DNA from: Desulfomonilia bacterium
Lineage (GTDB): Bacteria; Desulfobacterota; Desulfomonilia; UBA1062
Assembly: GCA_036567785.1 (NCBI GenBank)
Contig: DATCTV010000004.1
Location: 186,001 to 250,000 of the forward strand
DNA length: 64,000 bases
Direction: 5' to 3'
Of the stretch, positions 1 to 64,000 are shown piece after piece. Below the pieces are notes generated by a model. That model had not been told where the DNA came from, made no database searches, and saw nothing but the letters and a program-made list of their open reading frames with translations. The position numbers and the translations under genes were made by a program. Position 1 is the first letter of the stretch, and the number at the start of each line of letters is the position of its first letter.

Positions 1-1
1 A

Positions 2-85
2 ACACTCAAGATCAAGAGAAGGGTCATCAACCAGAAATACGCCGCTGAAATCGAAAGCCTATATCCGCCTGATACCGACGTATAA
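2..85 (+). CDS. AMP-forming long-chain acyl-CoA synthetase, C-terminal fragment (partial)
   Basis: This is the last 27 codons of a gene that starts before the window; the stop is TAA at 83-85. The visible tail reads TLKIKRRVINQKYAAEIESL and then Y-P-P-D-T-D-V. The 'T-L-K-x-K-R' block followed by 'K-Y-x-x-x-I-E-S-L-Y' is the usual C-terminal end of long-chain fatty acid-CoA ligases (FadD15/ACSL type). There it carries the conserved lysine region of the C-terminal lid. The family activates fatty acids with ATP and CoA at the membrane face. Only the tail is visible, so the substrate class cannot be judged. Confidence 0.6.
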   Translation, partial: TLKIKRRVINQKYAAEIESLYPPDTDV

Positions 86-107
86 CTGACATTGCTTCTG
101 AAAACCG

Positions 108-140
108 GGGATGGGTGTATAGCACCCGTCCCTGACTTTT
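108..140 (+). terminator. Rho-independent terminator after the acyl-CoA synthetase gene
   Basis: A 10-base stem, GGGATGGGTG (108-117) with CACCCGTCCC (123-132) and one G-T pair, closes a 5-base loop. A short T run follows at 137-140. It lies 22 bases after the stop codon at 85. Confidence 0.6.
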
Positions 141-232
141 AATTGAGGAATCATCAGAATCGCTCTTGTAAAAAGTTATATATGGAGATAAATAATCAGG
201 AATCAATTAAACCCATTTAGGAGGAAATAATA

Positions 233-919
233 ATGAAAAAACTTATTACTCTGGCTCTTGTATTTATGTTCGCATTACCGATTGCACTTTCAGCGGAGAC
301 CCTGGCAAGCCTGAAGGCTGATGCAGATGCGGCAACAAAAGCAGCACTGGCTGCACCTACAAGCTATGAAGCCAACTGGAAGGCAGCAAAAGCATGGAGA
401 CTCTACGGTGACAAGGCAGTTTCAGACAAAGTCAGCGGGTATAAGGAAATAGCAGAAAAGTCCGGCCAGGAAGGACTCAAGTTCGGCGAAATAGCCCAGA
501 AAATCAATCCTAATGGAGTTGAAGGCTGGTATTATTACGGTCTCTGTGTCGGAACATATTCTGATGGTGTAAGCATTATCACGGCAATCAGAAAAGGCTT
601 CAAAGGAAAGACTCAGAAGGCCTTCGAAACTGCATATTCCCTCAATAAAATGTATGATGATTGCGGTCCGATTCTTTCTCTTGGCCGTTTCTGGCAGGTC
701 CTTCCCGGTATTGCAGGAAGAGACAGGGACAAGGCCGAAAAGCTTTTCAACGAATATATAAAGCTCATGGCTTCGAATAAAGACATAAATATGGATGTTT
801 ATTACTATCGCGGAGAGCTCTACAAGGATCTCGGCAAAAAGGCTGAGGCAAAAGCCGACCTGACAAAGGCAGCTGCAGCCGGCAACAAAGAAGCAAAAGC
901 GCTTCTTGCCGAGTTATAA
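233..919 (+). CDS. Exported TPR-like periplasmic protein (TatT-like)
   Basis: A 228-residue protein with a clear Sec signal peptide: KK near the start, a hydrophobic core 'LALVFMFALPIALS', and likely cleavage after S-A at about residue 21. The mature part is rich in Ala, Lys and Tyr and looks alpha-helical. The C-terminal 'YYYRGELYKDLGKKAEAKADLTKA' region resembles a tetratricopeptide repeat. Length and layout recall the TRAP-transporter-associated TatT family of periplasmic TPR proteins, but no TRAP permease genes are nearby, so a transport role is not supported. The start is fixed by AGGAGG about 10 bases upstream of the ATG. The gene is monocistronic, with terminators on both sides. Function unknown. 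Confidence 0.7.
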   Translation: MKKLITLALVFMFALPIALSAETLASLKADADAATKAALAAPTSYEANWKAAKAWRLYGDKAVSDKVSGYKEIAEKSGQEGLKFGEIAQKINPNGVEGWYYYGLCVGTYSDGVSIITAIRKGFKGKTQKAFETAYSLNKMYDDCGPILSLGRFWQVLPGIAGRDRDKAEKLFNEYIKLMASNKDINMDVYYYRGELYKDLGKKAEAKADLTKAAAAGNKEAKALLAEL

Positions 920-946
920 CAACATCTGATCATTTTTATACAGACG

Positions 947-977
947 AAAAGGCGTCCGTTCGGACGCCTTTTTCTTT
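947..977. terminator. Bidirectional terminator between convergent genes
   Basis: Stem GGCGTCC (951-957) with GGACGCC (962-968) around a GTTC loop, flanked by AAAA on the left and a T-rich run on the right. The symmetry lets it serve both the plus-strand gene ending at 919 and the minus-strand gene ending at 1005. Confidence 0.8.
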
Positions 978-1004
978 TAATGAATTCTAAAATGAACAAA
1001 CATA

Positions 1005-2831
1005 TCAGTCTTCCCTGTGCGTCAACATCATTTTGCACCTTCTGCAATCGAAACTCAGAAGATATGTCCTGCCGGAATTTTCAATGCCAAGGGGTTCCTC
1101 AAATATCTTATGATCTTTCTGCTTCGGACATGCATTCAGTTCTTTTCTCAGACACAGCCTTGTTTCCATGACCACAGGCGTTGAAGCCGGCCTTGATATC
1201 TCAAAGGCAGGTTCAATTTCTTTTACTCCATGTCTTAAATAAAACCTTCTTGAAGCCTCGTTGCTCACATTATACGTATAATCCAGACATTCATCAGGGT
1301 ATGCTGCATCGGGTCGTGGTGCCGGTTTTCTGAGAGGTCTTTCATATTCTTTCCTCCTCTGCTCGTCAAGCTTGCTGGTAAGCTCTCTTCTGAGGGCATT
1401 TAGCTGTGATGCGGCAAGGAAAAAACGGTTTGATAATATTTCAATTGAGTTGAGGCTGAAATGCGTGTCGCCAAGTTTTGAAAGCTGTTTTTTTATGGAA
1501 AGGGCAGCCGTTTCAGTATTTCTGGCCGGCTCTTTTTTGATATCCAGCCTGACTGAACAGCTTATTCCGTCTTCATCCGTGCCTTTAAGTTCAAAACCTT
1601 CGGTTGTTTCCTTAAAGACGAGGTTTAGACCTATCTTCCTTGAGGATGTGTCCGCTTCAAGCTGCCTGGAAAACACATGGTCATGATTCCTGTATATAAG
1701 TGCTCCCCTGACTAAACCCTCAGGCATGGCATGAATCTGCACCCTTCCGTCCACAACCTTGACGACCTGAAGACCTTTAAGCTCTGTGCCGCCCTTTAAA
1801 AAGCAGAGCCCGTCGCCGTTGCTGATTCTTGATGAAACTGTTTTTTCAGAAAATCTGAACCAGTTGAGACCAGTTTCCGAAACTATCCCCAGAGGTTCAC
1901 CTGTTGATTTTGGGGTTTGAGGCGACGCGATATCGTTATTATCGAAATACGGGGTTGCACCCCTGTGAAATGTCTTCCTCGCATCAGGCTCGAAAAAGAA
2001 CGTCGTTCTGCCGCTTGATGCACGACTCAGATCACTTCTGCCTTCGATTATAGCATCCAGCTTTTTTCTGTACAGTGCCGTTATGTTCTTAACATACCGG
2101 GTATCTTTCAGCCTGCCCTCGATCTTGAATGACGTTACTCCTGCATCGATCAGAGGCTCAAGCCAGCCCGAACGGTCCATATCCTTCAGGCTTAACAGGT
2201 AAGCATAGTCCCTTATCATCTTGCCGTCCGCATCCTTTAGCCTCCAGGCAAGACGGCACGGCTGTGCGCACATCCCCCTGTTGGCGCTTCTGTTCCCGAT
2301 TGAGGCGCTCAGGTAGCACCTTCCACTCAATCCTACACACAGCGCACCGTGCACAAATGACTCAAGCTCGATTGACGTCTTTTCAGATATATTTTTTATC
2401 TGTTCAACTGTAAGCTCTCTGGCAAGAATGACGCGCATGAAACCGGCATCTTCAAGAAATCTGATGTGACCGATATCGCTGTTGTTCATCTGGGTGCTCG
2501 CAATAAGAGGTATCGGTGGAATGTCCATTTCCAGGTATGCCATATCGGCAATTATCAGTGCATCTACACCCGCGTTGTATGCTTCACGGGCAAGGATTGC
2601 TGCATCTTCAAGCTCATTATCAAAGAGTATCGTATTGAGAGTAAGATAGACTCTCGCCCAATACCTGTGCGCATATTGAGCCAGATTTTCGATATCTCTG
2701 AGACTATTGGAAGCTGATGAACGTGCTCCGAAGGCGGGCCCTCCTATATATACCGCATCGGCACCATTATCTATTGCGGCCTTTCCAGTTTCAAAATTTC
2801 TGGCGGGAGAAAGGAGCTCCAGTTTCTTCAT
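1005..2831 (-). CDS. Peptidase U32 family protein (RlhA/YdcP-like, 23S rRNA hydroxylation type)
   Basis: A 608-residue U32 family protein. The N-terminal 'ELLSPARNFETGKAAIDNGADAVYIG' block and the cysteine cluster 'HGALCVGLSGRCYLSA...GMCAQPCR' are the U32 signature. The long C-terminal extension, with more cysteines near the end (CPKQ, CRRC), fits the larger RlhA/YdcP subgroup. E. coli RlhA is needed to hydroxylate C2501 of 23S rRNA; other U32 proteins act in tRNA or ubiquinone hydroxylation. The start at 2831 is preferred because the upstream gene stop and this ATG are one base apart (TAG-A-ATG), which suggests translational coupling. It is the last gene of the lipid A operon. Family certain; exact reaction inferred. 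Confidence 0.75.
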   Translation of the reverse strand: MKKLELLSPARNFETGKAAIDNGADAVYIGGPAFGARSSASNSLRDIENLAQYAHRYWARVYLTLNTILFDNELEDAAILAREAYNAGVDALIIADMAYLEMDIPPIPLIASTQMNNSDIGHIRFLEDAGFMRVILARELTVEQIKNISEKTSIELESFVHGALCVGLSGRCYLSASIGNRSANRGMCAQPCRLAWRLKDADGKMIRDYAYLLSLKDMDRSGWLEPLIDAGVTSFKIEGRLKDTRYVKNITALYRKKLDAIIEGRSDLSRASSGRTTFFFEPDARKTFHRGATPYFDNNDIASPQTPKSTGEPLGIVSETGLNWFRFSEKTVSSRISNGDGLCFLKGGTELKGLQVVKVVDGRVQIHAMPEGLVRGALIYRNHDHVFSRQLEADTSSRKIGLNLVFKETTEGFELKGTDEDGISCSVRLDIKKEPARNTETAALSIKKQLSKLGDTHFSLNSIEILSNRFFLAASQLNALRRELTSKLDEQRRKEYERPLRKPAPRPDAAYPDECLDYTYNVSNEASRRFYLRHGVKEIEPAFEISRPASTPVVMETRLCLRKELNACPKQKDHKIFEEPLGIENSGRTYLLSFDCRRCKMMLTHRED

Positions 2832-2832
2832 T

Positions 2833-3780
2833 CTATATTCCCTTTGTTTTTCCCGCTGCCTTTGATCTGACATACTCTTTGAAATCGAGCCCGTATTTTA
2901 TCACTTCCTTTATCTCTGAACGCCTTATCCACCTGCTGTAAGTCCATGTCCAGTGAGAGGGCTGTTTCATTATGATAGATTCAACCCAGGACTGCATGAA
3001 ATCGCTTATATTCCGGATTACATCTCCGGAGAACGTCCTTGTATCTACAGCCGGACATATCGTTATCGTGTATGAATATCCTTTTCGTTCCGAATAGACC
3101 GGAACAATCAGAGCGTCACCCTTTGACGCCACAAAGGCAGGCGCCGGGTTGGTAAGCGCGGGCATGTCGAAAAAGTCGCAATAGAGGTCGGTGCCCTTTT
3201 CTCCCCTCTTGTCCACTATGAAGGCTATCGTCCTGCCTCGTCTGAGTTCCTTTACGAGCATGAGAATCTTTCCGGTTGGCGGCAATATAGTGATGCCGGT
3301 CCTTCTGCGGATATCATTTATGAGGGTGGATATCCCGCTATTGTCCCTCAGATCCGCCATAACGCAAAAATCCACCTTGAGAATGCGTGACACGTTGGCC
3401 AGAATCTCCCAGTTTTCCGCATGTGAGATCATAAGCATTATGCCCCGGCCTGAAGCCTTTGCAGCCATAAGATTATCCGCCCCTGAGATCTCCACTCTTT
3501 CAGCTATCTCATCGTCATTCATATAGGCGTACCTGATCGTATCCACGAACACATCAGAGTGGTGAAGGAAGACCTCCCTGACCATGCCAGGTTCGAATGC
3601 ATCTCCAAGGGCTGCCTTCATCTGGATTCGGGCTATTTTTCTTTCCCTGTGTGCAAATAAATACACCATGAATGCAATCGTCCTGCCTGTACTTATCGCA
3701 ACAGGATAGGGCATTTTTCTGAAAAGCCATATTACGGATTCGATCAGGCTTACCGCAATTTTTTCAAGGGTTTCCATCAC
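2833..3780 (-). CDS. Lipid A biosynthesis acyltransferase (LpxL/HtrB family)
   Basis: A 315-residue acyltransferase of the LpxL/LpxM family, which adds a secondary acyl chain to lipid A at the inner face of the cytoplasmic membrane. The catalytic H-x4-E motif is visible as 'SHAENWE' at about residues 118-124. An N-terminal hydrophobic segment ('VIWLFRKMPYPVAISTGRTIAFMVYLF') anchors it to the membrane. Its start overlaps the end of gmhB by 17 bases, and it is followed after 1 base by the U32 gene. The acyl donor and acyl position cannot be told from sequence, so no letter-specific symbol is given. Confidence 0.8.
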   Translation of the reverse strand: MMETLEKIAVSLIESVIWLFRKMPYPVAISTGRTIAFMVYLFAHRERKIARIQMKAALGDAFEPGMVREVFLHHSDVFVDTIRYAYMNDDEIAERVEISGADNLMAAKASGRGIMLMISHAENWEILANVSRILKVDFCVMADLRDNSGISTLINDIRRRTGITILPPTGKILMLVKELRRGRTIAFIVDKRGEKGTDLYCDFFDMPALTNPAPAFVASKGDALIVPVYSERKGYSYTITICPAVDTRTFSGDVIRNISDFMQSWVESIIMKQPSHWTWTYSRWIRRSEIKEVIKYGLDFKEYVRSKAAGKTKGI

Positions 3781-4318
3781 ATATGTCCCTTATCACCCAT
3801 TCGGCTGCATCCAGTATATCCTTTGCATGATATTCGGCTGATATGGTTTCAGTTGAATGTCCAACGAGAATCCCTTTTCCCCCGACGCGATGTATGGCCT
3901 CGATATCGCTTTGTTTATCCCCGATAAAATAGCACCTGCTCAGATTCAGAGAAAAATCGCGTGCAGCGTCTTCAAGAAGTCCTGTTTCCGGTTTTCGGCA
4001 CCTGCACCTGACGGCATATCTTTCTATGACTCCGTCGGGATGGTGCGGACATGAATATATGGCGTCTATCCTTGCGGAATCATCTGCAAGCATTTTCCTG
4101 AGTCTCTTGTGTACAGCTTCCAGATCGGCTTCATTCAGCAGTCCCCTGGCTATTCCCGACTGGTTGGTTATTATGATCGCAAAAATGGCGTTATCATTGA
4201 GAAGTCTGACCGCACGGGATGCACCGGGCAGGAGCATGATCATATCCGGATCTTTCAGATAGGGAACATCCTTTATGATTGTGTCATCCCTGTCTAGAAA
4301 TACGCCTGTTTTCAGCAA
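3764..4318 (-). CDS. gmhB: D-glycero-beta-D-manno-heptose 1,7-bisphosphate 7-phosphatase
   Basis: A 184-residue HAD-superfamily phosphatase of the GmhB type, which removes the 7-phosphate in ADP-heptose synthesis for the LPS inner core. Motif I is 'LDRDDTI' at residues 8-14. The zinc-binding loop 'CPHHPDG...YAVRCRCRKP' and motif IV 'GDKQSDIEA' are present. GmhB normally has DxDGT/V; here the second and third positions give DRDD-T, which is the usual GmhB form. The start overlaps the end of lpxK by 35 bases. Other heptose genes are not in the window. Confidence 0.85.
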   Translation of the reverse strand: MLKTGVFLDRDDTIIKDVPYLKDPDMIMLLPGASRAVRLLNDNAIFAIIITNQSGIARGLLNEADLEAVHKRLRKMLADDSARIDAIYSCPHHPDGVIERYAVRCRCRKPETGLLEDAARDFSLNLSRCYFIGDKQSDIEAIHRVGGKGILVGHSTETISAEYHAKDILDAAEWVIRDICDGNP

Positions 4319-5207
4319 GTCTTTCTATCTCCCTGACAATATCCATCATCTTATCTGACCTCATGCTCACTTTTAATGCATGAAACCTGTCATCCATCCA
4401 TGACTGATTCATCCTTACAAAGTCTTTCTCGGTTGTCACAATCATGTCAGAACCCGTGGCAGCCTTTTTTATCTTCCTGATATCATAGGCATTGTATTTA
4501 TGGTGATCTGCAAAAATCATTGTCTTTATCCCGGCGCAGAATGGCCTCAAGGTGTCGAAAAACCTTTGAGGATTTGCTATGCCGCAGAAGGCGAATATCT
4601 TATCCGCCCTTATCTCGGACAAAAGCCTTCCCCTGAAGTCAATAAGCCCTTCGATACGTATCGAGGCGTCTTTTTTCGTATCGATTATGAAGCAGGCACG
4701 TTTGAGCGATGTGACCGGCTCTCTCAGCCTTCCTGCCGGCAGCAGTCTTTCATTCTCAAGCGGGCCTGAAACAAGACATATGTCAAGGTCTCTGAATATG
4801 CGCCTGTGCTGAAACCCGTCATCCAGAAGAACAATTTCAGCCCCGAGTCTTCTATAAGCGAAAGCGGCCCCCCTGCATCTGTCAGGCGATTTGATTACAG
4901 GAACACCAGTGGTCCTGGCCATGAGCAGGGGTTCGTCCCCTACATCCCGGTAGTTATGAGAAGGGCCCACTTCAACAGGCCCGTGCAGTCTGCCCCTGTA
5001 TCCTCTCGTGACTATTGCCACATTGTAGCCGAGCCTGCCAAGTTCACTGGCCAGTGCCATCGTAAAAGGCGTCTTGCCAGTGCCGCCGGCTTCTATGTTG
5101 CCTATGCTTACGACAAGGGGAGGCACCAGATATGATTTCAATATGCCTTTATCGTAGAGAAGATTCCTTAAATATACAGCTGAAGCGTAAGGCATCTCAA
5201 GCATCAT
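4284..5207 (-). CDS. lpxK: Tetraacyldisaccharide 4'-kinase
   Basis: LpxK phosphorylates the 4' position of the lipid A disaccharide at the inner membrane. The P-loop 'GNIEAGGTGKTPF' lies close to the N-terminus after a hydrophobic stretch, as usual for the family. 'DDGFQHRR' is the other conserved LpxK motif. An upstream extension to 5270 would run 74 bases into msbA. ATGs at 5207/5204, or at 5195 just after the msbA stop (TGA-G-ATG), give the normal N-terminus 'MPYASAVYLRNLLYDKG'. None has a strong ribosome binding site, so coupled translation is likely and the exact start is uncertain. Confidence 0.85.
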   Translation of the reverse strand: MMLEMPYASAVYLRNLLYDKGILKSYLVPPLVVSIGNIEAGGTGKTPFTMALASELGRLGYNVAIVTRGYRGRLHGPVEVGPSHNYRDVGDEPLLMARTTGVPVIKSPDRCRGAAFAYRRLGAEIVLLDDGFQHRRIFRDLDICLVSGPLENERLLPAGRLREPVTSLKRACFIIDTKKDASIRIEGLIDFRGRLLSEIRADKIFAFCGIANPQRFFDTLRPFCAGIKTMIFADHHKYNAYDIRKIKKAATGSDMIVTTEKDFVRMNQSWMDDRFHALKVSMRSDKMMDIVREIERLAENRRISRQG

Positions 5208-6990
5208 CAGACCCGAACTGGAGGTTGTAAAGCCTCGTGTAATAACCGTTCCTGGCCAGGAGGTCCTCATGGTTGCCTTCTTCCACGATTACGCCTCTGT
5301 TCAGTGCGATTATCCTGTCGGCACCCTGTATTGTGGAAAGCCTGTGGGCGATTATGAACGTGGTCCTGTTTTCCATAAGCCTGTCGAGCGCCGCATGGAC
5401 CTCTTTTTCGCTTTCCGTATCAAGTGCGGAAGTCGCCTCGTCAAGTACCAGTATAGGCGCGTTTTTCATTATGGCGCGGGCTATGCAAATGCGCTGCATC
5501 TGTCCGCCGGAAAGCCTGACGCCGCCCTCGCCGGCTATGGTCTCATATCCATCGGGCATTTCCATGATGAATTCATGTGCGTTCGCCGCCTTTGCGGCCT
5601 CGATTACCGACTCGAGCGGCGCGTCCTGCGATCCGTAGGCGATATTCGCCCTTATGGTATCGTTGAAAAGTATGTTTTTCTGCTCCACCATAGCGATGTT
5701 GGCCCTGAGCGATTTTATGCTGAGGTCCCGCAGGTCGTGGCCGTCAATCGTTATCGAACCTGAAGTTACGTCATAGAACCTGGGCAGGAGATTTATGATC
5801 GTCGTTTTGCCTGCCCCCGACTCTCCGACAAATGCTATCTTTTCACCTTCGGATGCCTTGAAGCTGACCCCTTTCAATGCATATTCCTCTCCGTCGTAGC
5901 TGAAATCCACATCATTGTACTCGACATCGCCCCGGGCCCTCCCGAGATCTATTGCATCAGGCTTTTCTTCCATATCAGGTTTTGCGTCGATTACATCATA
6001 TATCCTTTTCGCAGCGGTGACGCCTTCCTGTATCTCGATGTTGACTTCATTGATCTTTTTTATAGGCTGATAAAGCATAAATAGCGCCGTCACATATGAA
6101 AAGAACTGTTCGGGCGTCATGATGCTGTGAATGACCCTGGACCCGCCTACAACAAATACGGCAGAGGCAGCCACGCCACCGATGGCCTCCATGAGCGGAG
6201 AGGCTATACCCCTTATTTTCAGGCGCTTCATCCAGTTGCGGTAAAATTTATGGTTGTACGAGCCGAACCTTTCCTTTTCGTATTCCTCCATGCCGAAGGC
6301 CTTAACTATGCGGATTCCGGAAATGGCTTCATCAAGCACGGTGTTGATGTCACCCATCACCTCCATGCTTTTCCTTGCATATTTTTTTATCTTCTTTCTG
6401 AGACGGTTCATGAAAAAGCCGATAACCGGGAATATTATCATGGCTATGAGCGTAAGCTGCCAGTCCAGATAAAAGGCATACCCGAGCAGCCCTATCACAC
6501 TCGAAATCTCCTTTACCATGGCGGTCACGGCGCTGGTTACCGAACCCTGCACCATGTTGACGTCATTCGTTATTCTCGACATCAGGATTCCCGTAGGGGT
6601 CCTTACGAAATATCTCAATGAAAGGGCCTGTATATGCGCATAGAGCTCGTTTCTTATGTCTTTGATTATTTTCTGGCCTATGTCAGCCATGAGGACATAT
6701 CTTCCGTAATCTGAAGCAGACTTGACGAAAAACACGACGATTACGGCCAGGGCAAGCGAATAGAGAAGGGTCATGCTTTTTTCTTTGAATATATATTTCA
6801 CAGCAGGCTGTACGATCCATGCCTGAAGGACCATGCAGCCGGAGAACACTCCCATCAGCAGCATGGCAATGATTAGTTCCTTTACGTAAGGCCTTAAAAA
6901 ACCGATCAGCCTCATGTAGATCTTGAGATCGCTGACTTTGATCGGAATAAGTTCGCTTTTTACGCTTTCGCTGTCAAATCCCTCACCCAT
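5197..6990 (-). CDS. msbA: Lipid A export ABC transporter, fused permease/ATPase
   Basis: A 597-residue half-transporter. The N-terminal type IV permease has six predicted membrane spans (about residues 38-320). The ATPase follows, with Walker A 'GESGAGKT' at 389-396, signature 'RLSGGQMQR' and Walker B 'ILVLDEATSALD'. MsbA homodimers flip core-lipid A across the inner membrane. Placement between lpxB and lpxK supports lipid A as the substrate over a general multidrug exporter. The start has GAGG about 8 bases upstream and lies 31 bases inside lpxB. Confidence 0.9.
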   Translation of the reverse strand: MGEGFDSESVKSELIPIKVSDLKIYMRLIGFLRPYVKELIIAMLLMGVFSGCMVLQAWIVQPAVKYIFKEKSMTLLYSLALAVIVVFFVKSASDYGRYVLMADIGQKIIKDIRNELYAHIQALSLRYFVRTPTGILMSRITNDVNMVQGSVTSAVTAMVKEISSVIGLLGYAFYLDWQLTLIAMIIFPVIGFFMNRLRKKIKKYARKSMEVMGDINTVLDEAISGIRIVKAFGMEEYEKERFGSYNHKFYRNWMKRLKIRGIASPLMEAIGGVAASAVFVVGGSRVIHSIMTPEQFFSYVTALFMLYQPIKKINEVNIEIQEGVTAAKRIYDVIDAKPDMEEKPDAIDLGRARGDVEYNDVDFSYDGEEYALKGVSFKASEGEKIAFVGESGAGKTTIINLLPRFYDVTSGSITIDGHDLRDLSIKSLRANIAMVEQKNILFNDTIRANIAYGSQDAPLESVIEAAKAANAHEFIMEMPDGYETIAGEGGVRLSGGQMQRICIARAIMKNAPILVLDEATSALDTESEKEVHAALDRLMENRTTFIIAHRLSTIQGADRIIALNRGVIVEEGNHEDLLARNGYYTRLYNLQFGSDDA

Positions 6991-8057
6991 TCTGCCGTCC
7001 TCAGAGACGCCTGTGAACCTTCAAGGCCTTTTCTCAAAGCAATGAATTCGTCTCTTGTATTTTCATAAAGCTTTCTGTCCTGCATATACCTGATAACCTC
7101 TTCAGCGACTCTCCCCGGGGTAAAATCATGCTGTATGAGTTCGGGGACAACCCCTTTGCCTAATGCTATATTCGGCATACCTATATAATTGACCTTAACA
7201 AATATTTTAGCGAGAACATAATTGATCGGTGAAGTTTTGTAGCAGATGACCCCGGGTATGCCTTTTAACGCAACCTCAAATGAACCGGTGCCTGATTTCG
7301 TAATGGCCAGATCGGCTTCAGGGATTTCTTTTGCCAGCTCTATATCTCCGTCCGTGAAGCCTCTGATAAAATCACTGTTGAGGCCCATTGCCACGGGCAG
7401 CATCCATTTGAGACCTGCCTTTCTTGAATCGATGATCCTTTTCGCCTGAACCATTACAGGAAGCATGCGCACGATTTCGTCCTTCCTGCTTCCGGGCATA
7501 AGGACAATCCTCTTCACAGGCCATGACGTCTCGGAAGTCTTTATAGCATTTTCCTCCAGAAACGGATGCCCCACATACCTGCAGTTAACTCCGCTTTTTC
7601 TGAAAAAGTCCTCCTCGAACGGGAATATCACGGCCAGACCGTCGGTGATCCTTGCGAGCGTCTTCGCCCTGTAAGCCCTCCACGCCCATGCCTGCGGCGC
7701 AATGTAATAAAGAACCTTGACGCCCTGTTTCTTTGCAAATCCTGCAAGCCTCATATTGAAGTCGGGCAGGTCCACGGGAATGAACACGTCTGGCTTCGTT
7801 TCCCTGATTACCTTCTTGAGCCCCGAATATATCCTGAGAATACCTGCCAGCTTCGGCAGTACGTCAGAAAAACCCATCACCGAGAATTCCTTCATGGAAT
7901 ACAGAATCCGAACTCCGGCCTTCTGCATCTCATGGCCCCCCATGCCGAAGACAACAGCGTCAGGCATAATGCGTCTTATCTCTCTGGCCAGATAGGCTGC
8001 ATGCCTGTCCGCGCTTTCCTCTCCGGCTGTAATAAGGATTCTGGGTGAGGTTTTCAT
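6960..8057 (-). CDS. lpxB: Lipid-A-disaccharide synthase
   Basis: A 365-residue GT19 glycosyltransferase that joins UDP-2,3-diacylglucosamine and lipid X. The N-terminus 'ILITAGEESADRHAAYL' matches the family start, with the unusual GEESAD in place of the common GE(A/P)SGD. The middle has 'YYIAPQAWAWR' and 'GSRKDEI'; 'TKSGTGSFEVALKGIPGVICYKT' is the donor-binding region. Length is close to normal (about 380). It is followed by msbA with a 31-base overlap. Confidence 0.9.
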   Translation of the reverse strand: MKTSPRILITAGEESADRHAAYLAREIRRIMPDAVVFGMGGHEMQKAGVRILYSMKEFSVMGFSDVLPKLAGILRIYSGLKKVIRETKPDVFIPVDLPDFNMRLAGFAKKQGVKVLYYIAPQAWAWRAYRAKTLARITDGLAVIFPFEEDFFRKSGVNCRYVGHPFLEENAIKTSETSWPVKRIVLMPGSRKDEIVRMLPVMVQAKRIIDSRKAGLKWMLPVAMGLNSDFIRGFTDGDIELAKEIPEADLAITKSGTGSFEVALKGIPGVICYKTSPINYVLAKIFVKVNYIGMPNIALGKGVVPELIQHDFTPGRVAEEVIRYMQDRKLYENTRDEFIALRKGLEGSQASLRTAEWVRDLTAKA

Positions 8058-8088
8058 ACTTATCGGCTTTGCAGAAATCAGTGCCGGC

Positions 8089-9018
8089 CTAATTTTCCGG
8101 CAGTATCATATTCTGTCTGATCATATGGGCCACCTTTATCGCATTGAGCCCGGCGATCCCGTCAACTACAACCTTTGATTTGCCCTTAACCGCATCGATG
8201 AAAGACCTTATCTCGGATTTGAGCGCATCGGATTCCGACATCTCCAGTCTTTTGTGTCCTATTTTCTTGTCCTGGCTCAGAGTGAATATGTCCACGGCGT
8301 TCTTTGCATAATCGATCGATATGTAGGCATCGGGCTGGAATATGCGAATCTTCCTCATAACATCCGCAGAGATGCGGCTTGCCGTTACATTCGCTATACA
8401 GCCAGATTCGAAGCGCAGTCTGGCGTTTGCTATATCGACATTATTCGTTAGCACCGGCACGCCTACCGCTTCAACAGAAACTATATTTGAATGAACGAGG
8501 GAAAGAATTATATCTATATCATGTATCATGAGGTCAAGTATCACATCGACATCCGTGCCCCTTTCCTTGAAGGTGCTTATCCTGTGGACCTCTATGAACA
8601 TGGGTTTTGTAATGCTGTCCCTGAGATTGGCGAATGCCGGATTGAATCTTTCCAGATGCCCTATCTGAAGGGTGGCACCGCCTTTTTCCGCCGCATCTAT
8701 GATTGCCTGAGATTCTTCTATTGTGGCACTCATGGGTTTTTCCAGCAGCACTGCTGTGCCATTCAACAAGAAGGGGATCGCCGTTTCACGGTGAAGAGAT
8801 GTGGGAACGACTATGCTGACTGCATCCACTTTTCCGATCAGTTCCGAATAATCAGTAACAGCGGCAGTGCCGGTTTCCAGTGCAATCTCTTTTGCCCTGT
8901 CGGGATCGATATCAGCCACCGCCACAAGCTCGACATCTTCCATTGCTGCATATTTCTGGGCGTGAAACCTGCCGAGATAACCTACACCAATAACCGCCGC
9001 CCGTATTTTATCGTTCAT
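8089..9018 (-). CDS. Gfo/Idh/MocA-family oxidoreductase in the lpx cluster (GnnA-like position)
   Basis: A 309-residue NAD(P)-dependent oxidoreductase. The Rossmann motif 'GVGYLGRFHA' is at the N-terminus, and 'LLEKPMSATIEE' is the typical Gfo/Idh/MocA active-site Lys-Pro motif. Lying directly after lpxA, it matches the place of gnnA, whose product oxidises UDP-GlcNAc at C3 before GnnB transamination to make 3-amino lipid A. No gnnB-like aminotransferase sits beside it, so amide-linked lipid A is only a possibility. The start at 9018 gives the normal N-terminus; an upstream ATG at 9054 adds 12 poorly conserved residues. Confidence 0.75.
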   Translation of the reverse strand: MNDKIRAAVIGVGYLGRFHAQKYAAMEDVELVAVADIDPDRAKEIALETGTAAVTDYSELIGKVDAVSIVVPTSLHRETAIPFLLNGTAVLLEKPMSATIEESQAIIDAAEKGGATLQIGHLERFNPAFANLRDSITKPMFIEVHRISTFKERGTDVDVILDLMIHDIDIILSLVHSNIVSVEAVGVPVLTNNVDIANARLRFESGCIANVTASRISADVMRKIRIFQPDAYISIDYAKNAVDIFTLSQDKKIGHKRLEMSESDALKSEIRSFIDAVKGKSKVVVDGIAGLNAIKVAHMIRQNMILPEN

Positions 9019-9077
9019 CTTTTTATTAAGCCTCTGCCCGGTCAGACTTTTCAAATATTCAAAGCCTGCGTCTTTAC

Positions 9078-9854
9078 CTATCTCGCAATTCCCCGTTTGG
9101 ACCCTTTTATGAATTCAACTATCCTCATAACCTCGGGAATGCCTGCAAATTCATCTTCAATCTTTCTTACTGCATCTTTGAGCCGGAGTCCCTTTTTGAA
9201 TATCAGACGGTATGCCTTGTTGATTGATTCTATAGTTTCATTCGAAAATCCGTTTCTTTTAAGCCCTATCGTATTGATGCCGTACATCTTCGCCCTGTTG
9301 CCCTGCACCTTCGCATATGGAACCACATCCATGCCCACCAGCGTGCCACCGCCCATAATTGTATAGGCGCCTATCTTTGTGAACTGGTGTATGGCTGACA
9401 TCCCGCCGATGATGACCCTGTCTTCGATGTGGACATGCCCGCCCAGTGTAGCGAGGTTTCCCATAACGATATTGCTGCCGAGCTGACAGTCATGTGCCAC
9501 ATGGCAGTATGCCATGAGCAGGTTGCCGTCGCCGATTCTGGTTACACCGCCGCCGCCTGCTGTCCCCCGGTTCAGCGTTACGAATTCCCTGAACAGGTTA
9601 TTGTCGCCTATCTCGAGCCTTGTCTTTTCCCCATTATATTTGAGGTCCTGAGGCGGCCCTCCGGCACTGGCATAACCCTCAAACCTGCATCCTTTTCCGA
9701 TGACTGTAGGGCCGTTTATCATGGTATGCGGCCCTATATATGTGCCCTCCCCTATCTCGACATCGTCTCCTATTACACAGTAAGGCCCTATCTCGACGCC
9801 TCCTTGAATAACGGCCTTACCGGATATTACGGAAGTTGAATTAATCCCTGGCAT
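9078..9854 (-). CDS. lpxA: UDP-N-acetylglucosamine acyltransferase
   Basis: A 258-residue left-handed parallel beta-helix acyltransferase and the first enzyme of lipid A synthesis. Hexapeptide repeats fill residues 5-185. The catalytic His lies in 'MAYCHVAHDC', and the helical C-terminus ('ETIESINKAYRLIFKKGL') is the usual trimer/ACP-binding tail. The start is set at 9854 by AGGAGG six bases upstream; an in-frame ATG at 9869 lies inside lpxD and lacks a site. It overlaps the lpxD end by 14 bases. No fabZ sits between lpxD and lpxA, unlike the common order. Confidence 0.9.
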   Translation of the reverse strand: MPGINSTSVISGKAVIQGGVEIGPYCVIGDDVEIGEGTYIGPHTMINGPTVIGKGCRFEGYASAGGPPQDLKYNGEKTRLEIGDNNLFREFVTLNRGTAGGGGVTRIGDGNLLMAYCHVAHDCQLGSNIVMGNLATLGGHVHIEDRVIIGGMSAIHQFTKIGAYTIMGGGTLVGMDVVPYAKVQGNRAKMYGINTIGLKRNGFSNETIESINKAYRLIFKKGLRLKDAVRKIEDEFAGIPEVMRIVEFIKGSKRGIAR

Positions 9855-10845
9855 CAAGCCTCCTTTCAAGCTCCTGCACCCTTTTCAGAAGCTCGGGCAG
9901 GTTTTTGATAATGGCCTGCACCCTCAGCCATCTCTTGTGATCCATGGCCGGGGCGCCGGATACTATTGATCCGGGTTTGAGATCGTTGTGCACGCCGGCC
10001 TTCGACGCCACAACACAGCCGTCGCCAATGTTTACATGGCCGACTATACCGCTCTGTCCGGCCAGCGTGACATGACGGCCAAGTTTGGAGCTTCCCGCTA
10101 TGCCGGTCTGGGCAACGATTATCGAGTGATCACCCACATTGACATTGTGGGCTATATGAACCATATCATCGATTTTCACATCATTCCCTATTACCGTTTC
10201 AGTAAGTGCCGCCCTGTCAATTGTACAGTTGGCGCCGATTTCCACGAAGTCACCAATCTTCACTATTCCTTTCTGAGGGATCTTGAGATGTTTTTCTCCG
10301 TCCCAGACAAAACCGAATCCGTCACCTCCTATGACAACACCGGAATGGATTATGCATTCCCTGCCGATAACAGAGCCTTCATAGACAACAACGTTGGGAT
10401 ACAGGATACATCCATCCGAAATTCTGCATCCGTCTCCTATAAAGCAACCAGGATATATCACGCATTTTTCGCCGATTTCAGAATTCTCGCCAACATAGAC
10501 ATTGGGGAAAACCGTAGAGCTCTTTCCGATGACTGCGCCTGCGCATATGGAGGCCATTTCCGATATGCCCGGTTTGTGTGTTTTTTCAGGATACAGAAGC
10601 TTGAGCGTACCGGCAAAGCCAAGATACGGATTCGCCACGATAATCTGTGGAATCTCTCTATCTATAAGGGATGATACAATTATGGCGCCTGCCTTTGAGG
10701 TAAGCGCCATATGTGCATATTTAGGATTTGACAGAAACGAAATATCGTGAGGACCCGCTTCCTCAAGAGTAGAGATTCCTGTAATCTCAACATCCCTGCC
10801 GTTAAGCACACCGCCTATGGCTTCTGATATTCTGGATAAAAGCAT
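9841..10845 (-). CDS. lpxD: UDP-3-O-acylglucosamine N-acyltransferase
   Basis: A 334-residue LpxD. The N-terminal uridine-binding domain (1-100, 'DISFLSNPKYAHMALTSKAGAIIV') is followed by a left-handed beta-helix with hexapeptide repeats. The catalytic His region 'MVHIAHNVNVGDHSIIVAQTGIAGS' is intact, and the C-terminal helix 'LPELLKRVQELERRL' is a short coiled coil. It transfers an acyl chain to the 2-amino group in lipid A synthesis. Its ATG follows the ompH TAA directly, without a spacer base. Confidence 0.92.
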   Translation of the reverse strand: MLLSRISEAIGGVLNGRDVEITGISTLEEAGPHDISFLSNPKYAHMALTSKAGAIIVSSLIDREIPQIIVANPYLGFAGTLKLLYPEKTHKPGISEMASICAGAVIGKSSTVFPNVYVGENSEIGEKCVIYPGCFIGDGCRISDGCILYPNVVVYEGSVIGRECIIHSGVVIGGDGFGFVWDGEKHLKIPQKGIVKIGDFVEIGANCTIDRAALTETVIGNDVKIDDMVHIAHNVNVGDHSIIVAQTGIAGSSKLGRHVTLAGQSGIVGHVNIGDGCVVASKAGVHNDLKPGSIVSGAPAMDHKRWLRVQAIIKNLPELLKRVQELERRLDARD

Positions 10846-11424
10846 TTATTTCTTTGGACTGTCCTTTGTTGCAGGGGCAGGCGTTTTGGCTGATTCCTTT
10901 GCCATATTATCCAGGTATTCCTTGTCAAAGGCATCCAGGATTATCTGTGTAATATCAGAACTTTCAGGTGCATAAACCAGGGCCTCTCTCATAAAAATAT
11001 AATCATAGGCATTTTTCTTCGCAAAATTGTTAATCAATTCGACAAGGGCATCCTGCATCGGTCGGACAAGAGCTGCTTTCTTGCTCTGCAGTTCGCTGTC
11101 CGCACTGTCCTCGAACTTCTTCAGTTCCTGAGTGGCCTGCTGATACTGCTTCATCAGTTTTGCCTTGGCATCCTGTTTCATGGCAGGCGTCTCCGCACTG
11201 AGCTGATCACTTATACTTTTTACTTTCTGGTAATATTTCTCAGCCTCAGCCTGCTTGTCCTGAAACATTTTATTCATTGTGGCCTGGATCGCCTTGCCCT
11301 GCTTGCTGTCATTCATCACCCTGTTAATGTCAATGGTACCAATTTTATTTCCCTCAGCATATGCAAGGTTTGCAGCCAAACCAACCATAAGACAGATAAG
11401 TGCTATCAATGACAACTTTCTCAT
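10846..11424 (-). CDS. OmpH/Skp-family periplasmic chaperone
   Basis: A 192-residue protein with a signal peptide ('LSLIALICLMVGLAANLAYA'), followed by a long Lys/Gln/Glu-rich helical region ('KMFQDKQAEAEKYYQKVKSI') typical of the Skp tentacle coiled coils. The C-terminal 'LVELINNFAKKNAYDYIF' is conserved in OmpH proteins. Skp trimers hold unfolded outer-membrane proteins for delivery to BamA, which is encoded just upstream, 20 bases away. The start at 11424 has GGAGG; an in-frame extension to 11475 would run into bamA. Confidence 0.85.
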   Translation of the reverse strand: MRKLSLIALICLMVGLAANLAYAEGNKIGTIDINRVMNDSKQGKAIQATMNKMFQDKQAEAEKYYQKVKSISDQLSAETPAMKQDAKAKLMKQYQQATQELKKFEDSADSELQSKKAALVRPMQDALVELINNFAKKNAYDYIFMREALVYAPESSDITQIILDAFDKEYLDNMAKESAKTPAPATKDSPKK

Positions 11425-11444
11425 AATTACCTCCAGCTTTATTT

Positions 11445-13916
11445 TTAGAAAAACGCCCCGATGGTGAAATCCCATTTACCTGAGGGATCATACTCTTCGG
11501 GATCGATTACCCATCCATACTCAAGCCTCAACGGCCCCATTGGCGTAACCCATCTTATTCCGGCTCCGCATGATTTTTTAAGATTGTTCAAATCAATCGT
11601 GTTGTTGAATGCGTTACCCGCATCAACAAATACGACACCTGAAAGGCCCGGTACGGCTCCTATGGGGAAGGTTATTTCACCGTTGAATACCACCATCCTG
11701 TTTCCGCCAACGACATTGCCGTAATTGTCTCTGGGCCCGATATCACCATAATCGAAGCCTCGTATAGAGTTCATCCCTCCGAGGGTGTACAATTCTGATG
11801 TGGGAACATCCTGACCCTCACCACCGTTTATGGTTCCCCATCTTCCCTTTAGCATCAGGGCAAATATGTTTTTATACAAAGGGAAAAACTGCGCCACATT
11901 GGCTCCTAATCTTGTATAGTGATAATCTCCTCCCAGGCCTGAATACTGCAATGATACAGACGCATCCATTCCGCGCGTCGGACGGTAGAAATCATTTGTC
12001 GTTACCCTTGAGATCGTGTTTGTAATGCTGCTGTTGAGGCCGCCTTCAATTTCCACCGTTGTCAGCCAGGGCTCATATGATTCGTCCACATCCGTGAAAG
12101 GAAGGACATAATCATAATTATATAATATATTATATCTGAATTCCTCAATAATAGGGAAACTCATACCGACTGAAAATCCCCTTGATTCCCTGGTATAATA
12201 TGTAAGAACGCGTTCCTGGTCATAGACTCTTGTGCTTACCGCAACAGGATACCCCATCAGCCATGGTTCCTGCAGATATATGTTGTAGTTTTTTCTGGTC
12301 GACCCGTATTCTATACTTGCCTTGGCTTTCAGTCCGAGCCCGAAAAGGTTATTCTCACTGACTTCCACCTGCCCCATTACCTTATCGATGCTTGAGTAGG
12401 CAATTCCAAAGGTGAAAGCACCTGTCGGATTCTCCTCGATATCCACCATAAGGTCCATCTCGTCTTCTTTTTCGCTCGGGACCTGATTGATATCCACTTT
12501 GGAAAAATATCCGAGCCTGTTAAGGTTGTCTCTGCTGTCTCTGAGCTTTGTAGATGAAAACAGTGATGTTTCCTGCAGTTTCAATTCTCTTCTTATAACC
12601 TTGTCCCGGGTTTTCTTGTTGTTCCGGATAATCACTTCATCGATATGAACAGGTTTGTTCTGCTTGATATCAAGGGTCATGTCTATTACATGACCCTCTC
12701 TTTCGGTTGTCACCGGTTTTATCTGGACAGAGGCATAACCCCTGTCCATATATATATCTCTCACTCTTTCAATACCCATATACAGTGCCATCTTGCTCAT
12801 GATGTCACCCTTTTCCATTCCAAGGGCCTTAATAATTTTTTCCTTGGGAACGATCAGGTCACCTTCTGCATCGATATTCCCGAGTCTGAAAAGAGGGCCT
12901 TCTTCGACCGGCACAGTTATATAGATTCCCTTATTTTCCTTTATCTCGACTTTCGGCCTTCCAACCTTGGCCTGAAGATATCCCTCGTTTCCAAAGTATT
13001 CCTCAAGCCGCAGCAGGTCAGTATCCATATCACTTTCTGTGTATGCGCCCCTGTCTGAAAACCAGTCCATGGGGTTCCACCAGCTTTTCTTCTGGGTTTT
13101 CATGGAATTCTTCATTCCGGAATAAGGGTCTTTCCATGGCTCCCACCAGGTCCTTTTACGGCTCACTCCGTCAAATGTTACTTCTTTTACCCAGAGCTTT
13201 TCATTTTCCTTGATGACAAATGTGAGAATTATTCCGCCGTCTGTTTCCTGAATCTCGTTTTCAACACTGACATTATAATAACCCTTTTCCCTGTAGAGGG
13301 CTTTTATCCTGTCGACCGCAGTTTTAAGCGAACGTGTATTGAGTATATCGAATCTCTTGACCTCGGAAGCCTCAAGTATCTTCTTCTCTTCCAATTTCTT
13401 ATTGCCTTTGATCTCAATCTTAACGACAACTGGATATTCAGTCACATTGAAGGTAAGGATATTATTCTCGCTCGATGCATTACAGCTCTCAAAATATCCC
13501 ATGGAGTATATTTCCTCAATATCTTTTCTGATTGCGAGCCTGTGGATTATATCTCCGGGGGCGGTCCTTATCCTGAACCTTACGGCGTCACTTGATATGC
13601 GCTTGGTTCCGTTTATTTTTATCTCTTTTATAACACATACATCTTTCATTCTGAGATAACCGTTTGCAGCATCACCAAGCGTTGCAGCCTTATAGCCTAT
13701 CCCGTCAGAATCCTTTACCTCGACAAGTCCGTCTTTGGTATAGACATCAAGCCTTAACTTGGCAGTGTCCTTCAGGGTCACGCAGGGTACATCCGAAATG
13801 AAATCGGAAAGCTCCTTGTTCAGGGACAGGACCTCAATATCCGCTGCCGCAAGGCATACAGGGAAGAGGAGCGCCAGGAGCAGCAACGATAACAGTTTAC
13901 AGAGTGTATCTTTCAA
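11445..13916 (-). CDS. bamA: Outer membrane protein assembly factor BamA
   Basis: An 823-residue Omp85 protein. The signal peptide (1-24) is followed by about 75 residues not typical of BamA, then POTRA domains from about residue 90 to 430. The C-terminal Omp85 barrel carries 'GGMNSIRGFDYG' (VRGF/Y-like lid-lock motif) and ends in aromatic residues (GAFF), as an outer-membrane barrel should. BamA inserts beta-barrel proteins into the outer membrane. A Trp-rich segment around residues 250-285 ('TWWEPWKDPYSG') lengthens one POTRA loop. The start overlaps lolD by 20 bases. Confidence 0.92.
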   Translation of the reverse strand: MKDTLCKLLSLLLLALLFPVCLAAADIEVLSLNKELSDFISDVPCVTLKDTAKLRLDVYTKDGLVEVKDSDGIGYKAATLGDAANGYLRMKDVCVIKEIKINGTKRISSDAVRFRIRTAPGDIIHRLAIRKDIEEIYSMGYFESCNASSENNILTFNVTEYPVVVKIEIKGNKKLEEKKILEASEVKRFDILNTRSLKTAVDRIKALYREKGYYNVSVENEIQETDGGIILTFVIKENEKLWVKEVTFDGVSRKRTWWEPWKDPYSGMKNSMKTQKKSWWNPMDWFSDRGAYTESDMDTDLLRLEEYFGNEGYLQAKVGRPKVEIKENKGIYITVPVEEGPLFRLGNIDAEGDLIVPKEKIIKALGMEKGDIMSKMALYMGIERVRDIYMDRGYASVQIKPVTTEREGHVIDMTLDIKQNKPVHIDEVIIRNNKKTRDKVIRRELKLQETSLFSSTKLRDSRDNLNRLGYFSKVDINQVPSEKEDEMDLMVDIEENPTGAFTFGIAYSSIDKVMGQVEVSENNLFGLGLKAKASIEYGSTRKNYNIYLQEPWLMGYPVAVSTRVYDQERVLTYYTRESRGFSVGMSFPIIEEFRYNILYNYDYVLPFTDVDESYEPWLTTVEIEGGLNSSITNTISRVTTNDFYRPTRGMDASVSLQYSGLGGDYHYTRLGANVAQFFPLYKNIFALMLKGRWGTINGGEGQDVPTSELYTLGGMNSIRGFDYGDIGPRDNYGNVVGGNRMVVFNGEITFPIGAVPGLSGVVFVDAGNAFNNTIDLNNLKKSCGAGIRWVTPMGPLRLEYGWVIDPEEYDPSGKWDFTIGAFF

Positions 13917-14586
13917 GCATCCCTCCCTTGAGTATCAATGTTCTATCCATGAGTCTCGCAAGATCATGATTGTGCGTGACGATAATCATTGTAACACCCA
14001 TATCTTTTTTAAGTTTGACAAGAAGTTCGGCCAGCATCTCGCCGGTCGAAGGATCAAGGTCTCCTGTCGGTTCGTCTGCAAGAAGTATCTCCGGCGACAT
14101 CATCAGAGCCCTTGCCAGAGAAACCCTCTGCTGTTCGCCGCCTGAAAGCTCTCCCGGTTTGTGTATTGCCCTGTCGGCAAGCCCTACGATGTCAAGAAGC
14201 TCAAGGGCCCTTTTCTTTGCAATCTTCATATTCCCAGATGAAATCATGGCCGGGATATAAATGTTTTCAAGCGCCGTAAATTCAGGGAGCAGAAAATGGA
14301 ACTGGAAAACAAAACCTATCATCTTATTTCTCAGGGCCGAGAGGTCATTATCTTTCATCGTGCAGATGTTTTTGTCTCCGTAATAAATACTCCCGCTGTC
14401 GGGCTTTTCCAGACCGCCGAGCAGATGAAGGAGCGTGCTTTTGCCTGTTCCCGACGCCCCGATAACAGCAACCCCTTCCCCTTTATCAACGCTGATATCA
14501 AGCCCTTTCAGTACCTCGATCCCGTGTTTTGCCTTATGGAAGGTCTTGAATAACCCAAGGGCGCTGATGGAAGTCTCAGCCTTCAT
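13897..14586 (-). CDS. lolD: Lipoprotein-releasing ABC transporter ATPase
   Basis: A 229-residue ABC ATPase. Walker A 'GASGTGKST', the LolD-type 'FVFQFHFLLPEFTALEN', signature 'LSGGEQQRVSLARAL' and Walker B 'ILLADEPTGDLD' are all present. Together with the LolC/E permease encoded upstream (11-base overlap) it would extract lipoproteins from the inner membrane for transfer to LolA. Related MacB-type ATPases look similar; the neighbouring LolC-type permease and bamA favour Lol. Confidence 0.88.
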   Translation of the reverse strand: MKAETSISALGLFKTFHKAKHGIEVLKGLDISVDKGEGVAVIGASGTGKSTLLHLLGGLEKPDSGSIYYGDKNICTMKDNDLSALRNKMIGFVFQFHFLLPEFTALENIYIPAMISSGNMKIAKKRALELLDIVGLADRAIHKPGELSGGEQQRVSLARALMMSPEILLADEPTGDLDPSTGEMLAELLVKLKKDMGVTMIIVTHNHDLARLMDRTLILKGGMLERYTL

Positions 14587-15814
14587 AGCGGAGCACCTCT
14601 ACAGGATCCTGTCTGGCAGCCTGCCTTGCAGGATATATGGTTGCGAAAAATGAAAGAATTATCGAACTCAAAGCGATAATGATTATTTCGATGGGAAAGA
14701 CCCTGGTGGGAAGGCCCGTAATGTAATACACATCCTTCGGCATCACCTCTATTCCGAAGATGAACTCGACGGCATTCACTACTGAATCCAGGTTATAAGT
14801 AAGTCCAAGCCCTAAAACAAGCCCGAGGATCGTTCCGCTCAGGCCGATCACCATACCCATTATGATAAATATTCCGAGTATCTGTGAAGAAGTCGCACCC
14901 ATCGACTTGAGTATTGCAATCTCTTTTCTCTTTTCCATCACGAGCATGATGAGCATGCTGATTATACTGAACACAGCGACAAGTATAATAAACAGCAGGA
15001 TTATCCACATCACGGTCTTTTCCATTTTAAGGGCTGAGAAGAGGCTCCTGTTCATTTCCTTCCAGGTGGTAGCCCAGTATCCCGGACCGATTCTTTCAAG
15101 AATCGCCTTTGAGATTGCGCCTGCCTGATAGATATCCCTCACCTTTATTTCTATCCCTGTAGGCACGTCCTTCATCATAAGCTTCATAGCGGCAGGAAGA
15201 GTAATATAGACCATGTTCGAATCATATTCATACATGCCGGTGGAAAATATCCCTTTGACCGTAAAACTTATGGATTTGGGCATAAGCCCCAGAGGCGTCA
15301 CTATTCCTGAAGGGGAAACGAGCGTTACAACATCACCGGGTGTCGCACCCAGATTTCTGGCAAGCTCCGAGCCCAGCAGGATATCCGATTCTCCCATCTG
15401 TTTCAAGGACACGCCGTTTTTGATGATATCCTGAAGTCTTATGACTTTACCTGCGGTTGCCGTATCGATACCCCTTATGACTATGCCCTTGATCGATCCG
15501 GATGCGGACATCAGCCCTTCCGAAAGTATGAACGGCGTTGCGCCCTCCACTCCTTCTACGGACATTATACCGGGCAGAAGCTTTTCAGGATCGGTCATGC
15601 TGTCGCTCAAGCTTGTAACAACAATGTGTGACTGGGTACCCAGAAGCTTTGCCTTGATGTCCTCCTCGAAGCCGTTCATGACAGAAATAACGACTATCAG
15701 CGCCATGACGCCGATGGCTATTCCAAAAACAGACAGGGCGGAAGTAAAGCTTATGAAACCCTGGCTTTTCTTTGCCCTCAGGTATTTGCGTGCAACAAAA
15801 TACTCAAATCTCAG
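14576..15814 (-). CDS. Lipoprotein-releasing system permease LolC/LolE, probable CTG start
   Basis: A FtsX/LolC-type permease. The first ATG (15706) lies inside the first membrane helix and cannot be the start. Reading upstream in frame gives 'LRFEYFVARKYLRAKKSQGF', the standard LolC/E N-terminus, so the protein is 412 residues, the usual size. The only suitable start is CTG at 15814, seven bases after GGAG in the 3' end of lysS (arrangement TAA-TC-CTG). Four membrane spans flank a large periplasmic domain; 'MNGFEEDI' and the C-terminal 'YPARQAARQDPVEVLRYE' are family hallmarks. A single LolC/E-type gene suggests a homodimeric LolF-like permease. Confidence 0.85.
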   Translation of the reverse strand: MRFEYFVARKYLRAKKSQGFISFTSALSVFGIAIGVMALIVVISVMNGFEEDIKAKLLGTQSHIVVTSLSDSMTDPEKLLPGIMSVEGVEGATPFILSEGLMSASGSIKGIVIRGIDTATAGKVIRLQDIIKNGVSLKQMGESDILLGSELARNLGATPGDVVTLVSPSGIVTPLGLMPKSISFTVKGIFSTGMYEYDSNMVYITLPAAMKLMMKDVPTGIEIKVRDIYQAGAISKAILERIGPGYWATTWKEMNRSLFSALKMEKTVMWIILLFIILVAVFSIISMLIMLVMEKRKEIAILKSMGATSSQILGIFIIMGMVIGLSGTILGLVLGLGLTYNLDSVVNAVEFIFGIEVMPKDVYYITGLPTRVFPIEIIIIALSSIILSFFATIYPARQAARQDPVEVLRYEG

Positions 15815-15816
15815 GA

Positions 15817-17289
15817 TTATTCTCCTTTACGAAGAAGCGGGAATAGTATCACGTCTCTTATCGAGGGGCTGTCGGTAAGCAGCATGACAAGCCTGTCTAT
15901 TCCAATTCCCTCTCCAGCTGCCGGCGGCATGCCATACTCAAGCGCCCTGATATAATCTTCATCAAGCTCTCCCGGACCCTCTTTGTCTGCAAGCTGCTTT
16001 TCAAAACGCTCTTTCTGGTCGAACGGATCATTGAGCTCGCTGAATGCATTGGCTATTTCCCTGCCGGCAATGTAGAGCTCAAAACGGTCGACTATGGAGG
16101 GGTCTTCCGTGTTACGGCGTGAAAGCGGTGAAACTTCGGTCGGGTAAGACGTAATAAATACAGGACCCGTGAGTTTGTCCTCGCATGTCTCTTCAAAGAT
16201 TATGGTCTGCAGTTCGCCGAGGCCTTCGCTTCCGGTGACGGGAAATCCTTTTTCCCTGCAGAAAGCCATGGCCTTGTTACGATCTTCAATGATATCGGCG
16301 CCTGCTTTTCCCACGGCCGTTATAGCCTCTTTCATCGTAAAAGACTGCCATGGAGGTGAAAAATCAATTTCAGTACCCTGATAAACGACTTTTGCCGTAC
16401 CAAGTACATCCATGGCAATCGTTGAAATCATCTCTTCGGTCAGTTTCATCAGATCTTTGTAGTCAGCATAGGCCATATAGAATTCCATCATGGTGAATTC
16501 CGGGTTATGTCTGGTCGATATGCCCTCGTTCCTGAAATTGCGATTGATTTCATAGACCCGTTCAAAGCCCCCGACTACCAGCCTTTTGAGATAGAGTTCG
16601 GGCGCTATCCTCATATAAAGGTCCATATTAAGGGCATTGTGATGCGTCTTGAAAGGCTTGGCCGTGGCACCTCCCGGTATGCTCTGCATCATTGGGGTTT
16701 CGACCTCGACAAAACCGAGGTTATCCATGTATGACCTGAGGGCTTTGATTATTTTTGTCCTTTTCAGGAAGACTTCCTTTACTTCAGAGGACATTATCAG
16801 ATCGGCGTATCTCTGACGGTATCTTGTCTCGACATCGGTGAGCCCGTGCCATTTCTCCGGCAGGGGCTGAAAATTCTTCGTCAGCAGCTCAAAACCCTGA
16901 GTATATACTGAAAGCTCTCCTGTCTTCGTTTTAATGGGTGTGCCCCATAAACCGATTATATCGCCGACATCCAGTTTTTTGAAAAGCTCATATGCCTTTT
17001 CCCCGAGTTTAGCCTTTTCAAAGAATGCCTGAAGCTTTCCCGAACCATCCTGAAAATGTATGAAGGCCGCCTTGCCGAATATGCGTACAGCCATGATGCG
17101 GCCGGCCATTTTATGTATTTTATCGATACTGTGAAGTTTTTCTGCATCAAGAGGGGAATATTCTTTTATAAAGTCGCAGACATCCGTATCCTTTTTATAC
17201 GTATTCGGAAAGTGAGCCACTCCGTATTCTTTTTTCAGTGCATCGAATTTTTCTATGCGCTGCCTTGTTAACCGCCCGATGTCCTCCAA
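15817..17289 (-). CDS. lysS: Lysyl-tRNA synthetase, class II
   Basis: Class II LysRS. An OB-fold anticodon-binding domain ('[22 protein letters not shown]') is followed by the catalytic core with motif 2 '[19 protein letters not shown]' and motif 3 '[12 protein letters not shown]'. The open frame reaches 17457, but the first 56 residues match nothing in the family. A TTG at 17289, nine bases after GGGGG, gives 490 residues beginning '[20 protein letters not shown]', the normal LysRS N-terminus, and is preferred. It is the first gene of the outer-membrane operon, with its stop two bases before the lolC start. Confidence 0.85.
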
Positions 17290-17594
17290 GGTTTTATCCC
17301 CCGATGAAATAAGATTGCCGGAGTTATAGAAGATATGCCATGCCCTGTCAACATAAACACCTGTGCATAAAACCCATCCCGGAAAACGCATATCCTGCAA
17401 TTGACAAATCCTGTATGGCAATATCAGGGCCTTGAAATCATTAAGATAATGTTTCATCCTGCCTATCTCGCCGTCATCTGTTCCTGGAAGTATAAAATGG
17501 TTTCAATTTTAAAATTTAAAATATATTCCAGATCAGTCGATAAGTGATTTAATCTGCAAACTTTTCTTTATTAAAGATCAAAGGAGAGTCGGAC
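17290..17594. promoter_or_regulatory. Divergent intergenic region between lysS and the GYF/RDD gene
   Basis: About 305 bases between the preferred lysS start and the plus-strand gene at 17595, so it should hold both promoters. A-T-rich sequence lies at 17490-17580, and AAAGGAGAG precedes the ATG at 17595. No convincing -35/-10 pair was found. If lysS instead starts at 17457 the region shrinks to 137 bases. Confidence 0.3.
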
Positions 17595-18437
17595 ATGAAC
17601 TGGTATTATCAGATTGACGGGAAAAGGCTGGGACCGGTCGATACCGGAAAGATGAGGCAGCTCGTCCTTAATGAAACAGTTAAAGCCGACACCTATGTAT
17701 GGAATGAAGACCTTCCCAAGTGGATTTTTTACGGCCAGCTCACAGATAAAATGAGGGGGGACCTGCCGGCGGCCGCTTCGTCCGCCAATAATCCTGCACC
17801 GGCAGCCATCTCACCGGGCAGTTCACCAGGACAGGATAAACCGGGAAACTCCCAGCTGTGCGCCGAATGCAAAAACATATTCCCTTCTTCATATCTTGCA
17901 AAGTTCGGAGACAGGTATATCTGCGCAGGCTGCAAGAATACCTATGTCCAGAAGATGAGGGAAGGTATCTCACCCCTGGGTGTCTTCAATTATGCCGGGT
18001 TCTGGATAAGGGTTGCGGCATATATTATCGATGCCGTCATATTGGGCGCTGCAAATCTTGCGTTGCAGTTCGTCTTTTCATCATTCACGTCAATGCCTGA
18101 CATGTCCGACGCCATGACGAGTAATCCAGAGATGTTCAAACAATTCATCATGCCCTTCATGATTTTAATTATAATCCAGATTACAGTCGATATCGGATAT
18201 CCTACATTCTTTGTCGGAAAATACGGTGCCACGCCCGGGAAAATGATCTGCGGGCTTAGAATAATAAGACCGGACGGCAGCAGGGTAAGCTATTCAAGGG
18301 CGTTCGCCCGCTATTTTGCTCAGATGCTGAGCGGCATTATTCTGTTTATAGGCTACCTGATGGTTGCTTTCGATGATGAATGCCGGGCTCTACATGACCG
18401 CATCTGCGATACGAGGGTGATCTGGAAAGAGAGATGA
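17595..18437 (+). CDS. GYF-domain / zinc-ribbon / RDD-family membrane protein
   Basis: A 280-residue three-part protein. Residues 1-50 ('WYYQIDGKRLGPVDTGKMRQLV...W') form a GYF_2 domain, a small peptide-binding fold. A linker rich in Ala and Pro follows. A zinc ribbon with two CxxC pairs ('CAECKNIF...CAGCKNTY') covers about 93-118. An RDD domain with three predicted membrane spans fills the rest, with 'PGKMICGLRIIRPDGSRVSYSRAFAR' as the RDD core. RDD proteins are of mixed function, and the GYF-RDD combination is common in Desulfobacterota genomes. The start has GGAGAG. Function unknown. Confidence 0.75.
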   Translation: MNWYYQIDGKRLGPVDTGKMRQLVLNETVKADTYVWNEDLPKWIFYGQLTDKMRGDLPAAASSANNPAPAAISPGSSPGQDKPGNSQLCAECKNIFPSSYLAKFGDRYICAGCKNTYVQKMREGISPLGVFNYAGFWIRVAAYIIDAVILGAANLALQFVFSSFTSMPDMSDAMTSNPEMFKQFIMPFMILIIIQITVDIGYPTFFVGKYGATPGKMICGLRIIRPDGSRVSYSRAFARYFAQMLSGIILFIGYLMVAFDDECRALHDRICDTRVIWKER

Positions 18438-18997
18438 CAGGGGGCATCGCCTGCAAAAGATGCGGGGACATGATCCCCGTATCTTTTTACAACAGGGACA
18501 GCTTCTTTCCCTGTTCCAAGTGTAACACCCAGACCATGGTCCGCGTTTATCCCGCCCTTTATTCCGGCAAAAACGTCAATATATCGGAATCGATATCTGA
18601 AGGCGAGTCTGTATGCTTTTACCATCCTGAGAATACAGCCCTTATTTCATGTGAAAGCTGCGGCCGCTTTCTGTGCAGTGTATGCGATATTGAGTTTGAC
18701 GGCTCTCACATCTGCCCCGGTTGTCTTGAGGAGGACAGAAAAAAAAGGCGCATATTAAACCTCGATTCAAGCAGGACGCTCTATGACTCCATTTCTCTGA
18801 AGCTTTCGTTCTATCCTCTGATCCTTTTTCCGATAACGATCTTTACCGCACCGATATCATTCTATCTGGCAGTCAGATACTTTAAAATACCCGCCAGCAT
18901 AGTTTCACGTTCAAAATATAAATTCATTGCCGCCATTATCATCTCTTCCATGCAGATCCTGGGCTGGGCATATGTATTCAGCCTCATTTTCACATAA
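18434..18997 (+). CDS. Zinc-ribbon/B-box-like membrane protein
   Basis: A 187-residue protein starting inside the stop of the preceding gene (ATGA overlap), so the two are translationally coupled. It has two cysteine clusters. The first is 'CKRCGDMIP...CSKCNTQT' near the N-terminus. The second, B-box-like, is 'CFYHPENTALISCESCGRFLCSVC...CPGC' at about 57-95. Two predicted C-terminal membrane helices follow ('LILFPITIFTAPISFYLAV' and 'IIISSMQILGWAYVFSLIF'). The zinc fingers probably face the cytoplasm. No function can be named. Confidence 0.65.
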   Translation: MTGGIACKRCGDMIPVSFYNRDSFFPCSKCNTQTMVRVYPALYSGKNVNISESISEGESVCFYHPENTALISCESCGRFLCSVCDIEFDGSHICPGCLEEDRKKRRILNLDSSRTLYDSISLKLSFYPLILFPITIFTAPISFYLAVRYFKIPASIVSRSKYKFIAAIIISSMQILGWAYVFSLIFT

Positions 18998-19015
18998 AAA
19001 GAGGGGGGACTCTCA

Positions 19016-20065
19016 TTGCCTGATGCAACCGCCTCATCCTACAGAAAGCTCCCAGGCCGGGGAAGAAAAAGCGGCTTTCTGCACTCAATCGGGCGCAGCT
19101 GCTCATTGTGGCACACGGACGATCACCTTCTGCTTGTTGAAAGCAACGGCGTAACTGAAACCTACAGGCGCTTCTATTTCAAAGATATCCAGGCGGTAGT
19201 CATACAAAGAACAAATTTTTCACGGAACTTCAATTATACAGCCGGATTAATCCTGTTTGCCTCTGTAATAATTTATTTCTCGAATGCTGCTAGGCATGGT
19301 TTTCTTGATTCGGCACTCTTGTTCATCCTCATTATTTCATTGATATCACTAGCACTGAACTATTCTATGGGCGCCTCATGCATATGCAGGATTATCACCC
19401 CGGTTCATGATGAAGAAATCCCATCCCTTAAAAGACTTGGGAATGCAATAAGGGCAAAAAACGTCATAGACCATGCCTGCGCCGCCCTTCAGGGAACGCT
19501 ATCAGAAGAAGACATCCTGACAAAACCGATCCCTCCAAGACAGGGGGCCGCCCGGCCGGGCGCATCAAAAATGCTGAAGCCTTTCACCGGCATGTACCAT
19601 ACGCTCACGTTCGCCACTGTATTTGTTCAAGGCCTCCTTCTTGGGCTGGACGTAACAAATCATCATTCAGTCTATAATTATATACAGATTCTTTTCGGGA
19701 GCGCCGCCAGCATACTTATCATCGTTGCGCTCGTTAAGCAGCATGACAGCGACGCCCCGCCAATGATAAAAACAATCATGTGGACGACGATTGCATTCAT
19801 ATGTCTTTCAACGCTTATGATATTCGGGGCGAAAATGCCCCAAATGATGGAACAGGCCATGATTTCGCAATATGATATGTACAAGTCTATGGCAAACATA
19901 TCCCCCAATGATTCAAAAGCCGTTTACTGGTCCTATGTCATAAGTTTTCTGGGCTATACCGTCCTCGGAACTGCAGGCCTCTTATGCATGGCAGGAAGAT
20001 CTGTCATGAAAAAGAGGTGTAAGACACATTTGGAAAGAAATGAAATTTCCGATCAACATCTTTAA
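19016..20065 (+). CDS. Hypothetical multi-span membrane protein, TTG start
   Basis: A 349-residue protein with predicted membrane spans at about residues 75-120 (two), 195-225, 230-245, 258-275 and near the C-terminus. The N-terminal part ('CSLWHTDDHLLLVESNGVTETYRRFYFKDIQAVVIQ') resembles a membrane-associated PH-like domain. The gene starts with TTG, supported by an AGGGGGG ribosome binding site, 18 bases after the previous stop. It forms a three-gene unit with the GYF/RDD and zinc-ribbon proteins. Function unknown. Confidence 0.6.
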   Translation: MPDATASSYRKLPGRGRKSGFLHSIGRSCSLWHTDDHLLLVESNGVTETYRRFYFKDIQAVVIQRTNFSRNFNYTAGLILFASVIIYFSNAARHGFLDSALLFILIISLISLALNYSMGASCICRIITPVHDEEIPSLKRLGNAIRAKNVIDHACAALQGTLSEEDILTKPIPPRQGAARPGASKMLKPFTGMYHTLTFATVFVQGLLLGLDVTNHHSVYNYIQILFGSAASILIIVALVKQHDSDAPPMIKTIMWTTIAFICLSTLMIFGAKMPQMMEQAMISQYDMYKSMANISPNDSKAVYWSYVISFLGYTVLGTAGLLCMAGRSVMKKRCKTHLERNEISDQHL

Positions 20066-20254
20066 GCATGCCGGGCATGGACGTGTATTATTATGCGGTA
20101 TATGCTGTATCATTATCGGTAAAAGAGGCATCTTAAAAAATATTGTCGAATTCACCACAGGAGGCCTATGTTTGGATAAGTGATGAACAATATGTTGGAA
20201 ATGTGGTAGAGATACTTTTCAGATCAAAGTAGATTGCAGTAAGGGAGGCCTTTA

Positions 20255-21448
20255 ATGAAGTTTATTCTTAAAATCCTCAAATACGCGGCAATTGCACTCA
20301 TTGCTTTCATCCTGATCATTGGATTGACAGTCTTTTACATGTGGATAAGACCAAACAAATCCGAGGTTAATCCCGCAATAATAGCTGAGTCATGGACTGC
20401 GGTATCAGACGGAATGCACAACTCAAACACCCACATGATCAACTGGAACAATGATTTCTGGCTGGTGCACGCCAACTCGCCGTATCATTTCGCCACACCC
20501 AAATGCAAGCTCATGGTCTGGCGGTCAAAGGATGCAAAAAACTGGGTAAAGGTCACTGAATTCAGAGTACCGGGCGAAGACATTCGTGACCCCAAATTCG
20601 CGGTGATTAACGGCAGGCTAATGCTTTATGTGCTCAAGAGCATCAGGTTCGAGGCGGAACCTTACACGACTGCCTTCACTTTCACCGATAACGGGATGAT
20701 ATGGGCCCCGCTGACCGAAATCAAAGAGCAAAACGGCTGGCTTTTCTGGAATCCGAAATCATTTGACGGAAAAATCTGGTATGTCCCTGCCTACTGGTAC
20801 GAACATGGCAAATCGGCCCTGTTCAAATCAACTGACGGCATAAAATGGGAAATGGTCTCCACCATACATAACGGCAGGAATGAAATTACCGGTGCGAATG
20901 ACCGCAACGACGAAACGGATATCGAATTTCTGCCCGGGGGCGGCATGATAGCAACAATGCGCATGGAAGGTTCTGACAGCCTTTTCGGCGATAAAAAGGC
21001 CAGTACGAATATCGAGGTGGCTTTGCCGCCATATACCAAATGGTCAGAGCCTGTGAGTGATTTCACTACAAGACTGGACGGACCTGCGCTCTTTTCATAT
21101 AACGGCAGGATATATGCGGCTGGCAGGTACAACCCCTACAGGCCCGGCCCGGTAAACTACTTCGGCAGCATATTCGCAAAGAAGCGCACGTCACTTTTCC
21201 TCGTAACGCCCACGGGGCTTGCACGCCTGACCGATTTACCGAGTGCAGGCGACACGTCCTACAATGGTGTCGTGATCAGGGACGGATTCGCATACATCAG
21301 CTATTATACGAGCAACATCAAACGGGACTGGCCGTGGCTCATGGGCATGGTCTCGGCAAGCGATATACGTATTGCAAAAGTGGATCTTGCCGCGCTTGAA
21401 AAAGAAGCCCTCAAACAAATCTCGGAGAAAGGATGGGGACAGAAATGA
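20255..21448 (+). CDS. Membrane-anchored sialidase-like beta-propeller protein
   Basis: A 397-residue protein with one N-terminal membrane helix ('YAAIALIAFILIIGLTVFYMWI'). The exported domain has repeated 'S-x-D-G/A-x-x-W' motifs (for example 'WRSKDAKNWVKV', 'FTDNGMIWAPL', 'FKSTDGIKWEMV'). These are the Asp-box repeats of sialidase-fold six-bladed propellers. The catalytic residues of true sialidases were not identified, so it may be a glycan-binding or glycosidase-like protein. AAGGGAGG precedes the ATG. The two following genes overlap or abut it, suggesting one exported-enzyme operon. Confidence 0.65.
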   Translation: MKFILKILKYAAIALIAFILIIGLTVFYMWIRPNKSEVNPAIIAESWTAVSDGMHNSNTHMINWNNDFWLVHANSPYHFATPKCKLMVWRSKDAKNWVKVTEFRVPGEDIRDPKFAVINGRLMLYVLKSIRFEAEPYTTAFTFTDNGMIWAPLTEIKEQNGWLFWNPKSFDGKIWYVPAYWYEHGKSALFKSTDGIKWEMVSTIHNGRNEITGANDRNDETDIEFLPGGGMIATMRMEGSDSLFGDKKASTNIEVALPPYTKWSEPVSDFTTRLDGPALFSYNGRIYAAGRYNPYRPGPVNYFGSIFAKKRTSLFLVTPTGLARLTDLPSAGDTSYNGVVIRDGFAYISYYTSNIKRDWPWLMGMVSASDIRIAKVDLAALEKEALKQISEKGWGQK

Positions 21449-22611
21449 ATATGCAGGAAATACTCGATCATATAGCCGTACCAAGACCAAGCTACAGCAA
21501 CACTTATGACAGCATTGTCGTTTTCATCAAGGAGCTGCTCTATCCCTATAACATCCCATATACCATCCAGGAATTTGCACTGAAGCCCCGGCTGGACTTT
21601 CTTATAGGCATCACTATAGCATTGCTCGGCATAATCCTTGCTGTCTTTATCATAAGGAAAAAACCCGTAGCTGCGATAATAACCGCATTGCTCATCCCTG
21701 CTGTGCTGATACTGGAGTTCGAATACTTCGTGAGCATTGTTTCATGGCTTATCACAAAACCGGCGGAGAACATCATAATCCAGTTCCCGAACCCGGCCGC
21801 GACAAGGGAGCTTATATTCGCGGCTCATATGGACTCGAAAACCGCTCTGTTCGACCATATACAGAGGGCACATATCTACAGGCTCATCCCCGCGGCAATC
21901 GTTCTGGGATTGATCACACCCCTGATATATTTGATCGGCAGAAGTAAACGTTTTGCAAAAAACAGGATTTTTTCCGGAATATCAATGCTCATAGCGGTGG
22001 TTCTGGCGGCATACTGGATACTTTTCGGATTGAGCTTCTTCGGATATGTCTTTGTTGACGACAAATCCCCCGGCGCAGTGGACGACGCGGCAAGTGTCGC
22101 CATTCTGGTCGAACTTGCAAAGGAAATCCAAAGCGGCAGGGTGCCCATGTCAAACAATGCCGTCACAATACTTCTCACCACAGGCGAAGAACTGAATCTT
22201 CTTGGCGCTCAGGCATATGTCAATGAGTTCTTCCCGTCAGGCAACAACGGAAGGAAGATACCTGCAATGCTCATAAACCTCGATTGCGTCGGACAGAGCG
22301 GCAATCTCGCCTACTTTGAAAGTAACGGGGTGTTCCTCAGACATTATCCTGCAGATCCGGGTCTCGTGAATGAGGTCGGAAAGGCATTCAAAGCCGTCTC
22401 AGGCAGGATTATCGATAAAGGCCCGTCAAGCACGGACGATTCCGTATGTTTCATGGCAAAGGGCATACCCGCCATAACTCTTTGCAACACAGGCATTCCC
22501 GGCCAGGGAATGGGCGGTTTTCATTCCGCAGCAGACAATATGCACAGGATCGACCTCAACAACATGAAAATGGCCCTCGATACGCTCATTCACGTTATCG
22601 GTAATAAGTGA
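21445..22611 (+). CDS. M28-family membrane metallopeptidase with interrupted catalytic domain
   Basis: About 388 residues. The zinc-site motifs of M28 aminopeptidases are visible: 'AAHMDSK' (H-x-D), 'SPGAVDDAASVAIL' (bridging Asp) and 'TTGEELNLLGAQAY' (general base Glu plus ligand Glu), with a late His in 'GGFHSAADN'. Two membrane helices precede the first motif. Another pair lies between the first and second zinc motifs, where normal M28 enzymes have only a short loop. The start at 21445 overlaps the previous stop (ATGA); an ATG at 21433 is also in frame. Substrate unknown. Confidence 0.7.
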   Translation: MNMQEILDHIAVPRPSYSNTYDSIVVFIKELLYPYNIPYTIQEFALKPRLDFLIGITIALLGIILAVFIIRKKPVAAIITALLIPAVLILEFEYFVSIVSWLITKPAENIIIQFPNPAATRELIFAAHMDSKTALFDHIQRAHIYRLIPAAIVLGLITPLIYLIGRSKRFAKNRIFSGISMLIAVVLAAYWILFGLSFFGYVFVDDKSPGAVDDAASVAILVELAKEIQSGRVPMSNNAVTILLTTGEELNLLGAQAYVNEFFPSGNNGRKIPAMLINLDCVGQSGNLAYFESNGVFLRHYPADPGLVNEVGKAFKAVSGRIIDKGPSSTDDSVCFMAKGIPAITLCNTGIPGQGMGGFHSAADNMHRIDLNNMKMALDTLIHVIGNK

Positions 22612-22643
22612 GAACTGCTGATTCCATTGGAGAGGGAATCTGT

Positions 22644-23630
22644 GTGAAGAACTCAAAACTGATGAAGACCGTTTTTCTTTTTATGATCGCCGCATCTCTT
22701 TGCTGCTGCAAGGTGGATTCAAAAGACAATGCGTCCCAATCGTCGTCTTATGCTGCAGATATGTTTTCAGACAGTGAGGTTGTAAAGAAGAAGGCGTTGA
22801 TAGTCATTTCCCCGCATCCCGACGATGAGAGCATCATGGCTGCAGGGACAATTTACAGGGCGTGCCATGATCCTGATACCCTTGTACAGGCTGTGTACCT
22901 CTCCTCGGGTGACGCCGCAGGCGGCAGGGGAAAATGTCATGAGACGAGCGAAGAGATAAGAAGACAGAAAATAGTTGAGCTCAGAGAAAACGAGACAAGA
23001 AACGCATGGGCCGTACTCGGCCTTGACCCGTCATATATCCATTTCCTGAGGTATCCTGATAAAGGCATGGTTTCTGCTACAAAACTGGTTAAAGGTAAGC
23101 GCATCGATACCCTCAACACTGAAGGTACAAATGCAATTGCCGAGATAACAGAACTGGTGCAGGGGCTTGTGCCTGAAGGCACCCAAAACCTTACTATAAT
23201 CTCAGGTTCAGGCTGGGACGGCCACCCTGACCACCGCGTCGACTACTATTGCGCAAAATCAGCCGCACTTGCCGTGAGCTCCAACATGAAGATCCCGGTA
23301 ACACTGCTCAGCATGGTGGTCCATGACGAATTTATAATCGATCTCGGTTTCTGCTGCATCGGCGACCTGTTCTGGCCGAACAAGGGGCCTGCATTCAAAT
23401 ACTGTACACTGGCCAATTCAAGACAGCGCCCCAGGCCTCCCATGTGGGACCTTGCTTTTGACATAAGCGACCTCGGCAGCATCAAATCCGATGCGATCAA
23501 GGCCCATGTCAGCCAGGTCACAGGATATCCTCCTCTTTGCATGACGGTTCTGGACAAGGAGTATTACCGCAGGTGGATGGAGAAAAAGGAGGAGGTCTTC
23601 TACAAAGAGGAATTCCCTGCAGCAGACTGA
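22644..23630 (+). CDS. Exported PIG-L family N-deacetylase
   Basis: About 328 residues with a hydrophobic signal ('VFLFMIAASLCCC') ending in a cysteine cluster that may be lipidated, although the lipobox is poor. The PIG-L/LmbE fold is clear: 'VISPHPDDESIMAAG' (zinc motif H-P-D-D) near residue 55 and 'GWDGHPDHRVDY' (H-x-x-H) further on. The family removes N-acetyl or other acyl groups from amino sugars and thiols. A GTG at 22644, seven bases after GAGGG, is the best start; a GTG at 22608 overlaps the M28 stop. Context (propeller, peptidase) suggests extracytoplasmic glycan or peptide processing. Confidence 0.75.
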   Translation: MKNSKLMKTVFLFMIAASLCCCKVDSKDNASQSSSYAADMFSDSEVVKKKALIVISPHPDDESIMAAGTIYRACHDPDTLVQAVYLSSGDAAGGRGKCHETSEEIRRQKIVELRENETRNAWAVLGLDPSYIHFLRYPDKGMVSATKLVKGKRIDTLNTEGTNAIAEITELVQGLVPEGTQNLTIISGSGWDGHPDHRVDYYCAKSAALAVSSNMKIPVTLLSMVVHDEFIIDLGFCCIGDLFWPNKGPAFKYCTLANSRQRPRPPMWDLAFDISDLGSIKSDAIKAHVSQVTGYPPLCMTVLDKEYYRRWMEKKEEVFYKEEFPAAD

Positions 23631-23665
23631 TTATTGGTTTTATGAAAAATATCCTATTCTGAGGT

Positions 23666-24682
23666 TTAATTATTTCTGCGGTTGCCCGGGCCGGGGCCTA
23701 TAATTCTGCCAGCTGCCTCGATGTCCCTCCTGATGCCGTCCATGATCTCGGAAGGTTCAGCCGGGCTTGAGCCCTTGCCGGGATATATCTCGTAGAGTTT
23801 TCTGTACTTAGCCGGCGTAAAATCCGGCATGATGACATTGGCGCCTGCCATGAGCGACCTGACGCGGTTTTTCGGGTCGATGGTCGTAAGTGCGGTTGTT
23901 GCGGGGATGTTAGTGTTCCGGGTCACAATGCGCGTCAAGGCGATCATTTTAAGAACAAGTTCGGGACTGCCTGCAGGATTTCCTGCCAGAAGGGTATCGG
24001 GATGCGGTATGAAAGGACCTATCCCTATCATATCGATGTCAAGCTCCTTGAACATCATTATGTCTCCGGCCAGAGATTCCAACGTCTGCCCGGGAAGTCC
24101 CACCATGACACCCGAGCCGGTTTCAAAACCCAGAGTTTTAAGATGCTTCAGACATTTAATTCTGTATGATTGATCGCCACCTGATTTGATCTGCTTATAC
24201 AGATTACCGTCCGAGGTTTCGTGCTTGAGCAGGTATCTGTCCGCCCCCGCCTCTTTGAAAAGTTCGAACGCCTTAAGGGGCCATTCGCCGGTTGAAAGCG
24301 TTATGACAAGGCCTGTTTCATCTTTTATCCTTTTGATGAGGCTTACAATTTTTTGCGTGGAGTAAAACGTATCCTCACCCGACTGAAGAACAACGGTACC
24401 TATCCCGGATTTTAAAATCTCCCTGGCGCCGGAAAGTATCTCATCATCGGACATCCGGTATCTTTCGAGCTTGTTATTGTTGCATCCCAGTCCGCAATAA
24501 TGACAGTCCTGAATACAGTAGTTCGAAAATTCGATTATTCCCCTCAGATAAACCTCGTCACCGATGTAGTTTCTTCTTGCCTCGTCAGCCTCAGCTAACA
24601 GGGCGGAAGGATCATCCTCAGACAGAATTTTTATGATTTTGCTTTTATTGTAAGATTTTGTTTTTTCCAGTTCACCACTCAC
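23666..24682 (-). CDS. hydE: [FeFe]-hydrogenase maturase HydE (radical SAM)
   Basis: A 338-residue radical SAM enzyme. The CX3CX2C motif is C56-x3-C60-x2-C63 in 'SNYCIQDCHYCGLGC'. HydE works with HydG and HydF to build the diiron subcluster of the H-cluster; it processes the Fe(CO)2(CN)Cys complex made by HydG. The layout (core TIM barrel, 'GVMVGLPGQTLESLAGDI', 'ANVIMPDFTP') fits HydE rather than biotin synthase, and location beside hydG and hydF settles it. It is the last gene of the maturation run and convergent with the PIG-L gene. Confidence 0.9.
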   Translation of the reverse strand: MSGELEKTKSYNKSKIIKILSEDDPSALLAEADEARRNYIGDEVYLRGIIEFSNYCIQDCHYCGLGCNNNKLERYRMSDDEILSGAREILKSGIGTVVLQSGEDTFYSTQKIVSLIKRIKDETGLVITLSTGEWPLKAFELFKEAGADRYLLKHETSDGNLYKQIKSGGDQSYRIKCLKHLKTLGFETGSGVMVGLPGQTLESLAGDIMMFKELDIDMIGIGPFIPHPDTLLAGNPAGSPELVLKMIALTRIVTRNTNIPATTALTTIDPKNRVRSLMAGANVIMPDFTPAKYRKLYEIYPGKGSSPAEPSEIMDGIRRDIEAAGRIIGPGPGNRRNN

Positions 24683-24706
24683 TACTCACCACTCTCAACC
24701 ATTTTT

Positions 24707-26098
24707 TTAAATATACAGATCCCTTTCCCCGTTTTCCATGCGCCTTAGCCTGCTGTTTATCGTACGTTTGAGGCCTGCACTTCCGGTATCTGCAAGCAGC
24801 TTTTCCACAAGCTTCATTCCCGCCTTTTTTGTTTTCTTGCTCGCATAGTCAAGAAGGTATTCTTCGAAAGTGAGTATGGCGTTTGTCCTGCAGAATTTTT
24901 TTATAAGCCCGGGTTTGGCCAGTTCCATAAAGTCGGCGCCTGTTCTTCCGAGCCTGTAGCATGCAGTGCAGAAGCTGGGGATAAGCCCCTGCTGAACTAT
25001 CTCGTAAATTACTTCATCGAGAGAGCGCGTATCGCCGAGATTGAACTGGGCCGCCATGAAATCATTGCCGCCGTGGTCATGATATCCGCCGGGATTCGTG
25101 CGAGATCCTGCACTTATCTGTGATACCCCCAGACTGAATATTTCGTTTCTGAGCGCAGCAGATTCGCGGGTGGTAAGTATCATCCCGGTATACGGAACCG
25201 CCAGTCTCAGTATGGCAACAAGCTTTTTGAATTCTTCATCACTTACCGGATGCGGCGGTTTTATTGCCGCAGGTGCATTAAGTGCGGGTTCCAGCCTCGG
25301 TATCGAGATCGTATGCGGCCCCACCCCGCATGTCTTTTCAAGATTCTGGGCATGATACAAAAGCCCCAGGACCTCGAACCTGTAGTCATAAAGCCCGAAT
25401 AACGCGCCCATCCCCACATCGTCAATGCCGGCCTCCTGCGCACGGTGCATTGCCGTCACCCTGTATTCATAGTTTTTCTTCGGGCCTGTCGGGTGCATCT
25501 TCTTATATGTCGCATGGTGGTACGTCTCCTGGAAAAGCAGGTATGTGCCGATCTTTGCAGCCTTTAATCTCTTGAACTCATCGACTTCCAGCGGCGCAAC
25601 CTCGACATTGATGCGCCTGATTTCCCCGTTGAAATTTGTCGTTGCGTATACCGTCTCGATCGCCTCGATAAAATAGTCCAGGCTTGAGCGTGTCGGGTGT
25701 TCCCCGCAAAGCATAAGTATGCGTTTGTGGCCTTCGGCCTCGATGGCCTGAGCCTCAGCCGCTATCTCTTCCATCGTGAGCGCAACCCTCTTAAGCTCCT
25801 TGTTGGCGCGTCTGAACCCGCAGTAAAGGCAGTTGTTGGCACAGTGGTTGGCTATATAAAGGGGCGCAAAGAGTACCAGCCGGTTGCCGTATATCGATTC
25901 TTTCACATAGCGCGCAGTCATAAGTATTTCATGTACAAGCTCTTTATCCTCGGTCTGCAGAAGCACTGCCGTTTCTTCAGGAGTGAGGCCTTTCAATTCC
26001 CTGGCTTTAACAAGAACATCCTCTACCCTTCTTTTTTCAGGTCCGGCGGAAACATCCAGAACATGTTGAATCTTCTCATCATCGATAAAGTCTTTCAT
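24707..26098 (-). CDS. hydG: [FeFe]-hydrogenase maturase HydG (tyrosine lyase, radical SAM)
   Basis: A 463-residue enzyme that splits tyrosine to p-cresol, CO and cyanide and loads them on iron for the H-cluster. The radical SAM cluster is C86-x3-C90-x2-C93 ('NHCANNCLYCGF'). The C-terminal auxiliary cluster site 'FCTACYRLGRTG' plus the Cys in 'KKFCRTNAILTF' (CX2CX22C) separates HydG from the related ThiH. It lies between hydF and hydE with short gaps. Confidence 0.93.
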   Translation of the reverse strand: MKDFIDDEKIQHVLDVSAGPEKRRVEDVLVKARELKGLTPEETAVLLQTEDKELVHEILMTARYVKESIYGNRLVLFAPLYIANHCANNCLYCGFRRANKELKRVALTMEEIAAEAQAIEAEGHKRILMLCGEHPTRSSLDYFIEAIETVYATTNFNGEIRRINVEVAPLEVDEFKRLKAAKIGTYLLFQETYHHATYKKMHPTGPKKNYEYRVTAMHRAQEAGIDDVGMGALFGLYDYRFEVLGLLYHAQNLEKTCGVGPHTISIPRLEPALNAPAAIKPPHPVSDEEFKKLVAILRLAVPYTGMILTTRESAALRNEIFSLGVSQISAGSRTNPGGYHDHGGNDFMAAQFNLGDTRSLDEVIYEIVQQGLIPSFCTACYRLGRTGADFMELAKPGLIKKFCRTNAILTFEEYLLDYASKKTKKAGMKLVEKLLADTGSAGLKRTINSRLRRMENGERDLYI

Positions 26099-26112
26099 AA
26101 AGCACTTCCTTT

Positions 26113-27357
26113 TTAATTGTTCATCTTTTTTTCAAACGCCATGAGCGCTGCCGGGAATGGCTCCAGAGAACGCCTGATAACGCCCTGCAGGAATGAGATG
26201 GCCACCCCGTAATTTGTAATCGCCGCACCTGCCTGATGCGCCTTTTGTATTCTGCTCATCATTTCCCGTCTGGTCAGCATGCATCCGCCGCAGTGAATGA
26301 TCAGTTTGTATTCGGAAAGATTTTCCGGATAATCCCTGCCTGCATACGCATCTGCTTTGACATCAAAGCCGAGATACTGCCTCAGCCACCTTGGAATTTT
26401 CACCCTTCCGATATCGTCTTCCAGCGCATGATGCGTACAGGCCTCTGCAATAAGGACCCTGTCGCCGGGTTTCAGCTTGTCGATTTCAGCAGCGCCCTGT
26501 GCCGCGATTGACAAGTCTCCTTTCTGTCTGGCGAAAAGAATGGAAAATGTCGTGAGCCTGATATCCCTGGGCACATCCGCAGAAACCTTCAATATCGCCT
26601 GGGAATCAGTAACGACAACATCCGGCTTTTTATTAAGCATTGCGAGCATGGCCGGGAGTTCCCGTTCCTTGACCACGAATGCAGCGGCATCATTGTCAAG
26701 CGTATCCCTAATCGTCTGCACCTGCGGCAGAATTAGCCTTCCCTTTGGCGCCTGCAGGTCAATGGGCACGACAAGTATTGCAATGCCGCCCGGATTCACA
26801 AGATCACCTATAAGCCTGGGTGGTTCAATGAAGTCATCCGGGGCGACCTCTATCAGCTGCTGTTTGATGGCATTCACATAGGCATCCCTGCCGGATGATC
26901 CGATGCTTGAAACCTCTACAACTCTAGAATTTTTTCCCCTGATATCATCCAGAAACGCCTGCGCAGGTTTGACAAGATCGTTTTTATTTATGATGACGAT
27001 GACAGGTATTTTATTCTCACCGGCCTTCAAAAGAACTTCATCTTCGAATGTTGTCCATGTGTCCGGTTCCGTCACAAGCAGAATGACATCGGCCCTGTCA
27101 TATATCTTACGGGTTTTATTAAGCCTCAATTGAGCAAGTTCCGAAATGTCATCGACTCCTGCCGTGTCCAGAAAAAGCACGGGTCCGAGCGGCAGGAGTT
27201 CGCATGCCTTCTCAACAACATCGGTTGTCGTGCCTGCAACAGGAGAGGTTATTGCATAGTCCTGACCTATAAGCATATTCATGAGGCTCGATTTTCCGAC
27301 ATTTGTCCTGCCGAATATTGCAATATTGAGTCTGTTGGCTTTTGGCGTTTCCTGCAT
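26113..27357 (-). CDS. hydF: [FeFe]-hydrogenase maturation GTPase HydF
   Basis: A 414-residue scaffold/GTPase. The N-terminal GTPase has P-loop 'GRTNVGKSS' (16-24), G3 'DTAGVDD' and G4 'NKND'. The C-terminal iron-sulfur domain has 'CTHHALEDDIGRVKIP' and 'HCGGCMLTRREM', giving the conserved CxH...CxxC ligands. HydF accepts the diiron subcluster and passes it to HydA. It starts 12 bases downstream of the aspA stop, inside the aspA-hydFGE run. Confidence 0.92.
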   Translation of the reverse strand: MQETPKANRLNIAIFGRTNVGKSSLMNMLIGQDYAITSPVAGTTTDVVEKACELLPLGPVLFLDTAGVDDISELAQLRLNKTRKIYDRADVILLVTEPDTWTTFEDEVLLKAGENKIPVIVIINKNDLVKPAQAFLDDIRGKNSRVVEVSSIGSSGRDAYVNAIKQQLIEVAPDDFIEPPRLIGDLVNPGGIAILVVPIDLQAPKGRLILPQVQTIRDTLDNDAAAFVVKERELPAMLAMLNKKPDVVVTDSQAILKVSADVPRDIRLTTFSILFARQKGDLSIAAQGAAEIDKLKPGDRVLIAEACTHHALEDDIGRVKIPRWLRQYLGFDVKADAYAGRDYPENLSEYKLIIHCGGCMLTRREMMSRIQKAHQAGAAITNYGVAISFLQGVIRRSLEPFPAALMAFEKKMNN

Positions 27358-27368
27358 TATTATGCCCT

Positions 27369-28763
27369 TTACTTCTTATATGGTCCCTTGCCCTTGAATC
27401 CAAGGGCCGTAAGCGAATAAGGATCAAGCGCCCTGTCAACCAGTTCTTCACCGAGCAGATCTTTCAGATAGGTCCTGAAATCCTTACCATCAGCAGCCTT
27501 ATATCCATTTATTATTTCCGTCGCCTTCTCATAACCTATGTACGGCACAAGCGCCGTTATGATCATTGGGCTTGCATGGGCAATCCCGGCGCATTTTTCT
27601 GCGTCTGCCGAAATGCCTGAAACATGCCCGGCCAACATGATATCCACATTTGAGAGAATGTCCATGCTTTCGAGCAGTGCATCGGCCAGCATGGGCATGA
27701 ACTCTATTATCTGGAACGTCGAGCGGTTCGCAGCTTCAGTTACGATGAGGTCGTTCGCAACAACGCGTATCCCTGCCTGAATCACCGCCTCCGCGATCAC
27801 CGGATTGATCTTTCCCGGCATGGCCGATGAACCCGCCTGCATGGAAGGAAGCCTTATTTCTCCCAGCATGTTCATAAGCCTCAGATCGCCTGCGATCTTT
27901 ATCAGGTTCGATGCATGAGCCTTCATGATGCCCGAAACCTCGACGAATGCGTCCGCGTTCGCGGTCTCTCCGGCTAGATTCTCGCCGCGGCTCAGTCCAA
28001 GGCCGGTGACATCCCTCAATTTTTCAATCACAAGGAATATATAGTCCTTCGGGGCGGAAATGCCGGTGCCTATAGCGGTCCCGCCGAGATTGACCACCCT
28101 GAGCCTTTCCTCGCATTTGAAAGTACGCCAGCGATCACGCCCTAATGCCTCAGAGAAGGCTGAAAACTCCATTCCCAGAGTAAGAGGAACCGCCTCCTGC
28201 ATCTCGGTCCTGCCCATCTTAACGATTTCACCGAACTCCTTTTCCTTTTTCTGGAATTCTCCCTGAAGGGCCGCAATGTCCCGGCTTAGTCTTCTGAGGG
28301 CATATATCGCGGCAACCTTGACAGCGGTTGGATAGACATCGTTCGTGGACTGGTGAAGGTTAATGTCGTCTATAGGATTAACGATCGAATAGTCACCTTT
28401 TTCACCGTTCAATATCTCTATAGCCCTGTTGGCAATAACTTCATTGACGTTCATGTTCGTCGAGGTGCCGGCCCCGCCCTGCATGGCATCGAGCGGAAAT
28501 TCAGAATCCCACCTGCCCGAAGCCACCTCGTCACAGGCATCTGAAATCGCCAGGGCCTTGTCCGGCTTCATCCATAACGTCTCCACGTTCGCAAGACAGC
28601 AGGCCTTTTTTACCAGCGCCAATGCATGTATCAGACCGGCATTCACCTTCCTTGGGCTCAGTGCAAAATTTCCGAGGGCCCTTTGAGTGTGTATGCCCCA
28701 ATATGCCGCTACCGGAACATCAAGTTCTCCGAGAAGATCATGTTCGACCCGATACTTCTGCAC
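27369..28763 (-). CDS. aspA: Aspartate ammonia-lyase in the hydrogenase maturation operon
   Basis: A 464-residue fumarase/aspartase-superfamily enzyme. The signature 'GSSAMPGKINPV' and 'MNVNEVIANRAIE' are present, and length fits. It converts aspartate to fumarate and ammonium. It lies directly upstream of hydF (12-base gap), so it is probably co-transcribed with the maturases. The frame opens at a TTG (28784), but GGAGG lies inside that stretch and sits five bases before GTG 28763, giving 'VQKYRVEHDLLGELDV'; the GTG is chosen. A link with ammonia for the dithiomethylamine bridge of the H-cluster is conceivable but unproven. Confidence 0.88.
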   Translation of the reverse strand: MQKYRVEHDLLGELDVPVAAYWGIHTQRALGNFALSPRKVNAGLIHALALVKKACCLANVETLWMKPDKALAISDACDEVASGRWDSEFPLDAMQGGAGTSTNMNVNEVIANRAIEILNGEKGDYSIVNPIDDINLHQSTNDVYPTAVKVAAIYALRRLSRDIAALQGEFQKKEKEFGEIVKMGRTEMQEAVPLTLGMEFSAFSEALGRDRWRTFKCEERLRVVNLGGTAIGTGISAPKDYIFLVIEKLRDVTGLGLSRGENLAGETANADAFVEVSGIMKAHASNLIKIAGDLRLMNMLGEIRLPSMQAGSSAMPGKINPVIAEAVIQAGIRVVANDLIVTEAANRSTFQIIEFMPMLADALLESMDILSNVDIMLAGHVSGISADAEKCAGIAHASPMIITALVPYIGYEKATEIINGYKAADGKDFRTYLKDLLGEELVDRALDPYSLTALGFKGKGPYKK

Positions 28764-28782
28764 ACTCACACCTCCGCTCGTC

Positions 28783-28821
28783 AAATTAAAAGGGCTTGAC
28801 CAGAATTACCAGTCAAGCCCT
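28783..28821 (-). terminator. Terminator/attenuator between hydA and aspA
   Basis: On the minus strand a perfect 10-base stem, AGGGCTTGAC with GTCAAGCCCT (28791-28800 and 28812-28821), encloses an 11-base loop and is followed by TTTTAATTT. It lies after hydA and just before the aspA ribosome binding site, so it probably reduces read-through from hydA into aspA-hydFGE. Confidence 0.75.
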
Positions 28822-28830
28822 CTATTTTCC

Positions 28831-28852
28831 TTGATTCAGGTCAATGAATCAA
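28831..28852. promoter_or_regulatory. FNR/HcpR-like palindrome at the hydA-aspA junction
   Basis: A 22-base perfect inverted repeat with arms TTGATTCA and TGAATCAA. It contains TTGAT-N4-GTCAA (28831-28844), one base different from the site at 53539. It overlaps the hydA stop codon and sits about 70 bases upstream of the aspA start. It may be a CRP/FNR-type operator for aspA-hydFGE, or only an RNA hairpin. Confidence 0.4.
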
Positions 28853-30630
28853 TGTTTTGAACAGCCACAGCATCCTTCATCTTCTATATGAGGTACTGCA
28901 ACACCCCTCTTTACATAATGGGTATGAAGAAGATCGTGAGATTTGTGTCCGAGCGGTTCTTTGAGGAAGTTTTCATAGAGCTTCTTGACGGATTCATTTT
29001 CATGGGACTGGCGCTTCTGCTGCACCTGGCCGTCATCCTTGTAAAGGGCTCCTGCACGCAGCATTCTGATCTCGTCGTTTGTCGGAATCGGCGAACCGCC
29101 GCCGGCCACGCATCCGCCCGGGCAGGCCATTATCTCTATGAATGCATAATCCGCTTTCTTATCCCTGATGAGATCCATGATCTTCCTTGCATTTCCGAGC
29201 CCGTGGGCAACCGCTATCTTGACTTTTCCGAGAGGCCCAACTTCAACCTCGGCTTCCTTGACACCTTCAAGACCGCGAACCGGTGTAATGTCCAGACTCG
29301 GCAGGTCGTGTCCAGTAACGACTGCATATACGGTTCTCAGGGCCGCTTCCATAACACCGCCTGTCGCACCGAATATCGTACCTGCTCCTGTGTACTCGCC
29401 CATTGGCGCATCAAATTCCTCGTCCGGCAGGTTGACGAAATCTATACCAGCTTCTTTTATCATGCGGCCCAGTTCCCTGGTCGTAAGAACATAGTCCACA
29501 TCACGGTATCCGCTAGAGCACATCTCGGGACGGCTTGCTTCATACTTCTTCGCGGTGCAGGGCATGATGGAAACGCTTACTATGTCTTTCGGATCTATGT
29601 TTGCGAACTGTGCATAATATGTCTTCGCAAGCGCGCCGAACATCTGCTGCGGTGATTTGCATGTAGAAAGGTGATCGAGAAGATCAGGATAGAAATGTTC
29701 GCAGAACTTTATCCAGCCCGGGCTGCACGATGTGACCATCGGCAGGGTTCCGCCTTCCTTGACCCTCTTCAGAAGCTCATTTCCTTCCTCAATAATCGTA
29801 AGGTCAGCAGTGAAGTTCGTATCGAAAACTTTGTCAAAGCCAAGTCTGCGGAGAGCGGCTATCATCTTTCCTGTTACAAGCGATCCCGGGGGCATGCCGA
29901 ACTCTTCCCCAAGATTTGCACGGATTGCCGGAGCTTCCTGAACAACGACATGCTTCGTGGGATCCTGAAGAGCGGCCCATACTTTATCAACATCATCCTT
30001 TTCGTACAATGCGCCTACCGGGCATGCCATTACGCACTGGCCGCAGTTGATGCAGTTTGTTTCGCCGATAGGAAGGTTGAATGCCGGAGCAACTTCGACA
30101 TGAGGTCCTCTCTTTACCGGACTCAACGCGTTGACCGACTGCACCTGTGCACATACGGTTACGCAGCGATGGCAGTGTATGCATTTTCTGTTGTCCCTGA
30201 CGATCGACGGGCTTGAATCATCGATTTCAGCCTTAGTGAAATCAGGATATTCGAACCTCACCCTTCTGACATTGGCAAACTCAGCAACTTTCTGAAGTTC
30301 GCAGTTTCCATTTCTGATGCAGAAATTGCATTCGCTCGGATGATTTGAAAGCAGCAGTTCAATTATCATCTTTCTGGCGTTTCTTACTCTTGCGGAGTTC
30401 GTATGCACCACCATATTATCACTTACCGGAAACACACATGAAGCAACAAGATTGCGCATCCCTTCGACTTCGACCACGCACACCCTGCATGCACCAGGGG
30501 TATGGTTTATGTTCTGCCATGCACAAAGGGTTGGAATTGTAATGTCCGCCTTTTTTGCCGCTTCTAGAATTGTTGTTCCGGCTGGAACTTTGACCTCTTT
30601 ACCGTCAATCTTCAAGGATACTTCCGACAT
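28849..30630 (-). CDS. hydA: Cytoplasmic [FeFe]-hydrogenase catalytic subunit
   Basis: A 593-residue group A [FeFe]-hydrogenase. An N-terminal [2Fe-2S] domain (C36, C48, C51, C65) is followed by the His-ligated cluster domain ('HPSECNFCIRNGNCELQ') and two [4Fe-4S] clusters ('CIHCHRCVTVC', 'CINCGQCVMACPVG'). The H-domain carries L1 'TSCSPGW', L2 'MPCTAKKYE' and L3 'MACPGGCVAGGG'. The modular form and the 'LLHTHY...CGCSKH' tail resemble HndD/HydA of multimeric bifurcating enzymes, but no NuoE/NuoF-like partner is encoded nearby. No signal peptide, so cytoplasmic. The start at 30630 has AAGGGG; the 42-base upstream extension is unlikely. Confidence 0.93.
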   Translation of the reverse strand: MSEVSLKIDGKEVKVPAGTTILEAAKKADITIPTLCAWQNINHTPGACRVCVVEVEGMRNLVASCVFPVSDNMVVHTNSARVRNARKMIIELLLSNHPSECNFCIRNGNCELQKVAEFANVRRVRFEYPDFTKAEIDDSSPSIVRDNRKCIHCHRCVTVCAQVQSVNALSPVKRGPHVEVAPAFNLPIGETNCINCGQCVMACPVGALYEKDDVDKVWAALQDPTKHVVVQEAPAIRANLGEEFGMPPGSLVTGKMIAALRRLGFDKVFDTNFTADLTIIEEGNELLKRVKEGGTLPMVTSCSPGWIKFCEHFYPDLLDHLSTCKSPQQMFGALAKTYYAQFANIDPKDIVSVSIMPCTAKKYEASRPEMCSSGYRDVDYVLTTRELGRMIKEAGIDFVNLPDEEFDAPMGEYTGAGTIFGATGGVMEAALRTVYAVVTGHDLPSLDITPVRGLEGVKEAEVEVGPLGKVKIAVAHGLGNARKIMDLIRDKKADYAFIEIMACPGGCVAGGGSPIPTNDEIRMLRAGALYKDDGQVQQKRQSHENESVKKLYENFLKEPLGHKSHDLLHTHYVKRGVAVPHIEDEGCCGCSKH

Positions 30631-30678
30631 TATAGGTGCCCCTTTCTTAATAAATTTATTGGGTGATTTCAATAGATT

Positions 30679-30707
30679 TGCATATTCTCAAACTAGTAGT
30701 CTGTCAA
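30679..30707 (-). promoter_or_regulatory. Candidate promoter of hydA
   Basis: On the minus strand a perfect -35 TTGACA (30707-30702) and a weak -10 TATGCA (30684-30679) are separated by 17 bases. The predicted transcript starts near 30672, leaving a 5' leader of about 42 bases before the hydA ATG. The -10 match is only partial, so an activator may be needed. Confidence 0.45.
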
Positions 30708-30857
30708 TACAATATTTAGAATTATTGTTTATCAGCAATTATTTACTCTTATTCTGTTTTTATCATAAGATATTTCTTTTCATATTGCGCTATATGTCAT
30801 TATCAAAAATGAATTGCTGATTTTATGAATTACCGTTCAGCATTTAAAAGCAAAAAA

Positions 30858-30890
30858 GGGATGGCAATTCCCTGCCATCCCTTTAAAAAA
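30858..30890 (-). terminator. Terminator in the transketolase-hydA intergenic region
   Basis: Stem GGGATGGCA (30858-30866) with TGCCATCCC (30873-30881) and a 6-base loop. The minus strand runs into six T. It lies 370 bases after the transketolase C-subunit gene and would isolate hydA from transcripts coming from it. Confidence 0.75.
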
Positions 30891-31255
30891 TCATCAATCA
30901 ATTATGACCTGTATAACCGGTTAGTTAAATATGATATTAAGGAGGACTGAAACTAATTCATCTCCCAGTTACACAGTTACCCAAACCCCTTTTTCAGGCC
31001 CAACCACATTTACCATCTTATCAGATGGTTGCATTATTGTAATACTAGCACAATAAACAAATTGTGGCAACATTATTTAAATCATATTTTTTTTATTTTA
31101 ATCATTTTTTTACTATACTTAATCACGTTGCATTTCAGGTTTGATTTTTTATCATCGGAGATCAATCCTTAAATATTGATGCCAGAAAAGACAGGGTTCA
31201 GATATCACACATATAACTGACCCCTGCTCTGCAATTTCATTAACAGCTGTTTTTA
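30891..31255. other. Noncoding, A-T-rich region with small palindromes
   Basis: About 365 bases with no gene seen. It contains TAACCGGTTA (30914-30923), a Shine-Dalgarno-like AAGGAGG (30939-30945) not followed by an open frame, and a hairpin ACCATCT/AGATGGT (31012-31029). That hairpin competes with CAACCA/TGGTTG (31001-31031). It is either a long 3' region of the transketolase transcript or the site of an unrecognised small RNA. Confidence 0.35.
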
Positions 31256-32188
31256 TTAAATAGATTTGCACGCCTCAACTATATTAACCGGTCCGAACCC
31301 ATGCTTATCATAAAGATATTTTTCTGTCGCCACTTCACCGAATTTATCCGGTATGCCAAGACGCTTTACCCTGGTCGGGCATTTCTCAGAAAGCACTTCG
31401 CATACCGCTCCGCCGAGACCGCCTATTATTGTCTGATTTTCCACACTGACGACTTTCCTTGTTTTACTTGCCGAAGCAACAAGAGCAATTTCATCGAAAG
31501 GTTTTACTGACGGGTAATGCAGAACTTCCGCCATGATACCATCTGCTGCAAGCATATCTGCAGCTTTCAGCGATGATTTTGTCATATATCCGGTCGAGAC
31601 AATCGTTACATCGGAACCCTCTCTTAAGATTACAGCCTTATCCGGGTTAAATACATAGTTGTCATCAAAGAGCCGGGGCTCCTTCGAACGAATGAGCTGA
31701 AGATATGTAGGCTGTTTTGTCTTGGCCATATGTTTCATTACCGCCCTCAGTTCATAGGCATCGGCTGGCGCGTATACATGCATGTTTGGCATGGCGCGCA
31801 TTATCGCCATATCGGTAAAGTCCATGTGGGTTCCACCGTTTGATCCCTGCGTCAGGCCCGGAGCGGTTCCTACTATCTTTACATTGTTGTTCGCATACGC
31901 ACAGCTTATATATATCTGATCATACACTCTGCGGGATGCAAAGCATGTGAAAGTAGCGGCAAACGGAATCTTGCCCTCGGATGCAAGGCCGGCAGATATG
32001 CCTATCATATTGGCCTCGGCGACTCCCACATCTATAAAGTTACCGGGATTTTTTGAAGAAACCTCGGGGAACGTTCCAGACGCCTTCCCCAGATCAGCTT
32101 CAAGGCTTATTACATCGGGGTTCTCTGCAATAAGTTCGTTAAGTGTTTTTGCGTAAACCGTACGCATTTCCATTTCATGCCAGCTCAT
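31256..32188 (-). CDS. Split transketolase, C-terminal subunit
   Basis: A 310-residue protein holding the pyrimidine-binding and C-terminal domains of transketolase ('ISLEADLGKASGTF', 'FIDVGVAEANMIGISAGLA', 'FTCFASRRVYDQIYISCAY'). The E-A-N segment carries the glutamate that activates ThDP. It pairs with the N-terminal subunit 11 bases upstream. The start at 32188 has TAAGGAGGGAG. Two-gene transketolases serve the pentose phosphate pathway in many anaerobes, and the same architecture is used by sulfo-transketolases (SqwGH) that act on 6-deoxy-6-sulfofructose. Sequence alone does not tell them apart here. Confidence 0.85.
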   Translation of the reverse strand: MSWHEMEMRTVYAKTLNELIAENPDVISLEADLGKASGTFPEVSSKNPGNFIDVGVAEANMIGISAGLASEGKIPFAATFTCFASRRVYDQIYISCAYANNNVKIVGTAPGLTQGSNGGTHMDFTDMAIMRAMPNMHVYAPADAYELRAVMKHMAKTKQPTYLQLIRSKEPRLFDDNYVFNPDKAVILREGSDVTIVSTGYMTKSSLKAADMLAADGIMAEVLHYPSVKPFDEIALVASASKTRKVVSVENQTIIGGLGGAVCEVLSEKCPTRVKRLGIPDKFGEVATEKYLYDKHGFGPVNIVEACKSI

Positions 32189-32199
32189 AATCTCCCTCC

Positions 32200-33066
32200 T
32201 TATTCCTCGCCGTACGGCAGCCTGCACTCATATCCAAGGGCCTTGATATATTTTTCATAAGCGGTTTTGTCGCCTATCTTTATATTATGGCTCCCCACCT
32301 GCCCTTCAACTGCAGCATTGCCCATTCCCTTGATCGTATGAGCAATGATCATTGCCGGTTTTCCCTTTACAGCGATTGCCGCGGATATTTTCATGTTTAT
32401 ATCGTCCCAGTCATGGCCGTCCATTTCAAAAACCTCCCAGTTGAAAGCACGCCATTTATCAACAATAGGTTCCAATGTGACAACTTCATCCGTGGTACCG
32501 TCTATCTGCATTTTGTTATAATCCGTGATGGCGATAAGGTTATCGATCTTCCTGTGTCCGGCGAACATGGCGGCCTCCCAGACCTGGCCCTCATCGCTTT
32601 CACCATCACCCACTATGCAGAACACATTATGGTCTTTCCCGTCCATTTTGCCGGCAATAGCGGCGCCGAGAGCGCACGAGAGCCCCTGCCCCAAGGAACC
32701 GGCTGTAATGTCGACACCGGGTGTGCGTATCTGGTCAACATGGCTCGGCAGCCATGTCCCGTCCCGGTTTAGTGTAGTCAGCCACTGCATCGGAAAATAT
32801 CCCCGGTATGCAAGTGCGGCATAAAGTACTGGGCCTGCATGACCTTTCGAGAGAATCAGCCTGTCGCGGCCGTCCCATCTTGGCTCTTTAGGGTTAACTT
32901 TCATTATGCGCCAGTACAGGCTTATTATTGTCTCGACGAGACTCAGCGCACCACCGATATGCCCTGAACCCGAACGGCATATCATATCCGTGATGACAAA
33001 GCGGAATTCCTTCGCAAGCTCATCCGCTTTCTCATTGCTCCATGATTCCAGGAGTTCTTCGTACAT
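32200..33066 (-). CDS. Split transketolase, N-terminal (ThDP diphosphate-binding) subunit
   Basis: A 288-residue subunit with the ThDP motif 'GDGESDEGQVWEAAMFAGHRKIDNLIAITDYN' split here as GDGESDEGQ to NLIAITDYN, the catalytic region 'SGHIGGALS' and 'SKGHAGPVLYAALA'. It forms the active enzyme with the C-subunit. AGAGGAGAT precedes the ATG. The gene is divergent from dsrA across 211 bases that hold two palindromes, so it may share regulation with sulfite respiration. Confidence 0.88.
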   Translation of the reverse strand: MYEELLESWSNEKADELAKEFRFVITDMICRSGSGHIGGALSLVETIISLYWRIMKVNPKEPRWDGRDRLILSKGHAGPVLYAALAYRGYFPMQWLTTLNRDGTWLPSHVDQIRTPGVDITAGSLGQGLSCALGAAIAGKMDGKDHNVFCIVGDGESDEGQVWEAAMFAGHRKIDNLIAITDYNKMQIDGTTDEVVTLEPIVDKWRAFNWEVFEMDGHDWDDINMKISAAIAVKGKPAMIIAHTIKGMGNAAVEGQVGSHNIKIGDKTAYEKYIKALGYECRLPYGEE

Positions 33067-33132
33067 TTTATATCTCCTCTGCTTTTAAAAAATATGAGCC
33101 CTAGAAAATTTCTTACACCACAAATTGAATAC

Positions 33133-33170
33133 ATTGTACAGATACTGTCCAATATTCTTTTTAAAAGAAT
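33133..33170. promoter_or_regulatory. Two adjacent palindromes between transketolase and dsrA
   Basis: The first is ATTGTACAG-ATA-CTGTCCAAT (33133-33153), matching its inverse at 8 of 9 positions. The second is ATTCTTTT-T-AAAAGAAT (33154-33170), perfect. They lie side by side in a divergent promoter region. The first overlaps a possible minus-strand -35 (TTGGAC). Both are plausible operators for dsr and/or transketolase control. Confidence 0.5.
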
Positions 33171-33176
33171 AATATC

Positions 33177-33205
33177 TTGACGAATCGTTGCTGATAGAGT
33201 TAATT
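33177..33205 (+). promoter_or_regulatory. Candidate dsrA promoter
   Basis: TTGACG (33177-33182), a 17-base spacer and TTAATT (33200-33205). The -10 is weak. It lies about 70 bases before the dsrA ATG and immediately downstream of the palindromes at 33133-33170. Confidence 0.35.
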
Positions 33206-33277
33206 CCATGCAGACCAAACGATATAAGCAGCAGGAAAAGAAGTACCTGATAAATCATAATTTAAGGAGATTACCCC

Positions 33278-34468
33278 ATGTCGAAATCAGATACTCCGCT
33301 TCTGGATGAACTCGAAGAAGGCAAGTGGCCCAGTTTTGTAAAGGAAATCAAGCAGGCAGCCAAGAAAAGCCCAATGTCGGAAGACCTTCTTAAACAGCTT
33401 GAGCTCTCATACAAGGACAAAATCGGACACTGGAAGCATGGAGGTATTGTCGGCGTCAAGGGATACGGTTCAGGCGTCATCGGCAGATATACCGACCGGC
33501 CTGATCTCTTTCCCAATGTTCAGGCATTCCATACCTTAAGGGTCAATCATCCTGCCGGATGGTTCTATAAGACCGATGCACTGAGGACCCTTTGCGATAT
33601 ATGGGACAAGCATGGCAGCGGGCTCACGAATCTTCACGGCTCCACAGGAGACGCCATCCTGCTGGGAACAACGACCGATCACCTTCAGCCCTGTTTCAAT
33701 GATCTGTCCGAAGCGGGTTTCGATCTTGGCGGTTCCGGATCGGCTCTCAGAACACCGAGCTGCTGCGTAGGACCAGGCCGCTGTGAATGGGCCTGCGTGG
33801 ACAGCCTGGACCTCTGTTACAACCTGACAATGAGCTTCCAGGATGAAATCCATCGCCCCATGTTTCCATACAAGTTCAAGATCAAGATATCAGCCTGCCC
33901 TAATGACTGCGTTGCAGCCATTGCAAGGGCGGATTTTTCTGTTATCGGCACATGGAAGGGGGATATCGCCATAGATCAGACTGAAGTTGCGGCATATATC
34001 GATTCAGGACTGGATATTCAAAAGGAAGTCTGCAACCTGTGTCCGACCAGATGCATGGAATTAAAAGGCAGCACCCTCAAAATATACGATGAAGACTGCA
34101 CCCGGTGCATGCACTGCATCAATGTCATGCCAAAGGCTTTGAGGCCTGGCGATGAACGGGGAGCGACGATCCTTGTAGGAGGAAAAGCCCCCATAGTCGA
34201 GGGAGCGCTCATGTCCTGGGTTCTTGTACCATTCATGAAACTGGAACCTCCCTACGATGAACTCAAGGATCTTATATTCAAGATACAGGACTGGTGGAGT
34301 GAAAACGGCAAGTCACGCGAGAGGCTGGGTGAACTGATAAAAAGACTGGGTATGCGCTCGTTCCTCAAGGCCATGGATCTTCCTGCAGCCCCGCAGATGG
34401 TCAAGGCACCGAGGACAAACCCTTATGTCTTTTTCTGGCCTGAAGACATTAAGAAGGAGGAAAAGTAA
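33278..34468 (+). CDS. dsrA: Dissimilatory sulfite reductase, alpha subunit
   Basis: A 396-residue siroheme/[4Fe-4S] subunit. The siroheme-linked cluster ligands are C163-x5-C169 and C207-x3-C211. The inserted ferredoxin domain has C252, C255, C259 and C274, C277, C280. With DsrB it reduces sulfite and passes the sulfur to DsrC in the cytoplasm. Adjacent dsrD and the absence of dsrEFH argue for the reductive, not sulfur-oxidising, type. The protein is slightly shorter than many DsrA. AAGGAG lies before the ATG; dsrB begins one base after the stop. Confidence 0.96.
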
Positions 34469-34469
34469 T

Positions 34470-35528
34470 ATGTCGACGGATATAGGACCCCCGGATTACA
34501 AAACCATGCTTCCGCCCGTAGTTCAGAGAAATTACGGGAAATGGCGCTACCATGAAATTCCAAGGCCAGGCGTTCTGGTCCATGTTTCAGAGTCAGGAGA
34601 GGAGCTTTACTCTGTAAGGGCAGGTTCGCCCCGTCTGCTTTCCACGGATACTATCCGTGAAATCTGCGAAATCGCCGATGCCTATTGCGACGGATACCTG
34701 CGCTTCACAAGCCGGCACAACATAGAGTTTCTCCTTTCGGATAAAAACAAGCTGGAACCACTCCTTGAGGAACTCCAAAAGAGGAACTACCCTGTCGGCG
34801 GAACAGGACATTCCATATCGAACATCGTCCATACTCAGGGCTGGGTGCATTGCCACACACCGGCCACAGATGCATCGGGCCCGGTAAAGGCGCTCATGGA
34901 CGAAATTTATGATTATTTCGTAACCATGACTCTTCCCGCGCATGTAAGGATCGCGCTTGCCTGCTGCCTTAACATGTGCGGCGCCGTTCATTGTTCCGAT
35001 ATCGCCATTCTGGGCATACACCGCACGGTTCCCAAACCCGACAACTCGCGTGTTCCCAACATGTGTGAAATTCCGAGCACGGTTGCATCCTGCCCCACGG
35101 GCGCCATTCGCGGTGACATGAAAAACAAGACCGTCACCATCAACGAAGAAAAGTGCATGTACTGCGGAAACTGCTACACGGTCTGCCCGGCCATGCCAAT
35201 CGCAGACCCCGCCAACGACGGAATATCAATCTGGGTAGGCGGCAAGGTGTCAAACGCCCGCAGCAAACCGGCATTCTCCAAACTGGCCATCCCTTACCTT
35301 CCCAACAATCCCCCCAGGTGGCCTGAAGTTGTGGATGCGGTAAAGAATATCATCGAGGTATACGCATCTCATGCAAAAAAACATGAGCGGATAGGCGAGT
35401 GGATCGAACGTGTGGGATGGGAAAGATTCTTCAGCCTTACCGGCATCCCTTTCACCGATATGCATATCGATGATTTCGATATGGCCACGGAAACATTCCA
35501 TACATCCACCCAGTTTAAATGGAGGTAA
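34470..35528 (+). CDS. dsrB: Dissimilatory sulfite reductase, beta subunit
   Basis: A 352-residue subunit paired with DsrA. It has '[22 protein letters not shown]', '[17 protein letters not shown]' (siroheme/cluster region) and the ferredoxin domain '[12 protein letters not shown]'. The start at 34470 has GGAGG ten bases upstream; an in-frame ATG at 34425 lies inside dsrA and adds a non-conserved extension. The C-terminus overlaps the dsrD ribosome binding site. Confidence 0.96.
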
Positions 35529-35530
35529 TG

Positions 35531-35755
35531 ATGGCTGATGATCTGAAAGCAAAAATGGTTGAAGCCTTCCGTGAAAAGTCAAAGGGCGACAAGAAGATGT
35601 TTTACATCCGTGATGTCACAAAATGGTTTCCCGATGAAGACCGCCATGCCGTTCAGGACACTGTCAAGGCTCTTATTGATGAAGAAATCCTGAAGTACTG
35701 GTCGAGCGGGTCATCAACCTACATCGTTCTTGCCGAATATTTTTCGGAAGCATAA
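35531..35755 (+). CDS. dsrD: DsrD, allosteric activator of DsrAB
   Basis: A 74-residue winged-helix protein ('MFYIRDVTKWFPDEDRHAV...VKALIDEEILKYWSSGSSTY'). DsrD activates sulfite reduction by DsrAB and is found with reductive dsr loci. ATGs occur at 35519, 35528 and 35531; GGAGG at 35521-35525 favours 35531. Immediately downstream of dsrB, as in typical sulfate and sulfite reducers. Confidence 0.93.
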   Translation: MADDLKAKMVEAFREKSKGDKKMFYIRDVTKWFPDEDRHAVQDTVKALIDEEILKYWSSGSSTYIVLAEYFSEA

Positions 35756-35759
35756 GCAT

Positions 35760-37238
35760 ATGACAATGAAAGCGACGCATTCCCGAATCGTCATCACCGC
35801 CTTGCGCGGAGGAGCAGGGAAAACGACGCTTTCGGCAGGCATGCTTGCAGCCTTAAAGAAAAGGGGTATCATGGCCGCCCCGTTCAAGAAGGGGCCCGAC
35901 TATATAGATGCAGCATGGCTGTCTTCGGCCTCAGGTAAGGCTTGTCACAACCTGGATTCCTTTCTCATGAAGAAAGAAACCATACTGTCTTCCTTCATCA
36001 GAAATGCGGCAGGAGCTGACATGGCACTCATAGAAGGAAACAGGGGCCTTTTCGACGGGATGGACTCTCTCGGCACCCACAGCACCGCTGAACTTGCCAA
36101 ACTTCTTAAAGCGCCGGTTGTCATGATTATGGATTGTGACAAGGTAACCCGCACGGCAGCAGCGATGATACTGGGATGCCGTATGCTTGATCCAGATGTA
36201 GACCTCCGCGGTATCATCCTTAATCGCGTATCGGGAAGCAGGCATGAGGGAATTCTCAGACGTACAATCGAGGAAACCTGCCGTCTGCCTGTCATTGGCG
36301 CAGTCCCCAGAATGAAGGATTTTCCGTTTCCTCAAAGGAATCTGGGTCTGACACCTCCGCAGGAACATTCGCATATGATGCATGCCCTTGATATGGCTGC
36401 CGGCGTGGCCGAAAAATACATTGATCTGGACATGATTATCTCGACTGCATCTCAGGCTTCAGGCACCATCGAAGCAGACATGCCTGCCGTCTGCCCGATC
36501 AATCAGACAGGAGCGACAATCGGCGTCTTAAGAGATTCCGCCTTCCAGTTCTATTACCCCGAGAACCTGGAAGCACTTAACGACAGGGGCGTTAAAGTGA
36601 TCGACATAAGCCCTATCAGCGATACAGACCTGCCGGATATTAACCTTCTTTATATCGGCGGAGGTTTTCCCGAAACACACGCTGAAGCACTTTCAAAAAA
36701 TACCGCCTTCAGGGCATCCCTTCGCGAAGCAGCCGAAAAAGGCCTCCCCGTCTATGCCGAGTGCGGAGGTTTGATGTACCTCGGAGAAAAGCTCTTGATC
36801 GGAAGCAGAGAATATCCCATGGCCGGCGCCCTGCCCGTATCTTTTGCCATGGTTGATAAACCCCAGGGACACGGATACACGGATATTGAAGTCGTGGCGG
36901 AAAACCCCTACTTTCAGACAGGCACCAATATCAGAGGCCATGAGTTTCATCATTCGAAGATAGTTTCCTTAGATGAAAGACAAATCCGTTTTGCCTTCAG
37001 GATGAATCGCGGAACCGGCATCGACGGTATTCGGGACGGCCTGTGCAAAAAACAGATTCTTGCAAGCTATACGCATATCCATGCCTTGGGAACACCGCAA
37101 TGGGCTGAGACGCTTGCTTTAAGGGCTCAGGAACACAGAGATCAGAAGGAAAAGAGGTCGGATCCTGATTTAAACAGGCACCGTATGAAAACCGGACATA
37201 TTTACAGATTCACAGCCTCAAGACCCATACAACAATAA
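35760..37238 (+). CDS. dsrN: DsrN, CbiA-type siroheme amidase (cobyrinate a,c-diamide synthase family)
   Basis: About 492 residues: an N-terminal P-loop amidoligase domain ('LRGGAGKTTLSAGM', GGAGKTT) and a C-terminal class I glutaminase domain with nucleophile Cys in 'YAECGGLMYLGEK' and late His in 'GHEFHHSK'. The CbiA family amidates cobyrinate. Homologues placed next to dsrABD (DsrN) are thought to amidate the siroheme of sulfite reductase. Starts at 35760 or 35766 are both possible; the ribosome binding site is weak. The last 35 residues are basic and not part of the domain. Confidence 0.85.
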   Translation: MTMKATHSRIVITALRGGAGKTTLSAGMLAALKKRGIMAAPFKKGPDYIDAAWLSSASGKACHNLDSFLMKKETILSSFIRNAAGADMALIEGNRGLFDGMDSLGTHSTAELAKLLKAPVVMIMDCDKVTRTAAAMILGCRMLDPDVDLRGIILNRVSGSRHEGILRRTIEETCRLPVIGAVPRMKDFPFPQRNLGLTPPQEHSHMMHALDMAAGVAEKYIDLDMIISTASQASGTIEADMPAVCPINQTGATIGVLRDSAFQFYYPENLEALNDRGVKVIDISPISDTDLPDINLLYIGGGFPETHAEALSKNTAFRASLREAAEKGLPVYAECGGLMYLGEKLLIGSREYPMAGALPVSFAMVDKPQGHGYTDIEVVAENPYFQTGTNIRGHEFHHSKIVSLDERQIRFAFRMNRGTGIDGIRDGLCKKQILASYTHIHALGTPQWAETLALRAQEHRDQKEKRSDPDLNRHRMKTGHIYRFTASRPIQQ

Positions 37239-37260
37239 ACATAAAAAGGAGATAAACAAC

Positions 37261-37581
37261 ATGCCGACAATCGAACTAGCTGGAAAAACTTATGAAGTTG
37301 ACGAAGACGGATTCCTTCAGGAACTTGATAAATGGAACGAGGAATTCGCGCAGGCCTATGCAAGCACGGAAGAGATCGAAGGGACATTGACTGAAGAACA
37401 CTGGAAGATTATCAATTATCTGAGGGATTACTTCCAGAAATTCGGCATAGCCCCAATGATCCGCAAGGTCTGCAAGGACAATGGCATCGACACCAAGAGG
37501 CTGTATGAACTCTTCCCCACCGGACCAGCCAAAGGGGCATGCAAACTGGCCGGTCTTTCGAAGCCTACAGGTTGCGTTTAA
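37261..37581 (+). CDS. dsrC: DsrC, sulfur-carrier partner of DsrAB
   Basis: A 106-residue DsrC/TusE protein. The C-terminal arm has Cys94 and the penultimate Cys105, eleven residues apart ('ACKLAGLSKPTGCV'). Both are needed to form the DsrC trisulfide, the product that DsrMKJOP reduces. TusE-type proteins keep only the last Cys, so this is a true DsrC. AAAGGAGAT precedes the ATG. A hairpin follows the gene before the next dsrM-like gene. Confidence 0.95.
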   Translation: MPTIELAGKTYEVDEDGFLQELDKWNEEFAQAYASTEEIEGTLTEEHWKIINYLRDYFQKFGIAPMIRKVCKDNGIDTKRLYELFPTGPAKGACKLAGLSKPTGCV

Positions 37582-37601
37582 CAAAAATTTTAACCAGAAA
37601 T

Positions 37602-37632
37602 AAAGGAGATTGAATCCAATCTCCTTTATTTC
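37602..37632 (+). terminator. Hairpin after dsrC, probable partial terminator
   Basis: A perfect 11-base stem, AAAGGAGATTG (37602-37612) with CAATCTCCTTT (37617-37627), on a 4-base loop, followed by the imperfect T run ATTTCC. Transcription probably continues partly into the dsrMK-like genes, so it may set the ratio of soluble to membrane components. Confidence 0.65.
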
Positions 37633-37686
37633 CTTTGACCTTATAATAACAGCACTTAAGAAAATGCGGGGTACGAAAAACTTCTT

Positions 37687-38616
37687 ATGGGATTTTATTT
37701 ATTAACATATGCATGCGCGACAGTATTCCTGATCGCAGCAGTTTGTCGCGTGGTAAGACTGTCATCCCTGCCTGTCCATGTCCGCTGGGAAGTGTATCCT
37801 GTACAGCATGAGACCGCATCCAGGGTATATTATGGCGGTTCCTATATGGAAGAATCAGACTGGTGGGAAAAGAAGCAAAAGCGTTCGTTATTCAATGAAT
37901 TCAAATATATGGCGGTAGAGATATTGTTCATCCGAGGTTTATTTAAGGAAAACAGAACCCTCTGGCTGGTATCTTTTCCATTTCATTTCGGTCTTTATCT
38001 TATGGTCGCTGCTTTTCTTCTGCTGATGCTTAATGCGGTTCTGGCCCTATTTGTTGAAGGCAGCATCTTCATCAAGCCCTTAGACACCCTTATCATAATT
38101 GCCGGATGGTCCGGTATTGTACTGGGTAATATCGGCTGCGCAGGGCTTTTATACAGGCGTTTATCCGATCCCGAACTCAGAAACTATTCATCTTTTACAG
38201 ACTATTTCAATATCATGTTCATTTTTATTTTTTTTCTGTCCGCTCTGATAAGCATTCTTGCAGGTGACCCATTTTTTGAAGGAGCAAAGGCGTATGCAAC
38301 AGGCCTTATCACCATGGGAAGTTCGTTTAACGGGTATGTTCCGGGTAGCAGCATTTCCGGGACTGTTTCCATTATTTCGGCATCCCTTCTTGCCGTCTAT
38401 ATTCCCTTAACTCATATGTCTCACATGTTCATGAAATATTTTCTTTACCACAGTGTTAAATGGGACGACGCCCCCAACCTGAAGGGAGGACCTGTCGAAA
38501 AGGCCATTATAAAAAATCTAAAACTCAAACCGACATGGAAGGCATCTCATATCGGGGCCGACGGCAGAAAATCATGGCTCGATATCGCTTCAGAAGCCCC
38601 TGAGGAAAAATCATGA
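37687..38616 (+). CDS. DsrM-like cytochrome b membrane subunit (extra DsrMK pair)
   Basis: A 309-residue membrane protein of the nitrate reductase gamma/DsrM family. About six membrane helices are visible, with heme-ligand His candidates in 'FPFHFGLYLMV' and 'LTHMSHMFMKYF'. The loop 'VRWEVYPVQHE...YYGGSYMEESDWW' is found in DsrMK-like/HmeC-type proteins, whereas the second copy (40202) has the canonical 'PVPFRIPVTCSQQKS'. It would exchange electrons between menaquinol and the partner at 38613 (ATGA overlap). No clear ribosome binding site before the ATG. Confidence 0.8.
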   Translation: MGFYLLTYACATVFLIAAVCRVVRLSSLPVHVRWEVYPVQHETASRVYYGGSYMEESDWWEKKQKRSLFNEFKYMAVEILFIRGLFKENRTLWLVSFPFHFGLYLMVAAFLLLMLNAVLALFVEGSIFIKPLDTLIIIAGWSGIVLGNIGCAGLLYRRLSDPELRNYSSFTDYFNIMFIFIFFLSALISILAGDPFFEGAKAYATGLITMGSSFNGYVPGSSISGTVSIISASLLAVYIPLTHMSHMFMKYFLYHSVKWDDAPNLKGGPVEKAIIKNLKLKPTWKASHIGADGRKSWLDIASEAPEEKS

Positions 38617-40211
38617 AACCCTCAGATATCAGCAGGAAATCCGAATGTCTTTGCCATGTGGAACCGGCCGATCTGACACCGCTTCCATTTCCATATGAAG
38701 ACTATAACGACAGGACAATAACGGCGCTGAAACCCGATAAAATCAAAAGCATCGAATCATCGCTAGATGATACGGTGGCTGTCGGCATACCGAAACCGGC
38801 AGGAGAGGAAGAAGAGAAAGCGTTTGTCGAAAGGTTCCTTGCCGGTCTGAAAAAACTTTTCGAGAAGGAGAACAACTGGACATTTCTCCAGCCTCTGATT
38901 CTATCAATGGAGCACTGCGCAAAATGCCAGACCTGTTCGCAGGCCTGCCCTGTATATGAGATGAGCGGCGGAAAGGACATCTACCGCCCCATTTTCCGCG
39001 CCGAAGTCCTTCGCCGGATATACAGAAAATATATAAAACCAGGCGGTAAAATAAGCGCCAGACTGACAGGTGATATCGACCTCAACTGGACGACAATAGC
39101 CCGTCTCGCAGAACTCTCCTACCGCTGTACGCTGTGCAGACGCTGCGCGACAGTCTGCCCTGTCGGCGTTGATAACGGACTCATCAATCACGAAATACGC
39201 AAACTGTTTTCCCAGGAAATGGGCATAGCCCCCAAAGAGATCCATGACAAGGGATCAGTACTGCAGTTGAGCAAGGGGTCTTCGACAGGAATGATTCCTC
39301 TCGCAGCCAGGGACAGTGTGGAATTCATCGAAGAAGAAATGGAAGAGATCACCGGTTGTAAAGTCAACATCCCATGGGATGTTGAAGGAGCGGACATCCT
39401 GCTGCTCCATAATGCCGGGGAAATGCTTGCCTGGCCGGAAAATGTAGGTGCCTTCGCAATCATCTTCCAGGCTGCAGGAATTTCTTGGACGCTTTCTTCC
39501 GAAGCTGTCGGCTACGATGCCGTCAACTACGGGCTTTGGTACGACGATGTCCAGTTTTCCCGCGTGGCTGTCAGACACGCCGATATAGCCAGAAGGCTCA
39601 GGGTAAAAAAGATCGTCATGGGCGAATGCGGACATGCACACAAAGCGCTTACGGTCATCGCAGACAGGCTCCTGACCGGAGATCTCAACATTCCCCGGGA
39701 ATCCGCAATGGTGACGCTGGATAATATCATTTCAAGCGGGAAGCTCAAGCTCGACCCGATGCGTAATAATTTCCCGGTCACACTGCATGACCCCTGCAAT
39801 ATCGTGCGTTCGATGGGAATAGTCGAGCCTCAGAGACGCATACTGAGAAAGATCGCCCCGCTGTTCAGGGAAATGACTCCTCATGGAGTCGATAATTACT
39901 GTTGCGGCGGCGGCTCAGGATTCGCAATAATGTCTGGATATAATTTCTCCGAATGGCGGACTCTTCTAAGCTCGCGCAAAAAATTCCTGCAGATACTTGA
40001 TGCCTTCAGCGGCGAACCTGAAGATATGCCCAAATACGTATGCGCGCCGTGCTCGAACTGCAAGGGTTCGATCAGGGATATAATTTCTTATTATGATGCG
40101 GAAGAACGAAGCCGAATATATTACGGCGGGCTTGTAGAACTGATAGTCAATGCCATGACCGATATGAAAAAGCCCATTATAAGCTTCGGTGGGGAACCGT
40201 CATGGGCATAA
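38613..40211 (+). CDS. DsrK-like [4Fe-4S]/CCG-domain subunit (extra DsrMK pair)
   Basis: A 532-residue HdrD/DsrK-family protein. Two [4Fe-4S] clusters ('CAKCQTCSQACPVY' and 'CTLCRRCATVCPVG') precede two cysteine-rich CCG-type regions ('HDPCNIVRSMG...YCCGGGSGFA'), which hold the noncubane cluster that handles disulfides. The C-terminal 'YVCAPCSNCKGSIRDII' is typical of this paralogue. It probably reduces a DsrC-like disulfide or trisulfide using quinol from the DsrM-like partner. Confidence 0.85.
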   Translation: MKPSDISRKSECLCHVEPADLTPLPFPYEDYNDRTITALKPDKIKSIESSLDDTVAVGIPKPAGEEEEKAFVERFLAGLKKLFEKENNWTFLQPLILSMEHCAKCQTCSQACPVYEMSGGKDIYRPIFRAEVLRRIYRKYIKPGGKISARLTGDIDLNWTTIARLAELSYRCTLCRRCATVCPVGVDNGLINHEIRKLFSQEMGIAPKEIHDKGSVLQLSKGSSTGMIPLAARDSVEFIEEEMEEITGCKVNIPWDVEGADILLLHNAGEMLAWPENVGAFAIIFQAAGISWTLSSEAVGYDAVNYGLWYDDVQFSRVAVRHADIARRLRVKKIVMGECGHAHKALTVIADRLLTGDLNIPRESAMVTLDNIISSGKLKLDPMRNNFPVTLHDPCNIVRSMGIVEPQRRILRKIAPLFREMTPHGVDNYCCGGGSGFAIMSGYNFSEWRTLLSSRKKFLQILDAFSGEPEDMPKYVCAPCSNCKGSIRDIISYYDAEERSRIYYGGLVELIVNAMTDMKKPIISFGGEPSWA

Positions 40212-41194
40212 GAAGTCTCATTATATCTTTCATCTTTATCATATCACTGCTTAGTGCAGGGTACGCACTGGGTACCTTTGCTCCCTGGCTGACGGCTTCA
40301 TTAATATTCTATGCGGCTTTTGCAGTTTTCTTCGCTGGTTTTATTTACAGAGTGATAAAGTGGGCTCTGATACCGGTTCCATTTCGGATACCGGTAACCT
40401 GCTCCCAGCAAAAGTCTCTGGACTGGATCAATGCCAGCCCGATTGAAAATCCATCAGGAAAAACAGGCGTCTTTTTAAGGATGGCCTCGGAAATTATTCT
40501 ATTCCGGTCTCTGTTCAGAAACTCACATACCAGAATGTATGAAGACAGGCCGGTTTATGGAAAGGATACGGCCCTTTGGCTGTTCGGACTTCTCTTTCAC
40601 GCTTCAATGCTGATAATCGTAATAAGACATCTGAGGTTCTTCATCGAACCTGTTCCTGCTGTTATCAATAAACTTTCCGCCTGGGACGGCATGTTCGAAC
40701 TGGGCGTTCCGACCATTTATCTCTCGGACATCATTTTTACAGTCTCGGCAATATACCTGTTCATGCGCCGCGCCGCAGTTTCAAGGCTGCGGTATATATC
40801 GCTCGTACAGGATTACATTCCTCTACTGCTTATAATAAGTGTAGCTGGTACGGGAATTCTTATGCGCCACATCTACAAGGTCGACCTCCTGAAGGTGAAA
40901 GAGCTTGCCACGGGATGGATTTCCTTCTCAATGGCGCTGCCAGAAGGAATAGGTTTGCTCTTTTTCGTCCATCTGTTCTGCGTCTGCGCGCTTCTCTTAT
41001 GGTTCCCCTTGAGCAAGCTCATGCACATGGGCGGGGTTTTCCTGAGCCCGACGCGCAATCTTGCCAACAGCAACAGGGCAATAAGGCATATCAACCCGTG
41101 GAATGCGCCTGTCAAGGCCCACACGTACGAAGAGTATGAGGACGAATTCCGCGAGAAGATGAAATCGGCCGGACTGCCGGTAGAGAAGGAGTAG
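40202..41194 (+). CDS. dsrM: DsrM, cytochrome b subunit of DsrMKJOP
   Basis: A 330-residue membrane protein with the canonical DsrM segment 'PVPFRIPVTCSQQKSLDWI' after two N-terminal helices, and 'MASEIILFRSLFRN' next. Paired His residues in 'LLFHASMLIIVIRHLRFF' and 'KLMHMGG' are candidate heme b ligands. It overlaps the previous gene by 10 bases. With DsrK, J, O and P it forms the membrane complex that links the menaquinone pool to DsrC reduction. Confidence 0.92.
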   Translation: MGIRSLIISFIFIISLLSAGYALGTFAPWLTASLIFYAAFAVFFAGFIYRVIKWALIPVPFRIPVTCSQQKSLDWINASPIENPSGKTGVFLRMASEIILFRSLFRNSHTRMYEDRPVYGKDTALWLFGLLFHASMLIIVIRHLRFFIEPVPAVINKLSAWDGMFELGVPTIYLSDIIFTVSAIYLFMRRAAVSRLRYISLVQDYIPLLLIISVAGTGILMRHIYKVDLLKVKELATGWISFSMALPEGIGLLFFVHLFCVCALLLWFPLSKLMHMGGVFLSPTRNLANSNRAIRHINPWNAPVKAHTYEEYEDEFREKMKSAGLPVEKE

Positions 41195-41196
41195 AC

Positions 41197-42810
41197 GTGT
41201 CGTTCGCCAAAATACCCAAACCGGATGAACTTATTCGTGTCAAGTATGACATGCCTGGAAAATCCTGGATGAACACTCCCGTCGATTTCAGGCCGGGAAC
41301 ATGGAGCCATGCAGGTGCGGCAAAGAATCTCACGGCACTTGATCTTCCCAATCCCAGAGCATGGCAGCCTTCGGACGAAGACTGGAAGCTCCCTGAAAAC
41401 TGGCAGGCAATAATCCTTGCAGGCATGAAGGAACGGCTTGAAAAGTACAGGTCATTCAGACTGTTCATGGATATATGTGTTCGATGCGGCGCGTGCGCAG
41501 ATAAGTGCCATTTCTATATCGGCACCGGCGACCCGAAGAATATGCCGGTGCTTAGGGCGGAACTCATCCGTTCTGTTTACCGGCGTTATTTTACAACACC
41601 TGGAAGGATCTTCGGGAAACTGGCCGGTGCGCGTGATCTCACATTAGACGTACTAAAGGAGTGGTTCTACTATTTTTACCAGTGCACGGAGTGCCGCCGC
41701 TGCGCCGTATTCTGCCCATACGGAATAGACCAGGCCGAAATCACCATGATAGGCAGGGAACTTCTCAATCTGGTGGGCTGCAACATCAACTGGGTCGTGG
41801 AACCTGCGGCAAACTGCTTCAGGACGGGGAACCATCTCGGCATACAGCCGGGCGGCATGAAGGATATGCTCGAATTCCTGACCGATGACATAGAAGAAAG
41901 GACAGGCGTGCGCGTGGAAGTTCCTCTTAATAAAAAAGGCGCCGAAATCCTTTTTATAACACCATCTGCAGACTATTTCGCCGACCCGGGCACATATACA
42001 TGCATGGGATATCTGATGCTATTTCATGAGCTGGGCCTCGACTACACCATGAGCACATACGCCTCCGAAGGTGGAAATTTCGGCCTCTTCAACTCACATG
42101 AAATGATTAAAAGGCTTAACGCCAAGATGTATGCCGAAGCAAGACGTCTGGGAGTCAAATGGATAATAGGTGGCGAGTGCGGCCACATGTGGCGCGTGGT
42201 GAACCAGTACATGGACACAATGAACGGGCCGGCTGATTTTCTTGAAGTACCTGTTTCCCCCGTAACAGGGACTCGCTTCGAAAACGCCCGCTCCACTAAG
42301 ATGGTTCACATTTGCGAATTCACCGCCGATGTTATCAGAAACGGCAAGATCAGACTCGATCCTTCAAGAAATGACCATCTGAGGATTACATTCCATGACT
42401 CCTGCAATCCGGCACGCGCCATGGGCTTATTCGATGAGCCGCGCTATATCATCAATAATACCTGCAATTATTTTTTTGAAATGCGCGAAGATGCAATAAG
42501 GGAAAAGACATTCTGCTGCGGTGCGGGAGCCGGGCTGGGAAACGATGAGAACATGGAGATGAGGATGAGGGGCGGCATGCCGCGCGCCATGGCAGTAAAG
42601 GAAGTTCATGAAAAATATGGCGTTAACCGCCTGGCCTGCATATGCGCAGTTGACCGCGCCACACTGCCGCCTCTGATGGAATACTGGGTTCCCGATGTCT
42701 CTGTGATGGGAGTCCATGAACTGCTGGGCAATGCCCTTGTCATGAAAGGCGAGAATGAACGGCCTACCGACCTCAGGGGATATCCGATAAAGGAGACGGG
42801 GACTCCATGA
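41197..42810 (+). CDS. dsrK: DsrK, catalytic Fe-S subunit of DsrMKJOP
   Basis: A 537-residue protein with clusters at 'CVRCGACADKCHFY' and 'CTECRRCAVFCPYG' and CCG-type motifs 'HDSCNPARAMG' and 'FCCGAGAGLG'. DsrK is the site of DsrC trisulfide/disulfide reduction on the cytoplasmic side. It starts with GTG, five bases after AAGGAG, and the last bases overlap dsrJ (ATGA). It differs in sequence from the K-like copy at 38613, so the two pairs are old duplicates rather than recent ones. Confidence 0.94.
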   Translation: MSFAKIPKPDELIRVKYDMPGKSWMNTPVDFRPGTWSHAGAAKNLTALDLPNPRAWQPSDEDWKLPENWQAIILAGMKERLEKYRSFRLFMDICVRCGACADKCHFYIGTGDPKNMPVLRAELIRSVYRRYFTTPGRIFGKLAGARDLTLDVLKEWFYYFYQCTECRRCAVFCPYGIDQAEITMIGRELLNLVGCNINWVVEPAANCFRTGNHLGIQPGGMKDMLEFLTDDIEERTGVRVEVPLNKKGAEILFITPSADYFADPGTYTCMGYLMLFHELGLDYTMSTYASEGGNFGLFNSHEMIKRLNAKMYAEARRLGVKWIIGGECGHMWRVVNQYMDTMNGPADFLEVPVSPVTGTRFENARSTKMVHICEFTADVIRNGKIRLDPSRNDHLRITFHDSCNPARAMGLFDEPRYIINNTCNYFFEMREDAIREKTFCCGAGAGLGNDENMEMRMRGGMPRAMAVKEVHEKYGVNRLACICAVDRATLPPLMEYWVPDVSVMGVHELLGNALVMKGENERPTDLRGYPIKETGTP

Positions 42811-43265
42811 AGATCAAACCGGGAACAATCATGGGCGTCTGCACAGGATTAGCCGTATTCATACTCATTGCGGCCTTTCCATTCTGGTACGGAGGGTTAA
42901 AACCCAAGGCCGCCCCGGATATCGATCTCAACACACCTGAGATAAACGCGTTGACCGAAAAGCAGTGCGTGACTTCCACCGAATACATGAAGACCGAGCA
43001 CATGAAGCTGCTTAATCAGTGGCGCAACGATGTTGTTCGCAACGGCAGCCGCACTTACATAGCACCAGACGGACGGCAATTCGATAAAAGCCTCACCAGG
43101 ACCTGCCTTGCCTGCCATTCCAACAAGGAACAGTTCTGCACACGGTGTCACAATTATTCCGGGGCAAATCCCAGGTGTTGGGACTGCCATTCTGAAACGG
43201 CTTCCGCAGCTGCGAGAAAGGCGATAATACTCAAGGAAAAGGTGAACCTACATGGTGGACATTAA
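42807..43265 (+). CDS. dsrJ: DsrJ, triheme cytochrome c
   Basis: A 152-residue periplasmic cytochrome with an uncleaved N-terminal membrane anchor ('IMGVCTGLAVFILIAAFPFW'). Three heme c sites are present: C100-LAC-H104, C111-TRC-H115 and C124-WDC-H128. Cys54 in 'EKQCVTSTEYM' is the likely unusual heme ligand described for DsrJ. It starts by ATGA overlap with dsrK. Confidence 0.94.
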   Translation: MKIKPGTIMGVCTGLAVFILIAAFPFWYGGLKPKAAPDIDLNTPEINALTEKQCVTSTEYMKTEHMKLLNQWRNDVVRNGSRTYIAPDGRQFDKSLTRTCLACHSNKEQFCTRCHNYSGANPRCWDCHSETASAAARKAIILKEKVNLHGGH

Positions 43266-44019
43266 CCGCAGACTACTTTTGAAGGCCGCTGGAATATCCG
43301 CTTTCGGCACAATCTTTCCATCTGTGGGATATCTGATCTCTGCCCATGCTCAGGAAGTCATATCGAAGAATACCGCGCCGTCTGCAAAAAGGTGGGCAAT
43401 GCTGATGGACATCTCGAAGTGTCCGGCCGGATGCAGAGACTGCATCGATGCCTGCCACGGCATTCACAATGTTCCCTTAATCAACGAACCCGGACAGGAA
43501 ATAAGATGGATACAGAAGGTGCCGTTCTCAAACGCATTTCCATCCCAGGAAAACCCCTACTCGGACATATCGCTCAAGAAAAGGGAACCCGTAATCATGT
43601 GCAATCACTGCAGCAATCCTCCCTGCGTCCGGGTCTGCCCGACCCAGGCTACGTTCAAACGCAAGGACGGCATAGTCATGATGGACTACCACAGGTGCAT
43701 CGGCTGCCGGTTCTGCATAGCGGCCTGTCCTTACGGCGCAAGGAGCATGAATTTCAGGAATCCCCGGCCCTATATAGGAAGCATTAACCCGGACTTTCCT
43801 ACAAGGACCAAGGGCGTGGTCGAAAAATGCAACTTCTGCGAGGAACGGCTTGCAGTGGGTCTTCCCCCGGCATGTGTCGCCGCATGCAGGCACAAGGCCC
43901 TCATATTCGGAGACCTGCTGGCAGGGGAATCGGAAATACGGACGATCCTCAGGAACAATAACGCGTTCAGACGCAGACCCGAACTTGGAACCGAACCGCA
44001 TGTATTCTACACAGGATGA
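43252..44019 (+). CDS. dsrO: DsrO, periplasmic ferredoxin-like subunit
   Basis: A 255-residue Fe-S protein. The twin-arginine signal 'NRRLLLKAAGISAFG' (R6-R7) indicates Tat export. Cysteine sets 'CPAGCRDCIDACHG', 'CNHCSNPPCVRVCPTQA', 'CIGCRFCIAACPYG' and 'CNFCEERL...CVAAC' give up to four [4Fe-4S] clusters, as in related NrfC-type proteins. It partners DsrP and DsrJ. The start overlaps dsrJ by 14 bases. Confidence 0.93.
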   Translation: MVDINRRLLLKAAGISAFGTIFPSVGYLISAHAQEVISKNTAPSAKRWAMLMDISKCPAGCRDCIDACHGIHNVPLINEPGQEIRWIQKVPFSNAFPSQENPYSDISLKKREPVIMCNHCSNPPCVRVCPTQATFKRKDGIVMMDYHRCIGCRFCIAACPYGARSMNFRNPRPYIGSINPDFPTRTKGVVEKCNFCEERLAVGLPPACVAACRHKALIFGDLLAGESEIRTILRNNNAFRRRPELGTEPHVFYTG

Positions 44020-45209
44020 AAAGCGAGCAAGACATGACAGGCCACATGGATAAAAACAAGATTACAGGACGCATCTGGCTTTGTTTCCTGATCGCTGTAA
44101 TTGCGATCGGAGTGTTCTTCTACCTGCGCCAGTTGAGCATGGGCTTAAGCATCACTGGCATGAATCAGAACATAACATGGGGTCTCTATATCTCCCAGTT
44201 CACATTTCTTGTCGGCATTGCCGCTTCAGCGGTAATGCTCATACTTCCTTACTATCTTCATAACTACAAAGTTTTCGGCCGGATTACGCTGTTAGGAGAG
44301 TTCCTTGCAGTTTCTGCCGTCATCATGTCCGTTACATTCGTACTCGTTGATCTCGGACAACCGGGCCGGGCCTTCAACATGATACTTCACCCTTCTCCCA
44401 AATCCATCCTCTTCTGGGACATGGTCGTACTTTCGGGATACCTGCTTATCAACCTCGTCATAGGCTGGGTCGTGATAGAGAGCGAAAGACAGGGTGTGGC
44501 GTCGCCAGCCTGGGTAAAGCCTCTCATATACCTGTCCATTCCATGGGCTATAAGCATTCATACCGTGACGGCATTTATCTATGCCGGTCTGCCGGGAAGG
44601 ACATTCTGGCTCACGGCTGTCATGGCCCCGAGGTTTCTTGCATCGGCGTTCGCATCAGGACCTGCGCTACTTGTTCTTCTGTGTCTTATTCTCCGCAGAT
44701 TTACATCATTCGACGCAGGAAAAGAACCACTTCAGACGCTTGCAAAAATTATCGCCTATGCCCTGGCAACGAGCATCTTTTTCGTACTGGTGGAAATCTT
44801 CACTGCATTCTACAGCGGCATTCCTTCACACAAAGAGCATTTCCAGTATCTTTTCACAGGCCTTGAAGGCCATACAACCCTTGTTCCCTGGATGTGGGCT
44901 TCAACTGTCCTGGCATTTGCCGCCCTTATTCTTCTAATCATACCGGCTGCGCGAAAAAACGAAAAATGGCTCACAGCTGCATGTATTGCAGTATTCATAT
45001 CGCTTTGGATCGAAAAAGGCCTGGGTCTTGTCATCCCTGGATTCATTCCATCACCAATCGGAAGAATCGGCACATACATACCGACCGGACCGGAAATCGC
45101 CATAACACTGGGCGTATGGGCAGCAGGATTTCTTGTTCTGACTCTTTTTTACCGTTTGTTCGTTTCAGTCAGGGCGCAAAGCTCGTCTGCGGTTCAAAGG
45201 ACGGAATAA
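44016..45209 (+). CDS. dsrP: DsrP, NrfD-family integral membrane quinone subunit
   Basis: A 397-residue protein with about ten predicted membrane helices, of the NrfD/PsrC family ('GMNQNITWGLYISQFTFLVGIAAS', 'VLVDLGQPGRAFNM', 'IPWAISIHTVTAFIYAGLPGR'). It is the quinone-interacting partner of DsrO and DsrJ. The start overlaps dsrO (ATGA); ATGs at 44034 and 44046 are alternatives. ackA follows after 15 bases, so the dsr operon reads on into carbon metabolism. Confidence 0.93.
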   Translation: MKSEQDMTGHMDKNKITGRIWLCFLIAVIAIGVFFYLRQLSMGLSITGMNQNITWGLYISQFTFLVGIAASAVMLILPYYLHNYKVFGRITLLGEFLAVSAVIMSVTFVLVDLGQPGRAFNMILHPSPKSILFWDMVVLSGYLLINLVIGWVVIESERQGVASPAWVKPLIYLSIPWAISIHTVTAFIYAGLPGRTFWLTAVMAPRFLASAFASGPALLVLLCLILRRFTSFDAGKEPLQTLAKIIAYALATSIFFVLVEIFTAFYSGIPSHKEHFQYLFTGLEGHTTLVPWMWASTVLAFAALILLIIPAARKNEKWLTAACIAVFISLWIEKGLGLVIPGFIPSPIGRIGTYIPTGPEIAITLGVWAAGFLVLTLFYRLFVSVRAQSSSAVQRTE

Positions 45210-45224
45210 CAAGGAATGCACACG

Positions 45225-46469
45225 ATGAAAATCCTTACCATGAACTGCGGCAGCTCATCGATCAAATTCAAGATTTTTTCGATGCCTGAAGGCACTGTCA
45301 TTGCAAAGGGACAGGCCGACCGCATAGGTCTGGATGACTCAAGAATTCAATGGGAAGGCAAAGGAATCACACCCTGCATCGTCAGACAAGAGCTCTCCAG
45401 CCACAAAAAAGCGCTTGAGATGCTGCTTGGACTTAACCCGGCAGGAAATGAAAAATCTCCGGTAAATATTTGCGATATAACGGCGGTAGGGCATCGTTTT
45501 GTTCATGGCGGGGAGTTTTTCCGGTCTTCCGTGGCCGTAAACCCTTCCGTGCGCAGAACGCTTGAAGTCTGCAGGAACCTTGCTCCGCTGCACAATCCAC
45601 ATAATCTGACCGGCATCGACGTATGCACGGCCCTTATCCCGGAAGTGCCGCAGATTGCGGTTTTCGACACGGCCTTCCATCAGAGCATGCCCGATTATGC
45701 ATACACCTATGCCATTCCTTTCAGGTATTACGAGGAAAACCGCATCAGAAAATACGGATTTCACGGAACCTCACACAGATATGTTGCGGAACGTGCAGCT
45801 GAAATTATCGGTAAAGACATAAAAAATCTCAGAATAATAACCGCGCACCTGGGCAATGGATCAAGCCTGTGCGCCATCGGAAATGGAAAATCCTGTGACA
45901 CCTCGATGGGTTTCACGCCTCTTTCAGGCATTGTCATGGGTACCCGGTGCGGCGACATCGATCCAGCACTGATTGCATATCTTATTGATGATCTGAACAT
46001 CCCTGTTCATGAAGCAATGCGAATACTCAATCATGAAAGCGGAGTCCTGGGCATATCAGGCCTTTCTTCGGATTTCAGGGATCTTTTTTCAGCTGCCGGG
46101 AATGGGCATGAACGGGCGGCTCTCGCGCTTAACGTGTTCGCATACAGTACAGCAAAGGGGATCGGGTCTCTCATCCCTGCCATTAACGGCCTTGATGTAC
46201 TTGTTTTCACCGCGGGCATCGGTGAAAATTCTCCCCGTATGCGACAGATGATCTGTGACTATCTTTCATGGCTGGGCATCAGTCTTGACCATGAGAAAAA
46301 TGTGTCCGGTATACTTGAAAATGACATTTCTCTCGGGGGCTCTCCTGTAAGTGTTCTGGTCATACCTACCGACGAGGAAAAGATTATTGCAGTTGAAACA
46401 ATGAATATTCTTAAAAACAGTGGACAGCCTGAATTGGAGGAAAGCCCGGAGGAAAGTTTTCTGAAATAA
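45225..46469 (+). CDS. ackA: Acetate kinase
   Basis: A 414-residue ASKHA-fold kinase. 'MNCGSSSIKFKIF' (phosphate 1), 'GHRFVHGG', 'HLGNGSSLCAI' (phosphate 2) and 'FTAGIGENSP' (adenosine) are all present. It makes ATP and acetate from acetyl phosphate. The start at 45225 is nine bases after AAGGA; the ATG at 45216 is too close to that site. Standing between dsrP and xsc, it is the direct consumer of the acetyl phosphate that Xsc makes. The final dozen residues are acidic and variable. Confidence 0.94.
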   Translation: MKILTMNCGSSSIKFKIFSMPEGTVIAKGQADRIGLDDSRIQWEGKGITPCIVRQELSSHKKALEMLLGLNPAGNEKSPVNICDITAVGHRFVHGGEFFRSSVAVNPSVRRTLEVCRNLAPLHNPHNLTGIDVCTALIPEVPQIAVFDTAFHQSMPDYAYTYAIPFRYYEENRIRKYGFHGTSHRYVAERAAEIIGKDIKNLRIITAHLGNGSSLCAIGNGKSCDTSMGFTPLSGIVMGTRCGDIDPALIAYLIDDLNIPVHEAMRILNHESGVLGISGLSSDFRDLFSAAGNGHERAALALNVFAYSTAKGIGSLIPAINGLDVLVFTAGIGENSPRMRQMICDYLSWLGISLDHEKNVSGILENDISLGGSPVSVLVIPTDEEKIIAVETMNILKNSGQPELEESPEESFLK

Positions 46470-46508
46470 ACGAATGAAAAATAAAAATCTAAAGATAGGA
46501 GGAATATT

Positions 46509-48248
46509 ATGAAGAAAGTCAAGATGACTCCAAGCGAAGCAATCGTAGAAACGCTTCTGGCTGAAGGCGTTGATCATGTGTGCGGCATTGTGGGATCAGC
46601 CTTTATGGACATGCTGGATCTTTTCCCGGCAGCAGGAATAAAATTCTATCCCGTACGTCATGAACAGAGCGCAGTGCATATGGAAGACGCCTATTCCCGG
46701 ATCACCGGACGGGCAGGCGTCGCAACAGGCCAGAACGGGCCCGGCATAACAAACATGGTTACATCTGTGGCCGCAGCGAACATGGGCCACACGCCCCTTG
46801 TGGTCATCTCTCCATCGGCAGGAACACCTACAATCGGCTGGGACGGCTTTCAGGAATGCGATCAGGTCTCCGTATTCAAGGCCATAACAAAAGCGACAGT
46901 ACGAGTACCTCATCCCAAAAGGGCCGCTGACTGTCTGCGCACTGCCTTCAGGATCGCATATGCCGAGAGGGGTCCGGTGCTGTATGACATCCCCAGGGAT
47001 TATTTTTACGGCGAACTTGAAGAAACCATTTTAAAGCCTTCCCAGTATCGCGTTGACGCGCGCGGGTGCGGTTCCATCGAAAGCCTGGACAAGGCGGCAC
47101 AGCTCCTTTCAAAGGCGAAAAACCCGGTAATCGTTTCAGGCCGCGGCGTGGTCGACTCCAACGGACTTGACGTAATCAAGGCTATTGCCGAACACCTCAC
47201 TGCGCCTGTTGCGGTCACCTATCTTCATAACGACGCCTTCTACGGCAATCACCCCCTGTTCCTGGGTTCGATAGGCTATATGGGATCAAAGGCCGCAATG
47301 AAAACTCTTTCCAAGGCTGATGTAGTACTTGCAGTCGGAACGCGCCTTTCGGTTTTCGGGACCCTGCCGCAGTATGACATCAACTATTTCCCGGATGCCG
47401 CCAAAATCATTCAGATCGACATCAATCCACGGCATATAGCACGCACCCATCCCATTGAAGTCGGCATAATCGGCGATGCCAGGGAAGCAAGCTCTGAAAT
47501 TCTCAAACGCCTCAAGACCTTGAGCAAGGGACGAAAACCTGACACCAAAAGGCTTGCCGCAATAGCAAAAGAAAAAGAGATTTGGGAAAAGGAGATCGTA
47601 AAGCTGGCAATGGTCAAGGGAAACCCGATCAATCCGAGAAGGGTCCTGCTCGAGATATCCAAGGCGCTTCCAAAAGACTGCATCGTCACGACCGATATTG
47701 GTAACGTATCTTCAACGGCCAACAGCTATCTCAAATTCAACGGAGGCCGCCAGCATATTGCGGCGCTTACCTTCGGCAACACAGGATTCGCCTACCCTGC
47801 CGCACTGGGCGCACAGATTGCAAAACCGAAATCGCCGGTCATAGCCATAATCGGGGACGGGGCCTGGGGTATGAGCCTTCACGAGGTCAGTACGGCAGTA
47901 GAGCACAACCTACCGGTTGTTGCATGCGTATTCAGGAACATGTGGTGGGGTGCTGAGGCAAAGAACCAGATAGACTTTTATAACAACCGTTTCGTGGGGG
48001 TTGACATCCCCAACCCGAAGAGCTTCGCGCCCGTCGCTCAGGCCATGGGTGCACAGGGCGTGAGTGTGGAACGTGCCGAAGATATCAGGGAAGCCTTCCT
48101 TTCATGCATTAAAAGCCGTAAACCTACGGTCCTCGAGTTTGTGGTCGACGGCACACAACTCGCTCCGCCGTTCAGAAAGGACGCCCTGGCATTGCCTACA
48201 AGGTTCCTTAAAAAATACGACTATCTGGATTACAGAAACTGGGATTGA
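46509..48248 (+). CDS. xsc: Sulfoacetaldehyde acetyltransferase (ThDP enzyme)
   Basis: A 579-residue ThDP enzyme of the acetolactate synthase superfamily. Activating Glu52 is in '[16 protein letters not shown]'; the metal/diphosphate motif begins '[13 protein letters not shown]' and ends '[14 protein letters not shown]'. '[12 protein letters not shown]' and '[18 protein letters not shown]' match Xsc rather than acetolactate synthase. Xsc converts sulfoacetaldehyde plus phosphate into acetyl phosphate and sulfite. Adjacent ackA uses the first product and the dsr genes the second. AGGAGG precedes the ATG, 39 bases after ackA. Functional call is strong from family plus context. Confidence 0.85.
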
Positions 48249-48286
48249 TGATCGGGACAGGCATCTGTCCTGCCGGTTATAAAACA

Positions 48287-48323
48287 GAAAGCCGCTTCCT
48301 GGATAATGCAGGAAGCGGCTTTC
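48287..48323. terminator. Terminator between convergent xsc and GDPD genes
   Basis: A perfect 15-base stem, GAAAGCCGCTTCCTG (48287-48301) with its complement (48309-48323), on a 7-base loop. A-rich sequence precedes it, giving T on the minus strand. It can stop transcription from both sides. Confidence 0.8.
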
Positions 48324-48345
48324 GCGTATGCACCCGAAAATCCGG

Positions 48346-50241
48346 TTATTCTTCTGCCACGGCTTTCAATATGCCAGGCTCGTCCGTCATTATGGCTTCG
48401 ACTTTCTTTACATTTTTGAGTGAACGCATTGTTGCAGCATCGTTTATTGTCCATGCATGTACCTTGAGCCCCAGATAACGGGCCTTGAGCATGAATACAT
48501 CGTTTATTACCGTCACATTCAGATTATTCAGAGTCAATTCAAAGGGCACCTGAAGCACCCTTGCTGGCGGATCGTATTTCGAGGCAAGCATGACGGAAAG
48601 CGGGGTAAGGAAAAAGTTTATTATCTCAGCCTGGCTGAAGGATGTGATTATGTCATCGCCTCTCAATGCAATCTCGTTCCTGACATCATTAAGGGCCTTC
48701 TGGTCAAAGGATTCTATTATTACACGGTTCTTGATTCCATGGGCCTCAATCATATCGATCAGCTTTTCCGAAACGCCGGCATCGAGCTGCTTTATCTCGA
48801 TTACACCCACTGCATTCTGAATTGCAGGCTCATCAAGCACCTCATCGAGGGTCGGGATCTTTATACCCTTTCCCCGGTAAGGATATGTTGCTCCACCATC
48901 TGTCGTGAACCGGTAACCGGCATCTAGCTCCTTGACTTCGGCCAGCGTCATGTCATTGATGCTCCCGGTTCCGTTTGTACACCTGTCAACCCTTGTGTCA
49001 TGAGAGATTACGACATAGCCGTCTTTGGTGACTTGCAGATCAAGCTCATATCCGTCGGCGCCGGCAGCCATGCCGTTACGGAATGCTTCAAGCGTGTTTT
49101 CCGGCATAAGCGCAGCCCCGCCCCTGTGGGCAATATTCAAAAAACCCGTATCATTTCTAAGGTAAACATTTGAAACCCTGTCTCCTTCGGCAATATCAGC
49201 CATCACCTGCGACCAGTCCCATGCTATGCTGTCAGGGGTGATGAAACCGAATCCCTGTGTATCAAGGTCCTTCATCGGATTCAGGAAATAATTCACCTTG
49301 AACGGGATATAGAAAATCCGATTGTCTATAGCGCCGTATCCGTCCTCATGAGGAGTGTCTCCGACCATTGCCAGGACTTTGTCCCCGCCATAGAGTTTCT
49401 TGATGACGCACAGCGCTGCATCCTTGAACTTAAAAGTTTCATCATACGGCATGTCGTCCTTGACGAATATCAGTATTTTTCTGGAAGCGGCAGGCTCAAA
49501 GTGGTTTATCATCTGCTGCCGGCAAAGGGCCCTTGCCTCCTTTGGCATGCCTGACACGATTACAAAGTCTTTTCCTTCATCGAGCAACTCTTTGATGGAA
49601 GGAACGACATACTGGTCGATAAGCGGCCAGTTTCCCTTAGTTAAGTTGAAAAGGTTTACCACATCGGGAATGCTGTTAAGCCCGCCTGTGGCATGAATTG
49701 TGTTGTCATGATCTGATATTACCACCTGAGGGTTGGCCATAGAAATCCTGTCGATGTTCGGGTTCATGCATGGAGAATTCTGATTGGCCAGTACCCTTAC
49801 AAGGCCCATGCTGTCCGAAACGGTCCTGCCTCCGGAGAAAAGCACGTCCGCCCTGAGCTGAAGATCGAAGGGTGCTGCGCACAGAGGAAAAGCCGAAAGC
49901 CACTTTCTGAGACCGCCAAGCGAGGCCTTCCCATTGCCGTCGGTTTCGACAGGCCCGTCTCCGAGCATTACCCATGCATCATCGCCCGACCCAAGCGGCC
50001 TTGCATAGAACTGCACCTGCATGCCGCTGAGCTTCTTTCCCAGTATGAACTTGAGGAACGACTGCTTGTCCTTCTGCTCGATCTGATAGACCGTGGCATT
50101 AGGAACGATTTCCGGCTCGAGGACATCACCATTGCTTGTAATTCCATCGGAAACGACTATTTCAGTATTCTCAGGGGTCGGCAGACAGCCGGAGACAATT
50201 ATGATTATTGACAGGCTCAGATATACTATCAGTCTCTTCAC
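48346..50241 (-). CDS. Lipoprotein with HAD-like phosphatase domain fused to glycerophosphodiester phosphodiesterase
   Basis: A 631-residue protein with GTG start after GAGGAGG. The signal peptide ends in lipobox 'IVSGC' (Cys19). A beta-rich region (50-155) precedes an HAD/LNS2-like domain with 'SDHDNT' (176-181), 'VSGMPKEA' and '[10 protein letters not shown]'. The C-terminal GDPD domain has '[17 protein letters not shown]' (from about 371), '[20 protein letters not shown]' and a TIM-barrel pattern. GDPD releases glycerol 3-phosphate from phospholipid head groups; the HAD domain could then remove phosphate. Likely anchored facing the periplasm. Substrate inferred only. Confidence 0.8.
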
Positions 50242-50351
50242 AAATCCTCCTCAAAAATAAAGTGTACAGAAATGTTTCATATAAATACCACATACCGGGT
50301 TCTTAATACAGCCGTTCTTTAACGGAGGGATATGAGGATTGAGAAATTAAC

Positions 50352-50379
50352 GCCGGACTTCATTGATTTGAAGTCCGGC
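50352..50379 (-). terminator. Terminator after the aminotransferase gene
   Basis: A perfect 11-base stem, GCCGGACTTCA with TGAAGTCCGGC (50352-50362 and 50369-50379), on a 6-base loop. It lies 17 bases downstream of the aminotransferase stop. The minus-strand T run is weak (GTTAATTTC). Confidence 0.65.
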
Positions 50380-50395
50380 TTGATTTTCGAACTAT

Positions 50396-51757
50396 CTATT
50401 TTTCAACTTCTGCATCTGCAATGAGGAGGGCCTTGTCAAATACGTCAATTGCAAAGTCTATCTGCTCTTTCGTCACACAAAGAGGAGGAGCCAGCATAAG
50501 CACGCTTGCAATTCCGGGCAGGCAGTAAACGCCGTTCTTCATGGCTTCAGCAAGCACCCTGACCTTTGCCGTTGGAGGCCTTAATCCTTCTATGTAAGGA
50601 TCATGCATGGGTTCCTTTGTCTTTCTGTTTCTGACAAGTTCCACTCCGACAAACAGTCCTTTGCCGCGTACATCACCGATGCACGGGTGTTTATCCATAA
50701 GTTCCCTGGCCTTTTCGAGCAGGTAATCACCCAGTTTTGCAGAATTCTCAATCAGGTTGTCTTCCCTGTATGCCTCAATGGTCGCAACGCCTGCGGCCAT
50801 TGCAAGCGCATGTCCGCTGTAGGTATGCCCGTGTATGTATGGAATTTCATCGATAAGAGCTGCCACCTTTTTATTTACACTGGTCGTGCCCAGGGGAATA
50901 TAACCCGAAGTCACTCCCTTGGCTGTACAGATGATATCGGGATCAACGCCCCAGTGTTCGATTGCAAACCACTTTCCTGTGCGTCCCCAGCCTGCCATTA
51001 CCTCGTCATCGATCAAAAGAATGTCGTATTTGTTACATATCTCTCTTACCTTCTGCCAATAGCCGTCCGGAGGTACGATTATTCCGTTTGAACCTATAAC
51101 CGGCTCGCCGATGAACGCCGCGACCCTCTTTGCGCCGCCCTCGAATCGTATTACATCTTCAACATGCTTTGCACACTGGACATCACAGTTGGGATATGTT
51201 GCGCCGAACGGGCAGCGATAGCAGTAAGGGTCCAGACAGTGGACAGTGCCAGGAATCGCCGGCTCGGCAGCCCAGTTTCTGAAATCGTTTGAGAGCCCCA
51301 TGGCCCCGTATGTCGAACCATGATAGCTCCTGAAGCGGGAGATAATCTTCTGTCTTCCCGTAACCAGTCTGGCTATCTTTATCGCACCTTCATTGGCCTC
51401 TGACCCGCTTGCGCAAAAGTATGTCTTTGTTATGTCACCAGGAGTCAGTTCGGCTATAAGTTTCGCAAGTTTTGCCTTCGGTTCCGTAGCAAACGATACC
51501 GATATCGCCTGCAGCTTCTCTGCCTGCTTCAGCACTGCTTCCTTGACACGGTCATCCGAATGGCCCAGGTTGCTGAATACGAACATAGAGCTGAAATCTA
51601 TGTACTTCTTGCCGTCAGTATCCCAGAAACAGCAGCCCTTGGCCTTATCGACAACAATCGGATTGACATCCTTCTGAGCCGCCCAGGGATATAGGACATG
51701 GTCCTTCTCATATTGCCGTATAGTTGCAGCATCAAGTGTGGTGGAATCTTTTTTCAT
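50396..51757 (-). CDS. tpa: Class III aminotransferase, probable taurine:pyruvate (or 2-oxoglutarate) aminotransferase
   Basis: A 453-residue PLP enzyme. The Schiff-base lysine is K280 in 'CTAKGVTSGYIPLG'; Asp250 in 'LLIDDEVMAGWGRTG' binds the pyridine nitrogen. The Cys-rich 'PYCYRCPFGATYPNCDVQC' insert occurs in taurine- and omega-amino-acid-type members. With xsc 2 kb away, the best role is taurine to sulfoacetaldehyde. Other omega-amino substrates (beta-alanine, GABA) cannot be excluded. The ATG lies 11 bases after AGGAGG; a three-codon ATG-CTT-AGA-TGA frame with closer spacing overlaps it. Confidence 0.7.
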   Translation of the reverse strand: MKKDSTTLDAATIRQYEKDHVLYPWAAQKDVNPIVVDKAKGCCFWDTDGKKYIDFSSMFVFSNLGHSDDRVKEAVLKQAEKLQAISVSFATEPKAKLAKLIAELTPGDITKTYFCASGSEANEGAIKIARLVTGRQKIISRFRSYHGSTYGAMGLSNDFRNWAAEPAIPGTVHCLDPYCYRCPFGATYPNCDVQCAKHVEDVIRFEGGAKRVAAFIGEPVIGSNGIIVPPDGYWQKVREICNKYDILLIDDEVMAGWGRTGKWFAIEHWGVDPDIICTAKGVTSGYIPLGTTSVNKKVAALIDEIPYIHGHTYSGHALAMAAGVATIEAYREDNLIENSAKLGDYLLEKARELMDKHPCIGDVRGKGLFVGVELVRNRKTKEPMHDPYIEGLRPPTAKVRVLAEAMKNGVYCLPGIASVLMLAPPLCVTKEQIDFAIDVFDKALLIADAEVEK

Positions 51758-51853
51758 CTAAGCATCAACCTCCTGTATTTATTTTCTTCCGCGTTTTTTA
51801 TGCCATTCTAAACAGCAGTATCAAGATTTTTCTGTCGAAATTTCTGCAGCGGT

Positions 51854-51959
51854 TCACACCATGCCGCCGGTTGCCATCAATGATCCGATTGAGGGTCTGT
51901 TCAAAAAGCTGAACAAATGATTTGATCCCGTCTTAAGAAAATTCGGCCTCATGGTGTGA
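51854..51959 (-). ncRNA. Candidate structured RNA element between the lyase and aminotransferase genes
   Basis: Outer arms TCACACCATG and CATGGTGTGA (51854-51863, 51950-51959) form a 10-base helix. After a 2x2 bulge they are extended by GCCG/CGGC. Inside, GGG (51893-51895) can pair with CCC (51927-51929) around the hairpin TGTTCA/TGAACA (51898-51903, 51910-51915). The element begins 26 bases after the lyase stop and ends about 97 bases before the aminotransferase start. It could be a leader regulator or only a complex intergenic fold. No known riboswitch class was recognised. Confidence 0.35.
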
Positions 51960-51984
51960 TGTGCCTGAATGTTTCTCATACACC

Positions 51985-53409
51985 TCACTTCTTGAATCTC
52001 CTCAATATCTTCAGAACAATCGGCATTGCACGATCAAGAAGTTTCGATCCGGACGGATCCGCCTCAAACGACGGCATCTTGCATTCCGGCCCGTAGAGGT
52101 TTTCCATCATTTTCATCACCTCATTTTGAATAAGGCCTTTAAACGGCACATTTGCAATCATCCCGTACATGGCGGCATTGCCTTTAACAGCAAGACCAGG
52201 GTTTGATCGAACGGTTTCCACGGCTTCACGGATGTCTTTCAAATAGTCATCCGCTATCATTGCATGTCTCGGTATAACCATGCAGTGAAGGGCATCGGGA
52301 TTCTGAAGCCTGTCAACCAGCCAGCCCTTTGCCTCAAGCTGGTCACCGACAGCGAATATATCCACAGCCCTGTCTGTTGACGTATAGGCGAAAACACTCA
52401 TTGCCGGTTTACCAAGCACCTTTAGCCCGGGAATTTCCTCTATGCCTTTTTTAAGCTTTTCAGTCGTTCCCATAATTGCCGCGGCAATCTCCTTATAGCC
52501 GCTTACACCAAAGACATTCATTGCAGCCCAGGCAGCGGCAATCGCTCCCCCAGGCCTCGTTCCCAGCATGGCAGGAGATGCGAAAACACCTCCCGGCCAG
52601 TCAGTTTTTACGAAGAACTGGTGCTTAAGGTAATTCATATTCTTGTACAGCAGCACAGACGCCCCTTTTGCGCTGAAGCCGTATTTGTGTATGTCTGCCG
52701 ATATTGATGTAACCCCTGGGACCCTGAAGTCGAAGGGATCGACATTAAAGCCGTTCTTTTCAATGAAAGGAAGCAGAAACCCTCCGACACATGAATCAAC
52801 ATGAAGAGGAAGGTCATGTTCGATTGCCAGTCTGCCAAGTTCCGTTACAGGGTCTATCACTCCATGCGGATAAGAAGGCGCGGAACATACGATCATTATG
52901 GTGTTCCGGTTGATGAGCTTTCTGACGGCATTTACATCCACCCTGTTATCGGCGCAGAGTGGCACATAATGGATCTTAACGCCAAAATACTTTGCCGCCT
53001 TGGACCATGCGACATGAATCGATCTCGGTGCGATCATTTCCGGCCTGAAAGGAAGACGTCTCTTCGATTTGGCAAGTTCCCTGTAGGTTACAACAGGGAG
53101 AAGGCAGCTTTCCGTACCGCCGGATGTCATTACACCCACTGTATTGTCATCTCCGCCAAGAAGCCCGGCAGACATCCTGACAATTTCCGACTCCATGCGT
53201 TTGAGGCTCTTGAAAGCCATCGGATTGAGCGCATTTTCGCTGAAATACATGCCATAGGCTTCTTTCAGAAAATTCGTATGGTCTTCGCTGAGGTAATAAA
53301 CAAGACTCCAGGTCTTGCTGTCATGATAGTTGGCATCATCTGAATTGAATGACCTGAGCATTTCAAGCACTTTCGAGCGCTCGATACCCTGTTCCGGAAT
53401 CCTGTTCAT
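51985..53409 (-). CDS. Sphingosine-1-phosphate-lyase-like PLP enzyme (group II decarboxylase fold)
   Basis: A 474-residue fold-type I PLP enzyme. 'TSGGTES' (95-101), 'HVDSCVGGF' with Asp205, and Schiff-base K242 in 'SADIHKYGFSAKGAS' are clear. Downstream, 'TDWPGGVFASPAMLGTRPGG', 'AKGWLVDRLQNP', 'YLKDIREAV' and 'NAAMYGMIANVP' follow the order and spacing of human SGPL1 rather than glutamate or tyrosine decarboxylases. SGPL1 cleaves sphingoid base phosphates to phosphoethanolamine and a fatty aldehyde. Unlike SGPL1 it has no N-terminal membrane helix. Next to the taurine-type aminotransferase, a sulfonated sphingoid base would be a logical substrate. AGGGGG precedes the ATG. Confidence 0.75.
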   Translation of the reverse strand: MNRIPEQGIERSKVLEMLRSFNSDDANYHDSKTWSLVYYLSEDHTNFLKEAYGMYFSENALNPMAFKSLKRMESEIVRMSAGLLGGDDNTVGVMTSGGTESCLLPVVTYRELAKSKRRLPFRPEMIAPRSIHVAWSKAAKYFGVKIHYVPLCADNRVDVNAVRKLINRNTIMIVCSAPSYPHGVIDPVTELGRLAIEHDLPLHVDSCVGGFLLPFIEKNGFNVDPFDFRVPGVTSISADIHKYGFSAKGASVLLYKNMNYLKHQFFVKTDWPGGVFASPAMLGTRPGGAIAAAWAAMNVFGVSGYKEIAAAIMGTTEKLKKGIEEIPGLKVLGKPAMSVFAYTSTDRAVDIFAVGDQLEAKGWLVDRLQNPDALHCMVIPRHAMIADDYLKDIREAVETVRSNPGLAVKGNAAMYGMIANVPFKGLIQNEVMKMMENLYGPECKMPSFEADPSGSKLLDRAMPIVLKILRRFKK

Positions 53410-53538
53410 TTAATCCCCCTAACGCCATTTCAGGCTGTTTTTATATAAGTTTTTATTTTGGATTAATTCATGAAACACATAGCCCCGAATCGATCAGGGC
53501 CAAATCCTTCAATAACCTGTACAATATGCGCTATATGC

Positions 53539-53580
53539 TTGATTCAAGTCAAATATTTTATCCGGCAAATACTCTATATT
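53539..53580 (+). promoter_or_regulatory. FNR/HcpR-like site and -10 box before the ferredoxin gene
   Basis: TTGAT-TCAA-GTCAA (53539-53552) matches the CRP/FNR-family pattern TTGAY-N4-RTCAA. A TATATT -10 box lies at 53575-53580, giving a start near 53587. The site centre (53545.5) is then at -41.5, the standard position for activators of this family. Confidence 0.5.
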
Positions 53581-53609
53581 TTTTTGTAGAAATGAAAAGG
53601 GAGGCCGGC

Positions 53610-54347
53610 ATGAAGAAGACAAGAAAGATCATAGATATAGACGAGGCAAAGTGCGACGGCTGCGGCCAGTGCTGTCTGGCATGTGCAGAGGGTGCGCTTA
53701 AGATCATCAACGGCAAGGCTAAACTTGTTGGCGATATTTACTGTGACGGTCTTGGCGCCTGCATCGGCAAATGTCCCCGGGGTGCATTGAAGATTATCGA
53801 AAGGGCAGCGGATTCTTTTAATGAAGAGGCCGTCAAGATTCATCCTGATCTGGCTGCAGAGAATAAAGAAAAAACCCTTCCCTGCGGCTGTCCATCGTCA
53901 GTAATGATGGAATTCAAGAAAGAACCAGTCTGCGATAACAGTGCACCTTCAGGCGAGCCGGTAAGCCATCTGGCACACTGGCCTATAAAGCTTCAGTTAT
54001 TGGGGCCTCAAGCGCCTTTTCTGAAGAATTCAGATCTGATGTTGATAGCCGATTGTGCAGCAGTTGCCTGCCCCGGGCTGCATGAAAAATTTTTGAAAGG
54101 ACATGCCGTTGCAACAGGCTGTCCAAAGTTTGATGACATCGAAGCACACATCGAGAGACTCGCACACATACTTTCGGAAGCAGGGCCGAAAAGCCTTACA
54201 GTCGTTCATATGGAGGTGCCCTGCTGCAACGGACTTCTGTATGCCGCAATCGAGGCAATAGAACGCTCAGCTGTCAAACCGCCTTTTAAAAGAATTATTA
54301 TAGGAAGAACAGGTGATATATCGGCCGAGGAGGAAATGGCTGTTTAA
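53610..54347 (+). CDS. 4Fe-4S ferredoxin-domain protein (FrdX-like)
   Basis: A 245-residue protein. An N-terminal two-cluster ferredoxin domain ('CDGCGQCCLACAEGA', 'CDGLGACIGKCPRGA') is followed by a linker with 'CGCPSS' and a conserved C-terminal region with Cys in 'ADCAAVACPG', 'TGCPKFDD' and 'VPCCNGLLYA'. Proteins of this layout occur in many anaerobes, often near hybrid cluster protein genes under HcpR control. The start at 53610 has AGGGAGG; an in-frame ATG at 53526 lies upstream of the predicted promoter. An electron-transfer role is inferred; the partner is unknown. Confidence 0.75.
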   Translation: MKKTRKIIDIDEAKCDGCGQCCLACAEGALKIINGKAKLVGDIYCDGLGACIGKCPRGALKIIERAADSFNEEAVKIHPDLAAENKEKTLPCGCPSSVMMEFKKEPVCDNSAPSGEPVSHLAHWPIKLQLLGPQAPFLKNSDLMLIADCAAVACPGLHEKFLKGHAVATGCPKFDDIEAHIERLAHILSEAGPKSLTVVHMEVPCCNGLLYAAIEAIERSAVKPPFKRIIIGRTGDISAEEEMAV

Positions 54348-54370
54348 TTTTACAGGACAGCATCCGTGAC

Positions 54371-54390
54371 GCTCTTAATCAGAGCCTTTT
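54371..54390 (+). terminator. Weak terminator after the ferredoxin gene
   Basis: Short stem GCTCT/AGAGC (54371-54375, 54381-54385) with CTTTT following and more T downstream. It lies 24 bases after the stop of the ferredoxin gene, between convergent genes. Confidence 0.35.
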
Positions 54391-54405
54391 ATAATTTGTA
54401 TTTTT

Positions 54406-55005
54406 TCAGGTGATTGTCGCTTTGCCTGTTTTACCTTCCTGATCACAGAAAAGATCCAGAGCGGAATCGGCACTGAATATGGCATTGAGGAAATTTCCTG
54501 CATTAGATTCATTGTTATAGGGCGAGAGTATCATATAAAAAACCTTTGCCATATTCTTGTAGATCGGCTTCTCCAATATTTGTACGCCAATGCCGTCAGT
54601 CGTAATTCCATAATAACGGCTTATCAACCCTCCTTCATTGACCCCGAATCCGGTCTCAATCCATCCCCAGTTGTCATATAAGGACAAAAGTTCATCAGGA
54701 ACCTCCTCGACCGGATTGTTTGTATGTCCTCCATCTATAAGTCCTAGAACATACCGAATCTTCTCAAGATTTCTATAAATCAGCATATAAAATATGTTTT
54801 TATTTTCCCAAATCCCCAGGAGGCGTTCATAAAATTGCGCCATATTTCGATTGTTTTCAGGTTTGTATGCTACAAATACATTGTCAAACTTGGTTATTCC
54901 GATTTTATGGTAAAAATCATCCGGACCGGAACTCTCAATCGCCCACTTGCATGATCCGGATGATTTATTTCCATCCGTAAAAAAATCCGAGCCGATATCA
55001 TCCAT
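54406..55005 (-). CDS. Unrecognised 199-residue protein
   Basis: A 199-residue soluble protein with no signal peptide or membrane segment. It is rich in Asn, Tyr and Asp ('YRNLEKIRYVLGLIDGGHTNN', 'DNWGWIETGFGVNEGG'). No family could be recognised. The start at 55005 is chosen because GGGGG lies seven bases upstream; an ATG at 55023 is less well placed. It lies 45 bases downstream of a ribbon-helix-helix-like gene and may be co-transcribed. It stands between the sulfonate and sugar-type catabolic regions and could be accessory. Confidence 0.5.
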   Translation of the reverse strand: MDDIGSDFFTDGNKSSGSCKWAIESSGPDDFYHKIGITKFDNVFVAYKPENNRNMAQFYERLLGIWENKNIFYMLIYRNLEKIRYVLGLIDGGHTNNPVEEVPDELLSLYDNWGWIETGFGVNEGGLISRYYGITTDGIGVQILEKPIYKNMAKVFYMILSPYNNESNAGNFLNAIFSADSALDLFCDQEGKTGKATIT

Positions 55006-55050
55006 ATCAGACCCCCTTTGCATAAAAACCGATTATATAATCATTGAATA

Positions 55051-55389
55051 TTATACAGGTAATTTCTTCTCTTTTGTACCGGAATCATCATTTTTCCTTT
55101 TTTGGGATCTGGCAGACACCACCTGATTGATATCCTTGACAACTTCAGTTTTCAATTGTGTTTTCGGAGCTTCCTTTATCCTTACATAGTATTTGGCCAA
55201 TGTAGCCTGATCCATGCTAGATGCTTCGAAAATAAAGTCATATCCATATTCCTTGACCAGAGAAAAATACAGCTTCAGCGCATTCCTGACATGTGAAGCC
55301 TGGGGAATGCTTGTCTGCATCTCAAGGAATCTCAGCAATTCTATTGTCTTTTCTTCAAGAGCTACTGTAAATATATTTTTTCCTGCCAT
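55051..55389 (-). CDS. Small ribbon-helix-helix-like protein
   Basis: A 112-residue protein. The first 45 residues ('NIFTVALEEKTIELLRFLEMQTSIPQASHVRNAL') have the strand-helix-helix pattern of CopG/Arc-type DNA-binding proteins. A Lys/Arg-rich C-terminal tail ('SARSQKRKNDDSGTKEKKL') follows. The start at 55389 has AAGGAG eight bases upstream, better than the ATG at 55428. It is probably a DNA-binding regulator, possibly of its own two-gene unit. No toxin partner was recognised. Confidence 0.5.
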   Translation of the reverse strand: MAGKNIFTVALEEKTIELLRFLEMQTSIPQASHVRNALKLYFSLVKEYGYDFIFEASSMDQATLAKYYVRIKEAPKTQLKTEVVKDINQVVSARSQKRKNDDSGTKEKKLPV

Positions 55390-55764
55390 AATTTGCTCCT
55401 TCGCTGATGATGTCGATTTTCTATCCAAACCCTAAAGATATGTCAAAATCTTTATGATTCGTTTTTTATACATATTATTCTTTATGTTAAGCATTAATAA
55501 TTACAGGTCCAGATCAAATCCCGAAATTGCCAGAGATATCTAGGTTGCGACAAACGGAAGAGTTTCAAGATGGAGCGTTTTATATCCCTATGTTTAATAG
55601 TAAACGCCGGATTTTCAGTAATTATCTTTTTAAAATTATCCCCTCACCCGCAATAAAAAAGCTAAGGATTTGATAACCTCGCGACGATAAAGTTTTAATC
55701 GGATAAAATGCGTTTTAATGTACTTCATGCTCCGGGCAAGAGCAGAAACGACAACGGAGGAAAA
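55390..55764. other. Divergent intergenic region, no gene seen
   Basis: About 375 A-T-rich bases between the divergent ribbon-helix-helix-like and CYTH genes. No clear promoter pair, hairpin or RNA gene was found. It should contain the promoter for the plus-strand operon that begins with the CYTH gene. Confidence 0.3.
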
Positions 55765-56232
55765 ATGGGAACAGAAATCGAACGAAAGTTTCTTGTAAAC
55801 GATATCTCATGGGGCCAACCGCTTAAAAGCCTCTCAATCATCCAGGGTTATTTTCCTACAAGCGGGTTTTCCCTGAGAGTCCGGGTCCAGGAAGATAAGG
55901 CCTTTATCACATTAAAAAAGACCAAATCAAAAATTTCACGCCATGAATTCGAGTATGAAATCCCTGAACGTGACGCAAGAGAAATGATCGGAATATTCTG
56001 CAGCGGCCATATCGTTGAAAAGACCCGGCATATAGTTGAATACAAAGGCTTTAACTGGGAGGTGGATGTGTTCCATGGCGACAATGATGGCCTTATTGTT
56101 GCAGAACTCGAACTTGAATCCGAAGATGAAATATTCGAAAAACCCGCATGGCTGGGTGAAGAGGTAACTCGGGACACAAGATATCTGAATGCAAATCTTG
56201 CAAGGTTTCCATATAAGACATGGAATAAATGA
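55765..56232 (+). CDS. CYTH-domain protein (triphosphate tunnel family)
   Basis: A 155-residue CYTH protein. The hallmark E-x-E-x-K is 'EIERKF' near residues 4-9. Basic and acidic residues alternate through the tunnel strands ('RVRVQEDKAFITLKKTK', 'WEVDVFHGDNDGLIVAELELESEDE'). The family hydrolyses inorganic triphosphate or related compounds, or makes cAMP in class IV cyclases; tripolyphosphatase is the most likely here. The start at 55765 follows CGGAGG. It may be the first gene of the downstream operon, 57 bases before the cupin. Confidence 0.8.
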   Translation: MGTEIERKFLVNDISWGQPLKSLSIIQGYFPTSGFSLRVRVQEDKAFITLKKTKSKISRHEFEYEIPERDAREMIGIFCSGHIVEKTRHIVEYKGFNWEVDVFHGDNDGLIVAELELESEDEIFEKPAWLGEEVTRDTRYLNANLARFPYKTWNK

Positions 56233-56289
56233 TTGTTGACAATAGCGCATTATAGTTGTTTATTACGCAATATATACCAGGAGGTAAGT

Positions 56290-56694
56290 ATGCCTTATGT
56301 CGATTTCAATGACTTTCCTGCAGGTAAAGTCGGCAAACCGTTTGAACGGGAACTAAAGATAATTCTGTCCCCTGATATGAATCAGGATGTTGAAGGTTTT
56401 ACTTTCCTGATCTCAACGCTTGCACCCGATGGCGGATGCACGGATATGCACATGCATGATGATTCCGGCGAACTCATGATATTCATGTCCGGCAAAGGCA
56501 AGGCATGGCTGAAAGGCGAAGAGTACGAGATCAGACCCGGCACAGCCATTTATGCGCCTCCGTGCGTGCCCCATAAGACCATGAACACAGGCGATGTTCC
56601 ATTGATGATTGCCTGCGTTTTCGTTCCGTCCATATCAACAGACTATATAAGACAGAATATTGAAGCCGCACAGAAATCAGGCACATGCAAATGA
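56290..56694 (+). CDS. Cupin-domain protein
   Basis: A 134-residue single-domain cupin. The metal-binding motif 1 'DMHMHDDSGELMIFMSGKGKAW' is seen as H-x-H-x(4)-E, and motif 2 as 'PPCVPHKTMNTG'. Small cupins may be isomerases, dioxygenases or sensors. In this operon it could be a sugar or keto-acid isomerase or a regulatory domain. AGGAGG lies before the ATG at 56290; the end overlaps the next gene by 10 bases, indicating translational coupling. Confidence 0.75.
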   Translation: MPYVDFNDFPAGKVGKPFERELKIILSPDMNQDVEGFTFLISTLAPDGGCTDMHMHDDSGELMIFMSGKGKAWLKGEEYEIRPGTAIYAPPCVPHKTMNTGDVPLMIACVFVPSISTDYIRQNIEAAQKSGTCK

Positions 56695-58823
56695 AATATG
56701 ATTTTTTAAAGCGCATATCAGGGTTGAGGCAATCGGGAGCGAAAACAGTCCCCGAAGACGAGCTTAAAAAGATTCTCAGTCTCTATGGTGTGCCGGTTCC
56801 CGAAGGCAGACTGTGCAGAACCATGGATGAAGCAGCCGAATTCTCATCAGAAACGGGTTTCCCGGTTGTCCTCAAATTGTCATCTGACAAGATTCTTCAT
56901 AAAACCGAACTTAAAGGTGTAAGGCTCGATCTTTCCTCTAAAGAGGAGGTCCGAGAGGCCTTCAACGAAATGGACACGGACTTTAAAAAACAGAATATAG
57001 AAGGTTATCTTGGATTGCTCGTTGAAAAACAGGCCCCGGAAGGAACCGAGCTTATCATTGGACTGCAGCATGATAACGCATTCGGTCCCGTACTCATGAT
57101 GGGTCTTGGCGGCATTCTTACAGACCTTCTGAGAGATGTCGTATTCAGAACAATACCGCTCACCAGGAATGACATCCTTGAAGCGCTCGAACATTTGAAT
57201 TCATGGCCGCTGTTAAGCGGCTATCGCGGTAAAGCCCCGCTTGCCGTTGATAAAATCGTGGACGCCATCCATGCAATTGCATCATTCGGAACAGATTTTG
57301 CCGGTCAATATGAATCCATCGATTTCAACCCGCTTATAGCATCACCTGAAGGATGCATACTGGTTGACGCCAAGATGGTTATTTCGGATAAGGAAATTCC
57401 TGCGAAAACGTCTGCAATGGAAAGCCCGCGCGTTTCTCACATGACCGGTTTCTTTAATCCTGCGAGTGTTGCTGTTATTGGTGCATCGAATACACCTGGC
57501 AAAATCGGCTATACGATTCTTGATTCTCTTATCAACCTCAACTTCAAAGGCAAGGTCTACCCCATCAATCCCAATGTAAAAGAGGTGCTCGGCCTTAAAG
57601 CATATGCGTCGCTATCCGAGCTTCCCGAAATACCTGAGATGGTTGCAATAAGCGTGGGTCTTGAACTTATACCAGATATCATTACCGAAATGGGAAAGAC
57701 CGGCGCACATAACGCCTTCATCGTATCGGGAGGTGGCAAGGAACTTGGCGGAGAGCGTGCAGACATTGAAGGACGGATAAGTGCTCTTGCCCGTGCTAAC
57801 GATGTCAGGATCATAGGACCTAACTGCATAGGCAGTTTTGACGGCAACAACAGATTCGATTCTTTCTTCTATCCCAGGGGCAGACTGAAAAGGCCGGGCG
57901 GAGGCCCTGTCAGCTTTATCACGCAAAGCGGAACCTGGGGCTGCGCATTTCTTGAAAACGCTGCCGATACCGGTGTCAGCAAGATGGTAAGCTATGGCAA
58001 CCGGGTTGACGTTGACGAAGGAGACCTGATTGCCTACCTCGCGACCGATCCTGATACAAAGGTGATCGGCAGCTATCTTGAAGGACTGGGAGACGGCAGA
58101 AAATTCCTTGAAGGCGTAAATATTGCAAGAAGCGCAGGCAAACCCGTTGTTGTATTCAAGACCGGCCGGAATAAGGTATCCGCTCATGCAGCTGTCTCGC
58201 ATACTGGCGCATATGGAGGCAGTTATGAAATATACAAAGACGCCCTCGAGCAGGGAGGAGTAATCCTCACAGACAGCTTCCACGAACTGTATGCGGCCTG
58301 TGCCACTTTGGCACTTCAACCGCCCGCCCGGGGAAATCGTGTTGCCCTTGTATCTAACGGTGCGGGTCCTATGGTCAATGCTATTGACCTGTTTCCATCA
58401 AAGAACCTTGACCTCACCAGATTAAGCCGTGAATCCTTCAAAGCCATGCGCGATAAATTCAGCTTTTTCTACATAGTCGAAAATCCGGTGGATGTAACTG
58501 GTTCAGCTACAGGCGCAGATTATGAGTTCGTTATAGAAACGCTCATCAAGGATGACAACGTTGATATAATAATGCCATTCTTCGTATTCCAGAATGCGCC
58601 GCTTGATGAAAGCATCGTAGAACGGCTTGCCGCAATAAACGCCAGAAAGCTCAAACCCATTGTCTGCTGCTCCACAGGCGGGGCATACTCTGAAAAGATG
58701 GGGTCAGCGATAATAAAAACTGGCATACCCGTATTCACTCGCGTTGCGGAATGGGTGGCGGGCGCCTCGGCCCTGGCGCAATGGGCGAGGATAATTAAAA
58801 AAGAATTTCGAAGGGAGATTTAA
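56685..58823 (+). CDS. ADP-forming acyl-CoA synthetase (acetate-CoA ligase type), fused beta-alpha order
   Basis: A 712-residue fusion. An N-terminal ATP-grasp domain (about 20-230; 'VVLKLSSDKILHKTELKGV', 'ESIDFNPLI') is followed by a CoA-binding domain ('FFNPASVAVIGASNTPGKIGY') and the ligase domain with the phospho-His region 'AVSHTGAYGGSYE'. It converts an acyl-CoA, ADP and phosphate to acid, CoA and ATP, or the reverse. Known relatives use acetate, other short acids, or sulfoacetate (ADP-forming sulfoacetate-CoA ligase of Bilophila). Substrate cannot be read from sequence. Starts at 56685 or 56691. Confidence 0.85.
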   Translation: MQMKYDFLKRISGLRQSGAKTVPEDELKKILSLYGVPVPEGRLCRTMDEAAEFSSETGFPVVLKLSSDKILHKTELKGVRLDLSSKEEVREAFNEMDTDFKKQNIEGYLGLLVEKQAPEGTELIIGLQHDNAFGPVLMMGLGGILTDLLRDVVFRTIPLTRNDILEALEHLNSWPLLSGYRGKAPLAVDKIVDAIHAIASFGTDFAGQYESIDFNPLIASPEGCILVDAKMVISDKEIPAKTSAMESPRVSHMTGFFNPASVAVIGASNTPGKIGYTILDSLINLNFKGKVYPINPNVKEVLGLKAYASLSELPEIPEMVAISVGLELIPDIITEMGKTGAHNAFIVSGGGKELGGERADIEGRISALARANDVRIIGPNCIGSFDGNNRFDSFFYPRGRLKRPGGGPVSFITQSGTWGCAFLENAADTGVSKMVSYGNRVDVDEGDLIAYLATDPDTKVIGSYLEGLGDGRKFLEGVNIARSAGKPVVVFKTGRNKVSAHAAVSHTGAYGGSYEIYKDALEQGGVILTDSFHELYAACATLALQPPARGNRVALVSNGAGPMVNAIDLFPSKNLDLTRLSRESFKAMRDKFSFFYIVENPVDVTGSATGADYEFVIETLIKDDNVDIIMPFFVFQNAPLDESIVERLAAINARKLKPIVCCSTGGAYSEKMGSAIIKTGIPVFTRVAEWVAGASALAQWARIIKKEFRREI

Positions 58824-58824
58824 C

Positions 58825-59451
58825 ATGAAAATCGCAGTTATCAGCGAAGTCAGTGCAGTCGTGAAAAATCCTGATATAGTGGCTTCCCTTGAGGGACGAG
58901 GGCATGAAATCATAAATGCCGGCATGAAATCGGCGGATGACAAACCCGAACTGACATACATACAGACCGGGCTGCTTGCAGGACTACTTCTTGGAACAAA
59001 GAAGGTCGATATGGTTGTAGGCGGCTGCGGCACAGGATTGGGATTTCTTAATTCCGCTCTTCAATACCCCGGAGTAATGTGCGGTCTTCTATCCAACGAC
59101 CTGGACGCATGGCTCTTCGGCAAGATAAACGGCGGCAACTGCATAAGCCTTCCGCTCCTTGTAGGCTACGGCTGGGCGGGAGATATCAATCTCAAATTCA
59201 TATTCGACAAGCTCTTTTCCGTTACCGGATTCGGCAAAGGGTATCCGCCTCACAGGGAAGAATCTCAGCAGCAAAGCAGGAAATTATTTTTCGGGGTCTC
59301 GGAATCGACGCACAAACCGCTTGCGCAGATCATTTCAGACCTCGAAGATGACGTAATAAAACCTGCCCTTTTATTCCCCGGCATATCCGGCCTTCTCGAC
59401 ATCGACAATCTGCCGTCAGATATCAAGGACGCCATTAAAAGGAGGATCTAG
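58825..59451 (+). CDS. RpiB/LacA-family sugar isomerase
   Basis: A 208-residue member of the RpiB/LacAB isomerase family. 'MVVGGCGTGLGFLNSA' includes the active-site Cys68 and the conserved GTG loop. It is longer than true RpiB (about 150) and has a distinct C-terminus, so ribose 5-phosphate isomerase is not assured. Relatives isomerise tetrulose, pentose or hexose phosphates; SqwI, which isomerises 4-deoxy-4-sulfoerythrose, is also described as an isomerase of this type. The ATG has GGGAG and lies one base after the previous stop. Confidence 0.75.
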   Translation: MKIAVISEVSAVVKNPDIVASLEGRGHEIINAGMKSADDKPELTYIQTGLLAGLLLGTKKVDMVVGGCGTGLGFLNSALQYPGVMCGLLSNDLDAWLFGKINGGNCISLPLLVGYGWAGDINLKFIFDKLFSVTGFGKGYPPHREESQQQSRKLFFGVSESTHKPLAQIISDLEDDVIKPALLFPGISGLLDIDNLPSDIKDAIKRRI

Positions 59452-61305
59452 ATGAACAGACAGGAACGAGCAGCCGCGATAGCCAAATACGGCTGCATAG
59501 ATAATGCGATTGCCGCTCATGCGATCCCACAGTTTGTCGACATCAGTGTATCTGAAGCGATCGTTCTGGGTCTTCTGAAACAGGGCGTTACAAAGTTCTG
59601 CGCCATATTCGGTCACGGCACGACTGACATAGCGGAAGTTCTAAGGGTCTATGAAGAAGCAGGCCTTGTAAGGACCTTTAATGTCAGGCATGAAACGGCG
59701 GGTGCACATGCCATAACGGTGCTTAAAATGGTGACCGGAGAGACCGCTGCCATGATCACCTCCATAGGTCCCGGCGCCATGCATGCATTTGCGGGTTCGC
59801 TGGCCGCAGCATCCAACGGTGCCGGCGTATGGCATATCTACGGAGATGAGACCACTCAGGACGAAGGCTTCAACATGCAGCAGATTCCCGGAAACGAACA
59901 GGGTCTGTTCCTTAAAATGATGAGCCATATGGGCCGGGCGTATTCAGTTTATGAGCCATGGTCAGTTGTTTCAGCCCTCAGGGCCGGCGCCATAACAACA
60001 AGCGCCCAGTTTGCACAGCCGTTCTTCATGCTGGCGCCAATGAATGTGCAGCCTGTCATATTAAGGAATTTCAACCTTGCGGAACTGCCTGAAAGGGTTG
60101 ACATCCCCCTTCTCGAATGCGCCGATACCAATATTTTTCTCGATGCGGTCGAAGCCGTGAAGGCTGCACGTAAGATAACAATAAAGATAGGTCAGGGTGC
60201 CAGGGGCTGCGGCAGAGAAATAATCGAACTCGCAAACCTGATCGATGCGGCTATCGTTTCCGGACCTAACGCATCAGGAATTGTCCCCTATTCGGAGAAA
60301 CGCTACATGACGGTCGGAGGCTCGAAGGGTTCCATCTCAGGTAATTTCGCAATGAACGAGGCCGATCTGGTAATAATCATAGGCGCCCGGGCTGTCTGCC
60401 AGTGGGACTGCTCCGGAACCGCGTGGAAAAAGGCAAAAACCATAATCAACTTCAACATCAACCCCGTCCACGCCTTCCACTACAATAAAACGATAGCAAT
60501 CACAGGTGACGCAAAGTCAAATCTCAGGGCATTCATTGAATCCCTGACCGAGACATGCGCAGGAAAAAAAGAGGGCGCATGGACAAAGGCCATTATGAAA
60601 AAACGTGCGGAATGGACCGCTTTTAAAAACGAACGTTATTCCTGTACCGGGCTTGTTGATGCTGCCTGGAAACGAAAGGTGCTCACACAGCCTGTCGCAA
60701 TAAAGACAGTCTGCGACTTTGCCGATGCTGCAGGTGCAATCAAGCTGTTCGATGCAGGAGACGTACAGGCAAACGGATTCCAGATCGTGGAAGATAAAGT
60801 CGAAGGCCAGACCTTCACGGACACAGGCGCTTCATACATGGGCCTTGCATCTTCAGGTGTGCTGATCGGCGCCATGTCTGATGTGTATCCAGTAGCCTTC
60901 TGCGGAGACGGCAGTTTCATGATGAACCCTCAAATCCTGATCGACGGCGTCCAGCACGGGGCAAAAGGCATGATAGTCATTTTCGACAACCGCAGGATGG
61001 CGGCGATAACGGGCCTGCAATACGCCCAGTACTCGAAGGAATATAAAACAAACGATACCGTGGCTGTCGATTATGTGGCAATGGCTAATTCGGTCAAGGG
61101 TGTCAAAGGCATATTCGGAGGATATACTGTTAAAGAACTTAAAAAAGCACTGGCCGAGGCTCATGCGTTCAAAGGGCTTTCTCTTGTCCATGTGCCTGTT
61201 TATAACGGCCCTGATGAACTTGGAGGCATGGGTGTTTTCGGAGACTGGAATGTCGGCAACTGGTGTGAACGCGTACAGGTGGAGCATCACAAAATAGGCC
61301 TTTAA
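59452..61305 (+). CDS. IolD-like ThDP-dependent enzyme
   Basis: A 617-residue ThDP enzyme. 'CAIFGHGTTDIAEVL' matches the IolD-type 'FGHG' start, activating Glu81 is in 'VRHETAGAHA', and the cofactor motif 'FCGDGSFMMNPQILI...FDNRRM' is present. The C-terminal 'GDWNVGNWCERVQVEH' parallels the IolD tail 'WHVGVAEVAE'. IolD hydrolyses a cyclic diketone in inositol breakdown, but overall similarity is moderate and no iolE/iolC/iolJ genes are visible. It is best regarded as a new member with an unknown C-C-cleaving substrate. AGGAGG precedes the ATG. Confidence 0.7.
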   Translation: MNRQERAAAIAKYGCIDNAIAAHAIPQFVDISVSEAIVLGLLKQGVTKFCAIFGHGTTDIAEVLRVYEEAGLVRTFNVRHETAGAHAITVLKMVTGETAAMITSIGPGAMHAFAGSLAAASNGAGVWHIYGDETTQDEGFNMQQIPGNEQGLFLKMMSHMGRAYSVYEPWSVVSALRAGAITTSAQFAQPFFMLAPMNVQPVILRNFNLAELPERVDIPLLECADTNIFLDAVEAVKAARKITIKIGQGARGCGREIIELANLIDAAIVSGPNASGIVPYSEKRYMTVGGSKGSISGNFAMNEADLVIIIGARAVCQWDCSGTAWKKAKTIINFNINPVHAFHYNKTIAITGDAKSNLRAFIESLTETCAGKKEGAWTKAIMKKRAEWTAFKNERYSCTGLVDAAWKRKVLTQPVAIKTVCDFADAAGAIKLFDAGDVQANGFQIVEDKVEGQTFTDTGASYMGLASSGVLIGAMSDVYPVAFCGDGSFMMNPQILIDGVQHGAKGMIVIFDNRRMAAITGLQYAQYSKEYKTNDTVAVDYVAMANSVKGVKGIFGGYTVKELKKALAEAHAFKGLSLVHVPVYNGPDELGGMGVFGDWNVGNWCERVQVEHHKIGL

Positions 61306-61318
61306 GGGAGGGTATGAC

Positions 61319-62809
61319 ATGATCAATGTGGCTCTTGTAGGTCTGGGCAGGATAGCGGATGTCCATTATCCCGGCTATGTCGGAAACAAGGATGCGCAGA
61401 TTCTTGCAGTCTGCGATACGAATGAGGCTACCGCCTTGAGACGAAAAGCCGAATGGAACATTCGAAAACATTACACCAGCTTTGATGAGGTACTTGCTGA
61501 TAATGAAATAGATGCGGTCGAGATACTGACACCTACAATGATGCATGCTGAAATGACGATAAAAGCGCTTGCCGCTGGCAAGCATGTAGCTGTCCAGAAA
61601 CCGATGGCAAATACCCTGGCCGAGGCTGACGCCATGATAGCCGCCGCAAAAAAGGCCGGTAAGATTCTCAAGGTCTCAGACAACTATGTCTTCTACCCGC
61701 CCACCCTGCTGGCAAAAAAGCTGATGGAAGATGGTGAAATAGGGACGCCGCATAATATAAGGATAAAGCTCATAAGCGGAGGCTCGGGCGGCTGGGAGGT
61801 TCCCTCATCCGCATGGGCATGGCGGGTCAAGGAAGGCCAGGAAGGCAGAGGTCTCCAGACATTCGACCACGGCCATCACCTCTGGGCCACTACATGGTTT
61901 CTTCTTGGCGATATTGAAAGGGTGGCATCATGGATAGACTATGTTGACGATGGAGTGATAGACAGTCCGGCCGTTATAATGTGGAAGCACAAGGACGGCA
62001 TGAAATACGGGATGTGCGAATATACATACGGAAACGATCTTGCAATACCTTCCAAATATTACGGCAATGATGAATGGATTGAAATCAGCGGCACAAAAGG
62101 CATCTTAATAATCAACCGCTGTACGGGCCTGCTCAGGGAAGGACCTGCCGTGAGCCTTTTCAACGGTTCATGGAAGCATTTCGACGCACCGGATGACTGG
62201 GGCGAGGGTTTCAAAGGCTCGACGCTCAATTTCATCAATACGATACTCGGAAAGGAAAAGCCGCTGCTCTCAGCGGAAGAAGGCAGATATATCCTGAAGT
62301 TTTCCATTGCCATACAGAAATCAAACAGGCTTCACCGCGAGGTATATCTGTCGGAACTCGATTCAAAGGTGCCTGCGCTTGTTGCATGTTTCAATCGTGC
62401 CAGGAATATATATAAAAAAATGCCGAAGAAGAATGTATTCGAGATGCTGGGCATAGGCGGCAACACAGAGCAGTACGCCGCTCAGGCTGAAAAGCTCACG
62501 AAGGAGCTTGCGGAAAGATTCAATCCTGCGGCCGCCGAGGGCTGGTCAACGGTAATGGGCCTTCAGCTGACACCTGAAGGAAGCGCTCCTTCCATGAAAT
62601 TCACAATGAGGGTAAAGGACGGCAAGGCCGAGCTTACGGAAGGTTCGCTCCCGGACGATGCTGTGTTTACCATTTCAATCCCGGCGGGAACATGGGCCGC
62701 CATCCTTCTGAAAAAGAAAAAGGTCGAGATGGCCTTTATGCAGGGTAAACTTAAGATCCAGGGCAAGAGCGAAGAAGCCCTTAAGCTCAAGGCCGCATTC
62801 GGACTTTAA
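61319..62809 (+). CDS. Gfo/Idh/MocA oxidoreductase fused to an SCP2 domain
   Basis: A 496-residue fusion. Residues 1-370 form a Gfo/Idh/MocA dehydrogenase: 'VALVGLGRIADVHYPG' Rossmann motif, 'VAVQKPMANTLAEA' with the Lys-Pro pair, and 'HGHHLWATTWFLLG' with a conserved His in the active site. Residues about 385-496 form a sterol-carrier-protein-2 fold ('FTISIPAGTWAAILL...MQGKLKIQGKSEEALKLK'). SCP2 domains bind lipids or hydrophobic ligands, which is unexpected on a sugar dehydrogenase. The substrate may therefore be lipid-linked, or the domain may act in assembly. GGGAGGG precedes the ATG. Confidence 0.75.
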   Translation: MINVALVGLGRIADVHYPGYVGNKDAQILAVCDTNEATALRRKAEWNIRKHYTSFDEVLADNEIDAVEILTPTMMHAEMTIKALAAGKHVAVQKPMANTLAEADAMIAAAKKAGKILKVSDNYVFYPPTLLAKKLMEDGEIGTPHNIRIKLISGGSGGWEVPSSAWAWRVKEGQEGRGLQTFDHGHHLWATTWFLLGDIERVASWIDYVDDGVIDSPAVIMWKHKDGMKYGMCEYTYGNDLAIPSKYYGNDEWIEISGTKGILIINRCTGLLREGPAVSLFNGSWKHFDAPDDWGEGFKGSTLNFINTILGKEKPLLSAEEGRYILKFSIAIQKSNRLHREVYLSELDSKVPALVACFNRARNIYKKMPKKNVFEMLGIGGNTEQYAAQAEKLTKELAERFNPAAAEGWSTVMGLQLTPEGSAPSMKFTMRVKDGKAELTEGSLPDDAVFTISIPAGTWAAILLKKKKVEMAFMQGKLKIQGKSEEALKLKAAFGL

Positions 62810-62824
62810 CAGGAGATTTTGAAA

Positions 62825-63286
62825 GTGACATACAATACGATAAAAATGTCGAAGAAAAAAAAGATCGCCCTCGTCGCCCATGACAACAAGAAAGTCGAAA
62901 TGCTCGAGTGGGCAAAATTCAATAAAATTCTTCTGGCCCAGCATAAAATATTCGCAACAGGTACGACAGGGAGGCTCCTTGAGGAAGTCCTCGGCATCAA
63001 AGTAAATAAGCTTCAGAGCGGCCCGCTGGGAGGCGACCAGCAGATAGGCGCGATGATAGTAGGCGGAGAAATCGATTTTATGATTTTTTTCTGGGACCCC
63101 CTTGAACCCATGTCCCATGATACCGATATCAAGGCTCTTTTAAGAATGGCCGCTGTCTGGAACATTCCGATTGCCTGCAACCGCTCGACCGCCGATTTCA
63201 TGATATCGTCACCGCTTATGGATGAAGACTACGAAAGGATAGTGCCCAATTATTCGGATTATCAGAACAGGAAAATAGAGCACTGA
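62825..63286 (+). CDS. mgsA: Methylglyoxal synthase
   Basis: A 153-residue MgsA. 'IALVAHDNKK' with the catalytic Asp region, 'FATGTTGRLLEEV', 'LQSGPLGGDQQIGAMI' and 'FFWDPLEPMSHDTDI' (catalytic Asp and His) are all conserved. It converts dihydroxyacetone phosphate to methylglyoxal and phosphate, a bypass when triose phosphates accumulate. The GTG at 62825, nine bases after AGGAG, aligns with the E. coli N-terminus; a TTG at 62819 and an ATG at 62846 are alternatives. Its place here suggests the operon produces triose phosphate. Confidence 0.9.
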   Translation: MTYNTIKMSKKKKIALVAHDNKKVEMLEWAKFNKILLAQHKIFATGTTGRLLEEVLGIKVNKLQSGPLGGDQQIGAMIVGGEIDFMIFFWDPLEPMSHDTDIKALLRMAAVWNIPIACNRSTADFMISSPLMDEDYERIVPNYSDYQNRKIEH

Positions 63287-63300
63287 ATGGTGCTTTAATT

Positions 63301-64000
63301 ATGGAAACGCCCGATGCATTCAAGGTATTTGTCCTTGACATAGACGGAGCAGTTACAAGGCAGGAAAGGCTTATGGCCCGGTACCAGCCTGCCGTAATTC
63401 CATACCTGCACAAATCAGAGGCTCTCAGATACTGGTGCAGTCTTACTGAAATTGAACAGCTCAGAGATGTGTTCACCTCTTCTGCCCCATCATCCGGTAG
63501 AAAAGTCATCTTCTATGGTTCGGGCGACTACCACCACCTTGCCTTTCTCTGGATCAGCCTGATCAAGGAGCCTGCCACAGTAATCCACTTCGACGACCAT
63601 TCCGATTTCTGGAAAACCCCTAACCGGAACTTCATCCACTTCGGCTGCTGGGTGGTTAATACACTTAAGCTGCCCAATATCAGGAAGGTGATACAGTTAG
63701 GCGTAGACGGCGATTTCGATATGAACTTGGAGACCCCCTTCCCCATGGGCCCGATTGGCCACGTAATGAGACTCCTGCATGATGGGAGGATAGAGGTCTA
63801 TCCAAACTCCATGCGGCGCTCGCTACTTCTCGGAAGGATCAAGGGAAGGCTTCCATGCGTGGAGTTCGAGCCCGGACTTCTGACATCGCAAGCAAATTGG
63901 AAGAACATGCGCGACAACGGCGGCATCGAAGCAACCCTTGAAAGCGTCCTGCCGCGCATCACTACGGATGCTGTTTACCTGACCATCGACAAGGATTGCC
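63301..64000 (+). CDS. Arginase/ureohydrolase-fold protein (UPF0489-like), partial
   Basis: An open frame from ATG 63301 to the window edge, 233 residues visible and continuing beyond. 'VIHFDDHSDFW' looks like the D-x-H-x-D metal motif of the arginase/deacetylase fold, and 'TIDKD' near the edge like its second D-x-D motif. 'YGSGDYHHLAFLW' is shared with UPF0489-type proteins. It follows mgsA by 14 bases. No substrate can be given; hydrolysis of a guanidino or amide bond would fit the fold. Confidence 0.6.
   Translation, partial: METPDAFKVFVLDIDGAVTRQERLMARYQPAVIPYLHKSEALRYWCSLTEIEQLRDVFTSSAPSSGRKVIFYGSGDYHHLAFLWISLIKEPATVIHFDDHSDFWKTPNRNFIHFGCWVVNTLKLPNIRKVIQLGVDGDFDMNLETPFPMGPIGHVMRLLHDGRIEVYPNSMRRSLLLGRIKGRLPCVEFEPGLLTSQANWKNMRDNGGIEATLESVLPRITTDAVYLTIDKDC

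Follow-up and report, generated by a model that had tools for sequence, protein, structure and literature searches.

What is a lipid-carrier fold doing on a sugar-type dehydrogenase? The question is posed by a gene in a 64,000-nucleotide stretch of DNA from a Desulfomonilia bacterium (here called the window), which a preliminary description, made from the letters alone, had read as a complete Gfo/Idh/MocA enzyme joined to a C-terminal SCP2 domain with the pattern ‘MQGKLKIQGK’. The open reading frame (ORF) at 61319–62809 on the forward strand encodes an intact fusion protein of 496 amino acids; it starts with ATG, and the purine-rich GGGAGGG stretch that precedes this codon is a plausible ribosome-binding sequence. 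The protein runs from the dehydrogenase through a variable helical linker into the SCP2 domain:

61319..62353, + strand: Gfo/Idh/MocA dehydrogenase part, aa 1–345 (Pfam; alignments of 6–7 homologues)
62354..62455, + strand: variable linker, mostly helical, aa 346–379 (drop in identity; helices in the AlphaFold model)
62456..62806, + strand: SCP2 domain, aa 380–496, with the Pfam match at aa 402–494 (PF02036; PDB profile match; model topology)

Pfam and a profile comparison with the PDB bore out this reading, and in the domain search that the preliminary description had called for, both domains exceeded their Pfam cut-offs. PF01408 (GFO_IDH_MocA) matches aa 2–119 with an E value of 8.4e-28 and, together with the C-terminal domains GFO_IDH_MocA_C3 (E 6e-11) and GFO_IDH_MocA_C (E 7.5e-9), which reach aa 340, places the protein in the family. 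SCP2 (PF02036) matches aa 402–494 with an E value of 6.1e-12 and a score of 46.2 bits (cut-off 21.3). K94 (in QKP), D183 and H187 are invariant in the fusion orthologues (alignments of 6–7 homologues), so that both the lysine of the (E/Q)KP motif and the Asp...His pair are present; we take these to be the residues that family members generally use for catalysis. A sequence profile of the C-terminal 115 residues, built from 21 orthologues, matched rabbit SCP2 in the PDB (1qnd, 2c0l and 1c44; E 9e-9 to 3e-8); further matches were SCP2-like proteins of archaea and, in the peroxisomal multifunctional enzyme, the SCP2-like domain. The ‘MQGKLKIQGK’ segment aligns with ‘FQGKLKITGN’ of rabbit SCP2, and Trp459 of the SCP2 part does not vary among the 21 sequences. 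A chance C-terminal match was rejected on the strength of the PDB profile match and the conservation of SCP2 across fusions.

Like other Gfo/Idh/MocA oxidoreductases—IolG, scyllo-inositol/L-glucose dehydrogenase (5ya8) and the C-glycoside 3-oxidase DgpA (7xr9)—the fusion has a Rossmann and an alpha/beta domain with the conserved Lys and Asp...His, but it adds the 115-residue C-terminal SCP2 domain, and QKP replaces the usual EKP. That domain resembles the SCP2/nonspecific lipid-transfer protein (1qnd and 1c44) and the SCP2-like domain of MFE-2 (1ikt) in profile match and AlphaFold topology; in contrast to them, the putative carrier is joined to a Gfo/Idh/MocA enzyme and has the invariant Trp459.

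An AlphaFold2 model of the fusion protein, built on a four-sequence alignment, has a mean pLDDT of 78.9, with values of 77–91 over residues 391–496. The linker is modelled as helices and falls below a pLDDT of 50 at aa 370–380. The C-terminal elements follow the order helix, three-stranded sheet, strand, two helices, strand, helix, an order that fits the SCP2 topology; the C terminus of the fusion is thus modelled with an SCP2-like alpha/beta topology. The preliminary description had asked for a structure prediction, which might have revealed no SCP2 fold at the C terminus; this outcome did not occur, because the modelled topology and the sequence both match SCP2.

The fusion is real and has been conserved across two phyla, in no fewer than 20 bacterial genomes. 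Full-length copies occur in 17 of the 345 Spirochaetota genomes sampled (one more is interrupted at a contig end) and in 3 of 345 genomes from the phylum of the window, Desulfobacterota (the window genome, G054 and G091); in G154, also of this phylum, the fusion is split across contig ends. A genome of the same family found among the close relatives (G002) also holds it, and the fusions L002 and L003 were found separately. None of 398 Pseudomonadota genomes, a set without a positive control, had a fusion match at E 1e-60. The architecture is therefore rare in the sampled phyla, in agreement with the earlier view that it is unusual, and the many orthologues led us to reject a lone oddity or assembly artefact. 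A literature search for a Gfo/Idh–SCP2 fusion or its pathway returned nothing relevant.

Among 23 fusions, pairwise identity averages 57% in the dehydrogenase, 33% in the linker (aa 345–387) and 45% in SCP2; as SCP2 is better conserved than the linker, it is under constraint, and the fusion is selectively maintained. In a phylogenetic tree, all fusions fall into one clade with 100/100 support, the inner branching of which is poorly resolved. Because this clade also contains two SCP2-less genes (L078 and L079), the simplest reading of the tree would be one gain and one probable loss, compatible with a single origin.

Within the window, the fusion gene is the last of five genes, in the order cupin, ADP-forming CoA ligase, RpiB/DhuI-like isomerase, IolD-like ThDP enzyme and fusion, that are separated by gaps of 0–13 bp or overlap by 10 bp. 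The neighbours of the fusion gene are:

56287..56694, + strand: small cupin (Pfam Cupin_2, E 3e-14); kept in the same place in Spirochaetota
56685..58823, + strand: ADP-forming acyl-CoA ligase of the fused alpha–beta type (Pfam/NCBIfam)
58825..59451, + strand: RpiB-family isomerase of the NF006753/PRK09273 type (NCBIfam, 176.8 bits against a cut-off of 137)
59452..61305, + strand: ThDP-dependent enzyme, a distant IolD relative (TIGR04377; alignment)
62819..63286, + strand: methylglyoxal synthase, 9 bp 3′ of the fusion gene (TIGR00160, above cut-off)
63301..63999, + strand: 5′ part of an arginase-like protein, 14 bp further on and running past the window (Pfam Arginase, E 1.8e-6; full ORF in L037)

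The ThDP enzyme scores 114 bits with the IolD model TIGR04377, far under the equivalog cut-off of 715, and so does not qualify as IolD; it has in common with IolD an FGHG motif that is absent from Xsc in the alignment. The nearest solved structures to the isomerase are 2ppw, 4u8e/4u8f (gbs1892), 3c5y and 3ono (phmmer E 1e-41 to 8e-38), with 4u8e/4u8f matched at E 1.6e-40. We take gbs1892 to be DhuI. The family of the window isomerase is the one to which DhuI is assigned (PMC12838403); in contrast to the DhuD/DhuI system, the window gene has no adjoining DhuD and lies in the context of an IolD-like enzyme.

Across Spirochaetota, the genes of the window operon recur, there accompanied by genes for a beta-keto-acid cleavage enzyme and an IclR regulator. 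In place of those genes, the L001–L003 clusters, which also hold RpiB, have a split transketolase—found near the fusion in these clusters alone, among the loci compared—and a CoA-acylating malonate/methylmalonate-semialdehyde dehydrogenase, which in L001 scores above its cut-off and is of the kind that acts at the end of inositol catabolism. Two Spirochaetota loci (L092 and L093) keep the window gene order exactly, plus an inserted beta-keto-acid cleavage gene, and in several Spirochaetota a sugar-type MFS_2 symporter adjoins the fusion gene. No lipid-handling gene was seen as a conserved neighbour of the fusion operon. Most fusion genomes encode the ThDP enzyme, including five (G054, G091, G154, G497 and G582) in which it was not found beside the fusion gene; an orthologue was not found in another five, namely four Spirochaetota (G516, G480, G543 and G573) and G002, which is 77% complete. 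The fusion sits in, or co-occurs with, an uncharacterised operon predicted to break down ring sugars.

The ThDP enzyme also occurs apart from the fusion. On Labrenzia and Sinorhizobium plasmids, it (49–51% identity) lies beside a related SCP2-less dehydrogenase (37–38%), and its neighbours include an IlvD/Edd dehydratase and an aldehyde dehydrogenase; on plasmids of Salipiger and Phaeobacter, the ThDP enzyme occurs with the aldehyde dehydrogenase and the dehydratase but not with the related dehydrogenase. G116 likewise encodes an SCP2-less relative alongside the same ThDP enzyme. Because such SCP2-less dehydrogenases accompany the same partner, SCP2 is unnecessary for the core reaction.

A second line of evidence comes from SCP2 genes that are not fused. 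At two other loci of the window genome (L035 and L036), a free-standing SCP2 gene adjoins a Gfo/Idh gene. In the first (L035:7093–12209), SCP2 and Gfo/Idh form a module with an M24 creatinase-like protein, two SDRs and a beta-keto-acid cleavage enzyme, and this module is conserved in G004 (L115). The second (L036:8432–16122) comprises an SCP2 gene, a gene for a 755-aa Gfo/Idh–M24 peptidase fusion and, after these, genes for a glycyl radical enzyme and a radical SAM protein; its SCP2 and Gfo/Idh–M24 genes recur in a Spirochaetota genome (G537, L116). Two adjacencies were seen among 10 loci versus 0.09 expected by chance (P ~0.003), although L035 and L036 are related to one another and are therefore not two independent events. 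The free-standing SCP2 proteins had no match when searched against plasmids. Because the pairs recur elsewhere, we regard the partnership as genuine and, as the fusion itself is real, rare and selectively maintained, a functional link between SCP2 and the dehydrogenase is well supported.

Given the domain architecture, its conservation, its operon context and the recurring pairing of Gfo/Idh and SCP2 genes, we favour, with slightly less than even confidence, an NAD(P)-dependent polyol, cyclitol or glycoside dehydrogenase, the SCP2 domain of which would hold the substrate by a non-polar part, in a ring-opening pathway with an IolD-like enzyme. The dehydrogenase would oxidize a hydroxyl of a ring polyol—a cyclitol, or the sugar ring of a glycoside—to a keto-ring, which the ThDP enzyme encoded next door would open; ring hydrolysis by this enzyme is a guess, because its score lies so far below the IolD cut-off. 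The RpiB/DhuI-like isomerase may rearrange the product, perhaps with the help of the cupin, and in Spirochaetota the beta-keto-acid cleavage enzyme and ADP-forming CoA ligase would yield CoA esters and ATP. SCP2, in turn, would bind an aglycone, acyl or aromatic group and present the polar ring to the active site. Analogy with alkylsulfatases and the peroxisomal multifunctional enzyme, which have SCP2-like domains, makes binding of the non-polar part of the substrate the most likely role of the fused domain. The alkylsulfatases SdsA1, SdsAP and Pisa1 similarly carry a C-terminal SCP2-like domain on an unrelated catalytic domain and act on a hydrophobic substrate, but they are metallo-beta-lactamase hydrolases, whereas the fusion belongs to a dehydrogenase family. 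The lipid-linked or hydrophobic substrate of the preliminary description is a hypothesis drawn from SCP2 homology.

The main rival to substrate holding is a structural or regulatory tail, in which SCP2 would serve dimerization, protection of the active site or docking to the ThDP enzyme, would bind no lipid and would leave the enzyme with an ordinary hydrophilic polyol; we consider this quite possible, if on balance somewhat doubtful. SCP2-like accessory domains do occur in enzymes such as alkylsulfatases, the dimer interface of which draws residues from all three domains (PMC5426288). Five Spirochaetota genomes have no SCP2 domain other than the fused one and so retain no general role for it as a lipid carrier; the invariant Trp459 might fill the SCP2 pocket, and the accompanying Spirochaetota transporter (MFS_2) is of a sugar type. 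However, SCP2 genes also stand alone beside Gfo/Idh genes, which suggests that SCP2 acts as a diffusible partner and not as a mere tail, and the probable loss of SCP2 in L078 and L079, which would make the domain dispensable for the dehydrogenase fold, also speaks against a structural function.

Much less probable is a transketolase-type pathway for a sulfosugar (sulfoquinovose, possibly sulfolipid), with the fusion acting on the sulfosugar or its lipid glycoside. The split transketolase would then equate to SqwGH, the RpiB-family isomerase to SqwI and the ADP-forming CoA ligase to SqwKL, and transketolase, PF02502 isomerase and ligase are indeed common to both systems. In support, SqwI is a PF02502 protein and SqwGH a transketolase (PMC9594981), Spirochaetota variants of this pathway use SqwD and an ADP-forming SqwKL (PMC12890257), and NAD-dependent sulfoquinovosidases have a Rossmann-plus-alpha/beta fold near that of Gfo/Idh enzymes (PMC10755693). 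The L001–L003 clusters combine RpiB and an aldehyde dehydrogenase with a split transketolase, and Xsc and dsr genes occur in the window genome. The window itself also encodes a transketolase:

31256..33066, − strand: split transketolase, outside the fusion operon (~37–45% to the L001–L003 cluster pair)

By contrast, the IolD-like and beta-keto-acid cleavage enzymes present in the fusion clusters have no role in a sulfo-transketolase pathway, the L001 aldehyde dehydrogenase is of the malonate/methylmalonate type, and a transketolase lies near the fusion in L001–L003 only. No gene for an SqvD-type isomerase (PF02952), which would be expected in one cluster with SqwGH and SqwI, was recognised in the L001–L003 or L087–L099 operons, part of whose ORFs were scanned with Pfam, and no sulfoquinovosidase was among the best 60 PDB matches listed.

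Inositol catabolism (IolG, IolD, IolB and IolA) also combines a Gfo/Idh dehydrogenase, an IolD-like ThDP enzyme and an isomerase, and the L001–L003 clusters share its CoA-acylating semialdehyde dehydrogenase; the fusion operon differs in having no IolE, IolB or IolC and instead an RpiB-family isomerase, an ADP-forming CoA ligase and a beta-keto-acid cleavage enzyme. A classical inositol operon lies ~115 kb upstream on the same contig as the window (L111:7580–13329), with iolB-, iolD-, iolE- and iolG-like genes and an isopropylmalate-dehydrogenase-like gene. That the fusion is an ordinary myo-inositol 2-dehydrogenase of the standard pathway is highly improbable and was rejected because, even though IolG (TIGR04380) is its best NCBIfam match and its partner is IolD-like, the score of 111 bits is far below the equivalog cut-off of 355, this separate operon gives the window genome IolE and an IolG-like dehydrogenase that lacks SCP2, and IolE above cut-off was not found in 10 of 12 genomes tested.

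The suggested tie to sulfonolipids found no support. Positions 33278–53409 of the window encode dsrAB- and dsrMKJOP-like genes, acetate kinase, Xsc, a class III aminotransferase and a PLP decarboxylase, which look like a pathway for taurine or sulfonate dissimilation to sulfite; Xsc alone gave a clear positive against a curated model (833 bits versus a cut-off of 676), and the dsr genes and ackA were assigned from translations. A sulfonolipid link was rejected, as these sulfur genes fit sulfonate dissimilation.

If SCP2 of the fusion binds a hydrophobic moiety, the fusion would point to ring oxidation of lipid- or aromatic-linked sugars or cyclitols, and would give bacterial SCP2 domains a testable role. 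More speculatively, and we think this unlikely, an anaerobic pathway in Spirochaetota and dsr-bearing bacteria could open the polyol or sugar ring of amphiphiles such as glycolipids and hopanoid or aromatic glycosides: SCP2 would hold the non-polar part, the dehydrogenase would oxidize the ring and the IolD-like hydrolase would cleave it directly, bypassing glycosidases, with modules of SCP2, Gfo/Idh, M24 and beta-keto-acid cleavage enzymes as sister systems. The present data add a stable dehydrogenase–SCP2 architecture and a conserved operon predicted to break down a ring substrate in Spirochaetota and dsr-bearing bacteria.

Further genes carry one or other of the two domains. A further Gfo/Idh gene (8089–9054 of the window) lies between lpxA- and lpxB-like genes and possibly serves an amino-sugar step of lipid A. 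Elsewhere, fucose-isomerase-like, class II aldolase, PfkB kinase, GH42-like and Gfo/Idh genes, read from translations, occur together (L038:2447–10708) and could be a sugar or sulfosugar cluster. Within the window genome, the SCP2 nearest to the fused domain belongs to a protein (L007:1069–2256) that carries a ChsH2-type zinc ribbon and two SCP2 domains in tandem.
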